Assembly (NCBI RefSeq): GCF_003030305.1
Contig: NZ_CP023676.1
Location: forward strand, 1,054,001 to 1,118,000
Direction of reading: 5' to 3'
DNA from: Cutibacterium acnes
Lineage (GTDB): Bacteria > Actinomycetota > Actinomycetes > Propionibacteriales > Propionibacteriaceae
Length of the DNA stretch: 64,000 nucleotides
Shown in pieces: positions 1-64,000 of the stretch. Under the pieces are notes generated by a model, which worked only from the letters and a program-made list of their open reading frames with translations, had not been told where the DNA came from and did not search any database. Positions within the stretch are counted from its first letter, which is position 1. Every line of letters begins with the position of its first letter. The translations under genes were made by a program, and so were the position numbers.

Positions 1-633
1 CTTAAACGGATGGGGCTGGACTACGTCGACATCTTTTATTCTCACCGGTTCGATCCGGAAACTCCGCTCGAGGAGACAATGGGAGCTCTCGACCGGATCG
101 TGCGATCAGGTCGTGCCTTGTATGCAGGTATTTCCTCATACGATCCCAAGGAGACAGAACGTGCTGCCACCATTGCGCGTGACCTTGGCACCCCGTTACT
201 CATCCACCAGCCGCGTTACAACATGTTTGATCGATGGATTGAGGATGGTCTCGTCGATACCTGTGAGCAGGAGGGGATGGGCATCATCTGTTTCTCTCCG
301 TTGGCTCAGGGAATCCTCACCGACAAATACCTGAGGGGTGTTCCCGCCCAGTCGCGTGCTGGCATGGGAGCGGTCTCGCTGCGACCCGATCAGATCGACG
401 ACGTCACCCGCGCTGCAATTGCTGCCCTCAACGAGGTTGCCAAAGACCGTGACCAGACGTTGGCCCAGATGGCCCTCTCGTGGATCCTGCGTGAGCCCCG
501 CATTACCAGCGTGCTTGTGGGGGCTTCCTCGGTACCACAACTGGATTCGGATATCGATGCGCTTAGAACTACCCCGTTCACCGACGATGAGAGAGTGCGT
601 ATTGAGTCGGTGCTGGCCGACCACGTCCTCTGA
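1..633 (+). CDS. Aldo/keto reductase, 3' part (YghZ/GprA-like), cut by the window edge
   Basis: The reading frame is open from the first base, so the start codon lies upstream. The visible 210 residues are the C-terminal two thirds of an NADPH-dependent aldo/keto reductase. The barrel segment VDIFYSHRFD near residue 12 carries the conserved family histidine, and LLIHQPRYNMFDR and FSPLAQGILTDKYL follow in the order seen in the YghZ / L-glyceraldehyde-3-phosphate reductase subfamily (about 345 residues when whole). The catalytic Tyr/Lys region is outside the window. The gene ends about 150 bases before pyrR; the pyr promoter and leader occupy the gap, so it is not part of the pyr operon. The substrate cannot be deduced from this fragment. 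Confidence 0.85.
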   Translation, partial: LKRMGLDYVDIFYSHRFDPETPLEETMGALDRIVRSGRALYAGISSYDPKETERAATIARDLGTPLLIHQPRYNMFDRWIEDGLVDTCEQEGMGIICFSPLAQGILTDKYLRGVPAQSRAGMGAVSLRPDQIDDVTRAAIAALNEVAKDRDQTLAQMALSWILREPRITSVLVGASSVPQLDSDIDALRTTPFTDDERVRIESVLADHVL

Positions 634-650
634 TCTGTCTCGAGTCGTGC

Positions 651-656
651 TACTCT
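651..656 (+). promoter_or_regulatory. Possible -10 element of the pyr operon
   Basis: TACTCT fits the actinobacterial TANNNT -10 pattern and would start transcription near 663, just ahead of the PyrR-binding element. No convincing -35 element is visible. This is inference from position. Confidence 0.35.
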
Positions 657-666
657 CCTAGAGACG

Positions 667-699
667 CCCTTTAATGGCGATCCCGTGAGGTCGCGAAGG
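667..699 (+). promoter_or_regulatory. PyrR-binding RNA element in the pyr leader
   Basis: A CCCTTTAATG segment is followed by the short stem GCGA (677-680) / TCGC (691-694) closing the loop TCCCGTGAGG, then GAAGG. The arrangement CTTTAA ... stem-TCCcGTGAGG-stem ... AAGG matches my knowledge of the PyrR element in actinobacterial pyr leaders. It lies about 85 bases upstream of the pyrR start. In this family UMP-bound PyrR binds the RNA and lowers expression. Whether it acts here on translation or transcription is not visible; I see no clear terminator between it and pyrR. Confidence 0.75.
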
Positions 700-775
700 T
701 CGTGCCAGTAGGCGATTGCGTATATGCGCGTCGTCTGGCGTGCTCTACCCTCGCACCTGCGGTGTCCAGAGGTAG

Positions 776-2297
<1,522 letters not shown>

Positions 2298-2301
<4 letters not shown>

Positions 2302-3635
2302 GCCGCCGGGTCCTCCTCACCGGGCTGACCATGCTGGTGGGAGCCACCCCGGTTCCCTCCCAGCTCCTCATCCGTGATGAGCGGATCGAGGCTATTTCAC
2401 GAGGGCGGTCCAACGCCCTCGACGGGGCCGATGCTGAGGTCGTCGATCTTGGTGGGGCTCTGGTGACTCCCGGGATGGTGGACCTGCACGTTCATCTGCG
2501 CGAGCCGGGTCAGGAACATAAGGATACTATCGCCTCAGGCACTGCGGCGGCCGCCCGAGGCGGCTGGACGACGATTTGTGCGATGCCCAATACTGTTCCT
2601 GACCCCCATAGCCCCGAGCTCATGGCCGACCTCAACCGGAGGGTTGAGGAATCGGCCGTGGTGCGGGTGTTGCCCATCGCCCCCATCACTGTTGGACTGA
2701 CGGGCAATGACCTTGTTGACGTTGAGGCCTTGACACGGGCCGGGGCAGTGGCCTTCTCCAATGACGGCAAGGGAGTGCAGCTGGCCGGAGTCATGTACGA
2801 CGCGATGCGGTCAGCCGCCGCGGTCGACCGTCCGATCGCTGCTCACGCCGAGGACGAGTCCCTGGTGCGGGGCGGGGTGATCAACGACGGACGTCGGGCT
2901 AGGGAACTCGGCCTACCTCCCATGACTCGTCTTACCGAGACTGTGCAGGTGGCCCGCGACGTCATGATCGCCGAGGAGACTGGTGCCCACTACCATCTGT
3001 GCCACGCCTCGACCCGGCAGTCGATTCGTACTCTGCGTCGGGGCCGTGAGGACGGCGCGAATGTCACCGGTGAGGCGGCTCCGCACCATCTGCTGCTGGC
3101 CGACGACGACATCCCCGACGATGATGGGTTCTACAAGATGAATCCGCCGCTGCGCACCCGTGACGACCTCAACGCTATGGTCGAGGGTCTGTGTGACGGG
3201 ACCTTGACCTGTATCGCCACCGATAACGCCCCGCACGCGGCTGAAGAAAAGGCATGTTCCTTCCGCGATGCCGCTTTTGGGGTCATCACTAACGAGCACA
3301 CCTTTGCCCTGCTGTACACCAACTTTGTGCTTGACCGGCGGTTCCGACTCGACCAGCTTGTCGACTGGCTCACCATCGGGCCGGCCGAGACCTTCGGGAT
3401 ACCGGAGGCCGGTCGGCTGCGAGTGGGAGGACCGGCCGACCTGGCCGCTTTCGACTTGCGCACCGAGATGATGATTATTCCCGGGGACGGAGCCGGGATG
3501 GGGCGTAACACCCCCTTCGCTGGTCGTTCCGTCCGCGGTGACTGCGTGCTGACGATGGTCGGTGGCCAGACGGTTTACCGTCGCGGCCAGCCGATAGGGA
3601 AGACTGACGACCACGAGATGGGAGACCCGCAGTGA
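2298..3635 (+). CDS. pyrC: Dihydroorotase (class I)
   Basis: 445 residues, typical of the larger class I dihydroorotases. It cyclises N-carbamoyl-aspartate to dihydroorotate. The zinc-binding motif HVHLREPG is at residues 64-71, and [12 protein letters not shown] near residue 315 supplies the catalytic aspartate. The start ATG overlaps the pyrB stop and its own stop overlaps the carA GTG start (GTGA). The position between pyrB and carA matches the actinobacterial order pyrR-pyrB-pyrC-carA-carB. Confidence 0.96.
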
Positions 3636-4720
3636 GCAGACGCACCCTGTTATTGGCCGACGGGACAAGCTACCAGGGCGAGGCTTTCGGGGCCGATCGT
3701 GAGGTGAGTGCCGAGGTCGTCTTCACTACCGGCATGACCGGCTACCAGGAAACTTTGACCGACCAGTCCTATAACGGACAAATCGTCACCTTCACCTACC
3801 CCCTTATTGGCAATTGCGGAATCAACCGTGATGATATGGAGTCGCTATTCCCGACGACCGCCGGGGTCATCTGCCGCGAGGTGCCGCGACTGGCTAGCAA
3901 CTGGCGCAATCGGCGTAGCCTTGGCGAATTTCTCACCACCCACGGCATCCCTGGTCTGGCTGGGATTGATACTCGTGCTTTGGTGCGTCGGTTGCGCACC
4001 GCGGGAGTCATGAAGGGTGTGTTGCTGGCCCCTGACGCTGATCTCGACGCTGAGCTGGGGAAGTTGCGAAACATCCACTTGCCTACCGACCAGATCGCCC
4101 AGGTGTCCACCCGCACCGCCTACCCGTCACCCTTGGGCGGGCGCAGTGTGGTGCTCTTCGACTTCGGTCTTAAGCACTCCATCTTGCGGGAGCTGAGCAG
4201 GCGAGGTTGTGCCGTGACCGTTGTGCCGTGGAACATCTCAGCCGATCGGGTGCGGGCCCTGGCGCCCGACGGCATCATGCTTTCTAACGGCCCCGGGGAC
4301 CCGAAATCCATCCCGGGGGTACAGGATGTGGTGCGAGAACTGCAGGAGGAGTACCCGGTCTTCGGTATTTGCATGGGCCATCAGATCTTTGCTCTGGCTA
4401 ACGGTGCCGATACCTATAAGCTGCGTTTCGGCCATCGCGGCTTCAACCACCCCGTCCGCGAGCTGTCGACCGGTCGGATCGACTTCACCAGCCAGAACCA
4501 CGGCTACGTCGTTGATCCGGAATCGGTGTCCGGCACCGAGTTGGAGGTGACCCACATCGAGATTAATGATGAGACCGTCATGGGTGTGCGTCATACCCGA
4601 CTCGGTTCTTTTTCGGTGCAGTACCACCCCGACGCCGCCGCTGGACCTCACGATGCCGCTCACGTCTTCGACGACTTTGTCGCTCTCATGGACGCCAATC
4701 ACACTGGAGGCCAGAACTGA
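3632..4720 (+). CDS. carA: Carbamoyl-phosphate synthase small subunit (glutaminase)
   Basis: 362 residues. The C-terminal class I glutamine amidotransferase domain has the nucleophile Cys247 in FGICMGHQ and the histidine of the triad in QYHPDA near residue 335; the N-terminal half is the CarA-specific domain. It releases ammonia from glutamine and channels it to CarB. Start is GTG at 3632, coupled to pyrC by a four-base overlap. The stop codon shares one base with the carB start (TGATG). Confidence 0.96.
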
Positions 4721-7700
4721 TGCCCCGCCGTACCGACCTGCACCGCATTCTCGTCATCGGGTCCGGGCCGATCCTCATCGGTCAGGCTGCCGAGTTCGAC
4801 TACGCCGGTACTCAGGCCTGTTTGGCACTCAAGGAGGAGGGGTACGAGGTCATCCTCGTCAACTCCAATCCCGCTACGATCATGACTGACCGTGACGTCG
4901 CCGACAAGGTCTACATCGAGCCGATCACCCTCGAGTTCGTCTCTTCAATTTTGCGTCGGGAGCGCCCCGACGCCATCGTCCCCACCCTTGGGGGCCAAAC
5001 TGGCCTCAATATGGCCACTGAGCTGGCTAAATCCGGTATACTTGACGAACTTGGTATCGAGTTGCTCGGCACCAAGCCCTCGGCCATCGAGAAAGCCGAA
5101 GATCGTGATCTTTTCAAGCAGCTCATGGATGAGCTGGGTCAGCCGGTTCCGGCCTCCGAGGTCGTTCACACCGTTGATGAGGCGGTCAAGGTTGGGAACA
5201 CCATTGGGTACCCGCTCATCGTCCGTCCCGCATACACCCTCGGTGGCACTGGCGGTGGTATGTGCTGCGATGAGGCCGAACTCGTACGTATCGTCGGGAA
5301 GGGGCTAGAGCTGTCCCCGGTCACCGAGTGCCTGATCGAGCAGTCGATCGCTGGGTTCAAGGAGATTGAGTACGAGATGATGCGCGATGGCGCTGACAAC
5401 ACCATGGTGGTCTGCACCATGGAGAACTTTGACCCTGTCGGGGTTCACACCGGCGACTCCATCGTTTTTGCTCCTACCCAAACCCTCACCGACGTCGAAC
5501 ACGAGATGCTGCGCGATGCCTCGATTGAGATCGTTCGGACGCTTGGGATCGAGGGCGGCTGCAACGTCCAGCTCGCTCTCGATCCGAATTCCTTCCAGTA
5601 TTACGTCATCGAGGTCAACCCACGAGTTTCGCGCTCCTCAGCCCTGGCCTCAAAGGCCACTGGCTACCCGATCGCCAAGATCGCCGCCAAGATCGCCGTC
5701 GGATTGACCCTTGACGAGATCCGTAACCCCGTCACCGGGACGACGTGGTCGATGTTCGAGCCCATGCTTGACTACGTCGTCGCCAAGATCCCACGCTGGC
5801 CCTTCGACAAGTTCGCTCGGGCTGATCGTCGTCTAGGCACCCAGATGAAGGCGACTGGTGAGGTCATGGCCTTGGGACGCACCATCGAGGAGTCCCTGCT
5901 CAAGGCGGTGCGTTCTCTGGAGATCGGCGTCGACCACTTAGCTCTGCGTGAGGTCGCTGATCTACCTGACGACATCCTTGAGGAGCGGTTGCTGCATGCT
6001 CGCGACGACCGTCTGTTTTGCCTGACTGAGGCGATCCGACGCGGACGCACGGTGCAAGAGCTGCACGAACAGACCAGGATCGACGTGTTCTTCCTCGACA
6101 AGGTTGCCCACATCCTCGAAATTGAGGAAAGGCTACGAGCCTGCCCCGATGACTCTGAGGCGCTATGGATTGCCAAGCGCAATGGCTTCTCCGACCCGGC
6201 CATCGCACGAATCTGGGGCGAGACCCCTGATGACGTGCGGGTTCGTCGGGTCGACAACGGGATTGTGCCAGTGTACAAGATGGTCGATACCTGTGCCGGA
6301 GAGTTCGAATCCTCAACCCCATACTTCTACTCGACCTACGAAATGGAGAACGAGTCGAAAAAGTCGCAGCGCCCTAGCGTTCTCGTCTTGGGTTCCGGGC
6401 CGATCCGCATTGGCCAGGGGATCGAGTTCGACTACGCTACCGTTCACTCCGTCAAGGCCATCCAGGCTGCCGGGTACGAGGCCATCATCATGAACTCGAA
6501 TCCGGAAACGGTGTCTACCGATTTCTCCATCTCCGACAAGCTGTATTTCGAGCCGTTGACCTTTGAGGACGTCATGAACGTCGTCGACCTCGAGCAGCCC
6601 GACGGTGTCATCGTCCAGTTCGGTGGTCAGACGGCGATTAACTTGGCCGGACCGCTCTCGGCGGCCGGAGTGCCGATCTTGGGAACCCAGGTGGCCGATC
6701 TTGACCGTGCTGAGGACCGGGAAGGATTCGAGTCTCTGCTCGCCGAATTGGGTATTCCGCAAGCCCCAGGTGGCACAGCACGGTCTTCCGAGGAGGCATT
6801 TGCAGTCGCTGAGGAGCTCGGTTACCCGGTACTGGTGCGCCCCTCATACGTCATCGGTGGGCGTGCTATGGCCATCGTCACGAGTGCTGAGGAACTTAAG
6901 CGGTACATGCGCGATGCTGTGCATGCCAGCCCTGACAAGCCGGTGTTGGTGGATCGCTACCTCAATGGTCTGGAGTGTGAGGTCGACGCGATCTGTGACG
7001 GCACTGACGTCCTGATCCCCGGCATCATGGAGCACATCGAGCGCGCAGGTGTGCACTCCGGTGACTCGATGGCCGTCTACCCGCCGCAGCGGATGAGCCA
7101 GCATGTTGCCGACCGGATTATTGAGGTGACGACGAAGCTGGCTCGAGGCCTTAAGACCAAGGGGATCCTCAACATCCAGTTTGTCGTTGCCAATGATCCG
7201 GCGACCGGTGAGGAGACGGTCTACGTCATTGAGGCTAACCCGAGAGCCTCGCGTACCGTGCCCTTCCTATCGAAGGTAACTGGGGTGTCGATGGCTGAGG
7301 TAGCCACCCGAATCATCCTCGGCGAGACCCTCGCTGACCTGGGATTGCGTCCTGGCCTATTGCCGTTCTCGAAGCGCATCCACGTCAAGTCCCCGGTATT
7401 CAGTTTCTCGAAACTCGATCTCGTTGACTCCCACCTTGGCCCGGAGATGAAGTCGACCGGTGAGGTCATGGGATCCGACGACACCGTCGAAAAGGCGCTG
7501 TACAAGGTGTTCGAGGCAGCGAACCTACATGTTCCCGAATATGGCAAGATCCTCATCACAGTGAGCGATGACGCCAAGCCAGAGGCACTTCAGCTGGCTC
7601 GTCGCTTCGATCGGATTGGGTTCCAGCTCGTGGGAACGATGGGTACTGCTCGCTTCTTTGACGAGGGCGGTTTGCGCATCGATGTTGCTGAGAAGATTGG

Positions 7701-7925
7701 GTCAGGGGAGGCTGGATCGACGGAATCCGTCCTCGACCTCATTAGCCGCAACGGCTGCGACGCCGTCATCAATGTCATGGGCAACGGCCAGGACACCATC
7801 ATCGACGGTAAACAGATTCGCCGCGAAGCCATCGCTCGTGGCATCCCACTTTTCACCTCGCTGGATACCGCTGCGGCGATTTGCCGGGTCATGGAATCGC
7901 GGGTCTTCTCGACGGAGTCGATCTG

Positions 7926-7926
<1 letters not shown>
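4720..7926 (+). CDS. carB: Carbamoyl-phosphate synthase large subunit
   Basis: 1068 residues with the duplicated architecture of CarB. The first ATP-grasp half begins with [19 protein letters not shown] near residue 12, the second with [18 protein letters not shown] near residue 555, and a C-terminal MGS-like allosteric domain occupies roughly the last 130 residues. It makes carbamoyl phosphate for pyrimidines and arginine from bicarbonate, two ATP and CarA-derived ammonia. It is translationally coupled on both sides by one-base TGATG overlaps. Confidence 0.97.
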
Positions 7927-9640
<1,714 letters not shown>

Positions 9641-9665
9641 TCCGACCACCACTCAAGGAGTTCAT

Positions 9666-10376
9666 ATGGACATCACCCGCCCGATTATCGCTCTCGATCT
9701 TCCTAGCGCCGAGGCAGCTCTTGACTTCGTAGGTCGATTCGACGGGGAGAATCTTTTCGTCAAAGTCGGCATGGAGTTGTTTTACGCAGCGGGGCCTAGT
9801 GTGGTGACCAGCCTCAAGGAGGCCGGGCACGACGTCTTCTGTGACCTCAAGCTTCACGACATTCCCAATACCGTCAAGGGTGCCGCTTCTAGCCTCTCCA
9901 GGCTGGGCGCGGACCTACTCACCGTCCATGCAGCCGGTGGTAGGAGCATGATGGAGGCTTCGCTTGAGGGTCTGGGAGATGCCGCCGAGACCACTCGTGT
10001 CATCGCCATTACTCAACTCACCTCGACCTCCCCGGAGGCGTTGAAAACTGAGCAGCTAGTGGATGTGCCGCTTGTCGAGTCGGTGCGCAACTACGCCAAG
10101 CTCGCCCAGGCTGCTGGACTGGCCGGAGTCGTCTGTTCGGCTCACGAGGCCGCCGATATCGCCTCGGTAACCGGTCCAAACTTCCTGCGCGTCACGCCGG
10201 GAATTCGTCCGACAGGGTCCGCAGTAGGGGATCAGTCCAGGGTCGCCACTCCGGGCAACGCCGCCTCGATGGGGTCTTCGGCGATCGTGGTCGGGCGGCC
10301 CATTACCAAAGCTGACGACCCGGTAGCCGCTTATCACGCTATTCGCGATGACTGGAATGCCGGGCGTAAGGCCTGA
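9666..10376 (+). CDS. pyrF: Orotidine 5'-phosphate decarboxylase
   Basis: 236 residues. The ATG at 9666 is preceded by AAGGAG (9655-9660), which decides the start over an in-frame codon at 9594 inside pyrD. The signature FCDLKLHDIPNTV supplies the catalytic Lys/Asp network, and VVGRPITKADDP near the C-terminus binds phosphate. It decarboxylates OMP to UMP, the last step of the pathway. It belongs to the shorter bacterial type 1 family rather than the longer mycobacterial form. Confidence 0.95.
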   Translation: MDITRPIIALDLPSAEAALDFVGRFDGENLFVKVGMELFYAAGPSVVTSLKEAGHDVFCDLKLHDIPNTVKGAASSLSRLGADLLTVHAAGGRSMMEASLEGLGDAAETTRVIAITQLTSTSPEALKTEQLVDVPLVESVRNYAKLAQAAGLAGVVCSAHEAADIASVTGPNFLRVTPGIRPTGSAVGDQSRVATPGNAASMGSSAIVVGRPITKADDPVAAYHAIRDDWNAGRKA

Positions 10377-10403
10377 CGACAACACGACCTGGAGGAAATC
10401 GCA

Positions 10404-11054
10404 ATGACCGTGACCAATAACGAGATCGCCCGCGAGTTTGCTGAGCGCCTGCTAGCCATCGAGGCCGTGTCGCTGTCTCCGGATGCCCCGTTCACTTGGG
10501 CATCCGGGCTACACTCGCCCATCTACTGCGACAATCGGGTGACCCTCTCGGATCCGCAGACTCGTGATCTCATTGCTGATGGGCTGGCTTCACTTGTTCG
10601 CACCAATTTCCATCAGGTCGACGTCGTGGCCGGCACTGCTACTGCCGGCATTGCCCATGCTGCTCTTGCCGCCGATCGGCTTGGCGCACCCATGGCCTAT
10701 GTGCGCTCTGCTCCAAAGGACCATGGGCGGGGCAACCAGATTGAAGGGCGTATTCCAGCTCATTCGAAGGTCATCATGGTCGAGGACCTCATCTCCACAG
10801 GTGGCTCGGTGCTCAAAGCCGCCCAGGCGGTAGAGCGTGAGGGATCGACGGTAGTCGGCGTCCTCGCTCTCTTCTCCTACGAGCTGGAGAAGGGACACCG
10901 CGCCTTTGAGAAGGCGGGAGTGCCGCTGTATACCCTGTCGAATTATCCGATCCTGATCGAGGTGGCTGCTGAGTCTGGGCGGATCACATCTGAGCAGCAG
11001 GCGACGTTGGCGACGTGGTCGTCGGATCCACAAGCCTGGTCGGACGCGCACTGA
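10404..11054 (+). CDS. pyrE: Orotate phosphoribosyltransferase
   Basis: 216 residues. The ribosome binding site GGAGGAA (10391-10397) fixes the ATG at 10404. The PRPP-binding motif VIMVEDLISTGGS is near residue 128, and YVRSAPKDHGRGN is the flexible catalytic loop. It joins orotate to PRPP to give OMP, the substrate of the preceding gene. It is the last gene of the pyr operon; what follows is about 380 bases without an intact gene. Confidence 0.95.
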   Translation: MTVTNNEIAREFAERLLAIEAVSLSPDAPFTWASGLHSPIYCDNRVTLSDPQTRDLIADGLASLVRTNFHQVDVVAGTATAGIAHAALAADRLGAPMAYVRSAPKDHGRGNQIEGRIPAHSKVIMVEDLISTGGSVLKAAQAVEREGSTVVGVLALFSYELEKGHRAFEKAGVPLYTLSNYPILIEVAAESGRITSEQQATLATWSSDPQAWSDAH

Positions 11055-11191
11055 TGAGCCCGCTGGCGTTCTTGACCCGCTGACTGAGTCTCGTCTCCGG
11101 GTGGCAAACCCTCGCGATCTCGTTGGCAAATCCGCGTGGGTTCCTGGAGCAGGTGCCGGGCGAGGCCCTTGCCATCGACGACGTGCGGCGT
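11047..11191 (-). pseudogene. Remnant of a glycosyltransferase C-terminus
   Basis: On the minus strand one frame reads TPHVVDGKGLARHLLQ (11191-11144) and, after a one-step frame change, the next reads NPRGFANEIARVCHPETRL followed by SQRVKNASG (11142-11060). Joined, they resemble the GT4 pattern P-x-VVDG-x-TGLLV ... DPxxFAxAIxxLL-x-PExRxxM-x-xAG. No intact gene of this kind is present and the end overlaps pyrE. I read it as decayed sequence; the resemblance is by eye only. The rest of 11192-11434 shows nothing recognisable. Confidence 0.35.
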
Positions 11192-11434
11192 GTTCCGGCC
11201 CCGGCCCTGAAAGCCGCCACTAATGCTGATCACAGAGACGGTTCGCGGTTATCGGGTCGGCCGAACTGCTCGGGTGTCAGGGTTGTCAGCCACGCTGGCT
11301 GGTTGGGTGGCAGTGGCGTTTTCGCCCTGCACGTCGAGCAGTTGTGGTCATGCGCCGACCGCATGGAACCTTGGTGGTGGCCCGGTCCGTTTGCTATGGG
11401 ACCACGGGGCGAGGTACGTGACCGCGAAACGGGA

Positions 11435-12193
11435 TCACACCCATCGCCGGGCGATCGCGACGGTCTGGTCGACGTATCCGCCGCCGAAGAGCCAGCAATG
11501 CACGATGAGCATATGGAGTTGGTGCAACCCGATTCGGTCCTCCCAGCCGTCAGCCAGTGGCGATTCCTCGTTGTAGGCGGCCCGGATTCGCTCGGCGAAT
11601 GGGGCACCGAATACCGACAAGGCCGCGAGATCTTCTTCGGCGTGGCCACCCTGAGCGGCAGGGTCAATGAGGACGACACCGTCGGGGGTCCACATGAGGT
11701 TGCCAGCCCACATGTCCCCGTGGGTGCGAGCTGCAGGGCAGGTGACTAACGCCGGCTCATCGTGATCAAGCGCCCCGCTTGCCAGGCGGTCGACGAGCTT
11801 GGACATGATCGCGCGAGCGTCAGCGTCGAGACTGTCCATATATGGTTCGATGCGGTACTGAGCGTAAAACTCTCCCCAGGAGGAGATTGGTTCGGACGGC
11901 AGTGGCAGGGGAGCACGGCCGATATACCCATCGTCGGGAACAAACCCGTCAGGTGCAGCCCCCAGGTGTGAGGCCCCGGCTGCGTGGGTGTGAGCCAGTC
12001 GGCGGCCAAAGTCCTCGGCTGCCTCGCGGGTGGGATGCCCAGTGGACAATTCGGGTTCGGTGAGCCATCCCTTGCCGTGGTCGAGCACCTCGACGATGCC
12101 GGCCCCATCTGGCCGGGCAGCAGCGAGCCACATTAGTCCGGCGACCTCGTAGTCAATGGCGTTCTTGTGGTGGTCGGTCTTGCGGAAGGTCAT
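11435..12193 (-). CDS. Fructosamine kinase / aminoglycoside phosphotransferase-fold protein
   Basis: 252 residues from the ATG at 12193. The kinase-like fold shows the catalytic-loop motif RTHGDMWAGNLMWTPDG (Asp and Asn for catalysis and metal) followed by VLIDPAAQGGHAEEDLA, the counterpart of the DFG region, and a lysine near the N-terminus in a TFRKTDH segment. Family members phosphorylate ketoamines on glycated proteins or sugars. A TACCGT -10 box seven bases before the ATG supports this start over 12241 and suggests a leaderless message. It is divergent from rimO. The actual substrate is unknown. Confidence 0.8.
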   Translation of the reverse strand: MTFRKTDHHKNAIDYEVAGLMWLAAARPDGAGIVEVLDHGKGWLTEPELSTGHPTREAAEDFGRRLAHTHAAGASHLGAAPDGFVPDDGYIGRAPLPLPSEPISSWGEFYAQYRIEPYMDSLDADARAIMSKLVDRLASGALDHDEPALVTCPAARTHGDMWAGNLMWTPDGVVLIDPAAQGGHAEEDLAALSVFGAPFAERIRAAYNEESPLADGWEDRIGLHQLHMLIVHCWLFGGGYVDQTVAIARRWV

Positions 12194-12200
12194 GGATCCT

Positions 12201-12206
12201 ACGGTA
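12201..12206 (-). promoter_or_regulatory. -10 box of the fructosamine kinase gene (leaderless)
   Basis: Minus-strand TACCGT with seven bases to the ATG at 12193 and no ribosome binding site between. Confidence 0.5.
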
Positions 12207-12251
12207 GACGCGTAGGATGCAGTCGAAACCACCTCGTCCATCAGGAGTCTC

Positions 12252-13697
12252 GTGTCTGCCGCTGATCACCTCATGACAGTCCATCTAGTGTCGATGGGCT
12301 GCGCCCGCAACGACGTCGACTCCGAGGAGCTTGCGGCCCGAATGGAGGCTGGTGGGTTCCGCCTCGTCGACGACCCTGCTGAGGCGGAGACCGTTGTCGT
12401 CAATACTTGTGGCTTCATCGAGCAGGCCAAGAAGGATTCCGTCGATACCTTGCTGGCTGCCGCCGATCTCAAGGGGAATGGCATCACGACCTCAGTCGTT
12501 GCGGTTGGGTGCATGGCCGAGCGTTACGGGCGTGAGCTCGCGGAGTCTTTGCCTGAGGCTGACGCGGTGCTGGGTTTTGACGATTACGGCGACATCGCGG
12601 GTCGGTTGCGAACCATCTTGGACGACGGATCGCTTGAGACCCATGTTCCCCGTGACCGACGTACCCTGTTGCCGATTAGTCCGGTCGATCGACCAACCGC
12701 ACGCGCTGAGGTTTCTGTTCCCGGTCACGGCACGGCCCCCGACCTTTCAGCCTCCGTGACTCCGGATTCCGGCCCCCGAGCCACTCGGCGACGGCTCGGG
12801 ACAGGGCCCAGTGCACCGCTGAAGATGGCCTCGGGCTGTGACCGTCGTTGTGCGTTCTGTGCCATCCCGCGTTTTCGCGGCTCTTACCTTTCTCGCCCGA
12901 TCGCAGAAATCGTCGAAGAGGCTCGTTGGTTGGTGGACCACGGCGTCAAGGAAGTATTCCTCGTCAGCGAGAATTCCAGTTCCTATGGTAAAGATTTAGG
13001 AGATCTCAGGCTGTTGGAGAAGTTGCTCGTCAACCTTGATCAGGTTGATGGTCTGGAATGGATCCGAGTGTCTTATTTGCAGCCAGCAGAGCTGCGACCG
13101 GGGCTTATTGACACGATATTGGCCACCGACAAGGTCGTGCCCTATTTCGATCTGTCCTTCCAACACGCGTCGGGACCGTTACTGCGTCGCATGCGTCGAT
13201 TCGGTGACGCCGAGTCGTTTCTGAATATCATCGATTCCATTCGCTCCCGCTGCCCGGAGGCCGGTTTGAGGTCGAACTTCATTACCGGCTTCCCTGGTGA
13301 GACCGATGCGGACGTCGCAGTTTTGGCTGACTTTTTACAGCGCGCCCGCCTCGATGTTGCAGGCGTCTTCGCCTACTCCGACGAGGAGGGCACCGAGGCC
13401 GCCGGACTTGATGGACACGTAGACGAGGACGTCGTCACTGCTCGTCGCGAAGACCTCGCTGATCTGACCGACGAACTCGTTTCCCAGCGTGCTGAGGACC
13501 GGATTGGAACCCGGGGGCGGGTGATGGTCGAGGAGATCGATGAGGCTGTTATCGGCAGGGCCGAACATCAGGGGCCGGAAGTCGATGGCTGCGTCACCCT
13601 GGTCGACGCAGCCGCAGTGAGCGTGGGGGATATCGTCGACGTCGAGTTCGTCGGTTCTGACGGTGTTGATCTCGTCGCGCGGCCTGCGAATGCCTAA
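12252..13697 (+). CDS. rimO: Ribosomal protein S12 methylthiotransferase RimO
   Basis: 481 residues from GTG 12252, behind AGGAG (12243-12247). The N-terminal MTTase domain has three cluster cysteines at Cys17, Cys53 and Cys87. The radical SAM domain has CDRRCAFC at residues 196-203, and a C-terminal TRAM-like segment ends the protein. RimO adds a methylthio group to an aspartate of ribosomal protein S12. A second MTTase, miaB, lies at 23 kb; this one is assigned to RimO by its start [14 protein letters not shown] and the neighbouring pgsA-cinA-clgR order, which is standard in actinobacteria. Confidence 0.93.
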
Positions 13698-13805
13698 GCC
13701 TCGCGACTAGCCGTCGATCTCAGCGCGCTGCCAAAAAGTGATCAATCCGAGTCGCTTCCAGGGCGGTGAGTCGCATGAGGCATCGTCACGCGACATACTG
13801 AGCCT

Positions 13806-14420
13806 ATGGCCACGAAGAAGGACCGTCCCAGCAGCATCAACGTTCCCAATGCGCTGACCCTGCTGAGGGTCGTTGCGCTTCCCATCTTCGGATGGATGCT
13901 ATTAGCCCATGCTCATGAAGGTGGCTGGCGGACGGCAACGACGATCGTTTTCATGGTGGCGATCCTCACCGACTTCGTCGATGGCAAGGTTGCTCGTAAA
14001 TACAACCTCGTCACCAACTTCGGCAAGATCGGTGATTCGATTGCTGACAAAGCACTGACCGGCATGGCCTTTATCGGCCTCTCGATTATCGGCGAACTCC
14101 CGTGGTGGATGACGATTATCATCCTGTTGCGTGAATGGGGCATCACCGTCATGCGAATGAAGATGCTCAAGTACAAGGTGATGGCGGCTAACAAGGGCGG
14201 CAAACTGAAAACGGCCATGCAGTCGCTGGCGATTACGCTGTTCTGCCTGGGCTTGTGGCGCATGCCTACTTTTATCTACGTCATCGCCTGGGCGGTCATG
14301 ATCATTGCCTTCGTCCTCACAGTGATTACCGGCCTGGTGTACATCCGCGACGCCATTCTCATTCGTAACCGCGCAAAGATGACCGAGTCCAGGCCGGCCC
14401 GGAAGCGCACGCTCAAATGA
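13806..14420 (+). CDS. pgsA: CDP-diacylglycerol-glycerol-3-phosphate 3-phosphatidyltransferase
   Basis: 204 residues, an integral membrane enzyme with about five hydrophobic helices. The CDP-alcohol phosphatidyltransferase motif D-x2-DG-x2-AR-x8-G-x3-D-x3-D is complete: Asp56, Asp59-Gly60, Ala63-Arg64, Gly73, Asp77, Asp81. It makes phosphatidylglycerophosphate, the precursor of phosphatidylglycerol and cardiolipin. A CATACT element ends five bases before the ATG, so the message may be leaderless. Its stop overlaps the cinA start by four bases. Confidence 0.92.
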   Translation: MATKKDRPSSINVPNALTLLRVVALPIFGWMLLAHAHEGGWRTATTIVFMVAILTDFVDGKVARKYNLVTNFGKIGDSIADKALTGMAFIGLSIIGELPWWMTIIILLREWGITVMRMKMLKYKVMAANKGGKLKTAMQSLAITLFCLGLWRMPTFIYVIAWAVMIIAFVLTVITGLVYIRDAILIRNRAKMTESRPARKRTLK

Positions 14421-14902
14421 CTGGCGATGAAGGAGCCCGTCGGCTCATTGCGGTGCTGTCTGAGCATGGACTGACGGCCGCAACCTGCGAATCTCTAACG
14501 GCTGGTCTTGTCGCCGCGACGATTACCACCGTTCCGGGGGCATCAACAGTGTTTCGTGGCGGCCTGGTCACCTATGCCAGCGAGCTTAAATCGACCCTGG
14601 CAAGGGTCGACGCACAGTGGATAGCGGAGAACGGCGTGATCAACTCCATTACTGCCGCCCAGATGGCCATGGGGTGTCGCAAGGTTTGCGACGCTGATCT
14701 CGGGATGGCATGTACCGGAGTTGCTGGGCCTGATCCCCAGGACGGCGAACAGGCTGGGACCGTGTTTATAGCGGTGGTCTACCGCGGGGCCCCGGTCGTT
14801 AAACGTCTCCAACTTGAGGGTTCGCGCGAGGAGATTCGGTGCGGCACAGTGGAGCGTCTCCTCGATTTGGGATGTGAGGTTGTTCTCGGTTCGGAAGGCT
14901 GA
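14417..14902 (+). CDS. cinA: CinA C-terminal-domain protein (nicotinamide-nucleotide amidase)
   Basis: 161 residues corresponding only to the C-terminal amidase domain of CinA/PncC; the N-terminal domain of the long form is absent. Motifs visible are TAATCESLTAGLVAATITTVPGAS at residues 20-43 and GMACTGVAGPDPQ near residue 97. The family deamidates NMN to nicotinate mononucleotide in pyridine nucleotide recycling. It is coupled to pgsA by an ATGA overlap, and clgR follows after about 100 bases, the usual actinobacterial order. Confidence 0.88.
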   Translation: MTGDEGARRLIAVLSEHGLTAATCESLTAGLVAATITTVPGASTVFRGGLVTYASELKSTLARVDAQWIAENGVINSITAAQMAMGCRKVCDADLGMACTGVAGPDPQDGEQAGTVFIAVVYRGAPVVKRLQLEGSREEIRCGTVERLLDLGCEVVLGSEG

Positions 14903-15003
14903 GGACGCGCATCTCAAGCAAGAAGTGAAAAATTCCGCGGTGTGGGGAATGTTTCATGAAGGCGATGCGTTGTCATGGATGAACCACCTGGGAGGAGATA
15001 CCC

Positions 15004-15279
15004 ATGAAATCAACTCTGTTGCGTGAAATGCTCGGCGAGTCTCTGCGGGAGCAGAGGTTCGCACAGGGGCGAACCTTGCGTGAGGTGTCTTCTGCCGCAC
15101 GCGTGTCCCTTGGATACCTGTCGGAGGTGGAGCGAGGCCAGAAAGAAGCTTCTAGCGAGCTTATCTCGGCCATCTGCACTGCTCTGGATCTTCCCCAGTC
15201 CGATCTCATGCGCATTGTCAGTGACAAGATGCTCAAGAACGAAGACGCCCCGGAACACCGCATCACTGTTGCGGCTTGA
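15004..15279 (+). CDS. clgR: ClgR-type XRE family transcription regulator
   Basis: 91 residues with one helix-turn-helix: [37 protein letters not shown] spans about residues 13-49. The ATG at 15004 follows GGAGGAG (14991-14997). Location straight after cinA and the short single-domain form match ClgR, which in related bacteria activates clp protease genes and is itself degraded by Clp. Whether it ends in a Clp-recognised tail (here ...ITVAA) is plausible, since a C-terminal AA is a common degron, but that is inference. It converges on the DeoR gene. Confidence 0.85.
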
Positions 15280-15297
15280 ACGTACCAAGCTTGTCAG

Positions 15298-15321
15298 GTT
15301 CCCGGTCCCGGGACCGGGAAC
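15298..15321. terminator. Perfect 24-base palindrome between convergent clgR and deoR
   Basis: GTTCCCGGTCCC followed directly by its exact reverse complement. It lies 19 bases after the clgR stop and about 60 bases after the end of the DeoR gene on the other strand. It probably folds as a shared terminator hairpin, although there is no long T run on either side. Confidence 0.6.
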
Positions 15322-15380
15322 GTCTACATTTAGGACGAGACAGCGGATAGTTAGCGCGCTAGCGGGTGGCCGAGGGACCG

Positions 15381-16184
15381 TCAGTCGATGGGCGCGTGGA
15401 CGATTCGAATCGCGATACCCAGTGCGCGCAGCCGGGCTAGTTCTTCGGGGTCAGCAGAGTCGTCTGTAATGAGGAGGTCGACGTCCTTGGCCTCAGCCAG
15501 TTTGGCGAGGGTTACTCGACCGATTTTCGACCCATCGACAGCCGCAATAATGTGTGCTGCCCGTTTGATCATGGTGTGGTTAGTAGCTGCCTCGATACCG
15601 TCATGAGTCGTCAGACCACCCTCGGCGCTCATGCCGTCGCAGCCGACGATGGCTGTTCCGACATTGACCTGTTTGAAGGTGGATTCGGCCAAGGAACCGA
15701 CGAGCTCGAGGGAAGATGGTCGCAGAACCCCACCAGTAATCAGGACCCTCTGCTGGCCCTGACTAGCAGCTTCGAGGGCAATGCTGACGGAGTTTGTAAT
15801 GAGGGTCAGGTCGTGGCGATGATGCAGGGCCCGGACGATTTCGGTTGTCGTGGTTCCGCCGGTCAGACCAATAGCGTGACGTCCGATCGGCAGCTCGGAA
15901 GCTACGGCGTGGGCAATGGCTTCTTTGGCACGACGACGGCGACCGTCCCGTAGATTGACGGGTAGTTCGGCGCCAGTTCCGGCGCGACGCGCAGTTCCGT
16001 GTGAACGAATAAGCAAGCCTTGCTCGGCCAAGGAGACGACATCACGCCGGATCGTGGCCGCACTGGCCCCCAAGGCTGATGCCATGTCGCGGAGGGGAAC
16101 CTCGTCGCGATCCCGTAGCATAGCCAAAATGGCGACCATACGATCATTGCGGCGAGAAGACGTCGAATGGGCGTCCGATGGCAT
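15381..16184 (-). CDS. DeoR family transcription regulator
   Basis: 267 residues, the usual DeoR length. The N-terminal helix-turn-helix VPLRDMASALGASAATIRRD with the recognition helix ending in TIRRDV lies at about residues 29-50. The sugar-phosphate sensor domain starts with HAIGLTGGTTTTEIVRAL near residue 97 and includes a GCDGMSAEGGLTT loop. Such proteins usually repress genes for sugar or nucleoside use. A strong GGGAGGGG ribosome binding site precedes the ATG at 16184. No metabolic gene is adjacent, so its target may lie elsewhere or be its own promoter. Confidence 0.85.
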   Translation of the reverse strand: MPSDAHSTSSRRNDRMVAILAMLRDRDEVPLRDMASALGASAATIRRDVVSLAEQGLLIRSHGTARRAGTGAELPVNLRDGRRRRAKEAIAHAVASELPIGRHAIGLTGGTTTTEIVRALHHRHDLTLITNSVSIALEAASQGQQRVLITGGVLRPSSLELVGSLAESTFKQVNVGTAIVGCDGMSAEGGLTTHDGIEAATNHTMIKRAAHIIAAVDGSKIGRVTLAKLAEAKDVDLLITDDSADPEELARLRALGIAIRIVHAPID

Positions 16185-16534
16185 TGTCCCCTCCCAGTTC
16201 GCCTGACGGGCTTGCGTGACATTGTGAGCGTTTCTGTGCTGATCCTACCGTGCTGGTAGCAGTGATGGGAGCAAGGGTGCAGCATAGTTGACATCGTTTG
16301 TGGCCCCCCATCACGTGATGCTCGACAATGGAAGCGTGATACGACAGGTATGCCGTGTCGTAGTCTGTTGCGCCGATTCCCCGGTGTCTCGATCAGGTAG
16401 GGCCACACCGGTGAGCACAGTAACGGCGTTTCTTGACGATCACTATTGCCCCTTAGTTGCTCGTGACGGCTCTGGGAGTACATGCGGTTGGGATGGGCAG
16501 GGCTCGGTTGTGCGGGAGCGCATAGGCTTGGACT
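16185..16534. other. 350-base gap between the deoR and DUF3046 genes
   Basis: No supported gene. It holds divergent promoters, a 12-base perfect palindrome CATCACGTGATG (16309-16320) and an inverted repeat TACGACA / TGTCGTA (16340-16346 and 16356-16362). Both look like possible binding sites; neither matches a site I can name. Confidence 0.5.
16523..16528 (+). promoter_or_regulatory. -10 box of the DUF3046 gene (leaderless)
   Basis: TAGGCT with six bases to the ATG at 16535 and no ribosome binding site. Confidence 0.5.
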
Positions 16535-16729
16535 ATGACAGAGACCCAATTGTGGACGCGGTTAGCCGAGGCGCTTGGCGACGACTACTGCCGCATCTGG
16601 GCTGCGCAGCAGGCGGTTCCGGGTCTTGACTCGCGGACCGTACAGGAAGCGTTGGCCGATGGAGTCGACGCTAAGATGATCTGGCGGGCGTGTTGGAAAA
16701 CCTTAGAGCTGTCCGATTCCTTGCGGTGA
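16535..16729 (+). CDS. DUF3046 small protein
   Basis: 64 residues, acidic and tryptophan-containing, beginning MTETQLWTRLAEALGDDYCR. It matches the actinobacterial DUF3046 family, which is regularly found just upstream of recA (as Rv2738c in Mycobacterium tuberculosis). The function is unknown. A -10 box six bases before the ATG points to a leaderless message. recA starts about 310 bases downstream with its own upstream region. Confidence 0.82.
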   Translation: MTETQLWTRLAEALGDDYCRIWAAQQAVPGLDSRTVQEALADGVDAKMIWRACWKTLELSDSLR

Positions 16730-17039
16730 TCTGGAGGTGTAGCGGTCAGCGACGGTGACATGGTTGCGGAGCCGAACAGCAGCGGAACAAAACCGGAACA
16801 TGGCGTGCTCGATAGTCGTCGGTGGTATTTGGCAGGGTTGTCCACAGCTGAGCGGACGGGCACGTTGGCAAGTTATCCACAGGTACAAAATTGCCTGACG
16901 AATTGTCCGACTCCGCTCCTACAGTTTGGGTGATGGCTCAGGGAGCTCGGTGGGGTTCTCTCATCGCCACATATGATCAACGTCGCGGCGGTGCCGCGCG
17001 TCAAATGGGGCGGGAGACCGCCTTCGAGGAAGGAACGAC
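16730..17039 (+). promoter_or_regulatory. recA upstream region (310 bases)
   Basis: No gene is supported. I looked for the actinobacterial SOS box GAAC-N4-GTTC and did not find one. The recA ribosome binding site is GAGGAAGGA just before 17040. Confidence 0.4.
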
Positions 17040-18086
17040 ATGGCAGCGACCGCTGACCGCGAAAAGGCCCTTGCCACGGCCTTGCAGCAGATCGAGAAGC
17101 AGCACGGCAAGGGCTCTATCATGCGCCTTGGCGAGCAGGAGACCGTTAAGATCGCCGCTATCCCCACGGGCTCGGTGGCCCTCGACGTCGCGTTGGGTGT
17201 CGGAGGCCTCCCACGTGGCAGAATCGTGGAGATCTATGGTCCCGAATCCTCCGGCAAGACGACGGTGGCTTTGCACGCAATCGCTAATGCCCAGGCTGAA
17301 GGCGGCATCTGTGCCTTTATTGACGCCGAGCACGCTCTCGACCCGGAATACGCACGCAAACTCGGGGTCGATACAGATTCCCTGCTGGTGAGCCAGCCTG
17401 ACAATGGTGAGCAGGCTCTCGAGATTGCTGACACCCTCGTCCGCTCGGGTGCCTTGGAGCTCATCGTTGTTGACTCGGTGGCCGCTCTGACCCCGAAGGC
17501 TGAGATCGAGGGCGAGATGGGTGATTCCCATGTTGGTTTGCAGGCCCGCCTTATGAGCCAGGCCCTGCGCAAGATGACCGGTGCGTTGAATGCGGCCGGT
17601 ACCACTGCCATCTTCATTAATCAGCTGCGCGAGAAGATCGGTGTCATGTTTGGCTCCCCGGAGACAACGACAGGTGGTCGCGCCCTCAAGTTCTACTCGT
17701 CCGTGCGCCTCGACGTGCGGCGTGTCGAAACTCTTAAAGACGGATCAGAGATGGTCGGTAACCGCACTCGTGTCAAGGTTGCCAAGAACAAGGTCGCCCC
17801 ACCTTTTAAGCAGGCAGAGTTTGACATCCTTTACGGACAGGGCATTTCTCGCGAGGGAAGCCTCATCGACATGGGCGTAGATTGCGGCATCATCACCAAA
17901 TCCGGTTCGTGGTTCAGCTACAACAATGAGCAGTTGGGTCAGGGTAAGGAGAACGTCCGAAAGTTCCTCAGAGGTAACCCGGATGTTGCCAATGAGATTG
18001 AGGACAAGATCCTGACTCACCTTGGCCTGCGCGAAGCCGAGGTCCCTGAAGGTGTCGATCCCCGAACTGGCGAGGTGGAATTCTGA
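17040..18086 (+). CDS. recA: RecA recombinase
   Basis: 348 residues, full length and with no intein. Walker [10 protein letters not shown] is at residues 67-75, the [15 protein letters not shown] Walker B region is near residue 140, and the loop [15 protein letters not shown] is near residue 198. It catalyses homologous strand exchange and normally also triggers LexA self-cleavage. The LexA homologue in this window appears unable to self-cleave, so the SOS role here is uncertain. recX follows within 30 bases. Confidence 0.98.
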
Positions 18087-18115
18087 GTCGCCGACGCCAG
18101 GATCTGCAGCCAGAA

Positions 18116-18631
18116 TTGACTGATGACCAGTGGTATGAGGAAGCTCGGGAGATCTGCCTCAAGCGACTGGATCGTCGGGCTAATACCCGCGGTGAGCTCG
18201 CGGATATCCTCGATTCCAAAGGGGTGCCCGAACCTGTGCGTGAGGCGGTCCTCGATCGCCTCACTGAGGTGGGGCTTATTGACGACGCTGACTTTGCGAA
18301 CCGCTGGACGGCATCTCGACATGGGATGAGAGGATTATCACGTAGAGCCGTGGCTGCCGAGCTGTCTCGTAAGGGGGTCGACTCTCACATCATCGAGGAT
18401 GCGACGTCTCAGATCACCGACGCTGACGAACTCGATGCCGCCACGGAACTGGCGATAACCAAACTGCGTGCAGGACGCGGAATTGAAGAAGCTCGGCTGA
18501 CTCGACGAGTCCTTGGGACGCTGGCCCGTAAAGGGTACGGTCCCCATATTGCGTGGGCTGCCATTTGTGCGGCACGTGATGAGCTCGGTGAGGAGCCCCC
18601 CGAGGTTCCGACGACTGGGCTGTTCGACTAA
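18116..18631 (+). CDS. recX: RecX, regulator of RecA
   Basis: 171 residues, typical of RecX, made of repeated three-helix units: ARNICLKRLDRRANTR-like first repeat (EAREICLKRLDRRANTRGEL), VREAVLDRLTEVGLIDDADFANRWT and RGLSRRAVAAELSRKGVD. It restrains RecA filament growth. The TTG at 18116 is used here, but it has no good ribosome binding site; the frame is open back into the recA stop, so a start nearer 18083 coupled to recA is possible. Confidence 0.9.
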   Translation: MTDDQWYEEAREICLKRLDRRANTRGELADILDSKGVPEPVREAVLDRLTEVGLIDDADFANRWTASRHGMRGLSRRAVAAELSRKGVDSHIIEDATSQITDADELDAATELAITKLRAGRGIEEARLTRRVLGTLARKGYGPHIAWAAICAARDELGEEPPEVPTTGLFD

Positions 18632-18734
18632 AGTCATATCGTTTACCGCTTGCCTCGTGTCTGACGGTCCTCGTACCGGGCACGATGAGGGCGACGATGC
18701 AGATCCGAGTCAGGATGTGAGAGAGGACAGGGCC

Positions 18735-20363
18735 ATGCTCATCGCACTCATCGCAGTATCGGTGCTCGCAGTAGCAGCTATTATCGGCTCGCTGGCAGAC
18801 CGTCGAGCCATTGGCAGGAGGGCGGAGCGAGCGGAGTCAGAGCGCGACGTCAAGGCCTTGGAACTCTCCCGAAGTCAAGAACGGTTGTCCCGGGCAAGTC
18901 AAGATCTCGCCGATAGCCGCAAGGATGTCGCTAAGGCTCGAGCGGAGCTTGAGTCCAGCCGCACCCGGGCCTCCGATGAAGCTCGCCGTGCCGACAATGC
19001 TGATCAAGCCCGGCGTAGCGCCGAGGCTCTCTTAGAGATTAATCGTCGCTCCGTTGAAGAACTGACCGAACGCGATCACCGGCTGCAAGAAGCTCGCCGC
19101 CATCTCGAAGAGGGGCTCGACAAGATCGAGCAGGACCGGTTGGAGCTAGCCGAACGTAGTTCACAACTTGATGAGCGTGATGCCGAGCTTGATCGACGTC
19201 ATGGTCAGATCGTTACCGAATTGGAACGGGTCGCCGGGATGTCCCTCGATGAGGCCCGCGATGAGCTCGTTGAGCATCTGGGACGGGAGGCTCGCGTCTT
19301 CGCCGAAAACAGTGCCCGTGCCATCGTCACCGAGGCGACGGCGTCGGCTGAGGCTAAGGCTCGCCATATCGTGGCGGAGGTTATCCAGCGGTGTTCCTCC
19401 GAGATGGTTGCTGACACCGTCGTCAGTGTCGTGCCGTTGCCTAGCAACGAGATGAAAGGCCGAGTCATTGGTCGAGAGGGTCGCAATATTCGCACCTTTG
19501 AGCAAGTCACTGGTGTGACCGTCATCATTGATGACACCCCGGAGATCGTGCTATTGAGTTGCTTCGATCCAATGCGCCGTGAGGTGGCTCGGCAGGCTCT
19601 CACCGATTTGGTCGAGGACGGGCGAATTCACCCCATCAGTATCGAAAGAGCCCATCAACGAGCGGTCGACCGCATCGAGGACATGTGCCTGGATGCTGCC
19701 GCTGACGCTCTGTCGAGGGCGGGAATTGACGATATTGACGACCGTCTGCTGCCGATCCTCGGCTCATTGAGATTCCGAACCTCCTATGGTCAGCAGGTGC
19801 TAGATCACTGCGTTGAGTGCGCTCGGCTGGCAGCCAACCTGGCTGCCGAAATTGGGGCTGATATCGAGATCTGTCGTCGGGCTGCGTTTTTACACGACCT
19901 CGGCAAATCCCTCACTCCAGGTGTCGAGGGAAGTAGTCATGCTGCTATTGGTGCCGAGCTAGCACGTCGTTATGGTGAATCGGAGGAGGTTATTCACGCT
20001 ATCGCCGCTCATCACGACGAGATTGATCCGGTGAGTGTCACTGACTTCATCGTCAAGGCCGCGGATGCTATCTCTGCTGCTCGGCCTGGGGCTCGACGTG
20101 AGTCCCTCGAAGCCCACGTTCGGCGGATGGACACCATCGAAGAGATAGCTACCAGCTTTCCCGGGGTCGTGCGCGCGTTTGCGCTGCAAGCAGGGCGTGA
20201 GATGCAGATTCTTGTCGACCCGGGCGCCGTCGACGATCACCAAGCCTCGCGCCTTGCCCGCCAGATCGCCCTTGCAATAGGGGAGCAGGTCACTGTTCCC
20301 GGACGGACCCGGGTTACTGTGATCCGTTCGTTCCAGGCAATAGAGACCGTCGGGGACGCGTGA
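18735..20363 (+). CDS. rny: Ribonuclease Y
   Basis: 542 residues from the ATG at 18735 (GAGAGGAC upstream). The order is an N-terminal membrane helix (residues 1-20), a long charged coiled coil (about 25-175), a KH RNA-binding domain with VIGREGRNIRTFEQVTG near residue 242, and an HD domain with HDLGKS near residue 387. This is the standard layout of RNase Y, a membrane-tethered endoribonuclease that starts mRNA decay. Many actinobacteria rely on RNase E and RNase J instead, so its place in the recA cluster is notable. Confidence 0.9.
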   Translation: MLIALIAVSVLAVAAIIGSLADRRAIGRRAERAESERDVKALELSRSQERLSRASQDLADSRKDVAKARAELESSRTRASDEARRADNADQARRSAEALLEINRRSVEELTERDHRLQEARRHLEEGLDKIEQDRLELAERSSQLDERDAELDRRHGQIVTELERVAGMSLDEARDELVEHLGREARVFAENSARAIVTEATASAEAKARHIVAEVIQRCSSEMVADTVVSVVPLPSNEMKGRVIGREGRNIRTFEQVTGVTVIIDDTPEIVLLSCFDPMRREVARQALTDLVEDGRIHPISIERAHQRAVDRIEDMCLDAAADALSRAGIDDIDDRLLPILGSLRFRTSYGQQVLDHCVECARLAANLAAEIGADIEICRRAAFLHDLGKSLTPGVEGSSHAAIGAELARRYGESEEVIHAIAAHHDEIDPVSVTDFIVKAADAISAARPGARRESLEAHVRRMDTIEEIATSFPGVVRAFALQAGREMQILVDPGAVDDHQASRLARQIALAIGEQVTVPGRTRVTVIRSFQAIETVGDA

Positions 20364-20403
20364 ATCCTGCCCTCCCGTCCTTGTCCTTTCGAGCTTCCGC
20401 GGG

Positions 20404-21303
20404 TCAGGCGATGCCCCAGTGCAGTGTGACGTCATTACCGGGCTCTAGTCGAATGACGTCACCGTGGGTCGGGCCCTCATTAAATGCGTCTGGGCCGCAG
20501 GTCATTGGTTCGACGGCCAGACTGTGGCGGTCGTCTGGAGTGTAGATTTGCACCCAGCTCATCGCGGCGTCGCCCCACAATTCGTGGCTCGTTTCACCGT
20601 TGGAGACCCGGATACGCCATGCGGGCGATCCGACGGTTCCGTCGCCTTTCACGGTGTAAGCGGTATCGAAGGTGCGCTGTCCGACCGTGAGACCGTTCAG
20701 CGTGTGGATGCTATCCATCTCGCGCATCTGCATTGGTAGCAGCCGATCATCGACCTGTAACCACGAGGTAAACGGGGCGTCGACTGTCCAGTCGTCGATG
20801 GTGCCACCCAGGCAGAGATAGGGGTGTGCTGCGTATCCAAACGGCACCGCTGTCGTACCGACATTGCGCGCGGTGACTTCAACAGCTAGGCCGGCGTCGC
20901 TTAAGCGGTGGGTAAGGCGCACGCTGATGGTTCCAGGCCAACCGGGACGAGCCATGATTCGGATCGTTTGAGTCACCGATGTGTCGGTATGTTCCACTAA
21001 AGACCAGCGAGACCATGCCACTAGACCGTGAATAGCGTTGTGGCGATCGACCTCGCTCACGGCCAGCTGCTGCTCCATACCGTCGAAGGTGTAGTGACCG
21101 TCACGGATGCGGTTGGGCCAAGGAAGGAGCTGTTGGCCCTGAGATGAGGTCGGCGACTGATCAGCATCGAAGGATTTGATGACGTCTGTTCCCTCATAGT
21201 GAAGGCTGCGAAGGGTGGCGCCCTGCTCCGTGACGATGGCCTGCCAAGGGCCATGGGAGATCTCATACTGGGTGCCGGTGGGGAGTATGGCGTCATTGAT
21301 CAT
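20404..21303 (-). CDS. Aldose 1-epimerase family protein
   Basis: 299 residues of the galactose mutarotase fold. Visible family features are LLPWPNRIRDGHYTF near residue 60, the histidine in DRHNAIHGLVAW near residue 90 and the FGYAAHPYLCLGG region with the second histidine near residue 160. Members interconvert alpha and beta anomers of hexoses. TAGTCT lies six bases before the ATG at 21303 on the minus strand, with no Shine-Dalgarno, so the message is probably leaderless. It converges on rny with only 40 bases between them. Confidence 0.85.
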   Translation of the reverse strand: MINDAILPTGTQYEISHGPWQAIVTEQGATLRSLHYEGTDVIKSFDADQSPTSSQGQQLLPWPNRIRDGHYTFDGMEQQLAVSEVDRHNAIHGLVAWSRWSLVEHTDTSVTQTIRIMARPGWPGTISVRLTHRLSDAGLAVEVTARNVGTTAVPFGYAAHPYLCLGGTIDDWTVDAPFTSWLQVDDRLLPMQMREMDSIHTLNGLTVGQRTFDTAYTVKGDGTVGSPAWRIRVSNGETSHELWGDAAMSWVQIYTPDDRHSLAVEPMTCGPDAFNEGPTHGDVIRLEPGNDVTLHWGIA

Positions 21304-21309
21304 GGCGAA

Positions 21310-21315
21310 AGACTA
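21310..21315 (-). promoter_or_regulatory. -10 box of the aldose epimerase gene (leaderless)
   Basis: Minus-strand TAGTCT, six bases from the ATG at 21303. Confidence 0.5.
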
Positions 21316-21466
21316 GCGCCGTGCGCTTTGCGGGCACGAGTCTTTAAACCCCGGTGTCTACGAATTTCCGGTGGTGACGCTATTGTTCATGGCGTAACGG
21401 TGCCCAGTGAAGGGTCCGTCAGCGTCATCGGTCGCTTCGCTGTAGCGAGGAGAAAGTAGGTGCACC

Positions 21467-23008
21467 TTGTCTAGTAACGATGCTATCGAGGCCCGCCATC
21501 GTCTACGGGTTCCCTCGGCTTTTACCATCCTTTTTGTACTGACGGTGCTAGCTGTTGTCTGTACCTGGTTTATTCCGGCGGGGAGTTACTCAAAGATGAG
21601 TTACGCCGCTGGCTCTAACCAGTTGGTCATTGTGGACCCGAATGGAGCAACGACGAAGCATACCGCAACTCAGGCGACTCTCGACAAGTACGGTGTCGCA
21701 ATGAAGATCTCGGAATTTACATCGGGATCAATAACGGGATCAGTGTCAGTGCCAGGCACCTATGAGCGGGTCGCTTCTCACCCCGCAGGCATTGGGGATA
21801 TCACTAACGGGATGGTGACCGGCACGATTGAGGCCGTCGACATTATTGTCTTCATTCTCGTTTTGGGCGGACTCATTGGGGTAGTGAAGGCGAGCGGCGC
21901 ATTCGAAGCTGGCCTTGGTCGACTTACTGCGAGATCGAAGGGCAAGGAGTTTTTGCTTGTCCTCTTCGTATCTCTCTTCATGATCGTAGGTGGCACGACC
22001 TGTGGACTCGAAGAAGAAGCAGTTGCTTTCTATCCAATCTTAGCACCGGTATTTATAGTAATGGGATATGATGCTCTCGTTGTTGTGGGCTCAATTTTCC
22101 TTGCTGGATCGATTGGTACCTGCTTCTCGACTATCAATCCGTTCTCCTCTGCAATTGGTGCGAACGCCGCTGGTATCCGGCTTACTGAAGGGATGACCTG
22201 GCGCGTCATTGGACTTGTCGGAGGTGCTATTGCCGTGGTGCTCTATTTGGCGTGGTACTCAAAGAAGGTCAAGGCCAATCCTGGATTCTCCTATGCGTGG
22301 GAAGACCGAGAAGCTTTCGCAGCCCAGTGGTCGCTAGGTAATGACGGTGCTGAGATCGGTTTCGACTGGCGGCGTAAGGTTATCCTGTTCCTCTTTGCCG
22401 CAGCTTTCCCGATTATGGTCTGGGGAGTCATGGCTCGAGGCTGGTGGTTCCCAGCTATGGCTTCGTCCTTTCTTGCTATTACGATTATTATCATGCTTAT
22501 TGCCGCTACGGGGACGAACAAGCTCAGTGAGAAAGAATTGGTCGACTCCTTTAGTGCAGGGTCATCTAGCCTTGTTGCTGTCTCTCTCATTATTGGCTTG
22601 GCGCGTGGGATTAACCACATTCTCAATGAAGGATTGATTTCTGACACGTTGCTGTATGAGTCGGCAAAGGTCGTCTCTCATGTCAGCGGTCCGGTCTTTG
22701 TACTGTCCTTGCTGATCGTATTCTTTTTGCTCGGCTTCATCGTGCCGTCATCGTCAGGACTGGCAGTCTTGGCCTTGCCGATCATGGCGCCGCTAGGAGA
22801 CACCGCAGGAGTCTCGCGGGCTACTGTGCTGTGTGCGTATCAGTGGGGTCAGTACGCGATGCTCTTCTTGGCGCCTACTGGCCTGGTAATGGCAACCCTG
22901 CAGATGCTGGACATTAAGTACTCACACTGGCTGAAGTTCGTGTGGCCGTTGGTGGTGTTTGTCCTCGTCTATGGCGGGATACTGCTCGTGCTTCAGACGG
23001 TGGTGTGA
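21467..23008 (+). CDS. YfcC/DcuC-superfamily membrane carrier
   Basis: 513 residues with about twelve hydrophobic segments. It resembles the YfcC branch of the C4-dicarboxylate anaerobic carrier superfamily: N-terminal FTILFVLTVLAVVCTWFIPAGSY, the loop VGGTTCGLEEEAVAFYPIL near residue 180 and FIVPSSSGLAVLALPIMAPLGD near residue 425. Substrates of this branch are often amino acids or dicarboxylates; none can be named here. The start is TTG 21467 with GTAGG seven bases upstream. Codons end in A or T far more often than in neighbouring genes, which may indicate a different history. Confidence 0.82.
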   Translation: MSSNDAIEARHRLRVPSAFTILFVLTVLAVVCTWFIPAGSYSKMSYAAGSNQLVIVDPNGATTKHTATQATLDKYGVAMKISEFTSGSITGSVSVPGTYERVASHPAGIGDITNGMVTGTIEAVDIIVFILVLGGLIGVVKASGAFEAGLGRLTARSKGKEFLLVLFVSLFMIVGGTTCGLEEEAVAFYPILAPVFIVMGYDALVVVGSIFLAGSIGTCFSTINPFSSAIGANAAGIRLTEGMTWRVIGLVGGAIAVVLYLAWYSKKVKANPGFSYAWEDREAFAAQWSLGNDGAEIGFDWRRKVILFLFAAAFPIMVWGVMARGWWFPAMASSFLAITIIIMLIAATGTNKLSEKELVDSFSAGSSSLVAVSLIIGLARGINHILNEGLISDTLLYESAKVVSHVSGPVFVLSLLIVFFLLGFIVPSSSGLAVLALPIMAPLGDTAGVSRATVLCAYQWGQYAMLFLAPTGLVMATLQMLDIKYSHWLKFVWPLVVFVLVYGGILLVLQTVV

Positions 23009-23053
23009 TCGACACGTTCGTCAGCGAGTACACGTTGCGACGGGTATATGACG

Positions 23054-23059
23054 TAGAGT
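23054..23059 (+). promoter_or_regulatory. -10 box of miaB
   Basis: TAGAGT, nine bases from the ATG at 23069, with no ribosome binding site. Confidence 0.45.
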
Positions 23060-23068
23060 GTGTGCGCC

Positions 23069-24553
23069 ATGCCCAATAACACCTTGCAGCACACCGAGGC
23101 TCCGACTTATCGGGTCGTGACCTACGGGTGTCAGATGAATGTCCATGACTCCGAGCGCATCGCCGGGCTTCTCGAGGAGGCCGGCTACGTTCCCGATCCT
23201 AGAACTGACACCTTGGCGCCAGCTGATGTCGTCGTCTTCAACACCTGCGCGGTGCGAGAGAACGCTGATAATCGTCTTTACGGCACCCTCGGCCACATGG
23301 CTGCAGTAAAGTCGGCCCATCCTGGGATGCAGCTAGCTGTCGGCGGCTGCATGGCTCAGAAGGACAAGGACACCGTGGTTGCGCGAGCTCCGTGGGTTGA
23401 CGTCGTTTTTGGTACCCACAACGTTGGTTCGTTGCCGGTTCTACTTAAGAGAGCTCGCCACAATGCAACAGCTCAGGTGGAGATTGAGGAGTCTCTGGTC
23501 ACCTTTCCATCGAATTTGCCTGCCAGGCGCGATTCCGCCTACTCAGCGTGGGTGTCCATCTCGGTGGGTTGCAATAATACGTGTACTTTTTGCATCGTCC
23601 CGCAGTTGCGTGGCAAAGAAACTGACCGCCGTCCCGGCGAGATCCTGTCTGAGATCCGTGCCCTCGTTAACGAGGGAGTCCAGGAGATTACGCTACTAGG
23701 TCAAAACGTCAATTCCTATGGAGTTCAATTCGGCGATCGTGGCGCTTTTGCTAAGCTGCTTCGCGCCTGCGGAAACATCGACGGCCTAGAGAGGGTGAGG
23801 TTCACCTCGCCGCATCCGGCCGCTTTTACCGACGACGTTATCGAGGCTATGGCTGAGACTCCTAACGTCATGCCAAGCTTGCACATGCCGCTGCAGTCCG
23901 GTTCTGACGAGGTGCTGCGTCGGATGCGCCGTTCGTATCGATCCACGAAGTTCCTGGGCATCCTCGACCGGGTGCGCGAGGCCATCCCTCACGCTGCTAT
24001 TACTACTGATATCATTGTCGGTTTTCCGGGTGAAACCGACAAAGATTTCGCCGAGACGATGCGAATCGTCGAGGAGTCGAGATTCTCTGCGGCTTTCACG
24101 TTCCAATATTCCATCCGTCCTAACACTCCGGCTGGCGTCATGAAGGATCAGGTTCCAAAACCGGTCGTCCAGGAGCGCTACGAGCAACTTGTCGAGCTCG
24201 TTGACGACATTGCTTGGCAAGAGAACAAGGCCCAGGTTGGACGGGCTGTCGAGGTCATGTTTGCGCAAGGGGAGGGTCGCAAGGACGAAGCTACCCATCG
24301 CGTTACGGGCCGTGCCCGTGACAACCGCTTGGTTCACGTCAGTCTTAACCCCGGTGATGATGTGCCGCGTCCCGGTGATATCGGTGAGGTTGTTATTACG
24401 TCTGGTCACCCGCATCACTTGGTCGCTGATGGTGGCTTGGTGAATTTACGTCGTACTCGCGGGGGAGACGCGTGGCACGCCCGTCAGGGGCAGGTGCCCC
24501 AGGATACTCCTACGGTGCTCGGGCTTCCCACCGTGGGAGTGCCGAGACACTGA
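23069..24553 (+). CDS. miaB: tRNA-2-methylthio-N6-dimethylallyladenosine synthase MiaB
   Basis: 494 residues from the ATG at 23069; a GTG at 23060 is in frame but directly abuts the -10 box TAGAGT (23054-23059), so the ATG is preferred. The N-terminal MTTase domain begins [20 protein letters not shown], the radical SAM domain has [15 protein letters not shown], and a TRAM domain ends the protein. It adds a methylthio group to i6A37 of tRNAs. Its partner miaA, which makes i6A, is 470 bases downstream. Confidence 0.94.
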
Positions 24554-24601
24554 TCGATGGGTCTTACAGGTATGGCATTTTACGGACAGTGAGGAAGATA
24601 G

Positions 24602-24637
24602 ACGAGGGATGGCGCTCAATGGAGCACCACCCCTCGT
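24602..24637. terminator. Hairpin after miaB
   Basis: A 16-base arm (24602-24617) pairs with 24622-24637 at 14 of 16 positions around the loop AATG. It lies between convergent miaB and the small antitoxin-like gene. Confidence 0.7.
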
Positions 24638-24649
24638 GTTGCAGCACTT

Positions 24650-24668
24650 CCGCTCCCATCCGGAGCGG
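24650..24668. terminator. Second hairpin between convergent genes
   Basis: CCGCTCC (24650-24656), a five-base loop, then GGAGCGG (24662-24668). Confidence 0.5.
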
Positions 24669-24703
24669 GTCCCTGGGACAGACTGCGTTATGTTGTGGAC
24701 GAC

Positions 24704-24904
24704 TCAGAGGTCGCCAAGCTTGTCTTTGAGGGCGTCCTGGCCCTTGTCGATCTGATCGGAGAACTTGCCGCCGGTCTTGTCGTCGACAGTGTTGCCAGCC
24801 TTGTCGATGCCCTGCTCGACCTGATCGCTGTGCTGGCTGGCCTGATTCTTGATGTCGTCCTGGCGGTCGCTGATGGCGTCCTTGGCCTTATCGAAGAGTC
24901 CCAT
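24704..24904 (-). CDS. Rv0909/MT0933 antitoxin-like small protein
   Basis: 66 residues from the ATG at 24904, fixed by a strong AAAGGAG on the minus strand. It starts MGLFDKAKDAISDRQ and is highly charged, with repeated Asp-Lys-Gly pieces (GIDKAGNTVDDKTGG, QIDKGQDALKDKLG), probably helical. The opening and repeats match the family called antitoxin Rv0909 (MT0933). No toxin gene lies beside it, so the toxin-antitoxin role is doubtful here; many solitary homologues exist and may be general stress proteins. Confidence 0.8.
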   Translation of the reverse strand: MGLFDKAKDAISDRQDDIKNQASQHSDQVEQGIDKAGNTVDDKTGGKFSDQIDKGQDALKDKLGDL

Positions 24905-25022
24905 GTGATCTCCTTTCGGGAGTTTTCCCCCTCTCGGGGATGACTCTTGCAAGGCTACACATGGGATAGTCCACCCTTGCGAGGTTTTTCGCTCTACGCG
25001 TTGTTGTAAGGATGTCGCGACG

Positions 25023-25982
25023 GTGCGCAAAAATGAATATGTGAATTTGCCGGTCATCTGCCTCGTCGGGCCCACTGCTAGCGGAAAATCAGGGCTAGCG
25101 GTGCGAGTGTGCCGCCGCTTGTATGTCGATGAGCACCCCGCCGAAATTATTAATACTGACTCGATGGTGGTGTATCGCGGGATGGACATTGGCACTGCCA
25201 CCCCTACACTGCGCGAGCAGCGCACGGTAGTGCATCACCTGGTGTCGATTCTTGATGTGACTGTGCCCTCCTCGCTAGTACTGATGCAGACGCTGGCCCG
25301 TGATGCCGTCGAGGATTGTCTGTCGCGTGGTGTCATCCCTGTCTTGGTGGGAGGGTCTGCGCTGTACACCAAGGCCATCATTGACGAAATGTCCATCCCG
25401 CCAACTGATCCGGAAGTGAGGGCTCGGTGGCAGGAGAAGCTAGATGCCGAGGGGCCGCGAGTTCTGCATGACGAGCTTGCCCGTCGCGATCCCAAGGCGG
25501 CTGAGTCAATCTTGCCCGGCAACGGCAGGCGAATCGTTCGTGCCCTCGAAGTTATTGACCTGACAGGGTCCTTTACTGCCACGATCCCCGACGGGACCCT
25601 CCACTGGCCTAAGACGGTGCAAATGGGCTTAGAACTGTCGCGCAAAGACATAGACCAGCGTATTGCCGATCGGGTTGACCAGATGTGGGCATACGGTTTC
25701 GTCGACGAAGTGCGTTCCCTAGCTAACGTCGGTCTCCGCGAAGGGCTGACGGCGAGCCGTGCGTTGGGGTACCGCCAGGTGCTGGAATATCTGAATGGGG
25801 ACTACGACGAGGATGAGGCCCGTCGTAGGACCATCATTGGCACTCGTCGCTTCGCCCGTAAACAGCTCATGTGGTACCGCCGTGACGATCGCATTGAGTG
25901 GTTCAATGCCCTCGCCCCAGACCTTGATGACCGGGTTGTGGCGAGGGTGTTGACCGCCCTGACGACCGACGAGGAGGATTGA
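25023..25982 (+). CDS. miaA: tRNA dimethylallyltransferase MiaA
   Basis: 319 residues from GTG 25023 with AAGGA about ten bases upstream (a second GTG at 25041 is possible). The P-loop CLVGPTASGKSGLAV is at the N-terminus, followed by INTDSMVVYRGMDIGTA and the C-terminal RRFARKQLMWYRR tRNA-binding segment. It transfers a dimethylallyl group to A37 of tRNAs reading UNN codons, supplying the substrate for MiaB. dapF follows after four bases. Confidence 0.95.
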   Translation: MRKNEYVNLPVICLVGPTASGKSGLAVRVCRRLYVDEHPAEIINTDSMVVYRGMDIGTATPTLREQRTVVHHLVSILDVTVPSSLVLMQTLARDAVEDCLSRGVIPVLVGGSALYTKAIIDEMSIPPTDPEVRARWQEKLDAEGPRVLHDELARRDPKAAESILPGNGRRIVRALEVIDLTGSFTATIPDGTLHWPKTVQMGLELSRKDIDQRIADRVDQMWAYGFVDEVRSLANVGLREGLTASRALGYRQVLEYLNGDYDEDEARRRTIIGTRRFARKQLMWYRRDDRIEWFNALAPDLDDRVVARVLTALTTDEED

Positions 25983-25986
25983 CGCT

Positions 25987-26808
25987 ATGACGACCTTCTG
26001 GAAAGGACACGGCACCGGCAATGACTTCGTCATCGTCGACCAGCAGGACCCGCTGACTTCCGCGCAGGTGCGTTGGCTGTGCCATCGCCGATTCGGGATC
26101 GGGGCCGACGGTACTCTGCAAGCTCTGCGGTCCGGTGATGTTGAGGACTGGAATGGCGATCCTGACCTGTGGTTCATGGATTATCGCAACGCTGACGGCA
26201 CCATCGCTGAAATGTGTGGCAACGGTTTGCGTGTCTTCGCACGCTATCTCGTCCAGACCGGGCGCATGACGACTACTGAAGCTGACGTCGCGACGCGCGC
26301 TGGGGTGCGCCACGTTAGACTGCATGACGACGGTGATGTGTCCGTGACCATGGGAACAGTCAGGGTTGAGTCCGACGAGGTGACCATCGAGCATCAAGAT
26401 ATGTGGTGGCCGGCGTGCAAGGTTGACGTGGGCAACCCGCATGCTGTTGTTGTGACCGACCACACCACAGTCTGTGATATTAACCTTAATGACTCACCGA
26501 CTTGGCGGCCACGATCTGCATTTCCTGATGGCGTCAACGTCGAATTTGTCGAGCAGATAGACCAGCACACCGTGGCGATGCGAGTCTACGAGAGGGGCTC
26601 GGGGGAGACGATGTCTTGCGGTACGGGGACGGTGGCAGTTGCTGCAACCATGGCCACTCGCACCGGACATCGAGGACCGTGGACCGTCCAAGTTCCGGGT
26701 GGGCGAGTCGTCGTCACGCTGAGCCCTTTCGATGACGGCTACCGGGCTATCCTCACCGGTCCTGCCGTGATCCTGGCCGCTGGCAAGGTGAATCTGCCGA
26801 ATGGATGA
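25987..26808 (+). CDS. dapF: Diaminopimelate epimerase
   Basis: 273 residues. Both catalytic cysteines are present: ADGTIAEMCGNGLRVFARY near residue 76 and GSGETMSCGTGTVAVAA near residue 210. It converts LL- to meso-diaminopimelate for lysine and the peptidoglycan stem peptide. Propionibacterial walls use LL-diaminopimelate, so the meso form here may serve mainly lysine synthesis; that is inference from general knowledge of the genus. It is probably cotranscribed with miaA. Confidence 0.95.
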   Translation: MTTFWKGHGTGNDFVIVDQQDPLTSAQVRWLCHRRFGIGADGTLQALRSGDVEDWNGDPDLWFMDYRNADGTIAEMCGNGLRVFARYLVQTGRMTTTEADVATRAGVRHVRLHDDGDVSVTMGTVRVESDEVTIEHQDMWWPACKVDVGNPHAVVVTDHTTVCDINLNDSPTWRPRSAFPDGVNVEFVEQIDQHTVAMRVYERGSGETMSCGTGTVAVAATMATRTGHRGPWTVQVPGGRVVVTLSPFDDGYRAILTGPAVILAAGKVNLPNG

Positions 26809-26849
26809 GAGGGCGAACACGCTCTTGTCAACCTGTCGGAACGTCCTCC

Positions 26850-26855
26850 TACACT
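26850..26855 (+). promoter_or_regulatory. -10 box of hflX (leaderless)
   Basis: TACACT with seven bases to the ATG at 26863 and no ribosome binding site. Confidence 0.55.
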
Positions 26856-26862
26856 TAGCGCG

Positions 26863-28344
26863 ATGGCATTGGGGCGTGAGGATGGGTACCGGGTGAGCGA
26901 GATCGAACAAATCGATAACGAGCGCGAAGACGCGCTGAAGAACAACAACGGTTTTAGCGAGGATCAGAGTGACTACGACGGTGACCAATTTGATCTGGAT
27001 GCACGCCTATCGCTGACACGCGTGCCAGGTATGTCAACTGATCTGTCGGATATTTCCGAGGTTGAGTACCGTCAACTGAGGCTGGAACGAGTGGTGCTGT
27101 GTTCGGTGTGGACTCAGGGAACTGCCGCAGACGCCGAGAACACTATGGCGGAGCTGAAAGCCCTTGCTGAAACGGCGGGATCTCAGGTACTCGAAGCTGT
27201 CATGCAACATCGGACTACCCCGGATCCGGCGACGTACATTGGTTCGGGCAAGGTGGCAGAGCTTGCCGAGGTGGTGCGGGCGACTGGCGCCGATACTGTC
27301 ATTTGTGATGGTGAACTTGACGCCGCTCAGTTGCGCAACCTCGAGGATCGGGTCAAGGTCAAAGTTGTGGACCGGACGGCCCTGATTCTCGACATATTCG
27401 CTCAACATGCGCGCAGCGTTGAGGGTCGTACTCAGGTGGAGCTGGCCCAGCTTAATTATCTCAAGCAGAGATTGCGTGGTTGGGGCGGCAATCTCTCGCG
27501 TCAGACTGGTGGACGAGCCGCCGGAGGTGCTGGTATCGGTGGTCGTGGTCCCGGTGAGACCCGTATCGAGACTGACCGTCGACGTATTAGCCATCGGATT
27601 GCGGTGTTGCGTCGTCGTCTCACGCACATCGAGTCCACCCGTGCCTCCAAACGGGCCGATCGCATCCGAAACAAGGTGCCATCAGTGGCCATCGTCGGGT
27701 ACACCAACGCTGGTAAGTCTTCCTTGCTCAACAGGCTTACCCGCGCCGGGGTACTCGTCGAGAATGCTCTGTTTGCAACCCTTGACCCCACGACTCGACG
27801 CGCCACCACCTCCGACGGTCGGGTCTACACCCTCACTGACACGGTGGGATTTGTTCGACACTTGCCGCACGACCTCGTCGAGGCCTTTGCATCTACTCTG
27901 GAGGAAACGGCGATGGCCGATGTGCTCCTCCACGTTGTGGATGCAGATGATCCAGATCCACTCGGCCAGGTCGACGCAGTACGCGGGGTGCTGTCGGGGA
28001 TTGGGGCCAGTAATATTCCTGAGATTCTCGTCCTTAACAAGATTGATCGTCTTAGCGATGAAACCATCTTGACCTTGCGCTCTACCTTCCCGGGGGCTTA
28101 CTTAGTCTCTGCTCATACAGGTGAAGGAATCGATAAGCTTGTCGAGGCCATCGAGGCCGGACTTCCCATACCTTCCCAGCGCGTCGACGTCGTTATTCCT
28201 TATGCGCGTGGGGATCTTATGGACAAGATTCACCACAACGGAACTATCGGATTCATTGATCACACTGCTGATGGCATTCATGTCGTCGCTCACCTTCACC
28301 CTGCTCTAGCGGCCGAGGTCGAAGAGGCTTGTGATGGGGTCTGA
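26863..28344 (+). CDS. hflX: Ribosome-associated GTPase HflX
   Basis: 493 residues. The N-terminal HflX domain contains LNYLKQRLRGWGGNLSRQTGG and GGIGGRGPGETRIE-type glycine-rich motif (GAGIGGRGPGETRIETDRRRI), and the G domain has the P-loop GYTNAGKSSLLNRL near residue 284, DTVGFVRHLPHDL and NKID. HflX splits stalled or hibernating ribosomes. The start at ATG 26863 is supported by the -10 box seven bases before it. Its 3' end overlaps the next gene by 14 bases. Confidence 0.93.
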   Translation: MALGREDGYRVSEIEQIDNEREDALKNNNGFSEDQSDYDGDQFDLDARLSLTRVPGMSTDLSDISEVEYRQLRLERVVLCSVWTQGTAADAENTMAELKALAETAGSQVLEAVMQHRTTPDPATYIGSGKVAELAEVVRATGADTVICDGELDAAQLRNLEDRVKVKVVDRTALILDIFAQHARSVEGRTQVELAQLNYLKQRLRGWGGNLSRQTGGRAAGGAGIGGRGPGETRIETDRRRISHRIAVLRRRLTHIESTRASKRADRIRNKVPSVAIVGYTNAGKSSLLNRLTRAGVLVENALFATLDPTTRRATTSDGRVYTLTDTVGFVRHLPHDLVEAFASTLEETAMADVLLHVVDADDPDPLGQVDAVRGVLSGIGASNIPEILVLNKIDRLSDETILTLRSTFPGAYLVSAHTGEGIDKLVEAIEAGLPIPSQRVDVVIPYARGDLMDKIHHNGTIGFIDHTADGIHVVAHLHPALAAEVEEACDGV

Positions 28345-30382
28345 GCCGGCAGACGTCAGTCAGATGTGTCGTGACCTGCTCAGCACTGCCGTCTCTGAGA
28401 TGGGTGGTCAAGAGAGGCCGGGCCAAGTCGCGATGGCTAAAGCTGTCGACCAAGCTATGCGCGACAAGCTGCACTTGTTGGTCCAGGCCGGCACAGGAAC
28501 GGGAAAGTCCCTCGGGTACTTGGCTCCGGCCCTGGTCTATTGCGTCGAAAAAGGGGCACAAGTCATCGTCGCTACCGCTACGCTTGCCTTGCAGGCTCAG
28601 CTTGCCCACAAGGATATTCCGACCATCCTTGACGCATCTGAGAAGGTTTTGTCTCGTAGGCCGAGGGTGGCAGTCCTCAAAGGACGGAACAACCATATTT
28701 GCCTGCACAAGGTGCGGGGTGGTTCAACCCGCACCAAGGGACAGGATGCCCTCGTCCCCGGCGCAGATCTCGTTGTCGCCGCCGACGACGGTCGGGAGGT
28801 CGAAGCAGCTCCGGAATCTACGCTGGGCGCCGAGGTTGTCATGTTGCGGGAATGGGCCGAAAAACAGGTTGAGGAATCTGGACTGGGTGATCGCGACGAT
28901 GCTCCTGCCCATACTCCGCTCGCATGGACTCAGGTGAGCGTGCCAGCCAATGAGTGTCTTGGGGTTCAGCGGTGCCCATTTGGCAGTGAGTGCCTCTCGG
29001 AGGCTGCGCGGGAGCAGGCCCGAAATGCTGACCTGGTGGTCACCAATCACGCGATGCTCGCGATCGATGCTCTCAATGGCGGACGCGTCCTACCGGAGCA
29101 TGACACGGTCATTATCGACGAAGCCCATGAGTTGGTAAACCGGTTTACCAGGGCCGCTTCGAAGGACCTCTCTCCAGCTATCGTGACGACGACGGCGAAG
29201 CGGGCTATGACGTGGCTCGATGACGACGTGGGCGCCGACCTGTTGAATCAGGCTGATTCCATGGACCATGCCCTGGAGGCCACCGTCCCAGGTCGGGTCA
29301 CCACGCCGGACGCCCAAGTCATCCAGACCTGTGCCGTGTTGCGTGACCCTGCTCGCGTGGCAGTCAGCCAGCTGGGCCGAAATGACGAGGACTCTAGGGA
29401 ACCAGTCGATGCGGAGAGAGTACAGGCTCAAGCCGCGATGCGGGAGGTTTTCGAGACCGCCGAACGCATGGTGAGGCTGGCCGCCGCCGACGTGGTGTGG
29501 GTCTCTGAGTCTGAGAAGGGATACCGCAGCATTCACGTCGCTCCGCTGAGTGTTGGCGGCTTGCTACGAGAGAATTTCTTTGCTCAGTCCACGACGATAT
29601 TAACCTCGGCGACCTTATGCATCGGTGGTAATTTTCTCGCGATAGCGCGCGATGTCGGACTGTCCCCGCTCGAGCAAATTGAGGGAGACGCTCCGGAAAT
29701 CCTCGAGACTCAGATGGGATGGCGGGGAGTTGATGTTGGTTCACCTTTCGACTACTCAAAGCAAGGAATTCTTTATGTCGGTAGGTCGTTGCCCCGCCCG
29801 GGGCGCGACGGTATTGCACCTGAGGTTCTTGATGATCTTGCTGAGCTCGTGTGGGCAGCCGGTGGGAGGACTTTAGGACTGTTTTCTTCCCAGCGCAATG
29901 CTATAGCTGCTGCTGAGCACATGCGCAGTGCTATGCCTGATATTCCGGTCCTGTGCCAGGGAGAAGGGCACCTGGCTGATCTCACTCGGCGATTCGCGGC
30001 TGATCCGCGTACTTGTCTATTTGGAACTGTGTCGCTGTGGCAGGGGGTCGATATTCCTGGCGACACTTGCCGTCTGGTTGTTATTGATCGGATTCCGTTT
30101 CCACGTCCTGATGACCCGCTCATGGCAGCCCGGAGTAAGGCTGTTGAGGACGCTGGTGGCAATGGATTTATGACGGTGTCGGCTGGCCATGCCGCGCTCT
30201 TGTTGGCCCAGGGGGCTGGTCGTCTCATCCGTCGTGCTGACGATCGCGGGGTGGTCGCCGTTCTCGACCCACGGCTGGTGACTGCTAGGTACGGCAATTT
30301 TCTGCGGGCGTCGATGCCGCCCTTTTGGACTACGACCGATCGAGAGATGGCTGTTGGGGCGTTGCGAAGACTGGGGGAATAA
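28331..30382 (+). CDS. dinG: DinG/YoaA-type iron-sulfur DNA helicase
   Basis: 683 residues of the XPD-like superfamily 2. Walker A is GTGTGKSLGYLAPAL at about residue 57, the DEAH box is in VIIDEAHELV near residue 262, and four cysteines between them (HICLH, ECLG, RCPF, ECLS) can hold a 4Fe-4S cluster. The C-terminal motifs GLFSSQRNAI and VSLWQGVDIPGD complete the helicase core. It unwinds damaged or R-loop DNA 5' to 3'. The start is GTG 28331 or the next codon ATG 28334, inside the end of hflX. Confidence 0.9.
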   Translation: MMGSEPADVSQMCRDLLSTAVSEMGGQERPGQVAMAKAVDQAMRDKLHLLVQAGTGTGKSLGYLAPALVYCVEKGAQVIVATATLALQAQLAHKDIPTILDASEKVLSRRPRVAVLKGRNNHICLHKVRGGSTRTKGQDALVPGADLVVAADDGREVEAAPESTLGAEVVMLREWAEKQVEESGLGDRDDAPAHTPLAWTQVSVPANECLGVQRCPFGSECLSEAAREQARNADLVVTNHAMLAIDALNGGRVLPEHDTVIIDEAHELVNRFTRAASKDLSPAIVTTTAKRAMTWLDDDVGADLLNQADSMDHALEATVPGRVTTPDAQVIQTCAVLRDPARVAVSQLGRNDEDSREPVDAERVQAQAAMREVFETAERMVRLAAADVVWVSESEKGYRSIHVAPLSVGGLLRENFFAQSTTILTSATLCIGGNFLAIARDVGLSPLEQIEGDAPEILETQMGWRGVDVGSPFDYSKQGILYVGRSLPRPGRDGIAPEVLDDLAELVWAAGGRTLGLFSSQRNAIAAAEHMRSAMPDIPVLCQGEGHLADLTRRFAADPRTCLFGTVSLWQGVDIPGDTCRLVVIDRIPFPRPDDPLMAARSKAVEDAGGNGFMTVSAGHAALLLAQGAGRLIRRADDRGVVAVLDPRLVTARYGNFLRASMPPFWTTTDREMAVGALRRLGE

Positions 30383-30491
30383 TGATGAAGTTCTTGACCC
30401 GGACCCGGTATTTTCGTCGTGATCGATTTCGGCCGAGGCACACCAAGGATAGGGGAGAGAGCCCTGCGGCTAAGTGGTTTATTGGGCCGCT

Positions 30492-31166
30492 TTAGAGTCG
30501 TCTCAGCAAGGACACAGCCTGACCCAGCAGAGAAGCATCATCGAGATTGATTGGTGAGTGGGTAGGGTTGGATGCCAACAGCCATCGCCGTCCCGAGACG
30601 TTGGATAAAGTGCGAACGACGGTCGTTCCGCCCGCTGTGGCTGCTACGAGGTATGTCTCAGGTGGATCGTCGGGCAGATCGCTTACCGATATACGTCGCA
30701 CCACTACAAGATCTCCGGAGTGGATATCGGGAGACATTCCGTCGTCGCGGACGATGATCACTGCGTGCTCGCCGTGACTTAGAAGCTGAGGTGGCACCGC
30801 GATGACGGTTTCATCGTGTTCTTCGTTACTCGGATTGAGGAGTTTGACTTGAAAGGCTTGCGGTCCGTGCGGATCGCTGGACTCGACGGTTTCTTCGACC
30901 ACCTCGAGGGTGCCATTGGTTCGACGTAGCAGCCCTAGATCGATGAGGGACGAAATACGCCGCTGGACTGTTGATGTGCTCGCAGCTCCTGTCATCTCAG
31001 CAAGGGCGCGAACTGTTGGGGCTTTGCCGTCGCGACGCAGCCCTTCCTTGACGGCTGCCAAGACTTCGCGTTCCTTGGCAGAGGGCTCACGGGTATTCGT
31101 GAACGGAACAGCCGACGAGACGGCGGCCGGGTCCGAGGTATCGGTTCCGGGCGTATCGGTGATCAT
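30492..31166 (-). CDS. lexA: LexA family repressor with apparently dead self-cleavage domain
   Basis: 224 residues from the ATG at 31166, chosen because TACCGT ends seven bases before it; a GTG at 31175 overlaps that box. The N-terminal winged helix (SAKEREVLAAVKEG ... APTVRALAEMTGAASTSTVQRRISSL) is clearly LexA. The C-terminal part keeps the S24 fold (SGDLVVVRR ... WLLASNPTHSPI ... LGQAVSLLRRL). However, the Ala-Gly cleavage site is not visible, the GDSM serine position reads DGM, and the lysine of the TVK motif reads TVV. It would still bind DNA but probably does not self-cleave. The position next to nrdR matches mycobacterial lexA. Confidence 0.82.
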   Translation of the reverse strand: MITDTPGTDTSDPAAVSSAVPFTNTREPSAKEREVLAAVKEGLRRDGKAPTVRALAEMTGAASTSTVQRRISSLIDLGLLRRTNGTLEVVEETVESSDPHGPQAFQVKLLNPSNEEHDETVIAVPPQLLSHGEHAVIIVRDDGMSPDIHSGDLVVVRRISVSDLPDDPPETYLVAATAGGTTVVRTLSNVSGRRWLLASNPTHSPINLDDASLLGQAVSLLRRL

Positions 31167-31173
31167 GGCAGTC

Positions 31174-31179
31174 ACGGTA
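31174..31179 (-). promoter_or_regulatory. -10 box of lexA (leaderless)
   Basis: Minus-strand TACCGT, seven bases from the ATG at 31166. Confidence 0.5.
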
Positions 31180-31305
31180 TAGGGCAGCTACGACAGTTTC
31201 CCCATCAGTGGCGTTTTGGCTCCGTGCGAGGAGTGTGGGGGCAAAAACTGGGCACCTAATCCGCTCTGACTAGGTTGTTCTCCTCGTGTTCCATGGTTAT
31301 GACGG

Positions 31306-31321
31306 CGAACTTGTCGGTTCG
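31306..31321. promoter_or_regulatory. SOS-box-like inverted repeat
   Basis: CGAAC, six bases, then GTTCG, in the divergent region between lexA and the membrane protein gene. The known actinobacterial box has the same arms with a four-base spacer, so this is a variant at best. Confidence 0.35.
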
Positions 31322-31368
31322 GGGGAATGTCATTGATGACACCGGCGGACCTTTGGCCGCCGGACCCT

Positions 31369-31388
31369 CCCCGGGATATCTCCCGGGG
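31369..31388 (+). other. Hairpin in the leader of the 116-residue membrane protein
   Basis: CCCCGGG (31369-31375), a six-base loop, then CCCGGGG (31382-31388), 45 bases before the start codon. It could attenuate transcription. Confidence 0.35.
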
Positions 31389-31433
31389 CCGCTGACGGGA
31401 GCGGATGGCTCTCGTCGACAGAGAGGTGATCCG

Positions 31434-31784
31434 ATGAGTGCTCAGACGTACGAGTGGTATATCGAGACGACGTCCAGTCGCCGAGGTGACCTGGTCGTCG
31501 GACCGTGGCAGGATGAGTTGGCCGAACCGGTGGTCGTTATCGATCGACGGGAATTGATGGCGGGACGCCCTAGCGCTACTGCGCGCCGTAAGTCCCTTCA
31601 CAACCGGTTCTGGGATGCTGCTGTGCTGGCAACTATCGCTGTCATGATCGTCGGGGTGATTCTCGCCCTAGGGCGCATCGGCCAGATGTGGCAAGGGGAT
31701 CCTGCCAGTGGGCATGAGGATCATATGGGCGTTGTCCAGGTTGACGCGCATCAACCTGGGGCACCCTCCGATGCCAGATCCTGA
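31434..31784 (+). CDS. Small single-pass membrane protein at the divS/chiZ position
   Basis: 116 residues from the ATG at 31434 behind GAGAGGTGA (31421-31429). About 60 polar residues are followed by one membrane helix (VLATIAVMIVGVILALG, near residues 65-83) and a 30-residue polar tail. It is divergent from lexA, exactly where corynebacteria and mycobacteria carry the SOS cell-division suppressors DivS and Rv2719c. Those have a LysM domain after the helix; none is seen here. It may be a shortened DivS-like protein or unrelated. No sequence motif proves function. Confidence 0.7.
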   Translation: MSAQTYEWYIETTSSRRGDLVVGPWQDELAEPVVVIDRRELMAGRPSATARRKSLHNRFWDAAVLATIAVMIVGVILALGRIGQMWQGDPASGHEDHMGVVQVDAHQPGAPSDARS

Positions 31785-31877
31785 CGAGGGGCCGGTCGCA
31801 GGGGCGTTCGTCTTCGGCGTGTCGCGCGTGGCGACTTGACGCACGGTCCAGCATCGTCCTCGAAAAATCATCCTTGA

Positions 31878-31893
31878 ATACCAGATGTTGTGG
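31878..31893. promoter_or_regulatory. NrdR box 1
   Basis: ATACCAGATGTTGTGG matches the NrdR consensus acaCwAtATaTwGTgt at most conserved positions. Its start is exactly 31 bases from that of box 2, the usual three-turn spacing of paired NrdR boxes. Confidence 0.7.
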
Positions 31894-31908
31894 CAGGTAG
31901 TTTCATGA

Positions 31909-31924
31909 TCCCTATAAGTTGTGT
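31909..31924. promoter_or_regulatory. NrdR box 2
   Basis: TCCCTATAAGTTGTGT matches the NrdR consensus. It lies 85 bases upstream of nrdR and pairs with box 1. Confidence 0.7.
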
Positions 31925-32008
31925 TTTTGGCCCCAGTTAGGAGTAGTCTTCCAGAGCGACGGTAAGCCAGCTGTTCGGAACCTCGTGAGGTTGGGGAAGG
32001 AGGCGATG

Positions 32009-32515
32009 ATGCGCTGCCCGTTCTGTCAGCATGATGACTCTCGAGTCCTGGATTCGCGGGTATGCGAAGACGGTACTGCGATCCGTCGGAGGCGGCAGTG
32101 CCCGATGTGTGAACGACGGTTTACGACCATCGAACGCATGCAGATGACAGTTCACAAGCGCAACGGCATCGAGGAGCCCTTCTCCCGTGACAAGGTGATC
32201 CGTGGTGTGCGCAACGCATGCAAGGGACGCCCGGTCACAGATGCCGATCTAGCTTTGCTGGGACAACGCGTCGAGGACGGTCTACGGGCCCGAGGAGTCG
32301 CGGAGATACCCAGCGAGGAAATCGGGTTGGCGATCTTGGGGCCACTGCGTGAACTTGATTCCATCGCTTACCTGAGGTTTGCCAGCGTTTACTTGAACTA
32401 CAACACCATCGAGGACTTCGCTACTGAGATTGATCGGTTGCGCGACGAATCCTCCGATAAAACGAAGTCCTCGAGTCGTAAACGGCTTTCAAAGCAGGAC
32501 GAGCCACTGTTCTGA
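32009..32515 (+). CDS. nrdR: Ribonucleotide reductase repressor NrdR
   Basis: 168 residues. AAGGAGG (31997-32003) sits five bases before the ATG at 32009, giving the canonical start [17 protein letters not shown]. The zinc ribbon uses CPFC and CPMC, and the ATP-cone domain follows ([20 protein letters not shown]). NrdR senses dATP/ATP and represses ribonucleotide reductase genes. Two NrdR boxes upstream suggest it controls itself and the nrdJ gene 81 bases downstream. The C-terminal tail is lysine/serine rich. Confidence 0.95.
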
Positions 32516-32596
32516 CGAGCTGTGTGCCGAGCGTGCCACAGTTCGCACTAAGTACCGACACCAACCACCCGTATCACTGAAAATTCAGAGGGAGCC

Positions 32597-35449
32597 ATGA
32601 CTGAGACCAAGTCCGCACCACGCAGGACGAGCCGCTCTAAGGGGCTGCACGTTGAGCGCATCTTCAGCACTGAAGGTGTTCATCCTTATGACGAGGTGAC
32701 CTGGGAACGCCGTGATGTCGTGCAAACGAACTGGCGTACCGGCGATGTGGTCTTTGAGCAGCGCGGGGTCGAGTTCCCCGACTTCTGGAGCGTTAACGCC
32801 TCGACCATCGTTACCAATAAGTATTTCCGTGGTGCTCTAGGTACCCCGGCCCGCGAGGATAGCCTCAAGACCCTCATCGACCGAGTCGTCAATACCTATG
32901 TGACCACTGGGCGTAAGAACGGTTATTTCGCGTCTGATGACGACGCCAAGGTCTTTGGCGAGGAACTGACCTGGTTATTGGTGCACCAGTACTTCAGCTT
33001 CAACTCCCCGGTGTGGTTCAACGTCGGTACCACGAGTCCCCAACAGGTTAGCGCTTGCTTCATTCTTTCGGTGGATGACTCGATGGAGTCGATCCTCAAT
33101 TGGTACCGAGAAGAAGGATTCATCTTTAAAGGTGGTTCTGGTGCTGGTCTCAATATTTCTCGTATCCGTTCCTCGAAGGAACTACTGAGCTCCGGTGGTA
33201 CGGCTTCTGGTCCAGTCTCCTTTATGCGTGGTGCTGATGCTTCAGCGGGAACCATCAAATCAGGCGGCGCCACTCGTCGTGCTGCCAAGATGGTCGTCCT
33301 TGACATCGATCACCCCGATATCGAAGAGTTCATCGAGACCAAGGCGCGCGAGGAGGACAAGATTCGTGCTCTGCGCGATGCCGGGTTCGACATGGACCTG
33401 GGCGGGCGCGACATCGTCAGCGTTCAGTATCAGAACGCCAACAACTCGGTGCGTGTCTCCGACGCCTTCATGGCCGCTGTTGAGCACGGTAAGCCCTTCG
33501 GTCTGATGTCCCGCACCGAGCCTGACAAGGTGCTTGACACCGTTGACGCCAAGGAACTTTTTGGCAAGATTGCTCAGGCTGCTTGGGAGTGCGCCGATCC
33601 CGGCTTGCAATATGACGACACCATCAATGCCTGGCATACCACCCCGAATTCCGGACGGATCAACGCGTCCAACCCGTGCTCGGAGTACATGAGCCTAGAC
33701 AATTCCTCATGTAACTTGGCTAGCCTTAACCTGCTGAAGTTCCTCGACGAAAATGACCATTTCGACGTCGAGAAATTCACCAGAGCTGTTGAACTCGTCA
33801 TCACCGCAATGGATATCTCCATTTGCTTTGCTGACTTCCCGACTGAGGCCATTAGTAAGACGACACGTAACTTCCGTCAGCTCGGTATCGGATATGCCAA
33901 CCTGGGCGCCCTTCTCATGGCGCTGGGCCTGGGTTACGACTCGGATGGTGGACGTGCCCTCGCAGCTGCCATCACGTCCCTCATGACTGGCGTCTCCTAC
34001 CGGCGTTCCGCTGAACTGGCTGCCATCGTCGGTCCCTATGGCGGATACTCCGAAAACGCTGAGCCACATCAGGCAGTCATGGCTAGGCATCGTGATGCCA
34101 ACCGTCAGGTTCACCCTTTGCACAACAATGACACCGCTGTCTTGACCGCCGCCAAGGCAGAGTGGGACAAGGTCGTCAAGCTCGGGCATACCAATGGTTT
34201 CCGCAATGCCCAAGCGTCCGTTCTTGCCCCGACTGGCACCATTGGCTTCATGATGGACTGCGATACCACCGGTATCGAACCAGACTTCTCGCTGGTCAAG
34301 TTCAAGAAGATGGTCGGCGGCGGCTCGATGCAGATCGTCAACCAGACGGTGCCGCGTGCCCTCAAGAACCTCGGCTACACCCCCGAGCAGGCTGAGAAGA
34401 TCGTCGCCTACATCGCCGACAACGGTTCGGTCGTTGGTGCTCCTGATCTCGATGAGGCCCACTACGAGGTTTTCGATTGCGCTATGGGTACCCGGTTCAT
34501 CGCCCCGATGGGTCACGTACGGATGATGGCTGCCGTTCAGCCCTTCCTGTCCGGTGCTATCTCTAAGACTGTCAACCTGCCGGAGTCTTCTACGGTTGAG
34601 GATATCGCCGGGGTTTACATGGAGGGTTGGAAGCTTGGCCTCAAGGCTCTGGCTGTCTACCGCGACAACTGTAAGGTCGGTCAGCCTCTCTCTGAGGCCA
34701 AGAAAAAGGAAGAGGAAGAGAAGGCCGAGCCGGAAGTTCGCATCGAGTACCGCCCGCGTCGTCAGCGTCTACCGAAGTCGCGCATGGGCCGCACCACCAG
34801 CTTCCAGGTCGCAGGAGCCGGCGGTTACCTCACTACTGGCGCTTACGACTCCGGGCGCTTGGGCGAGATCTTCCTCAAGCTTGGTAAGCAGGGATCCACC
34901 CTTGCCGGTGTTATGGACGCTTTTTCTATCGCGGTGTCTATCGGCTTGCAATATGGCGTGCCGCTGGAATCCTTCGTTCAAAAGTTCTCCAACCTCAAGT
35001 TTGAGCCAGCTGGCATGACCGACGACCCCGATATTCGGATCTCCTCGTCGATCATTGACTATGTCTTCCGTCGTCTGGCCCTCGACTACCTTGACTTTGA
35101 TGAGCGTGCCGAGCTGGGTATTTACACCGCTGCCGAGCGTGCTCGCTATGTCCAGACGGGTTCTTACCTGTCTGATGAGGAGGATGAGCTTATCGACTCT
35201 GAGACCCTCAAGGACACGCCGGCCGACCGCGTCCGGGTGCATGAAGACGGAGCTAACCAGCCCGGTCTTTTCGCAACTCAGGAGGCGGTCGAGCAGATTG
35301 GTGAGGCACACACCAGTGCTGAGCTTCTCGAAGAGCAGATCGGTCGTGAAGTTGACGCCCCCCTGTGCTTGACTTGCGGGACGAAGATGCGTCCCTCGGG
35401 ATCGTGCTACGTCTGCGAGGGGTGCGGTTCAACTAGCGGCTGTAGCTGA
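32597..35449 (+). CDS. nrdJ: Vitamin B12-dependent (class II) ribonucleotide reductase
   Basis: 950 residues, the length of the large NrdJ form. It reduces ribonucleotides to deoxyribonucleotides using adenosylcobalamin, with or without oxygen, which suits an aerotolerant anaerobe whose genus makes B12. Visible motifs are QQVSACFILSVDDSM (first cysteine), NPCSEYMSLDNSSCNLASLNL (active-site cysteine/glutamate region) and the C-terminal CLTCGTK...CYVCEGCGSTSGC redox tail. The ATG at 32597 follows AGAGGGAG. No cobalamin riboswitch is seen in the 81 bases before it. Confidence 0.96.
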   Translation: MTETKSAPRRTSRSKGLHVERIFSTEGVHPYDEVTWERRDVVQTNWRTGDVVFEQRGVEFPDFWSVNASTIVTNKYFRGALGTPAREDSLKTLIDRVVNTYVTTGRKNGYFASDDDAKVFGEELTWLLVHQYFSFNSPVWFNVGTTSPQQVSACFILSVDDSMESILNWYREEGFIFKGGSGAGLNISRIRSSKELLSSGGTASGPVSFMRGADASAGTIKSGGATRRAAKMVVLDIDHPDIEEFIETKAREEDKIRALRDAGFDMDLGGRDIVSVQYQNANNSVRVSDAFMAAVEHGKPFGLMSRTEPDKVLDTVDAKELFGKIAQAAWECADPGLQYDDTINAWHTTPNSGRINASNPCSEYMSLDNSSCNLASLNLLKFLDENDHFDVEKFTRAVELVITAMDISICFADFPTEAISKTTRNFRQLGIGYANLGALLMALGLGYDSDGGRALAAAITSLMTGVSYRRSAELAAIVGPYGGYSENAEPHQAVMARHRDANRQVHPLHNNDTAVLTAAKAEWDKVVKLGHTNGFRNAQASVLAPTGTIGFMMDCDTTGIEPDFSLVKFKKMVGGGSMQIVNQTVPRALKNLGYTPEQAEKIVAYIADNGSVVGAPDLDEAHYEVFDCAMGTRFIAPMGHVRMMAAVQPFLSGAISKTVNLPESSTVEDIAGVYMEGWKLGLKALAVYRDNCKVGQPLSEAKKKEEEEKAEPEVRIEYRPRRQRLPKSRMGRTTSFQVAGAGGYLTTGAYDSGRLGEIFLKLGKQGSTLAGVMDAFSIAVSIGLQYGVPLESFVQKFSNLKFEPAGMTDDPDIRISSSIIDYVFRRLALDYLDFDERAELGIYTAAERARYVQTGSYLSDEEDELIDSETLKDTPADRVRVHEDGANQPGLFATQEAVEQIGEAHTSAELLEEQIGREVDAPLCLTCGTKMRPSGSCYVCEGCGSTSGCS

Positions 35450-35459
35450 TGACGCTATG

Positions 35460-35491
35460 AGCGGGGGCGGGGCGGGTGCTACGCCCCCGCT
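35460..35491 (+). terminator. Hairpin after nrdJ
   Basis: AGCGGGGGCG (35460-35469), a twelve-base loop, then CGCCCCCGCT (35482-35491), ten bases after the stop codon; only a short T-containing tail follows. Confidence 0.7.
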
Positions 35492-35597
35492 GTTGTGTCC
35501 CACGCCACGTGTGGTCCATAACGGCTGCCAGAGGCTGATAGCTATGCGTTGGATGGCAGGATCGTGAGAGGCAGCTGCAGATAGCGGCGCGACCTAC

Positions 35598-35603
35598 TAG
35601 GTT
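35598..35603 (+). promoter_or_regulatory. -10 box of the YbjN-like gene (leaderless)
   Basis: TAGGTT with six bases to the ATG at 35610 and no ribosome binding site. Confidence 0.55.
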
Positions 35604-35609
35604 GGAACC

Positions 35610-36602
35610 ATGGACGAGCCACCAGACTTTGCGTTCGATCTGGATCGCAGCACAGCGCAGGCGTGGGACCAGTTCGCCGAGCGTCTGGCGGAGGTCGTCT
35701 CTGTTATTGACGACGACGGCGAACTAACGATCTCAACCCTGTCCGCGCGCACCGACACGGCTCCCTTTATACGCTTCGTGCAAGATGATCCTGGTTGCAG
35801 CGACGATACCGCGATGATTCTTGCCGAAGCATCCAGCAATAACTGTTTACCGGAGAGTGCATGCCTTACGTCGGGCCAGCTTGACGGCCTGAGATCCCTA
35901 GGATGGCAGGCCCCTGGAACCTGCAAGGTCCACCAAACCGATAACTACTGGGTGTACCGCAGTCAGGACGATTCTGAGCAACTTGCCGAATTGACAGTAA
36001 CGACTTTGCGTGACATTTTCGGTGTTCCCCATCCAGTGTTTCTGGCCCCCGACCAGCTTGCGGAGATTTTGCAGCCTGAGCTTCCGTTGTCGCCTACAGA
36101 GGCGGCTAGCGTCCCCGCCATCATGCCAGTAGACAAAGATCACCTCGACCGTCTCGTTGCTGATGAGTTGTCCCACATGTTTGGCCATCCGGCCATCCGC
36201 GATAGCGAGGGCGACTTTGCTATCCGAGTAGGGACGTGCATGGTCTTCGTACGTACCACCCCCGATGCCTCGGAATTGTTGCTTTTTGCTGCTCTCGTCC
36301 ATGACGTTGAGGGGCGTTCTCGTGCCGTTGAGGTACTCAATGACCTCAATGTGCAATCCCGCTACGGGCGTTTCGCCCTTCATCAAGATCGAGTGTTCGT
36401 GACGATGTCGGTGATGGCCCGCCCTTTCGTCGCCGCGCATCTTCACCAGGCCGTCTCCATCATGTCCCGACTGGCCGATGGGCTGGACAACGAATTGGCC
36501 CGCAAATGCGGGGGAGAACCACTTTTGAAGAGGGCTCCTGACCGGACTCCCTTTGTCTCAGGGCAAATGGTGGGACAATGTGACAAGGGCCAACGCCTTT
36601 GA
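35610..36602 (+). CDS. YbjN/TY-Chap-domain protein
   Basis: 330 residues, acidic, soluble, without signal peptide. The two halves look like tandem type III secretion chaperone-like (YbjN/CesT) folds: the second, about residues 170-310, has DFAIRVGTCMVFVRTTPDASELLLFAALVHDVEGRSRAVEVLNDLN and FALHQDRVFVTMSVMARPFVAAHLHQAV, a typical pattern of strand-helix segments in actinobacterial YbjN proteins. The function is unknown; chaperone-like peptide binding is the family suggestion. The ATG is supported by the -10 box six bases upstream. Confidence 0.7.
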   Translation: MDEPPDFAFDLDRSTAQAWDQFAERLAEVVSVIDDDGELTISTLSARTDTAPFIRFVQDDPGCSDDTAMILAEASSNNCLPESACLTSGQLDGLRSLGWQAPGTCKVHQTDNYWVYRSQDDSEQLAELTVTTLRDIFGVPHPVFLAPDQLAEILQPELPLSPTEAASVPAIMPVDKDHLDRLVADELSHMFGHPAIRDSEGDFAIRVGTCMVFVRTTPDASELLLFAALVHDVEGRSRAVEVLNDLNVQSRYGRFALHQDRVFVTMSVMARPFVAAHLHQAVSIMSRLADGLDNELARKCGGEPLLKRAPDRTPFVSGQMVGQCDKGQRL

Positions 36603-36624
36603 TGTCTCACTGAGGAGGACCACC

Positions 36625-37479
36625 ATGACTGACGACCGAACCTCATCGAAGGCTCAACGCACTGTCATCATCGTCGGAGTCGATGGCTCCGAGGACGGCC
36701 TACGTGCCGCCCGTTACGCCGCAGGATCAGCGATCAAGAGAGATGCTGATCTTATTGTCCTTCACGCCGTTGATGACGCTGCCGTTGCGGGCGCCTGGGG
36801 AGTCGTCTATGACCCGACCGCTCTGCAGGATGCCGGTCAGGTCGTTGTTGATGACGCCATCCATGTTGCGACTGAGCGGGGGATGGACCCCGATCGGATC
36901 TCTGGAGAGGTCGTCTTGGGTAACCCGGCGGCCATTCTGGCCGATCGCAGCGCCGATGCCCAGCTCGTTGTGCTCGGCCGTCGCGCTACCTCGGGTCTGG
37001 AGCGTATGTTCGTCGGGTCGACATCTGTGGCTGTGGCGGGCATGTCGGCAGCGCCCGTCGTGGTCATCTCCCGCGCTTCGACCCCGGATCCGACTGGTGG
37101 CAAGAAATGTGTTGCGGTCGCGGTCGGCCCCCAGAGCGTAGGAACTGCAGCTGTCGGATTCGGATTCGCTGAAGCTGACCACCGTGGCTGCAAGCTGCTC
37201 GCAGTGACGGTTCCTGGTAACGACTCCGAAGAGGTGCACGACGAGGCCCTCAAACGACTCAACGAGGTCGTCAAGCCGCTCGCTAATAAGCATCCCCATG
37301 TCGAGGTCGAGACCCGCGTGCTGTCCGGAGAACCCGTCGACGCCTTAGTCGACCTCTCGGGCAACGTTGACCTCCTCGTGATTGGTATGAAGAAGCACCC
37401 GATTTTGGGCTGGACCGCAGGTGGTGTCAGTCGCGCCATCATGGCGCACGCTCAGTCGCCGCTGGCTATCTGCCACTGA
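36625..37479 (+). CDS. Tandem universal stress protein
   Basis: 284 residues from the ATG at 36625, fixed by GAGGAGG a few bases upstream; the in-frame start at 36553 lies inside the preceding gene. Two Usp domains are present. The first begins VIIVGVDGSEDGLRAARYAA and has the ATP-binding G-x2-G-x9-GS-like loop GRRATSGLERMFVGST. The second (KKCVAVAVGP...) ends LLVIGMKKHPILGWTAGGVSRAI, with a less complete nucleotide loop. Such proteins aid survival in stasis or low oxygen in actinobacteria. Confidence 0.88.
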   Translation: MTDDRTSSKAQRTVIIVGVDGSEDGLRAARYAAGSAIKRDADLIVLHAVDDAAVAGAWGVVYDPTALQDAGQVVVDDAIHVATERGMDPDRISGEVVLGNPAAILADRSADAQLVVLGRRATSGLERMFVGSTSVAVAGMSAAPVVVISRASTPDPTGGKKCVAVAVGPQSVGTAAVGFGFAEADHRGCKLLAVTVPGNDSEEVHDEALKRLNEVVKPLANKHPHVEVETRVLSGEPVDALVDLSGNVDLLVIGMKKHPILGWTAGGVSRAIMAHAQSPLAICH

Positions 37480-37913
37480 TATCGAGCTGCTGGCCTGCTG
37501 TTCTCGTCGCGTCGGCGGCTTCAGGACGCGTTCGCCTGCGTTTCACCGTCGTCTACAACACCATGTACTGACGTTGAGGAAACAGTCGTCTGGCGTGTCT
37601 GCGGATCTCTCGCTGTCGGCCATGGTCGTCATAGTGCAGCCAGGTTCGAGACAGCCGGATATGCCGCGCGTGGTGACACTAAGATCACGCCGAACACCGG
37701 GATCGACGAAGGCACCGTCCCTGAACCCCTGTGGAGACCTGATCGGTGAAGTATCCCCGCCTACGAGCCGAATTGCGAAAGCTACCGGCGGTTGGCCAGG
37801 TGCGTAGGCATTGGCAAGATTGCCAACCGAATCCACACAGACGGAGATCTTCTCGGCTTGATAACGGCTAGTGGTCGCCGAGTGTTGGAAGCCCCGCATA
37901 GACTAAACCGGTC
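37480..37913. other. 434-base gap before hrpA
   Basis: No supported gene. It contains the hrpA promoter and the near-palindrome TTGGCAAGATTGCCAA (37811-37826), two seven-base arms around GA. A 118-codon open frame on the minus strand (37543-37899) has no ribosome binding site or recognisable domain and is not called. Confidence 0.5.
37899..37904 (+). promoter_or_regulatory. -10 box of hrpA (leaderless)
   Basis: TAGACT, nine bases from the ATG at 37914, no ribosome binding site. Confidence 0.5.
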
Positions 37914-40900
37914 ATGCCTAATTCACGACTGGAAGGTGAGCTGCCTGGTGGGGGAGTCGTCACCTTCGACACTGACCTTCCGATAGCGGCACACGCCGAC
38001 GAGATTGCCGACCTCATCAAGCACCACCAAGTCGTGGTGGTGGCAGGCGAGACCGGTTCGGGAAAGACGACCCAGCTGCCCAAGATCTGCCTGGCCTTGG
38101 GACGTCGTCAGATTGCCCATACCCAGCCCCGACGGATCGCCGCGCGCAGCGTCGCAGAACGAGTTGCCGAGGAAATGGGGGTCGAGCTGGGGGAACAGGT
38201 CGGCTATCAAGTGCGCTTCACCCGGCGCGCTTCCTCCGACACCGCACTGACTGTCATGACTGACGGAGTACTGCTTGCTGAGATTTCCCATGATCGCGAC
38301 TTGTGCGCCCATGACACCATCATTATTGACGAGGCTCACGAGCGCAGCCTCAATATCGACTTCTTGCTGGGTTACCTGAAACAGTTGCTGCCACGACGTC
38401 CAGACCTCAAAGTCATCATCACCTCGGCCACTATCGACACCACCAGGTTTTCCGCCCACTTCGACGACGCGCCAGTTATTGAGGTCTCGGGGCGCACGTA
38501 CCCCGTTGAGGTGCGTTATCGCCCGCTGGATCCCTCTGAGCAAATCCGCCCCGATGACGAAGATGACATTGACGACGAAGATGAGCTCCTCCATCGTCCA
38601 TCAGCCCCGTCCCTGACGAGCCCGGATGACGAGGTTGTCGACCAAGTCACCGGTATCTGCCGGGCGGTCCAGGAACTTTGCCGCGAGGAGAGCGGTGACA
38701 TCCTGGTATTCCTAGCTGGTGAGCAGGAGATCCGCGAGACCGCCGAGGCGCTGGCGGACCTCAATCTGTCTAACACCGAAGTCCTGCCACTCTTTGCCCG
38801 CCTGTCGGCCGCAGAACAGCATCGGGTTTTCACTCCGCATACCGGACGACGGATCGTGCTGGCCACCAACGTCGCCGAGACCTCCCTGACCGTGCCTGGA
38901 ATCCGCTACGTCATTGATCCGGGAACTGCCCGTATCTCGCGGTACTCGGTGCGCACCAAGGTCCAGCGCCTGCCTATCGAGCCGGTCTCCCAGGCCAGCG
39001 CCAACCAGCGCGCCGGACGATGTGGCCGCGTGGCACCGGGCATCTGCATCCGGCTGTATTCCCAGACCAGTTTCGAGTCTCGTCCCGAATTCACCGAGCC
39101 GGAGATCCTGCGCACCAATTTAGCCGCGGTCATCCTCCAGATGGCCCAGGCCAGGCTCGGAGCCATCACCGACTTTCCTTTCGTCGAAGCCCCGGACCGC
39201 TCCCGGATCAATGACGGAATCCGGCTCCTCGACGAACTAGGAGCTCTCAAACCGGGACACCGTGACGCTCCGCGCCTAACAAAGATCGGACACCAGCTGG
39301 CCCGGGTGCCATTGGACCCACGGCTGGGACGTATGCTCCTTGAAGGAGCGAGGCAAGGTAGCCTGGCCGAGGTCTTGGTCATCGTCGCGGCTCTATCGAT
39401 TCGCGACGTCCGGGAGCGTCCCGCAGACAAGCGCGAGGAGGCCGACGCTTTTCATCGCCGTTTTGCCACCGAAGCCAACCTACTGCAGACCCTCCAAGCG
39501 GCCGACAACACCGATAACAACCAGGTGGGGGATTGGTCTCAGGTCCGCCGCCAGCATATTCACCAGGAGGCCGCCAACACTGCTAAACCAGGACCTCCGG
39601 CACGTCATACCCCGCACACCAGGGGGAAGATCTCCCCACGCCCCCAGGCGGGCGGCATTGACGAGGGTGGCGACATCATGGCCATCCACCGGCTATGGCG
39701 TTACCTGCGCCACCAGCGTCGTCAAATGGGGTCCTCAGCCTTCCGCCGAATGTGTCGGGCCGAGTACATCAACTATCTGCGGGTGCGTGAGTGGGACGAT
39801 TTGCACGGCCAACTCCGCCAGATCGCCAAGGAACTGCACCTGGAGGTCAACCGCACCTCAGCCCCAACCGACCGGGTTCTTGTTGCCCTACTCTCGGGAC
39901 TGTTGTCTCACATCGGGCTGGTCCAGCTCCGGCAGCCGGCCAAACGGCACGGCCAGCGCCCCGGGCCTCAGGAATACCTCGGTGCTCGCGGCACGAAGTT
40001 CGCCATTAATCCCGGATCGCTGCTGGCGCGTAAGTCGCCCGAACTTGTCGTGGCTGTTGAGCTCGTGGAGACCTCTCGGCTGTGGGCCAGGACAGTTGCC
40101 GCCGTCCAGCCCGAGTGGGTGGAGGAGGTTGCGGGCCCTCTCATCAGGCGTTCCTGGGCGGTTCCGCATTGGGCAGCATCAACAGCGTCAGTGGTCGCTA
40201 CTGAGCGTGGCACCCTCTTTGGGGTGCCGTTATGGGCTGACCGTCGCGTCACCTATGGCCGCATCGATCCGGTGGCGTCCCGACAGATTTTTATCCGTTC
40301 GGCTCTCGTAGAGCGGAACTGGCGATCCGATCATGGATTCCTCAAACACAACGATCGAGTTCGCGACGAGGCCGCAGATCTTGAGGAGCGCAGTCGTCAG
40401 CGCGACCTGGTAGCCGACGACGACGCCATCTTCGCTTTTTACGACCGTCGGATTCCTGACGGGATCGTCTCTGGTTCCCATTTCGACGCTTGGTGGCGTC
40501 GGGTGCAAGACCGTCACCAGCTTGACTTGTCGATCGACGATCTCGTCGACTCCGGCTCCGTAGACGCCGACGCTTTCCCTGACCACTGGAAAGTCGGAAA
40601 CCTCGAACTTCCAGTGCGCTACGTTTTTGAGCCGGGATCCGGGCACGACGGCGTCACCGTCACTATCCCGCTAGCACTGCTCAACCAGGTGCCCACAGCA
40701 CCGTTCAGCTGGCAGGTGCCAGGCTTGCGCACCGAGTTGGCGACGGAACTCATTCGCGCCCTTCCTAAGCGCATTCGCACTCAACTGGTACCTGCCCCCG
40801 ACCGTGCCCGAGCGGCGCTAACCTGGCTGGAAGACCACGATGCTGACCGCCACGCCCCCTTCACCAATGAACTCGGACGAGCCCTGAGAACTCTCACCGG

Positions 40901-41999
40901 GGTCATCATCAACCCTGATGACTGGAATATTGCCGCTATCCCGGCCCATTTGCGGATTGGTTTCGACATTACTGACGCCGAGGGAAGACCTGTCGGTAAG
41001 AAATCCAAAAAGAATGGTAAGGACAAACTCAAGGGATCTCAGCCCGCACCCATTGCCCGCTCCGAGGATCTCGACGCCCTGCAGACTGATTTGGCTCCCA
41101 AGGTGTCCCAATCTTTGACTAAGGCCGCGGGCCAACCCCAGATCCACGGTGCGAAGGAGTGGACCTTCGACCCAATTCCGAAACGGGTTGATCTGTCGCG
41201 CAAGGGCCCTGACGCCGTCGGCTACCCATGCCTGGTCGATGAAGGTGACTCCGTCGGCACCACCGTCCTCGACACTCCTCGTGCCCAGCGCACCAGCCAT
41301 GCTTCCGGCGTCGTGAAGTTGCTTGTCCTCAACCTTCCTGACCCGACGAAGTGGGTTGTTACGCATATGGATAACGCCACCAAGCTGGCCCTGGCAACGT
41401 CTCCGTACCCCAGCGTCCCAGCCTTACTGGCCGATGCCCGTCATAAGGCGGTGGCTTCGGTGGCTCAGGAGAAGGCGGGTGATCTGTCAGGGATTCGCGA
41501 CAAGAAGACATTCGACGACCTCGCTCTAGTCGTTCGTCAAGACCAGGCCGACCGGATGGCTCGAGTGGTGCGTACTGCTGGCAGGATCCTCAGTCGTGTC
41601 GTCGCTGCTCGTCAGGCTCTGGCAACTGTCTCGGATCCGGCGATCCATGCTGACATCGTTGCTCAGATTGATGACCTCGTCTTCGAGAATTTCATTTCGG
41701 CCACCCCGGACCCTTGGTATGACGACATGCCGCGCTGGATTCAGGGGGTGAGCGTGCGGATCGAGTCCCTGATGACCAACCCTTCACGCGATCCCCGCCA
41801 GATGGCCGAGCTGGAGCCTCTCCTGGCCGACTATGACGCCCTGTGCGAGGAGCAACCGGCTGGAAAACTACCCGCCGAGGTCGAGGAGATTGGGTTCATG
41901 CTGGAGGAGTTGCGCGTCCAGTACTTCGCTCAAAAACTCGGTACTCGTGTCAGTGTGTCACCCAAGCGAATTCGTATGGCGATAGCCAAGCTGTCCTAA
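37914..41999 (+). CDS. hrpA: ATP-dependent RNA helicase HrpA
   Basis: 1361 residues, DEAH-box family. Walker A GETGSGKTTQ is at residues 45-54, DEAH in IIIDEAHERS near residue 139, SAT in VIITSATIDT, and the C-terminal helicase motifs ATNVAETSLTVPGIRYVIDPG and QRAGRCGR follow. The rest is the long HrpA-specific C-terminal region (DUF3418-type) seen in proteobacterial and actinobacterial HrpA. HrpA rescues collided or stalled ribosomes. An insertion of about 50 His/Pro/Gly-rich residues lies near residues 535-585, before the conserved RLWRYLR segment. Confidence 0.92.
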   Translation: MPNSRLEGELPGGGVVTFDTDLPIAAHADEIADLIKHHQVVVVAGETGSGKTTQLPKICLALGRRQIAHTQPRRIAARSVAERVAEEMGVELGEQVGYQVRFTRRASSDTALTVMTDGVLLAEISHDRDLCAHDTIIIDEAHERSLNIDFLLGYLKQLLPRRPDLKVIITSATIDTTRFSAHFDDAPVIEVSGRTYPVEVRYRPLDPSEQIRPDDEDDIDDEDELLHRPSAPSLTSPDDEVVDQVTGICRAVQELCREESGDILVFLAGEQEIRETAEALADLNLSNTEVLPLFARLSAAEQHRVFTPHTGRRIVLATNVAETSLTVPGIRYVIDPGTARISRYSVRTKVQRLPIEPVSQASANQRAGRCGRVAPGICIRLYSQTSFESRPEFTEPEILRTNLAAVILQMAQARLGAITDFPFVEAPDRSRINDGIRLLDELGALKPGHRDAPRLTKIGHQLARVPLDPRLGRMLLEGARQGSLAEVLVIVAALSIRDVRERPADKREEADAFHRRFATEANLLQTLQAADNTDNNQVGDWSQVRRQHIHQEAANTAKPGPPARHTPHTRGKISPRPQAGGIDEGGDIMAIHRLWRYLRHQRRQMGSSAFRRMCRAEYINYLRVREWDDLHGQLRQIAKELHLEVNRTSAPTDRVLVALLSGLLSHIGLVQLRQPAKRHGQRPGPQEYLGARGTKFAINPGSLLARKSPELVVAVELVETSRLWARTVAAVQPEWVEEVAGPLIRRSWAVPHWAASTASVVATERGTLFGVPLWADRRVTYGRIDPVASRQIFIRSALVERNWRSDHGFLKHNDRVRDEAADLEERSRQRDLVADDDAIFAFYDRRIPDGIVSGSHFDAWWRRVQDRHQLDLSIDDLVDSGSVDADAFPDHWKVGNLELPVRYVFEPGSGHDGVTVTIPLALLNQVPTAPFSWQVPGLRTELATELIRALPKRIRTQLVPAPDRARAALTWLEDHDADRHAPFTNELGRALRTLTGVIINPDDWNIAAIPAHLRIGFDITDAEGRPVGKKSKKNGKDKLKGSQPAPIARSEDLDALQTDLAPKVSQSLTKAAGQPQIHGAKEWTFDPIPKRVDLSRKGPDAVGYPCLVDEGDSVGTTVLDTPRAQRTSHASGVVKLLVLNLPDPTKWVVTHMDNATKLALATSPYPSVPALLADARHKAVASVAQEKAGDLSGIRDKKTFDDLALVVRQDQADRMARVVRTAGRILSRVVAARQALATVSDPAIHADIVAQIDDLVFENFISATPDPWYDDMPRWIQGVSVRIESLMTNPSRDPRQMAELEPLLADYDALCEEQPAGKLPAEVEEIGFMLEELRVQYFAQKLGTRVSVSPKRIRMAIAKLS

Positions 42000-42162
42000 C
42001 GTCGTGCACTGGCTATGTGCGCGAGATCCGAGCCTACGCTCGGTCTTTCGCCCTCCCAGTTCTTCCAGGCGCGGATCGATTTCTTCAACCGTTGTTGCTA
42101 GTGAGTGCGCCGCCTTGGCGAGAGCTGCCATGACACGTTGCCTGATCTGGCACAGTGGTTAG

Positions 42163-43059
42163 GTGCCATCGACGACTGCTGAACTGCTTGACCTGCTCGA
42201 TCTTGAAGACCTCGATCTCGATCTGTTTCGAGGCCGGCAACCACACACGACGTGGCAGCGGACCTTCGGGGGCCAGGTACTGGCTCAGGCTCTGGTTGCT
42301 GGTGCCCGCACTATTCCTGAGCGGACCGCCCATTCCATGCACGCGCTGTTCCTACATGCTGGACGCACCGATCTGCCGATGATCTTTGATGTCGAGAGAA
42401 TTCGTGACGGTCGCACCTTCAGCACTCGCCGTGTCAACGCTCGCCAACACGGTCGGACGATCTTCACCGCGGAACTGTCCTTCAAGAACCGCGAGGACGG
42501 CCCGGAGCACTCCGATCCGATGCCGGACTGTCTTCCGGACCCGGATCGCTGTCCGACCCTAGCCCAGGCCCTCGAACAGATGTTCGGGCGACCTATGCCC
42601 ACCGTCAAGGAGTGGGATGCGCTCGACGTGCGGTTGGCCGGTGACGGATCGCAGCTCGTCGATCCCAACCACGTCACCCACTTGAGTTTGTGGGTACGCA
42701 CCACCGCGAGCCTTCCTGACGACCGCGTTGTGCAGCGTGCGATCCTCGCCTACATTTCCGATATCAGTCTCATGGCTGGTGCTGTTATGCCACACCTGGG
42801 ATCGGTGCCATCGGGTATGGTCGTCAATCCGGCATCGCTGGATCACGCCATGTGGTTCCACCGGACTGCCGAGGCCGACTGCTGGATGCTCTACGACCAG
42901 GTTTCTCCGAGCGCATCAGGCCTGCTCGGTTTCTCCATGGGCCGACTGATGCAGGATGGCAAACTCATCGCGTCCTGCTGCCAGGAGGGGGTCATGAGGC
43001 TGGTAGATGTGAACGACCTCGACGCCTCAGTAACGTTTCCGCTTGGCCGTGGCACGTGA
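42163..43059 (+). CDS. tesB: Acyl-CoA thioesterase II (TesB)
   Basis: 298 residues with a double hotdog fold. The N-terminal FRGRQPHTTWQRTFGGQVLAQALVAGA and the central SFKNREDGPEHSDPMP match TesB; the C-terminal half carries LWVRTTASLPDDRVVQRAILAYISDISLM and HAMWFHR, which hold the catalytic Asp/Gln/Thr set of the family. It hydrolyses medium and long acyl-CoA. The start is GTG 42163; CACAGT six bases upstream may be a -10 box for a leaderless message. Confidence 0.9.
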   Translation: MPSTTAELLDLLDLEDLDLDLFRGRQPHTTWQRTFGGQVLAQALVAGARTIPERTAHSMHALFLHAGRTDLPMIFDVERIRDGRTFSTRRVNARQHGRTIFTAELSFKNREDGPEHSDPMPDCLPDPDRCPTLAQALEQMFGRPMPTVKEWDALDVRLAGDGSQLVDPNHVTHLSLWVRTTASLPDDRVVQRAILAYISDISLMAGAVMPHLGSVPSGMVVNPASLDHAMWFHRTAEADCWMLYDQVSPSASGLLGFSMGRLMQDGKLIASCCQEGVMRLVDVNDLDASVTFPLGRGT

Positions 43060-43074
43060 TGTCCTCTGAACGCG

Positions 43075-43106
43075 ACGGTGGCCCCGGAAGGGTCCGGAGC
43101 CACCGT
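43075..43106. terminator. Bidirectional terminator between tesB and sigB
   Basis: A 14-base arm (43075-43088) pairs with 43093-43106 around AGGG with a single imperfect position; both flanking genes end here. Confidence 0.75.
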
Positions 43107-43115
43107 GTGCAGATG

Positions 43116-44054
43116 TCAGGCCGCCATCGTGGCGAGGTTACGTTGACGCATGCTGGCTAGGGCAGCACGTTCGATCTGACGCACACGTTCGGCGGTGATT
43201 CCCCACACCTTGCCGATGTCGGCAAGCTTGGCTTGGCGTCCATCGACGAGTCCGTAGCGGCGACGCACCACGTCGGCAGAGCGCTCGTCGAGATCGTCAA
43301 GGAGCCCTTCAAGTCGACTGCGGTCCTCGGCGTCGAGCACAATGTCGTCAGGACCAGGAGAGGTCTCGCGGGCGATGAGGTCGCCCAGGCTAGTGTCGCC
43401 GTCGTCCTCAACCGGAGCGTCGAGAGAGACGTGGTCACGTCCAAAGCGGATGAGCTCGATGACACGCTCCTCGGTGATCTCCAACTCGTCGGCGATTTCG
43501 AAGGTTTCGGGCTCGCGACCCAGCTGACGCTCGAGGTTGCGGCGGGCAGCCGACACCTGATTCACCTGTTCAGCGACGTGCACCGGAAGGCGGACGATGC
43601 GACCCTGCTGCGCGATGCCTCGGCTGATAGCCTGACGGACCCACCAGGTGGCGTAGGTCGAGAACTTGAATCCCTTGGCGTAGTCGAACTTCTCGACGGC
43701 GCGTATGAGCCCGGTATTGCCTTCCTGCACGAGGTCAAGTAACGGCATCTGAGACCGACCGTATTTGCGGGCCACCGACACGACCAGACGCAGGTTAGCG
43801 CGCACGAAGTGGGCCAGGGCTTCGTCTCCGTCGGCTGCAATCTGGTGTAGTTCCTTAGTGGTGGTATCCGATGTGGTTTCCGCGTGGCCTTCGAGAATGG
43901 CGCGTGCAAACACGCCCGCTTCGATCCGGCGGGCTAACGCAACCTCCTCTGCGGCGTTGAGTAGGGGCGTGCGGGCGATCCCGTCTAGGTAGAGGCCGAC
44001 TGCGTCCTTACCATCAATGCCATCGGTGGTACGAACCCGGGACTTGGTGTCCAT
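43116..44054 (-). CDS. sigB: Group 2 sigma-70 factor (SigB/HrdB-like)
   Basis: 312 residues. Region 1.2 DAVGLYLDGIARTPLLNAAEEVALARRIEAG, region 2 with [32 protein letters not shown], region 3 and region 4.2 with GITAERVRQIERAAL are all intact. It lacks the long N-terminal extension of the adjacent primary factor. Group 2 factors act in stationary phase and stress. GGAGAAAGG lies eight bases before the ATG at 44054. It is divergent from rpoD with 345 bases between them, as sigA and sigB often neighbour each other in actinobacteria. Confidence 0.9.
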   Translation of the reverse strand: MDTKSRVRTTDGIDGKDAVGLYLDGIARTPLLNAAEEVALARRIEAGVFARAILEGHAETTSDTTTKELHQIAADGDEALAHFVRANLRLVVSVARKYGRSQMPLLDLVQEGNTGLIRAVEKFDYAKGFKFSTYATWWVRQAISRGIAQQGRIVRLPVHVAEQVNQVSAARRNLERQLGREPETFEIADELEITEERVIELIRFGRDHVSLDAPVEDDGDTSLGDLIARETSPGPDDIVLDAEDRSRLEGLLDDLDERSADVVRRRYGLVDGRQAKLADIGKVWGITAERVRQIERAALASMRQRNLATMAA

Positions 44055-44400
44055 ATGCTTCGCCTTTCTCCGTCGGACTGGTTGACACCTATATCAACGT
44101 CATAGAGGGTCGAATGTCATCCCTGAGTGGCCGATGAGTGTCTGCGGTCGTGGGTAACATCAGAGGATCAGACTGTGGTCGTACATGGCTGCTCGACGCA
44201 GCCATTCCGTGGCAGTAGAAGGGAACTGGTGAGAGCCAGTTTGTGTTAACGCGCGGATGATGCCACAATAAATGCAGGGTCTTGACGCCTCCTGGGCGTC
44301 GTATGCCCTTGGGTCTCATGGGGCGGTGATCGTCGATCTTTATGGGCCCATTTGGAGGGGACAGCACTGAAGGACTGGTCAGTCCTTGGAGAGGATACCC
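44055..44400. other. 346-base divergent region between sigB and rpoD
   Basis: Promoter region for both sigma factors. It has the rpoD ribosome binding site GGAGAGG (44388-44394). No gene and no strong repeat are seen. Confidence 0.5.
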
Positions 44401-45921
44401 GTGTCGACCACCACGTCCAGCACTGCAAACACCGCTGCAGACGAGGAGGCGAAGATAGCCACCGCGAGGAAGAGTACACGTTCCACCTCTGCTAAGACCG
44501 GTACGACCGGTCGGGCGAAGAAGACCACTGCGACGAAGGCAAGCCAGTCGTCGGCTCACAAGTCCGCTGGTGGGGCCAAGACTCCCACGGCTAAGTCATC
44601 TGGGGCCAAAACCACGACGAAGCCCACCAGCACTAAGACGGCCGCGAAGTCCACCAAGACAGCGGCGAGTAAGACGACGAAGTCTTCGGGTACGAAGACT
44701 GTTGGAAACGCGTCGTCCGGTGGTGCCAAAAAGTCGACAACTAAGAGGCGGACCACTAAGGCGAAGAAGGAAACGACCGTCGCCGAAGCCGCATCCGGTG
44801 AGGTCGATGTGACCGTGGAGCGCGACGGTGACGACGTTGTGCTGACTATTGGCGGCAAGAAGCGCTCCCTCGACGATGTTGACGAGCGTGACTACGACCC
44901 GGCCGAGGCTGCTAAGGACGAGCAGCAGATCAACAAGGAGACCGAGGCGTTCTCCTTGTCTGATAACGATGACGCTGACGAGCCCGAGCAGACCGTCATG
45001 GTCGCCGGCGCTACCGCAGATCCCGTTAAGGATTACCTTAAGCAGATCGGCAAAGTAGCTCTGCTCAATGCCGTCGAAGAGGTTGATCTCGCCAAGCGCA
45101 TTGAGGCCGGTCTGTTTGCCGGCGAGCAGCTAGCCGACCCGGATGCCAAGATCCGGGAGAAGGACCGCGAGGATTACGAGTGGATCGCCGAGGACGGCAA
45201 GGTGGCGAAGAACCACCTATTGGAGGCCAACCTCCGTCTGGTCGTCTCCTTGGCTAAGCGTTACACCGGTCGCGGCATGCTCTTCCTTGACCTCATTCAG
45301 GAGGGCAACCTCGGTCTCATTCGTGCCGTCGAGAAATTCGACTACACCAAGGGCTACAAATTCTCTACGTACGCGACGTGGTGGATCAAGCAGGCCATTA
45401 CCCGCGCCATGGCCGACCAGGCTCGTACTATTCGTATCCCTGTGCATATGGTCGAGGTCATCAACAAGCTGGCTCGCGTCCAGCGTCAGATGCTCCAGGA
45501 CCTAGGTCGTGAGCCCACCCCGGAAGAGCTTGCCAGCGAACTCGATATGACCGCAGAGAAGGTCATTGAGGTGCAGAAATACGGTCGCGAGCCGATCTCG
45601 CTGCATACCCCACTGGGTGAGGATGGCGATTCTGAGTTTGGTGACCTTATTGAGGATTCTGAGGCCATCGTGCCAGCAGACGCCGTCAACTTCACCCTGT
45701 TGCAGGAGCAGCTGCATGATGTCCTCGATACCTTGTCCGAGCGAGAGGCCGGTGTTGTGTCGATGCGATTCGGCTTGACCGACGGACAGCCCAAGACCCT
45801 GGATGAGATCGGCAAGGTCTACGGTGTTACTCGGGAGCGCATCCGCCAGATCGAGTCCAAGACCATGTCGAAACTGCGTCATCCGAGTCGCTCTCAGGTA
45901 CTGCGCGACTACCTCGACTGA
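44401..45921 (+). CDS. rpoD: Primary RNA polymerase sigma factor (SigA/RpoD)
   Basis: 506 residues from GTG 44401, preferred over TTG 44386 because GGAGAGG lies six bases upstream. The first 130 residues or so are a lysine/alanine/threonine/serine-rich low-complexity extension, then an acidic stretch ([18 protein letters not shown]), then region 1.2 ([31 protein letters not shown]), region 2 with [22 protein letters not shown], region 3 and region 4.2 [24 protein letters not shown]. It directs housekeeping transcription. The last residues RDYLD are typical of primary factors. Confidence 0.96.
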
Positions 45922-45936
45922 GGATTTAGCAGATGA

Positions 45937-45966
45937 ACGGGGGGTGCCCACTGGGGCGCCCCCCGT
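45937..45966. terminator. Bidirectional terminator between rpoD and the beta-mannosidase gene
   Basis: ACGGGGGG ... CCCCCCGT forms the outer stem with further pairing of GCC and GGC inside, 15 bases after rpoD. Confidence 0.8.
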
Positions 45967-45993
45967 CATGTTGAGCCGGTCAGTCCGACGACG

Positions 45994-48567
45994 TCATCGG
46001 TCAACGTCGTCGAGGAAGTGGCGAACTGTGATCTCATCGGGGTCGAACCCTTCGGGAAGACCAGTCACAGTGACGACGGCCTTCGTTCCGGGACGTAGAT
46101 CAAGGGCTGAGATGTCGGGTCGCGCACCCGGCCACGGCGTCAGAACTCGCACAAAGTAGGCGAACGTCGTCGTTGCCACCGTCACTGTGGCCGTAGTTGG
46201 TTCCGTCACGTCTACCTTGACGTCGAGGTGCGCCTCGGGCAAGTTGAGGTCGCCGATGCGTGTCAGGAAGAGTCGGTTAGCAGGCAGAACCGATCCTTCG
46301 ACCCATATGTAGTGGCTGCCGTTGACGGGGATCTGGGCGCGCGGTACTGACCACACCATCTGGGAGGTGGACGCAGGAACGGATACTTTGACTCGATGTG
46401 TCTGGTCGATGCTTCCGTCAAATCCTTCGATTGTGACTGTCACGGTATCGGTGACTCGGGTGGGACGCGCATTGCTGACCCATACCTCCAGTGAATCGTC
46501 AGTCAGGCGCAGGATGGACAGCGCCGGGGCGAAGGCTCGAGCTGTAGCGTAGTAGCCCGGCTTGGCCCCGAGGTCGTGGTCGAGCAGGGACCACGTCATT
46601 CCAGGCCAAGGTTCATTGAGCTGCCACACTAGGGCGCCAGCGCAGTGAGGCCAACGGCGCCGGTAATGCTCGATGCCGAATTTGAGTCCCTCGGCCTGCA
46701 CCACCTGGCTGTAGGTGACGTAGGACTGAACCGATGTCGGTTTGCCTACTTCGTAATCAATGAGGGCCATCCCTTTGGCCTTCGGGGTGTCCTTATTACG
46801 CGCGAGAAGAATGGGGTCGTCGAGGTTGAGGTGATCATTCCCTAACCACCTGCCGAGGGCGGGTAGGTCAGCACTGGCGTGGATGCCAAACTCGCTAATG
46901 AACCGCCCGGTGTCATAGCTATAGCGGTGATAGTGCATGGCTTCGGCAGGGCTGGAATAATCCTCGTGCGTCCCTGCTCCCACGTCCGCGCCATGCCACA
47001 CTTCCCATGCGTGACGATCACCGGCCCTGGTGCCATTAACGCGAGGGTCGGTGTCAACATCAGTGGCCGGGCTGTTGGCCCAATAGTTCACGGTGGGGCT
47101 GTTGCGACGAACCGCCTCAGGCAAGACCTCGTCGAAGATCTCGGATCCCCATGGGCCCGGGTTAAGATTATTCCAGACCGCCTGGTGCATGGCCTGCACC
47201 TCATTGCCTCCAGCCCACAGCGCCAGACTCGGATGATTAGCGAGACGGCGGGTTTGATAGTCAGCCTCGGTACGGACCTCGGACATGAACTCTTCATCGT
47301 CGCCGGGATAGTCAATGCAGGCGAACATAAAGTCGTGCCACACGAGGATGCCGTATTCGTCACAGGCAGTCATGAAGGCGTCGGAAGCGTAGACACCGCC
47401 GCCCCAGACGCGCACCATCGTCATATTGGCATCGCGGCAGGCTCGGACAAGGTCGTGATCCTGCTGGGGAGTCACCGATCCCGGCAGCATCGACTGCGGG
47501 ACCAGATTGGCGCCACGGGCAAAGACTGGCACGCCATTGATAATGAACGTGAAGTGACGGGCAGGCCCGTCGATTTCGGGATCGTCTGTGTCGGGGGAGC
47601 AGTCCACCTCGATGGTGCGGATACCTGCCATGCCGGAATCAGTAGCGATCGTGTTGGCGTCCTTATCGCAGATCTTGATGTCGACCTGGTAGAGGGAAGG
47701 CTTGCCCAGGTCATGGGTCCACCACAGTTGCGGGTTATCCAGCTGGAGATCCACGGTGGCTGAACCATGTTTGAATTGGGCGTGTCCACTGACGCGATCA
47801 CCATCTGGCGAAGTGAGGGTGACATCAACGGTACAGGGTGCAGGGCCGTCGTGGTGGACAGTGGACACCACGACGTTGACGTCTGCACTGTCGCCGTCAC
47901 CGATGGCCATCGTGTCGACGTGATGGCTCACCTCGATCGGTGAACGACGGGTCAACTCCACGGGACCCGTCAGGCCGATCGAGGGGATACGGGGAGCAAA
48001 ATCCCATCCCCACGAGAACATGCCTTTACGGCGTCGAGTCGCGGCCAGATCGAGGGTGAGAATCCCCGAGCCAGGCTCGGCGTCCAGGTTCTGAGGGGCC
48101 GCGGCATTAAGGAAGTCACTGACGGCGTTGACCATAGCTCTCGTGGCTGGCGGCTCGGCCAGGCCATCTAATGGCGGTGCGAAGCGGATGAGTACTTTGG
48201 CTTTGTTGGCGTCGATGGGCGGAAGCGTAACCTGGAAGGGTCGGTACTGGTTGGCATGACGACCGACGTGGTGTCCGTTGACCCAGATGTCTGCAACGGT
48301 ATCGACGCCGGTCAGGGTCAATACGAGCGGATCGTCTCCCGCCGGGATCGGCACCGTTCCGCGATACCACCAGGCGCGATCCTCCACCCAACGACAGTCT
48401 TTTTCGTGATCCTCTACATATGGATGAGCGATGATCCCAGCCGCTATCAGGGTTTCGTGCACTCCTCCTGGCACCACCGCCTCGATCCACTCGTGGGTAT
48501 CTGCGGCTAATCCGACAGGATCGATGACATTCGGATCGCTAGAGGTCAGCTGGAATGGTGCACTCAT
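45994..48567 (-). CDS. Glycoside hydrolase family 2 beta-mannosidase
   Basis: 857 residues. The sugar-binding domain (WYRGTVPIP ... GVDTVADIWVNGHHVGRHANQYRPF), immunoglobulin-like domain and (beta/alpha)8 barrel are in the usual order. RVWGGGVYASDAFMTACDEYGILVWHDFMFACIDYPGD is characteristic of beta-mannosidases. The acid/base Glu is in GGNEVQ near residue 455 and the nucleophile Glu in RFISEFGIHA near residue 557. There is no signal peptide, so it acts inside the cell on imported mannosides, perhaps from host N-glycans. AAGGAA precedes the ATG. The divergent TetR gene may control it. Confidence 0.92.
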   Translation of the reverse strand: MSAPFQLTSSDPNVIDPVGLAADTHEWIEAVVPGGVHETLIAAGIIAHPYVEDHEKDCRWVEDRAWWYRGTVPIPAGDDPLVLTLTGVDTVADIWVNGHHVGRHANQYRPFQVTLPPIDANKAKVLIRFAPPLDGLAEPPATRAMVNAVSDFLNAAAPQNLDAEPGSGILTLDLAATRRRKGMFSWGWDFAPRIPSIGLTGPVELTRRSPIEVSHHVDTMAIGDGDSADVNVVVSTVHHDGPAPCTVDVTLTSPDGDRVSGHAQFKHGSATVDLQLDNPQLWWTHDLGKPSLYQVDIKICDKDANTIATDSGMAGIRTIEVDCSPDTDDPEIDGPARHFTFIINGVPVFARGANLVPQSMLPGSVTPQQDHDLVRACRDANMTMVRVWGGGVYASDAFMTACDEYGILVWHDFMFACIDYPGDDEEFMSEVRTEADYQTRRLANHPSLALWAGGNEVQAMHQAVWNNLNPGPWGSEIFDEVLPEAVRRNSPTVNYWANSPATDVDTDPRVNGTRAGDRHAWEVWHGADVGAGTHEDYSSPAEAMHYHRYSYDTGRFISEFGIHASADLPALGRWLGNDHLNLDDPILLARNKDTPKAKGMALIDYEVGKPTSVQSYVTYSQVVQAEGLKFGIEHYRRRWPHCAGALVWQLNEPWPGMTWSLLDHDLGAKPGYYATARAFAPALSILRLTDDSLEVWVSNARPTRVTDTVTVTIEGFDGSIDQTHRVKVSVPASTSQMVWSVPRAQIPVNGSHYIWVEGSVLPANRLFLTRIGDLNLPEAHLDVKVDVTEPTTATVTVATTTFAYFVRVLTPWPGARPDISALDLRPGTKAVVTVTGLPEGFDPDEITVRHFLDDVDR

Positions 48568-48634
48568 GAGGATTCCTTTGGTGGCTCAAAGTACACCTAA
48601 AACCTAGCACGACTTGGTATTCGCTGATGGTTGG

Positions 48635-48659
48635 GGAGGATAACTCTGGGATTTCCTCC
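48635..48659. promoter_or_regulatory. Possible TetR operator
   Basis: GGAGGA (48635-48640) and TCCTCC (48654-48659) form an inverted repeat directly before the tetR -10 box, between the divergent tetR and beta-mannosidase genes. The evidence is position and symmetry only. Confidence 0.3.
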
Positions 48660-48665
48660 TAAGGT
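48660..48665 (+). promoter_or_regulatory. -10 box of the tetR gene (leaderless)
   Basis: TAAGGT with seven bases to the ATG at 48673. Confidence 0.5.
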
Positions 48666-48672
48666 TGGGTCC

Positions 48673-49281
48673 ATGGCAGTGACGACGAAGAGCCTCACCC
48701 GACGTGGACCATACGCTAAGGGGGTTGCTCGTAGGGCTGAGATTCTTGACGTCGCTCTGCGGCTCTATGGCGCAAGTTCGGGGGAGCGGCCCACACTGGC
48801 CGCCATCGCTGCCGAAGTTGGGCTCACGGAGGCAGGCGTTCTGCACTACTTCGGATCGATGGACGAATTATTCGTGGCGATTCTTGAAGCTCGTGACGCT
48901 CACGCGGTCGATGCTGGTGGCCTCACCGACCCTGACCATGTGTGGGCATACTTGGCTCAGACGACCCGCACTCCGGGGCTGACCAAGCTCTTTGTCGACA
49001 TGAGTGTGGCCGCCGCCGATCCCTATCACCCGGCCCATACTTTCATGGAGCGACACCGTCAGCGAGTTCACGACGTCGTCAGAATGGCCCTCGGGATCGA
49101 CGATGAGCAGGCCATCCGACTGGTAGTTGCCGCGGCTGAGGGCTTGCAGATGCGGTGGATACAGAACCAGGCAACTGATATCGCGGGCGATCTTGAGGCG
49201 TTAGCTCGAGTACTGACTACTCGCTCAGTGGTCAGTAAGGAAACGTTGCCCAAGGCTCGTGACGACCTGGAATCCCAGTGA
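48673..49281 (+). CDS. TetR family transcription regulator
   Basis: 202 residues from the ATG at 48673 (supported by a -10 box seven bases upstream; an in-frame start at 48631 would precede that promoter). The N-terminal DNA-binding domain RRAEILDVALRLYGASSGERPTLAAIAAEVGLTEAGVLHYFGSMDELF spans about residues 19-66, with the recognition helix around EAGVLHYF. The C-terminal ligand domain is not diagnostic. It is divergent from the beta-mannosidase gene and its last 57 bases overlap the end of the convergent esterase gene, so either could be a target. Confidence 0.86.
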   Translation: MAVTTKSLTRRGPYAKGVARRAEILDVALRLYGASSGERPTLAAIAAEVGLTEAGVLHYFGSMDELFVAILEARDAHAVDAGGLTDPDHVWAYLAQTTRTPGLTKLFVDMSVAAADPYHPAHTFMERHRQRVHDVVRMALGIDDEQAIRLVVAAAEGLQMRWIQNQATDIAGDLEALARVLTTRSVVSKETLPKARDDLESQ

Positions 49282-50364
49282 GTTGCGCGCCTGGGAATCG
49301 AAAGCGTGATTGAGCATCGGTAACTGTACGTGATCGACCCGGACTCCAGCCTGGCGGGCACGATTGACGAATTTCCGCACACTGGATGGCGGAACAAAGG
49401 TGTCGTGATTTCCCTGGATCACCATTGTTGGTGGTGCCTGAGGAGTGATCCAGGTGGAACTGTTGACAGCGCGATAACGGTCGGGGAATTGCTTGGGGGT
49501 GCCACCGATATACATTTTGGCGGCATTGCCCGCGCTCAGTGTGGTGACCGACTCGACGGTACCGACATCCACCGTTGGATAGAGGGCGAGGACTGACTTC
49601 GGGGCCCGTATTGAGCCGCAGGAACTCTTCAACTTTCCACTGGCGGCGCCGTAGGCGAGATTAATGGCCATTCCACCACCAGCGGAATCACCCATGATCG
49701 ATACCTGTGAAGGGTCGCCACCGAGTTCTTTCACGTGGGACAGGCTCCAGGCCCAGGCACATGCGACCTGTTTTGGGGCGGTATTCCAGGTGGGGTGGCC
49801 CTGGGTGGCCAGGGTGTACGAGGGGCGAATGACTAACCAGCCATGATCGGAAAACCATCTCAACGTGGCGGGCATGGTGGCGTCGGTGCTCCATCCTCCA
49901 CCATGAATGTCGACAAGTACCGGGGCATTGTGGTTATGGGCACGGTAGATCTGGGCCGTCTCGTCAGGGCCGGATCCATACCGGACCGTTTCGTCAGGGT
50001 GGTCGGACATCGACGACACCGCAGCTGCCGAGACGACGTTGATACGTCCACCGGCGCGGTCCGTGATCCACGCCGTCGTCGCCGTTGCCGCCACTGGCAC
50101 GATGAGGGCCATCACCGAGAAGACAACGGCCACCACTCGCAGACCACCTCGTCCCAGAAGAGCGAGGACGAAGGCGATGACGGCGATGACCAGAGCCGGT
50201 ACAGCCAACGATCCCACCAGAACGGAGGAGATGAAGGTGAGGGCATTGTGTGAGGGGAGGATCGCGGCCACTGACCACGCCAGTACCGGCAGGGTCAGGA
50301 TCAGCCCGACGAGACCGGAAGTGATGCGTAGCCAGGAATGACGGGAGGTTTTCGTGTCAGCCAC
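49225..50364 (-). CDS. Membrane-anchored alpha/beta hydrolase (esterase)
   Basis: 379 residues from GTG 50364, chosen because TACGGT lies six bases before it; ATG 50388 in the same frame is the alternative. Three membrane helices fill the first 120 or so residues. A hormone-sensitive-lipase-type catalytic domain follows: oxyanion motif HGGGW, nucleophile serine in MGDSAGGGMAIN, aspartate in GNHDTFVPP and histidine in LNHAFD. The catalytic domain is probably outside the membrane. The substrate is likely a short or medium acyl ester; this is inference. It overlaps the tetR 3' end and is divergent from the GNAT remnant. Confidence 0.84.
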   Translation of the reverse strand: MADTKTSRHSWLRITSGLVGLILTLPVLAWSVAAILPSHNALTFISSVLVGSLAVPALVIAVIAFVLALLGRGGLRVVAVVFSVMALIVPVAATATTAWITDRAGGRINVVSAAAVSSMSDHPDETVRYGSGPDETAQIYRAHNHNAPVLVDIHGGGWSTDATMPATLRWFSDHGWLVIRPSYTLATQGHPTWNTAPKQVACAWAWSLSHVKELGGDPSQVSIMGDSAGGGMAINLAYGAASGKLKSSCGSIRAPKSVLALYPTVDVGTVESVTTLSAGNAAKMYIGGTPKQFPDRYRAVNSSTWITPQAPPTMVIQGNHDTFVPPSSVRKFVNRARQAGVRVDHVQLPMLNHAFDSQARNSLGFQVVTSLGQRFLTDH

Positions 50365-50370
50365 GCGTCC

Positions 50371-50376
50371 ACCGTA
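50371..50376 (-). promoter_or_regulatory. -10 box of the esterase gene (leaderless)
   Basis: Minus-strand TACGGT, six bases from GTG 50364. Confidence 0.4.
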
Positions 50377-50419
50377 CTCACGGGACATGGTCGATAGGAT
50401 CTTCGCGCAGGAGGGACCC

Positions 50420-50812
50420 ATGGCTATCAGGATCAGACAGGTTGCTACCGGAGACAGGCCGGCCGTCGCGCGGATGTCCCACGGCGAGTATGTTTGGCTG
50501 GCTGTCGACACCGAGTCAGTCGTTGATGGCCTTCTCTAGGTCTTCGGATTCGCCTGGGCCGGGGTGCACCTTGACGAACCTACTCCGCTGGAACTGGAAA
50601 GTCTCTACGTCCGTTCTCGTCTGTACGGCACCGGGCTCGGCCAGGCCCTCATGAATACCGTCATCGGCGATTCCCGGGCCTATGTCATGGTCTATCCCGA
50701 CAACACCCAGGCCAAGGCATTCTACCGCCGTAACGGATTCTCTCCCGATGGTCATCTCGACGATTACCGCGACGAGGATCCGGCCTACGTCCTGGAGTGC
50801 TGGATTCGCTGA
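50420..50812 (+). pseudogene. Decayed GNAT acetyltransferase
   Basis: Starts at ATG 50420 behind AGGAGGG with MAIRIRQVATGDRPAVARM, reaches an in-frame TAG at 50537-50539, then continues in the same frame as FGFAWAGVHLDEPTPLELESLYVRSRLYGTGLGQALM and on to a normal GNAT end. The acetyl-CoA loop (VRSRLYGTGLGQALM) is intact, but roughly 30 residues between the N-terminal helix and strand 4 are missing compared with the related gene at 53477. So there is both a nonsense codon and an internal deletion. It lies between the esterase gene and the isomerase operon. Confidence 0.75.
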
Positions 50813-50818
50813 ATCCCC

Positions 50819-50846
50819 TTGGTTCTTGCTCGCGACAAGCTAGGAT
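50819..50846 (+). promoter_or_regulatory. Probable promoter of the SRPBCC-isomerase operon
   Basis: TTGGTT (50819-50824), a 16-base spacer and TAGGAT (50841-50846) form a reasonable -35/-10 pair. A leader of about 100 bases follows before the SRPBCC start. Confidence 0.5.
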
Positions 50847-50859
50847 AAATTAAATTTAT
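50845..50859. promoter_or_regulatory. AT-only palindrome, possible operator of the isomerase operon
   Basis: ATAAATT-A-AATTTAT is a perfect 15-base palindrome overlapping the -10 box, in a stretch with no G or C in otherwise GC-rich DNA. The bound regulator is unknown. Confidence 0.5.
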
Positions 50860-50951
50860 TTATTTCTTGTGTCGATGCGCCACGACGACGTAGTGGGACC
50901 GGCTCAGGGGATGACGACCCGGTCCCGGGCCGTGAGTCACGAAGGAGTGCC

Positions 50952-52005
50952 ATGTCCATAACACCACGAAAGTGCAAGGCTGCCGCCCTTGCCACAGCGC
51001 CGGTGGCCGCTGCCCTCGGTGCTTACGGATTTCTTAAAGGGGCGACGAAGTTCTATTCCAGCCAGGTTAACGGAACTCCCGAGCAGTACAAGATGACCCT
51101 TCCTGGTGACGACCTCGTCCCGGAAGGTTCGCCGCGCTTCAAGCGCCTCACCCATGTGGAGGATCTCGACGCCCCCTGCGACGAGGTCTGGAAGCACGTC
51201 TACCAGCTCAACACCACGACCGCCGGCTTCTACTCCTTCACCTTCTTCGAGAAGATGTTCGGACTGTCGGTCGACAACACCTTCATGGTGGAACAGGCTT
51301 GGCAGGCCCCGGACTACTACAAGCCCGGTGACATGTTCTGTTGGAGTTACGCCGGTTTCGGTGCCGAGGTCGCCGACATGGTCCCCGGCAAGTATCTGGT
51401 GTGGTTCGCTGACACCCGTGACGGCACCAGGACACCGGGCGCAAGTTTCCTGCTACCGCCTGGAATGCCGTGGAACCGCTGGAGTTGGGTCATCGCCCTG
51501 GAACCCCTCGACAGTGGCAACCGGACGCGCATCTACTCCCGGTGGAACATCTCGGCCTCCGAGGAGTCCAGTCCGATCTCGGTCTTCCTCATGGATCTGG
51601 TCATGATGGACGGCGGCGGCATGGTGAACCGTCGGATGTTCCAAGGGCTGGAGAAGGCTGCCGTCGGAACTGCTCGCAAGAACATCGTTCCTGCGCGCCT
51701 ATCAGCGGTTCATGGGCAAGTCCTACGGCACTGACGACGACCTGCAGTACCGCGTTCCGTACCCGGAGATCCGCTGGTCCCGCGACTTCCCTCGAGTGGC
51801 CAGCGAACGGGCCTCCTTCACCGAGGATCCCAACTGGCCGCCTGCCCCGGGGGAGGAGTACCACGCCGACATCGAAGGCAACAATGCCCGTAACGGGTGG
51901 ACCGAGGACACCCCGGCCGCCAATGATGCCGAGGCCGAGCGGCGTGCCAAGGAGCTGGCAGCACATCTCGATGAGATGGCACGTGGTCGGCGAACTGCCC
52001 GCTGA
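50952..52005 (+). pseudogene. SRPBCC-fold membrane-anchored protein, split by a frameshift
   Basis: The first frame (50952-51734) gives 260 residues: a hydrophobic anchor (residues 8-28, AAALATAPVAAALGAYGFLKG), then a polyketide-cyclase/START-like domain (VEDLDAPCDEVWKHVYQLNTT ... GNRTRIYSRWNIS). Near 51690 the frame stops making sense. Removing one C at 51690-51691 joins KNIV to LRAYQRFMGKSYGTDDD and runs to the stop at 52005, an unbroken 350-residue protein. SRPBCC domains bind lipids or other hydrophobic ligands. The ATG at 50952 follows GAAGGAG. The isomerase gene follows 77 bases later and is probably cotranscribed. Truncated first-frame product may still be made. Confidence 0.75.
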
Positions 52006-52082
52006 GATGTTTCGCGACCTAGACCATTACCGACCCCATTCATCGCCGAACTTATTCACCACTACATCGACAAGGAAGAACG

Positions 52083-53357
52083 ATGTCCATCTCGAAGGAT
52101 TCACGTATCGCCATCATCGGCGCTGGCCCGGCCGGGCTGGCTGCCGGAATGTACCTCGAACAGGCCGGATTTCACGACTACACGATCCTGGAACGCACCG
52201 ACCACGTCGGAGGCAAGTGCCACTCACCGAACTACCACGGCCGTCGTTATGAGATGGGGGCCATCATGGGCGTCCCCAGTTACGACACCATCCAGGAGAT
52301 CATGGATCGCACTGGCGACAAGGTCGACGGGCCGAAACTGCGTCGCGAGTTCCTGCACGAGGACGGCGAGATCTACGTCCCGGAAAAGGATCCAGTGCGT
52401 GGTCCGCAGGTCATGGCAGCAGTGCAGAAGCTGGGCCAGTTGCTCGCGACGAAGTACCAGGGATATGACGCCAACGGCCACTACAACAAGGTTCACGAGG
52501 ACCTCATGCTGCCCTTCGACGAGTTCCTCGCCCTCAACGGGTGCGAGGCCGCCCGAGACCTGTGGATCAACCCCTTCACGGCCTTCGGCTACGGGCACTT
52601 CGACAACGTCCCGGCCGCCTACGTGCTGAAGTACCTCGACTTCGTCACCATGATGTCCTTTGCCAAGGGAGATCTGTGGACGTGGGCCGACGGCACCCAG
52701 GCGATGTTCGAGCACCTCAACGCCACCCTGGAGCACCCGGCCGAACGCAACGTTGACATCACTCGCATCACCCGCGAGGACGGCAAGGTCCACATCCACA
52801 CCACGGACTGGGATCGCGAGTCCGACGTCCTCGTCCTCACCGTCCCGCTGGAAAAGTTCCTCGACTACTCCGACGCGGACGATGACGAGCGGGAGTACTT
52901 CTCGAAGATCATCCACCAGCAGTACATGGTGGATGCCTGCCTGGTGAAGGAGTACCCGACCATCTCCGGGTACGTCCCCGACAACATGAGGCCCGAACGT
53001 CTCGGGCACGTCATGGTTTACTACCACCGCTGGGCTGATGATCCGCACCAGATCATCACGACCTACCTGCTACGTAACCATCCGGACTACGCGGACAAGA
53101 CTCAGGAGGAGTGCCGCCAGATGGTCCTCGACGACATGGAGACCTTCGGTCATCCGGTCGAGAAGATCATCGAGGAGCAGACCTGGTACTACTTCCCGCA
53201 CGTTAGCTCGGAGGACTACAAGGCCGGGTGGTACGAGAAGGTCGAGGGAATGCAGGGTCGTCGCAACACCTTCTACGCCGGAGAAATTATGAGTTTCGGT
53301 AATTTCGACGAGGTGTGCCACTACTCGAAGGACCTGGTGACGCGGTTCTTCGTGTGA
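52083..53357 (+). CDS. pai: Polyunsaturated fatty acid isomerase (linoleate to conjugated linoleate)
   Basis: 424 residues. I recognise this as the Propionibacterium acnes PAI, an FAD enzyme that converts linoleic acid to trans-10,cis-12 conjugated linoleic acid. The dinucleotide-binding start IAIIGAGPAGLAAGMYLEQAG is at residues 8-28, with ERTDHVGGKCHSP next, and the monoamine-oxidase-like C-terminal GRRNTFYAGEIMSFGN closes the FAD site. There is no signal peptide, so it is cytosolic. AAGGAAG precedes the ATG. Codons end strongly in C, more than in neighbours, suggesting high expression. A strong hairpin follows the gene. Confidence 0.96.
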   Translation: MSISKDSRIAIIGAGPAGLAAGMYLEQAGFHDYTILERTDHVGGKCHSPNYHGRRYEMGAIMGVPSYDTIQEIMDRTGDKVDGPKLRREFLHEDGEIYVPEKDPVRGPQVMAAVQKLGQLLATKYQGYDANGHYNKVHEDLMLPFDEFLALNGCEAARDLWINPFTAFGYGHFDNVPAAYVLKYLDFVTMMSFAKGDLWTWADGTQAMFEHLNATLEHPAERNVDITRITREDGKVHIHTTDWDRESDVLVLTVPLEKFLDYSDADDDEREYFSKIIHQQYMVDACLVKEYPTISGYVPDNMRPERLGHVMVYYHRWADDPHQIITTYLLRNHPDYADKTQEECRQMVLDDMETFGHPVEKIIEEQTWYYFPHVSSEDYKAGWYEKVEGMQGRRNTFYAGEIMSFGNFDEVCHYSKDLVTRFFV

Positions 53358-53360
53358 GGT

Positions 53361-53389
53361 GTATTCCCGCATTGCTGCGGGGATGAGAA
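53361..53389 (+). repeat. Solitary type I-E CRISPR-like repeat
   Basis: Starting three bases after the isomerase stop, GTATTCCCGCA-TTGC-TGCGGGGATGAGAA has the length (29), internal hairpin and GTxTTCCC ... GCGGGGATGA ends of type I-E CRISPR repeats, lacking one C. No second copy or spacer is seen, so it is not an array and may be only a hairpin. Confidence 0.35.
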
Positions 53390-53424
53390 TGGGGGGTGGT
53401 ACCGGGTTCGGTACCACCCCCCAT
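53389..53424 (+). terminator. Terminator of the isomerase operon
   Basis: Perfect 15-base stem, ATGGGGGGTGGTACC (53389-53403) with its exact complement (53410-53424), loop GGGTTC. No T run follows. Confidence 0.8.
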
Positions 53425-53464
53425 CGACCGTCGCGAACCGGGCCTCTGTGAGGCTTCGGGCCGG

Positions 53465-53470
53465 TAGGAT
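53465..53470 (+). promoter_or_regulatory. -10 box of the second GNAT gene (leaderless)
   Basis: TAGGAT with six bases to the ATG at 53477. Confidence 0.55.
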
Positions 53471-53476
53471 CAGGTT

Positions 53477-54058
53477 ATGGATACTTCAGTCAATGTCGAC
53501 ACGTCGTCAAGACCGGCGCACGAACCGGCCACCGCTCCCGGTCGTTTCGTCGTCAGAGATGCCTGTCACGAGGACCTGCCTGAAGCCGCGGCTGTTCAGG
53601 CCGTGTGCGTCCGAGAGATCGGCCAGGGGGTGATCCCTAATGACGTCCTTACCGAGGTCACTGGCCCCGGTATCGTCCACACCACCATTGAGCAGTGGAA
53701 CCACTTTATGGATGATGGTGCGATCTTCAAGATCCTTGTTGATCGCCTCGATATGAGGACTGTCGGGGTTGCCATGGCCCGGGTCTCTACAAGTTCTGAT
53801 GCTCCCACACCGTGGGAGATCGCGACCCTCCATGTACTGCCAGAGGCGCGAAACTGCGGAGCGTCAGACAACCTCCTCGATGCTTGTATCGGGAACCGGT
53901 CGGCCTATGTGTGGGTCTTTGCCGATAATGCTCGCGCCATTTCGTTCTACCAACGCCATGGGTTCCACGTCGACGCGGCCGACGGTGCCGTTGACGATTC
54001 CCTCGGCGGGGTAGAGCTGCAGCGGCTGATCCGCGAGGACATCATCGAGTCGCAGTGA
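53477..54058 (+). CDS. GNAT family N-acetyltransferase
   Basis: 193 residues: about 25 polar residues, then a GNAT fold (FVVRDACHEDLPEAAAVQAVCVREIGQG ... VGVAMARVS ... WEIATLHVLPEARNCGASDNLLDACIG ... AYVWVFADNARAISFYQRHGF). The acetyl-CoA loop usually reads R/Q-x2-G-x-G/A; here ARNCGAS keeps that only in part, so activity is not assured. The C-terminal half resembles the decayed GNAT at 50420-50812, and the two flank the fatty acid isomerase operon. The substrate is unknown. Confidence 0.82.
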   Translation: MDTSVNVDTSSRPAHEPATAPGRFVVRDACHEDLPEAAAVQAVCVREIGQGVIPNDVLTEVTGPGIVHTTIEQWNHFMDDGAIFKILVDRLDMRTVGVAMARVSTSSDAPTPWEIATLHVLPEARNCGASDNLLDACIGNRSAYVWVFADNARAISFYQRHGFHVDAADGAVDDSLGGVELQRLIREDIIESQ

Positions 54059-54134
54059 TGATGGATGGGTAGCTCCCGTGGCTCGTCGGCATGCCAGCAC
54101 ATAGGTCTAGCGCTGCCTCAGCCGACGATGGTCC

Positions 54135-54341
54135 TCACACATGGGACGAGAGCTTGGTGGTGTCATCCTGAATATGCAGGGCGACTTGCTTGAGCTTGTC
54201 TTCGTGGGCTCGGGCATGGTGCGCGCAGAAAAGGAGCTCGCCACCGTTGCGCAGCGTGATGCGCACATAGGCTTGTGCGCCGCAACGATCACAACGGTCC
54301 GCAGTGGTGAGGGCTTGGTGTTCGATCATCGTGGTGCTCAT
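54135..54341 (-). CDS. DUF7455 small zinc-ribbon-like protein
   Basis: 68 residues from the ATG at 54341, fixed by GGAGGAGG upstream on the minus strand. CDRCGAQAYVRI and LLFCAHHARAHEDKL supply a C-x2-C ... C-x2-H set likely to bind zinc. The family is widespread in actinobacteria, often beside the parE-type topoisomerase gene as here, but has no known function. It is divergent from parE with 147 bases between them. Confidence 0.82.
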   Translation of the reverse strand: MSTTMIEHQALTTADRCDRCGAQAYVRITLRNGGELLFCAHHARAHEDKLKQVALHIQDDTTKLSSHV

Positions 54342-54476
54342 GACAACCTCCTCCATCTGAATCATCGGATCACCTACTAGACAACCTACGCTATCGTCGG
54401 AATGTTCTCATACGTATCGAAAGATGGATGGCTGGGGGCGAACACGGTGCCGGGATTCCGTGTCGTCGGCTGTCGA

Positions 54477-54482
54477 TAAGCT
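54477..54482 (+). promoter_or_regulatory. -10 box of parE (leaderless)
   Basis: TAAGCT, six bases from GTG 54489. Confidence 0.5.
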
Positions 54483-54488
54483 GCCACC

Positions 54489-56654
54489 GTGACCATGGAC
54501 AACATCTCGACCTCATCAGCCAACAGCTCGGAAACGCCACGTGGTAAGGGCGATACCGTGCGCACGGCGTCGACTAGCCGGGAGTACGGCGCCAAGAATT
54601 TATTGGTGTTGGAGGGGCTCGAGGCGGTACGCAAGCGTCCGGCCATGTACATCGGGTCGACGGATACCCGCGGTCTCATGCACTGTCTATGGGAAATCTT
54701 CGACAACGGTGTTGATGAGGCGCTTGCTGGGTATGGACGCCGCATCACCGTCACTTTGGAGAAGGCCGGGTCGATCCTCGTTACTGACGAGGGTCGTGGC
54801 ATCCCGGTTGACGTCGAGCCGCGCACCGGACTCAGCGGCCTCGAAGTGGTTTACACCAAACTGCATGCGGGCGGGAAATTCGGCGGTGGGGCTTATAACG
54901 TCTCAGGTGGGCTGCATGGCGTCGGTGCTTCGGTCGTCAATGCCGTCTCAGTGCGCTTGGATGTGGAGGTGGATCGCAAGTCCACGGTGTGGGGGATGAG
55001 CTTTCGCCGTGGCGTTCCTGGGGTCTTTGAGGGGGAGGGCCCCGATGCCCCCTTTACTCCTGGATCGGGGGTGCGCAAAGTAGGCAAGGCCAAGCGTGGT
55101 GTGACCGGTACTCGCGTTCGGTACTGGCCCGATCGTCAGATCTTCCTTCCTGATGCCAAGCTGTCATGGTCCAAACTTGCTGACCGTGCTCGTCAGACGG
55201 CTTTCCTCGTCCCCGGCTTGGAGATCGTCATTACTGACGAGAGGGGTATTCAGACTGATCCTGAGACTGGCGATGTGCTGGAGACGGTCTCAGAAACGAT
55301 GCGTTTCGATGGCGGCATCTCTGAGTTCGCTGAGTATCTCGCCACTGACCAGCCTGTCAACAATGTCATGAGATTGCAGGGGGAGACTTCCTTCACCGAG
55401 ACCGTCCCCATGCTTGACGAGAACGGTGGTATGACGCCTACCGACGTCGATCGGGACCTCGGGGTCGACATCGCCCTGCGATGGGGGACCGGTTACGACA
55501 CTACGGTGCGTTCCTTCGTCAACATCATCGCTACTCCTAAGGGGGGCACCCACGTTCAGGGGTTCGAACAGGGTCTGTTACGAGCCTTCAGTGCCGGTCT
55601 AGAGGGGACACGCATCCTCAAGTCCTCAGAAGAGATCGTTAAGGATGACGTCCTTGAGGGGATGACGGCCGTGGTGACGGTGAGCCTGGCAGAGCCCCAG
55701 TTTGAGGGTCAGACCAAGGAGGTGCTGGGTACTCCGCCGGTTCGACGCCTTGTGGCGCGCATTGTTGAGGACAAGATGACTGCCTTCCTCACTTCGGCCA
55801 AGGCGGCTGACAAACCAGTAGCACGCGCCCTTATGGAGAAGGTCGTTAATGCTTCGCGGACCCGTGTGGCTGCCCGGGCACACAAGGAGAACCAGCGTCG
55901 TAAGAATGCTCTGGAATCCTCTCACCTGCCGCCCAAGCTCAAGGACTGTCGATCTTCCGATCCGGACGTTACCGAGCTGTTCATCGTCGAGGGTGATTCC
56001 GCCCTCGGAACGGCCAACGTGGCTCGTAACTCCGAGCACCAGGCTTTGCTTCCGATACGCGGCAAGATTCTCAATGTGCAGAAGGCTGATCTCGGTGCCA
56101 TGCTCAAGAACGCCGAGTGCGCCTCGATCATCCAGGTCGTTGGTGCCGGGTCGGGCAAGACCTTCGACCTCGACCAGGCCCGTTATGGCAAGGTCATCTT
56201 CATGGCCGACGCCGACTCCGATGGTGCCCATATTCGTTGCTTGCTGGCCACCCTGTTCTTCCGTTATATGCGCCCAATGGTGGAGGCTGGCCGGGTGTTC
56301 TCGGCGGTACCACCGTTGCACCGATTCGAACTCATCAACCCTAAACGGGGGATGGACAAGTACCTATACACCTATACCGATGCCGAGTACCAGCGCACCG
56401 CCGCCCAACTGGCGAAGAAAGGGGTGCGGTTCAAGGAACCGCAGCGGTACAAAGGTCTCGGTGAGATGGACGCTTCCCAACTCAAGGAGACGACGATGGA
56501 CCCGCGCCATCGCACTCTGCGTCGCATCACCGTCGACGACGCCGCGGAGGCCGAGGGCACCTTTGAGATCCTTATGGGCAATGAGGTAGCCCCGCGTAAA
56601 CAGTTCATCGTCGAGGGGGCTTACCGTCTCGATGCTGAACAGATCGACGCTTAA
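54489..56654 (+). CDS. parE: Type IIA topoisomerase ATPase subunit (ParE/GyrB-type)
   Basis: 721 residues. The GHKL ATPase domain has EIFDNGVDEALAGYG near residue 75 and VTDEGRGIPVD; the transducer follows, and the TOPRIM domain has LFIVEGDSALGTA near residue 500 and FMADADSDGAHIRCLL. The C-terminus keeps YKGLGEMDASQL. GyrB and ParE cannot be told apart by motifs alone. The partner subunit is 3.2 kb away and convergent, rather than in a gyrB-gyrA operon near oriC, so this is assigned to the second topoisomerase (topo IV-like). The GTG at 54489 is supported by a -10 box. Confidence 0.88.
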   Translation: MTMDNISTSSANSSETPRGKGDTVRTASTSREYGAKNLLVLEGLEAVRKRPAMYIGSTDTRGLMHCLWEIFDNGVDEALAGYGRRITVTLEKAGSILVTDEGRGIPVDVEPRTGLSGLEVVYTKLHAGGKFGGGAYNVSGGLHGVGASVVNAVSVRLDVEVDRKSTVWGMSFRRGVPGVFEGEGPDAPFTPGSGVRKVGKAKRGVTGTRVRYWPDRQIFLPDAKLSWSKLADRARQTAFLVPGLEIVITDERGIQTDPETGDVLETVSETMRFDGGISEFAEYLATDQPVNNVMRLQGETSFTETVPMLDENGGMTPTDVDRDLGVDIALRWGTGYDTTVRSFVNIIATPKGGTHVQGFEQGLLRAFSAGLEGTRILKSSEEIVKDDVLEGMTAVVTVSLAEPQFEGQTKEVLGTPPVRRLVARIVEDKMTAFLTSAKAADKPVARALMEKVVNASRTRVAARAHKENQRRKNALESSHLPPKLKDCRSSDPDVTELFIVEGDSALGTANVARNSEHQALLPIRGKILNVQKADLGAMLKNAECASIIQVVGAGSGKTFDLDQARYGKVIFMADADSDGAHIRCLLATLFFRYMRPMVEAGRVFSAVPPLHRFELINPKRGMDKYLYTYTDAEYQRTAAQLAKKGVRFKEPQRYKGLGEMDASQLKETTMDPRHRTLRRITVDDAAEAEGTFEILMGNEVAPRKQFIVEGAYRLDAEQIDA

Positions 56655-56999
56655 GAGGGCTCGTTCGCGTCCCTGCGCGTCAGTGGCCTCGCGGGGACGC
56701 GAGGTCTAGCGAGGCGCATGCTCCTCGCTGTCTAAGTGTTGGCCTAGGGGCGACGGGTTCGTTATATGCACAATCGTTCTCGCTGTGAGGTGTGTATGAC
56801 AAGTTACAGCAGGCCGTCTTAGTGACGGAATGTGTTCCGCTAAGGTTCTTTCGAGGTCCATGACGAGTGATGTTGTGGCCCTAAATAGATAGATATGGAA
56901 CAGGGGAGCTGGCATGGTGGGTCGAATACGACGATCCGGTGACGGACGCAACGACACGTGCAACGTTAACGGGGGATCGTCGGCAAGGGGGCTGCAACG
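56655..56999 (+). other. 345-base gap between parE and the dcu gene, with hairpins
   Basis: Two hairpins follow parE: TCGCGTCCC (56665-56673) with GGGACGCGA (56694-56702), and AGCGAGG (56708-56714) with CCTCGCT (56723-56729). The first is the probable terminator. The remainder should hold the dcu promoter; I see no clear FNR or CRP site. Confidence 0.55.
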
Positions 57000-58319
57000 G
57001 TGATCTGGTTCCACCTGGCCGTGGCCATCATCTTTATCATCATCGGCTCGCGCCTCGGTGGGGTGGGCGTCGGACTCGCGGGAGGGGCGGGATGTATCGT
57101 CCTTGTGGCCACTGGTCTTCACACGAAGGTGGCTGAGGACATCCCTTGGACGGTTATCGGCATTATCATGACCGTCATCTGCGCCATCGCTGCCCTCCAG
57201 CTCGCGGGCGGGATGGACTATCTTGTGCATCTGGCTGAGGTCATGCTGCGCAAGCATCCCAACCAGATCAACTACCTCGCGCCGCTGACGACCTTCCTGC
57301 TTTCCTTGCTGTGTGGTACTGGACATACCGCCTATTCAGTGCTGCCCGTTATCGTGGAGGTGGCTAAGGAACATAAGATCCGGCCGTCGAGGCCGCTTTC
57401 CATAGCCGTTGTGGCATCCCAAGTCGCGGTCGCATCCTCGCCGATCTCAGCGGCGACCTTGGCCTTGGTTGGAGTTCTAGAGCCGTTGGGAGTGGGTTAC
57501 CTTGAGATCCTCGCGGTGACGATCCCTACCACCTTCATCGGATGTGCCGTCGGTGCCGTCGTGGCATCGCGTCAGGGCAAGGATCTCATCGATGATCCGA
57601 TCTATCAGGAACGCGAGGCTAAGGGACTGGTGAGCCACAACGCTGCTGTCGCCGACACTGGGTGGAGGCCAAAACGGACTGCCATTCCCAGCCTTGTTGC
57701 CTTCCTCGTCGCTCTTGTTGTGGTCGTTGGTTACGCCACTGTCTCATCGGAAGAGGTCGGTGTGCTCACCAAACCGCCTATGACGTCATCGGCGGCGATC
57801 ATGCTCATTATGCTGACGACGGCGATGATCATCTGCATGATGTCACGTGAGGACGTCAAGCAGCTCACCACCCAGACGACGTTCCGGGCCGGAATGTCTG
57901 CCGCGATCTGCATTCTGGGACTGGCGTGGCTGGGAAATATGTTCGTCAATAACTATATGGATGTCCTGACCCACGCGGGGGCCTCGATCCTGCATTCGGC
58001 CCCGTGGTTCCTTTCGGTGATCCTGTACTTGGCTGCACCACTGATGTTCTCCCACGCTGCGACGACCGTCGCCTTCATGCCGGTGGTGGCCAAGATCGGT
58101 CTGTCTCCGATGGTGATGCTGGCTTGCTACCCGGCTGTGGCCAACTACTACCTGCTGCCGAACTACCCCACGACGGTTGCAGCTATGGAGATGGACGACA
58201 CCGGATCGACGCGAGTCGGACGTATCGTCCTTAACCACCCCTTCGTCCTTCCTGGTACCGTCTCGATTGCGGTGACGGTCCTACTGGGAGCTTTCTGGGC
58301 CCCCATTGTGCTGGGATGA
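57000..58319 (+). CDS. dcuB: Anaerobic C4-dicarboxylate transporter, DcuA/DcuB family
   Basis: 439 residues, about ten to twelve membrane helices. The start WFHLAVAIIFIIIGSRLGGVGVGLAGG, the QINYLAPLTTFLLSLLCGTGHTAYSVLPVI segment near residue 90 and AVVASQVAVASSPISAATLALVG near residue 140 are diagnostic of DcuA/DcuB. It exchanges fumarate, malate or aspartate for succinate in anaerobic growth, which suits a propionate/succinate-forming organism. Start GTG 57000 has AAGGGGG eight bases upstream. DcuA and DcuB cannot be separated from sequence alone. Confidence 0.88.
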   Translation: MIWFHLAVAIIFIIIGSRLGGVGVGLAGGAGCIVLVATGLHTKVAEDIPWTVIGIIMTVICAIAALQLAGGMDYLVHLAEVMLRKHPNQINYLAPLTTFLLSLLCGTGHTAYSVLPVIVEVAKEHKIRPSRPLSIAVVASQVAVASSPISAATLALVGVLEPLGVGYLEILAVTIPTTFIGCAVGAVVASRQGKDLIDDPIYQEREAKGLVSHNAAVADTGWRPKRTAIPSLVAFLVALVVVVGYATVSSEEVGVLTKPPMTSSAAIMLIMLTTAMIICMMSREDVKQLTTQTTFRAGMSAAICILGLAWLGNMFVNNYMDVLTHAGASILHSAPWFLSVILYLAAPLMFSHAATTVAFMPVVAKIGLSPMVMLACYPAVANYYLLPNYPTTVAAMEMDDTGSTRVGRIVLNHPFVLPGTVSIAVTVLLGAFWAPIVLG

Positions 58320-58357
58320 GGTTCGACGAGGCGCGATCGTGGTTCGTTAGGCACCGG

Positions 58358-58363
58358 TAGACT
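58358..58363 (+). promoter_or_regulatory. -10 box of the MFS gene (leaderless)
   Basis: TAGACT, eight bases from the ATG at 58372. Confidence 0.5.
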
Positions 58364-58371
58364 CAACAGCC

Positions 58372-59715
58372 ATGAGCCACACCGACGTGCCGGCCGATCA
58401 ACGCAAACGCGTCTTCGCCTGGGCCATGTGGGATCCAGGAACCCAGCCCTTCGCTTCGGTCATCACCACCTTCGTCTTTGCCGTCTATCTTGTCGGCGAC
58501 GCCTTCGGGTCCAAAGACCGCACTGTCACTGCGCTGTCATGGACCATGACTTTGGCGGGCCTGACCATTGCCTTGCTGGCACCTGTCGTGGGGCAATGGG
58601 CAGGTCGACGAGGCCGGCAGGTGACTGCCCTGAAATGGCTTACCTGGACTCTCGCGGTGATGTCGGGATTGCTCTTTTTCGTCAAGCCTCATCCGTCCTA
58701 TCTCGTCTTCGGATTGGTGCTGTTGGGCATTGGGACGGTCATCTCGGACGTCGGGAGCTCCCTATACAACGGCATGCTTGATGACGTTGCAGAGTCTGGC
58801 AAAGTCGGACGGATTTCCGGTCTCGGATGGGGTATGGGCTATCTGGGTGGGATTATTGCCTTACTCGTCATCTACATCGCCTGGATCAAACCAAAAGTGG
58901 GTTGGTTTGGAGTAACCAACCACGAAGGCATGAACATCCGCGTGGCGATGCTGTTTTGTGCGGTATGGATCCTGGCGCTGACCTTACCCACCTTTTGTGT
59001 CCTGCGCGATAATCCACGGCCGATCGAATCGTCTGAACCCCGGCCGCATGGTCTGCGGGCCCTCGGGCATTCCTACGCCGAGCTGTGGCGCAGCGTGGTG
59101 AGGATTTGGCACGTCAGCCGTAACACGATCATTTTCCTTATCGCTTCCGCCTTGTTCCGCGACGGGCTCAACGGCGTTTTCCAATTCGGTGGGCCACTCG
59201 CTCGTCAAACCTTTGGATTCAGTGCGTCAGGTGTACTCATCTTCGGTATTGTGGCCAACCTTATCGCCGGAATTTCCACAATCTTGCTGGGGCGCCTGGA
59301 TGATCGCATCGGTCCGAAGCGACTCATCATTTTTTCACTGATCGTGTTGTCAGCGTGCGGTATGGGTGTTTTCATCGGCCACGCTGGTTCTGCCATGGTG
59401 TTTTGGGTGCTCGGCCTCATCATGTGTGGTTTCGTCGGACCGGCTCAGTCCGCGTCGCGGAGCCTCCTCACTCAGATCTGCCCGCCCGGGTACCAGGGAG
59501 AGGTCTTCGGTCTCTACGCGACCACTGGCAAAGCCGTCTCGTTCCTGGCACCGGCACTATTTGGCCTCTTTGTCACGGTGGGCCATGCCATCACCGGTGG
59601 TGACAACAACCAGTACTGGGGAATCATGGGCATCGTCCTCGTGCTATTGGCGGGGTTGGCGGCCACGATTCCGGTCAGCACTGCTGAGATCCGCGGCAAG
59701 ACTCATACGAATTAG
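58372..59715 (+). CDS. UMF1/ATG22-like MFS transporter
   Basis: 447 residues with about twelve hydrophobic segments. The opening RVFAWAMWDPGTQPFASVITTFVFAVYL is the UMF1 signature (usually WALYDWANSAF/YxxVI), followed by LLAPVVGQWAGRRGRQ as the MFS loop and SDVGSSLYNGMLDDVAESGKVGRISGLGWGMGYLGG. The related yeast protein Atg22 exports amino acids from the vacuole; bacterial substrates are not established. It is transcribed from its own leaderless-type promoter and converges on parC. Confidence 0.85.
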   Translation: MSHTDVPADQRKRVFAWAMWDPGTQPFASVITTFVFAVYLVGDAFGSKDRTVTALSWTMTLAGLTIALLAPVVGQWAGRRGRQVTALKWLTWTLAVMSGLLFFVKPHPSYLVFGLVLLGIGTVISDVGSSLYNGMLDDVAESGKVGRISGLGWGMGYLGGIIALLVIYIAWIKPKVGWFGVTNHEGMNIRVAMLFCAVWILALTLPTFCVLRDNPRPIESSEPRPHGLRALGHSYAELWRSVVRIWHVSRNTIIFLIASALFRDGLNGVFQFGGPLARQTFGFSASGVLIFGIVANLIAGISTILLGRLDDRIGPKRLIIFSLIVLSACGMGVFIGHAGSAMVFWVLGLIMCGFVGPAQSASRSLLTQICPPGYQGEVFGLYATTGKAVSFLAPALFGLFVTVGHAITGGDNNQYWGIMGIVLVLLAGLAATIPVSTAEIRGKTHTN

Positions 59716-59866
59716 CCCTCAGCAACCCGATTGACGTGCGTAGTGACGTTATATTTCGACGACGACCCGGTTGATGCCGAACAGATGGGATCAGACTCCT
59801 CTAGCAGCCAGTCCGGGCGGGTCTGCTGGGTCAAAGGATTCGGCATAGCGAGCATTGCCTAAGCCA

Positions 59867-59884
59867 AGCGGGCCAGAACCCGCT
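59867..59884. terminator. Hairpin between the convergent MFS and parC genes
   Basis: AGCGGG (59867-59872), loop CCAGAA, CCCGCT (59879-59884), ten bases beyond the parC stop on the minus strand. Confidence 0.55.
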
Positions 59885-59893
59885 CGCTATCGG

Positions 59894-62428
59894 TCAGCTG
59901 AACAGTTCGGGTTGGGAATCGATCTGCTTCTCATTAGTCGATAACGGGTCACCGGAATCCAATGCATCGTTCGATCCGTCGGATACCGGATTACCCTTGT
60001 TAGACCCGTGACGACGACTCCCGACGGCCAGAATCGGTTGACGTCCCTGATCACCGGAGCCGTCTCGACGCATATTAGGTGCTGGCAGTTCGATGGGCAC
60101 CCCGGACGCGGCACAGGCCACGGCCGGATCGGGGCCGATCCAAGCGAACACCAGGGCCGTCTCTCCCTTGAGGAATCGCTGACACCTCATACCACCGGTG
60201 GCTCGTCCCTTGGGCGGGTACTGGTCGAAGGGGGTGAGTTTGATCGAGCCGGGTTCCTTACCTGCGGCGGCGGGGGAAGATGCGGCCACCGTTACCACCG
60301 AGGATCCGCGTCGGGGGGCAGCGCCAAAGAAAATCACTGGATCCTTGGCCTTGATACCGGCCACACCGCCACCTGAGCGTCCCTGCGGGCGCACTGCGGA
60401 TGCAGGGAAGTGAAGCAGGGCGGCGCCCTGGGTGACGAAGCACAGTTCGAGGTCCTCGTCGCCCATTTCGACGGCACCGACGACCTCGTCACCGTTCTTA
60501 AGACCGATAACCTCCCAAGACTCCTTGCCGAGTAGTTCCGGGTTGACCCTCTTGACGATGCCGTTTCGGGTACCAAGAGCCAAGGAAGGGCCCGCTCCTG
60601 ACAGGCTTGTCACGGCTAGAGCTCGCTCGCCCTTCTCCAAACCGACAAGGTCGGCTAGCGGGGTGCCACCGGCTACTGACGGCGCAGTTGCGGTTATCGG
60701 CAGGCTTGCGAGTTCGACAGCATGGACACGCACGAGACGACCGGCACTAGTAATGATGCCGAAATCACCACGGGCGGTGGTGCGAGCGCTAGAGATGATG
60801 ACATCGTGAGTGGCCCTGTCCCCGTCACTGGGAAGGCCGTCGGCGGTATCGATACGGGCCAGCAAGCCAGTTGCCGACAGCAGTACCCAACACGGGTCGT
60901 CTGGCACCTCGAGGGGGGCTGATGCTGCTGCGACCGATGGCGCGGCTCCTAACAGCACAGTGCGACGCGGAGTGCCGTATTTGGACGACACTTCGACCAA
61001 TTCTCCGGACACCACGCGACGCAACTCGGCCTTATCATTGACGATGAGCGTTAGCCCTTCGATGCGTTCGCGCAGTTCGTCACGCTCAGATTCCAGTTCG
61101 ATAGTGGAGAACTTGGTCAGGCGGCGCAGCTGCATGTCCAGGATGTAGTTGGCCTGCACCTCGTCGAGGTCGAAGGTTCCCATGAGGCGGGTACGGGCTG
61201 CTGCGGCGTCTTCGGAGGAGCGGATGATCGCGATGACGTCGTCGATGTCGACGATGGCCAATAGCAGACCCTCGACGAGGTGCAGCCTGTCCTGGGCCTT
61301 GTTGAGTTGGAACTTCGTGCGTCGCAGGGTGACGTCGAGACGGTGGTCGAGGTAGACCTGCAACATTTCTAGCAGGCCTAAGGTGCGGGGTTGTCCCTCC
61401 ACCAGACTTACCGCATTGATGGCGAAGGAATCCTCCAGCTTGGTAAGTTTGTAGAGCCGCTCCAGCAGGGCTTCAGGGTTGATGCCGTTCTTGACCTCAA
61501 TGACCAGACGGGTGCCGTTGGTCAGGTCGGTGAGGTCCTTGACGTCGGCGATACCGGTGATCTTTTTGGACTGTACCAGGGTCTTAATTTGGTCGATGAT
61601 TCGCTCTGGTCCGACCATGTACGGCAGCTCGGTGACGACGATGCCGCGGCGTCGTGGAGAAACCTTCTCGATGCGGGCGGTAGCACGGATCTTGAAGGAG
61701 CCACGGCCGGTGCAGTAGGCGTCGGCGATGCCATCAAGACCGATGATTCGTCCACCGGTCGGCAGATCCGGTCCGGGCACGAACCTCATGATCTCGTCAA
61801 GGTCGGCGTTTGGATGATCGAGCATATGACGGAGAGCTGCCACAACCTCGACGAGGTTATGTGGTGGGATGTTGGTTGCCATACCCACTGCGATACCCGA
61901 AGCCCCGTTGACGAGCAGGTTCGGGAAGGCGGCCGGCAACACTGAGGGCTCGGTCTCTTTGCCGTCGTAGTTAGGTTCGAAGTCAACGGTGTCTTCGTCG
62001 AGCCCATCGATCATGGTAAGAGCTGGCGGTGCCATCCGACACTCGGTGTAACGCATGGCAGCGGGGCCGGCGTCAAGGGATCCGAAGTTACCGTGACCGT
62101 CGACGAGGGGGAGCCTCATCGCCCATGGCTGAGCGGTGCGTACCAGGGCGTCGTAGATGGCAGCGTCGCCGTGGGGGTGCAGCTGACCCATGACCTGTCC
62201 GACGACTCGCGCTGACTTCACATGGGGACGGTCAGGGCGAACTCCCATGTCTCCCATGGTGTAAAGGATGCGGCGCTGTACGGGCTTGAGGCCGTCCCGG
62301 GCGTCAGGCAGGGCGCGGGAGTAGATGACGGAGTATGCGTACTCCAGGAAGCTGTTCTCCATCTCGCGGGAGACGTCGACGTCGATAATGTTCTCGGTGA
62401 AGTCGTCATCCACCGTCTTTTTAGTCAT
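59894..62428 (-). CDS. parC: Type IIA topoisomerase DNA-cleavage subunit (ParC/GyrA-type)
   Basis: 844 residues. The winged-helix/tower core has [12 protein letters not shown] near residue 46, [14 protein letters not shown] near residue 84 and the catalytic tyrosine Tyr127 in [12 protein letters not shown]. The C-terminal beta-pinwheel is present; I do not see a clear GyrA box (QRRGGKG-type), which favours a decatenating topo IV role. Position 89, equivalent to Ser83 of E. coli GyrA, is alanine. GGGAGG lies before the ATG at 62428. The partner ATPase subunit is the convergent parE. Confidence 0.88.
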
Positions 62429-62491
62429 CGTTACCTCCCAAGCAGCACGCGCTAACGACCTATTTTGGTTGATTGGCGCGAAATCTGCATA

Positions 62492-63586
62492 TCAGGGCTG
62501 AGGGGGATCCTCGTGGTTGAGCACCTTGTCAAGGAGCGGGGCGAGCTGATCACCGTCGGGAGCGCGCACCAGCGGCGCAGATTCAGGGGTCCACTGCACT
62601 CGATGACGATCCTCCAGCACGGTCGTTGTGCCATGGGCAAGCACCTGCTGGGTCGTCGAGAGTTCACGGATGGCGATGGCTCGGGTATGGCCCGGCTGAA
62701 GCTCGTCAAACTCGGAGTAAATCCGGATGTCGTGCTGTCCGTCATCACCGACGAGGACCCATTCAATGTCAGGGAAGTCACGAGCCAACTCGCGCAGAGC
62801 AGTGCGCTTGTGGTCTACCCCAGAACGGAACCATCCGGTGTTCGTCGGGCCCCAGTCGGTCAGCAACAAAGGCCCTTGCGGATACCCGTGGCGGGCCAGA
62901 AACCTTACCAAAAATGGGTAGGTATTCCACGCGCCAGTCGACACATAGACCACCGGGGCGTCGGGATGTCGTTCCAGGAGTTTCTGGTACATCCGTGCCA
63001 TGCCGGGAATGGATTTGCGGGCCTGCTCGGTGAGCACGAAGGAGTTCCAAGCCGCGATGAGAGACCGGGGTAGGGAAGTAGAGATGACAGTATCGTCAAT
63101 GTCAGAGATGATTCCGAATCGAGTGTTCCGGGACACCACGAGAACCTTTGCCGTCGTGGTATCACCGCTGGTTGACAAGGTGACTTCATGCCAGCCTGGT
63201 TGTAAACCGTGATTTTTGATGCGCACGTCGACGTATCCGGCACGGTCTGCTCGTACTGTGATTTTCTCACCGTTGACGTCGACGACGACCTCTGCGCCTG
63301 GGGCAGGCAGGCCGAGGAAGTTGCGCCAACCACGTTGGGACAATAACTCGATGGACAACAGATTTCGTCGAGTTAGCGGAGACCGATCTGGCTGACGTTT
63401 CTGCTCCGGGTTCCGCCCGGGCGGACTGGTCAGGATGACTCGTCCGAGTACACGCAGATGGGTGGCCGATCCATAACTGCGGTAACCGATGACGCACGGC
63501 ACCCAGCCTCGTCTGCGCAGTGTCGTGTTGAGGCGCTTATGGACGGCATCCTCGACTCGGGCTCCGATGAACGGCCGGTTCGACAT
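62492..63586 (-). CDS. APP1-domain (DUF2183) putative phosphatidate phosphatase
   Basis: 364 residues. The central APP1 catalytic domain has the HAD-type motif FGIISDIDDTVISTSL near residue 163, then YVSTGAWNTYPFLVRFLARHGYPQGPLLLTDWG and VLVGDDGQHDIRIY, matching yeast App1 phosphatidate phosphatase. An N-terminal region of about 150 residues, partly beta-rich (EVVVDVNGEKITVRADRAGYVDV), precedes it. No signal peptide is seen. The expected reaction is dephosphorylation of phosphatidate, so a lipid role is likely but unproven. TAATCT seven bases before the ATG suggests a leaderless message. Confidence 0.82.
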   Translation of the reverse strand: MSNRPFIGARVEDAVHKRLNTTLRRRGWVPCVIGYRSYGSATHLRVLGRVILTSPPGRNPEQKRQPDRSPLTRRNLLSIELLSQRGWRNFLGLPAPGAEVVVDVNGEKITVRADRAGYVDVRIKNHGLQPGWHEVTLSTSGDTTTAKVLVVSRNTRFGIISDIDDTVISTSLPRSLIAAWNSFVLTEQARKSIPGMARMYQKLLERHPDAPVVYVSTGAWNTYPFLVRFLARHGYPQGPLLLTDWGPTNTGWFRSGVDHKRTALRELARDFPDIEWVLVGDDGQHDIRIYSEFDELQPGHTRAIAIRELSTTQQVLAHGTTTVLEDRHRVQWTPESAPLVRAPDGDQLAPLLDKVLNHEDPPQP

Positions 63587-63593
63587 GTCTTGG

Positions 63594-63599
63594 AGATTA
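63594..63599 (-). promoter_or_regulatory. -10 box of the APP1-domain gene (leaderless)
   Basis: Minus-strand TAATCT, seven bases from the ATG at 63586. Confidence 0.55.
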
Positions 63600-63632
63600 C
63601 TGGATCAGGCTTCATCGTGGGACGATGGGCCG

Positions 63633-64000
63633 GTGAGTCAGTCTGCCGATCAAGCCCGAGTCCCTCTGCCGGCTGCATTAGCAGCCGAGATCCAATCTTG
63701 CGGATTTTTCCCAGAGCTGGTTATTGACCTCGCTGAGACCTCTTTGGCGGGGGACGAAGTTCTCGACCATCTGCTGCACCTAGAGGCGACCTTCGACAAC
63801 GACGAGGTTCATCGTCATCTCACCCTGATCCTGCGTACTGCTACCCGTATGCTGATTGGCCACACCGACGAGCGCGCAGAGGGAGGCCAGTTGCAAGCCG
63901 TCACCTCGAGCGAGTCCATCCCGCTATCTCACGTGAGTTCGGTGGTATTGACACGGGTCGTGCAGCACCCTGACCGATTCGGTACAGATCCTGCGTCGAC
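63633..64000 (+). CDS. DUF5998-like protein, 5' part, cut by the window edge
   Basis: An open frame runs from GTG 63633 to the last base without a stop, giving about 122 residues that start MSQSADQARVPLPAALAAEIQSCGFFPELVIDLAE. The segments CGFFPELVIDLAETSLAGDEVLDHLLHLEATFDNDEVHRHLTLILRTATRMLIGHTDE are like an actinobacterial family labelled DUF5998 that often lies near parC. It is divergent from the APP1-domain gene with 46 bases between. The function is unknown and the rest of the gene lies outside the window. Confidence 0.65.
   Translation, partial: MSQSADQARVPLPAALAAEIQSCGFFPELVIDLAETSLAGDEVLDHLLHLEATFDNDEVHRHLTLILRTATRMLIGHTDERAEGGQLQAVTSSESIPLSHVSSVVLTRVVQHPDRFGTDPAS

Follow-up and report, generated by a model that had tools for sequence, protein, structure and literature searches.

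A LexA homologue without its self-cleavage parts in Cutibacterium acnes and relatives, with PafBC as candidate successor in DNA-damage control

The window analysed here, a stretch of 64,000 nucleotides of Cutibacterium acnes DNA, encodes on its minus strand (30492-31166) a 224-residue LexA homologue, named LexA* in this work, which has lost the parts required for self-cleavage. From sequence comparison we consider it probable (about 65%) that LexA* is a vertically inherited, non-cleaving pseudo-protease which persists as a DNA-binding regulator, that the SOS circuit was dismantled, and that PafBC took over. According to this proposal, the lexA gene of the Cutibacterium acnes/avidum clade would have come to encode a pseudo-protease in which the winged helix and the S24-like domain are kept; dismantling of the SOS circuit in the clade would be reflected in the LexA boxes gone from the three promoters at which this was seen, those of lexA, recA, and imuAB; and RecA would no longer serve as a LexA co-protease. 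Control of damage genes would have passed to the single-stranded-DNA-sensing activator PafBC, as motif and gene presence suggest, which would drive recA and probably imuAB and hflX-dinG, while purifying selection would maintain LexA* as a regulator that binds DNA with altered specificity and is perhaps itself driven by PafBC.

The LexA* protein and its cleavage residues

The actinobacterial gene order read in the first-pass annotation was found again, the locus being the orthologous dinG-lexA-nrdR interval.

28331-30382, plus strand: dinG helicase (ORF and profile matches)
30492-31166, minus strand: LexA*, LexA-like protein of 224 aa without the self-cleavage parts (ORF and Pfam matches)
30516-30824, minus strand: S24-like C-terminal domain, predicted pseudo-protease (PF00717 match, profile alignment)
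30612-30614, minus strand: Arg codon (Arg185) at the expected catalytic Lys (alignments, codon read from the DNA)
30738-30740, minus strand: Gly codon (Gly143) at the expected catalytic Ser (alignments, codon read from the DNA)
30909-31079, minus strand: LexA winged-helix domain, recognition helix altered to STVQRRI (PF01726 match, alignment)
32009-32515, plus strand: nrdR, syntenic marker (ORF and profile matches)

LexA_DNA_bind (PF01726; cut-off 23.7) matched the N-terminal half of LexA* with 30.0-32.5 bits, and Peptidase_S24 (PF00717; cut-off 23.3) matched the C-terminal half with 42.7-43.9 bits; the score for the NCBIfam lexA equivalog, 62.7 bits, is below the cut-off of 110.95. The closest solved relatives found by phmmer are LexA C-terminal domains (6a2r, 6a2q, 6a2s, and 6a2t; E 4e-10 to 1e-9), and a profile-profile alignment (hhalign) joined LexA* and canonical LexA over their full length with a probability of 99.8%. 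An AlphaFold model computed from a 6-sequence alignment was poor (mean pLDDT 48, below 50 in the C-terminal half) and does not confirm the fold. A second, intact lexA gene was considered and rejected, as the genome search revealed none: in the profile search of the 2,495,001-base genome, LexA* is the sole S24 protein and the single LexA_DNA_bind match above cut-off, and the other PF01726 match (21.5 bits) falls below the cut-off and is without an S24 domain.

It had been noted in the first-pass annotation that neither an Ala-Gly site nor the catalytic Ser motif is visible in this protein, and the alignments bear out both points. The Ala-Gly cleavage segment (VGRIAAGAPILAEQ in canonical relatives) is deleted as a whole in 7/7 members of the LexA* clade, the catalytic Ser column is Gly and the catalytic Lys column is Arg in all seven, whereas Ala-Gly, Ser, and Lys are each present in 23/23 canonical relatives aligned (21 chosen among the 30 best-scoring family loci, and the two canonical members of the genus). 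The profile-profile alignment placed Ser and Lys in the same register as the multiple alignment, with the 99.8% probability given above. The loss of the Lys had also been seen correctly, none of the seven keeping it, but the 'TVV' that had been assigned to its position immediately precedes the Lys column and is one residue out of register. Similarly, the description of the winged helix as normal holds for the PF01726 match above cut-off, but not for the recognition helix, which reads ST[VI]QRRI in 7/7 LexA* proteins, the two canonical Cutibacterium proteins having SSVQHQL and SSVHYQL instead. Since this helix is altered in all seven, the operator may have changed too. The missing cleavage segment and the Ser-to-Gly and Lys-to-Arg changes support the conclusion that LexA* is unable to cleave itself by the known mechanism, and a LexA* of this kind could not be removed by activated RecA in the classical way.

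The start codon of LexA* is an ATG at 31166, 7 nt past the -10-like hexamer TACCGT, and ATG or GTG stands at this position in 7/7 clade members, which fits a leaderless lexA* mRNA; an alternative GTG at 31175 overlaps the hexamer. A leaderless hflX was considered and dropped, the ATG being ACG in 2/7. A small ORF at 31424-31784, divergent from lexA*, has recognisable relatives in the two canonical Cutibacterium genomes (G003 and G008) and in the sister genus g4, which we presume may be Acidipropionibacterium; no Pfam family matched this ORF.

SOS boxes and PafBC-type motifs at damage-gene promoters

SOS boxes were scored as tCGAAC-N4-GTTCGa over 12 positions and called at 10 or more matches, a score reached in 3-6% of random 400-bp windows of these regions. 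All six canonical genomes examined (G003, G008, G020, G033, G043, and G072) have a box of 10-11/12 upstream of recA and two or three boxes of 10-12/12 upstream of lexA. No box was found upstream of recA in the seven LexA* genomes (best 7-8/12) or in five g4 genomes without lexA (8/12), nor was one found upstream of lexA* (0/7; best 7/12). At imuAB, a box of 11/12 is present in G008, the sole canonical genus member with imuB, and none was found in 7/7 LexA* genomes (best 7-8/12); a search for imuB in the canonical G003 gave no match, and the locus fetched as imuB from G033 is a UmuC-like gene, which was excluded from the imu count. The absence of boxes at lexA, recA, and imuAB throughout the clade agrees with the earlier suggestion that the SOS switch is rewired. 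However, a LexA that still sits on the SOS genes and is removed in some other way, as had also been suggested, is not what these promoters show: because the boxes themselves are gone, the SOS circuit appears to have been dismantled, with PafBC-type promoters instead, rather than equipped with a new off-switch for the same repressor. It is possible that LexA* represses other targets constitutively, or that a ligand or another protease acts on it.

When whole genomes were searched for the exact SOS core, there were 19 matches versus 20 in the control for the seven LexA* genomes, and 8 versus 3 for the two canonical Cutibacterium genomes. C. avidum alone has 7 exact cores versus 2 in the reversed control, which counts against the explanation that we favour. 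In C. modestum, a perfect SOS-like core (CGAACACGCGTTCG, 10/12; G004:C1:425141-425154) lies about 20 bp before the PafBC-type site of hflX; this core, a further point against our explanation, has been retained by none of the other six species, its left half being partly kept in some relatives, and we regard it as chance or a remnant. The exact core at position 42573 of the window was set aside, as it lies inside the coding frame of the ORF at 42163-43059 and not in a promoter.

An adjacent pair of WYL-domain genes (PafBC) is present in 9/9 genomes of the genus. For the pair of the window genome, the PafB match is to the solved 7p5x, 9fnd, and 6sj9 (E 1e-41 to 6e-39) and the PafC match is to solved PafC (E 2e-31); a TatC-like gene, so named from ORF reading, follows the pair in G000 and G008. 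Mycobacterial PafBC is reported to be activated by single-stranded DNA (PMC11804915), and therefore PafBC could act as a damage sensor without LexA. Since the two canonical species have the pair as well, a takeover cannot be concluded from its mere presence. The published PafBC (RecA-NDp) motif is tTGTCRgtg-N8-TannnT (PMC5656591), with variants given in PMC8151990. According to published accounts, PafBC homologues of Streptomyces venezuelae go without the mycobacterial motif (PMC9380542), and lexA of M. tuberculosis is not under PafBC control (PMC8151990), both of which speak against the takeover proposed here. The sites of this type in the window, with the genes they precede, are the following.

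16816-16838, plus strand: PafBC-type site TCGTCGGTG-N8-CAGGGT upstream of recA, 10/12, at the SOS-box position of canonical relatives (motif score)
16903-16925, plus strand: second, degenerate PafBC-type site of recA, TTGTCCGAC-N8-TACAGT; its counterparts in canonical and lexA-less genomes score 10-12/12 (motif score)
17040-18086, plus strand: recA (ORF; orthologues at the same place)
26833-26855, plus strand: PafBC-type site CTGTCGGAA-N8-TACACT upstream of hflX-dinG, 9-10/12 in 7/7 (motif score)
26863-28344, plus strand: hflX, overlapping dinG (ORF and profile matches)
31174-31196, minus strand: lexA* promoter CTGTCGTAG-N8-TACCGT, PafBC-type, 9/12 here, replacing the canonical SOS boxes (motif score)

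The recA promoters of the three groups of genomes differ in the arrangement of these elements. Canonical genomes combine an SOS box at recA with a PafBC-type site of 10-12/12 that lies about 70-90 bp further downstream. The g4 genomes have lost the box and have a near-perfect PafBC-type site (11-12/12 in 5/5). In the LexA* genomes a PafBC-type site of 9-11/12 occupies the former SOS-box position in 7/7, and matches of 8-9/12 are what is left at the older, decayed site. In a ranking on both strands of all 57,049 positions for which 6/7 or more species are aligned, the new recA site came second (by mean score it ties for first), with hflX in fourth place and lexA* in fourteenth. From this ranking, the chance of such a site per upstream window of about 120 bp was estimated as roughly 0.4% for recA, 1% for hflX, which is a post hoc estimate as this site was noticed after the fact, and 3% for lexA*.

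The motifs at hflX-dinG, lexA*, and imuAB are weaker than those at recA. A best PafBC-type score of at least 8/12 occurs in 76% of random 400-bp windows, and one of at least 9/12 in 24%, so that the motifs of lexA* (8-9/12 across the seven) and imuAB (8/12) lie close to background in their match counts, although conserved in position. At imuAB of the seven, the invariantly placed CTGTCGGG-N9-CACGGT scores 8/12 in 7/7, which by count alone is background, and in 4/7 of these promoters other sites score as high or higher. Upstream of imuB in g4, at a comparable distance, a site of 9-11/12 is found in 4/5 genomes and is their best site in 1,500 bp. A strict-motif scan of 9 genomes gave 118 matches versus 22 in a reversed control which was not composition-matched, and many of the matches lie in coding frames; the 12 matches of the window genome include none at recA, lexA*, or imuAB, which counts against our explanation too. 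The lexA* promoter motif weakly suggests that damage raises the level of LexA*. As a tentative extension, which we regard as rather doubtful, the SOS logic might be inverted, with LexA* as a PafBC target and a damage-raised, non-cleavable brake or new regulator in a PafBC-only response, and the whole clade without a LexA/RecA SOS switch.

Other PafBC-type motifs were observed in passing: one precedes an rph-rdgB-thyA-like operon both in a dead-LexA genome (G000:C1:1781250; L152) and in a canonical one (G008:C1:1824490; L169), and a strict motif lies at the start of an mfd-like gene in one species only (G002:C1:525270; L158), the gene names being taken from ORF reading.

Descent, constraint, and alternative readings

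Seven of the nine genus genomes carry LexA*, and two (G003 and G008) carry canonical LexA. The species tree (six proteins, 2,601 columns, 18 genomes) has the form ((seven LexA*),(G003,G008)),g4 with node supports of 98-100, and by this topology LexA function was lost twice, separately; the seven LexA* genomes are of one ancestry and therefore count as one event. In the family, 190/197 genomes have an S24 match in the profile search, with E-values of 1e-10 to 1e-13 in the seven LexA* genomes and of 1e-31 or better in nearly all others, the exceptions (G009, G053, G157, G170, G184, and G186) being mostly fragmented drafts. Four of the 7/197 genomes without a match belong to g4, and two of these four are complete single contigs. 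In 5/5 g4 genomes sampled (G011, G034, G053, G068, and G081; loci L181-L185), lexA is absent from the dinG-nrdR interval, there being no tblastn match in the 20-kb loci, and an alignment search gave only weak winged-helix matches (E 7e-5 to 0.007), which lie about 13 kb from nrdR, outside the interval. The S24 match of G053 is a 138-codon ORF which adjoins a Y-family polymerase gene (G053:C17:37728-38581; L054, L202) and is therefore UmuD-like; the two genes resemble a umuDC pair, although this genome lacks lexA.

That an unrelated repressor moved into the lexA locus by transfer might be argued from an identity of only about 36% to the canonical LexA of the same genus (about 36-41% in the matched part for G003 and G008), but is scarcely plausible given the full-length profile match to LexA, the locus shared with canonical lexA, and a gene-tree position that agrees with descent, in which LexA* lies closest to the canonical lexA of G003 and G008 when the remaining LexAs of the family serve as outgroup. 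A scan of genome contigs with two peptide patterns gave five loci, all Cutibacterium. It is also very improbable that LexA* cuts itself via another Ser/Lys pair or a relocated site. Three Ser columns (205, 210, and 225) are invariant in the C-terminal part and a linker Ala-Gly occurs in one of the seven (G002); however, these Ser columns are away from the S24 dyad columns, the alignment contains no Lys of the C-terminal domain common to all seven, the linker Ala-Gly is not shared by the seven, and the profile alignment is unambiguous at its 99.8% probability. The alignment thus places no other Ser/Lys pair and no shared Ala-Gly in register, the known dyad being Gly/Arg in 7/7, and on this point the first-pass annotation stands.

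Two further readings depend on how the gene has evolved. Over 7 species, lexA* has a median dN/dS of 0.15; taken separately, the winged helix has 0.084, the C-terminal domain 0.112, and the linker 0.27. For the neighbours the value is 0.01-0.04 (recA, nrdR, and hflX) and 0.09 (dinG, from 3/7 genomes, the start pattern having missed the other four). In the gene tree the stem of the LexA* clade is 3.4 substitutions per site long; in the species tree, built from six neighbouring proteins, it is 0.2. These values suggest that lexA* went through fast change and then came under constraint. The very long stem, the rate above that of the neighbours (0.15 vs 0.01-0.09), and the deletion of lexA in the sister genus g4 could be taken to mean that LexA* is a functionless, decaying relic at the stage before deletion. 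We hold this to be improbable, because the purifying selection on the winged helix argues that lexA* is not a dying gene; moreover, LexA* is intact in 7/7 species at 70-87% identity to the window protein, its dN/dS stays far below 1, with the minimum in the DNA-binding domain, and C. acnes transcribes it, as reported by qPCR with primers that match the gene (PMC11264938). A pseudogene reading was rejected on dN/dS. The strong constraint on the winged helix (0.084) and a recognition helix changed alike in 7/7 would also fit a LexA* that continues to repress damage genes from new operators, its removal being due to another protease, a ligand, or a modification, and LexA of Synechocystis is reported to stay a repressor without Ala-Gly and Ser, under control by modification (PMC7567884). 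Such a repressor is nevertheless unlikely, as visual inspection of the aligned recA, lexA, and imuAB promoters brought up no new palindromic operator, and motifs of this type also occur at recA and imuAB in the lexA-less g4, which shows that the motif does not need LexA*.

Related systems and implications

For the reading that we prefer, a pseudo-protease LexA* with PafBC as successor, the closest precedent is LexA of Synechocystis sp. PCC 6803, which like LexA* is without the Ala-Gly site and the catalytic Ser and is described as a transcription factor outside SOS (PMC7567884, PMC3091678). The changes differ, Ala-Gly having become Gly-Gly and Ser having become Asp in Synechocystis, whereas in LexA* the segment is deleted, Ser became Gly, and Lys became Arg; and unlike Synechocystis, the LexA* clade shows a candidate successor, PafBC, together with in-place promoter replacement. 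Cyanobacteria without lexA are reported to have lost the boxes as well, and the authors suggest that another regulator took over (PMC3091678); boxes were lost with LexA, as here, but no successor was named there, while PafBC is a concrete candidate here. The LexA proteins of Streptomyces, Mycobacterium, and the two canonical Cutibacterium species resemble LexA* in locus, domain order, and full-length homology, but they keep Ala-Gly, Ser, Lys, and SOS boxes, all of which LexA* and the promoters of its clade are without. The mycobacterial PafBC/RecA-NDp response is similar in its PafB and PafC homologues, in motif type, and in having recA as a target (PMC5656591, PMC8151990). However, in mycobacteria PafBC works beside a functional LexA, whereas in the LexA* clade no damage switch other than PafBC would be known, and the motifs at lexA* and imuAB are degenerate.

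Two separate losses of LexA function beside close relatives that keep LexA constitute a natural experiment on the replacement of a damage response, from which recA and the mutasome are predicted to respond here only to PafBC. The targets of a protease-less LexA also become directly testable. In the open-licence literature, which mostly leaves subscription papers outside, we found no description of a dead LexA or of PafBC control in Cutibacterium, and nothing joining PafBC to Propionibacter/Cutibacterium or LexA to Acidipropionibacterium. Phage induction by mitomycin C is reported for more than 70% of P. acnes isolates (PMC2533672), a result that does not test LexA. C. acnes is among the commonest bacteria of human skin, and lexA of this species has been used as an SOS marker; if lexA* is no longer the SOS repressor, lexA-based SOS readings need another interpretation. 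The published C. acnes qPCR primers labelled 'lexA, SOS response' (PMC11264938) match lexA* exactly.
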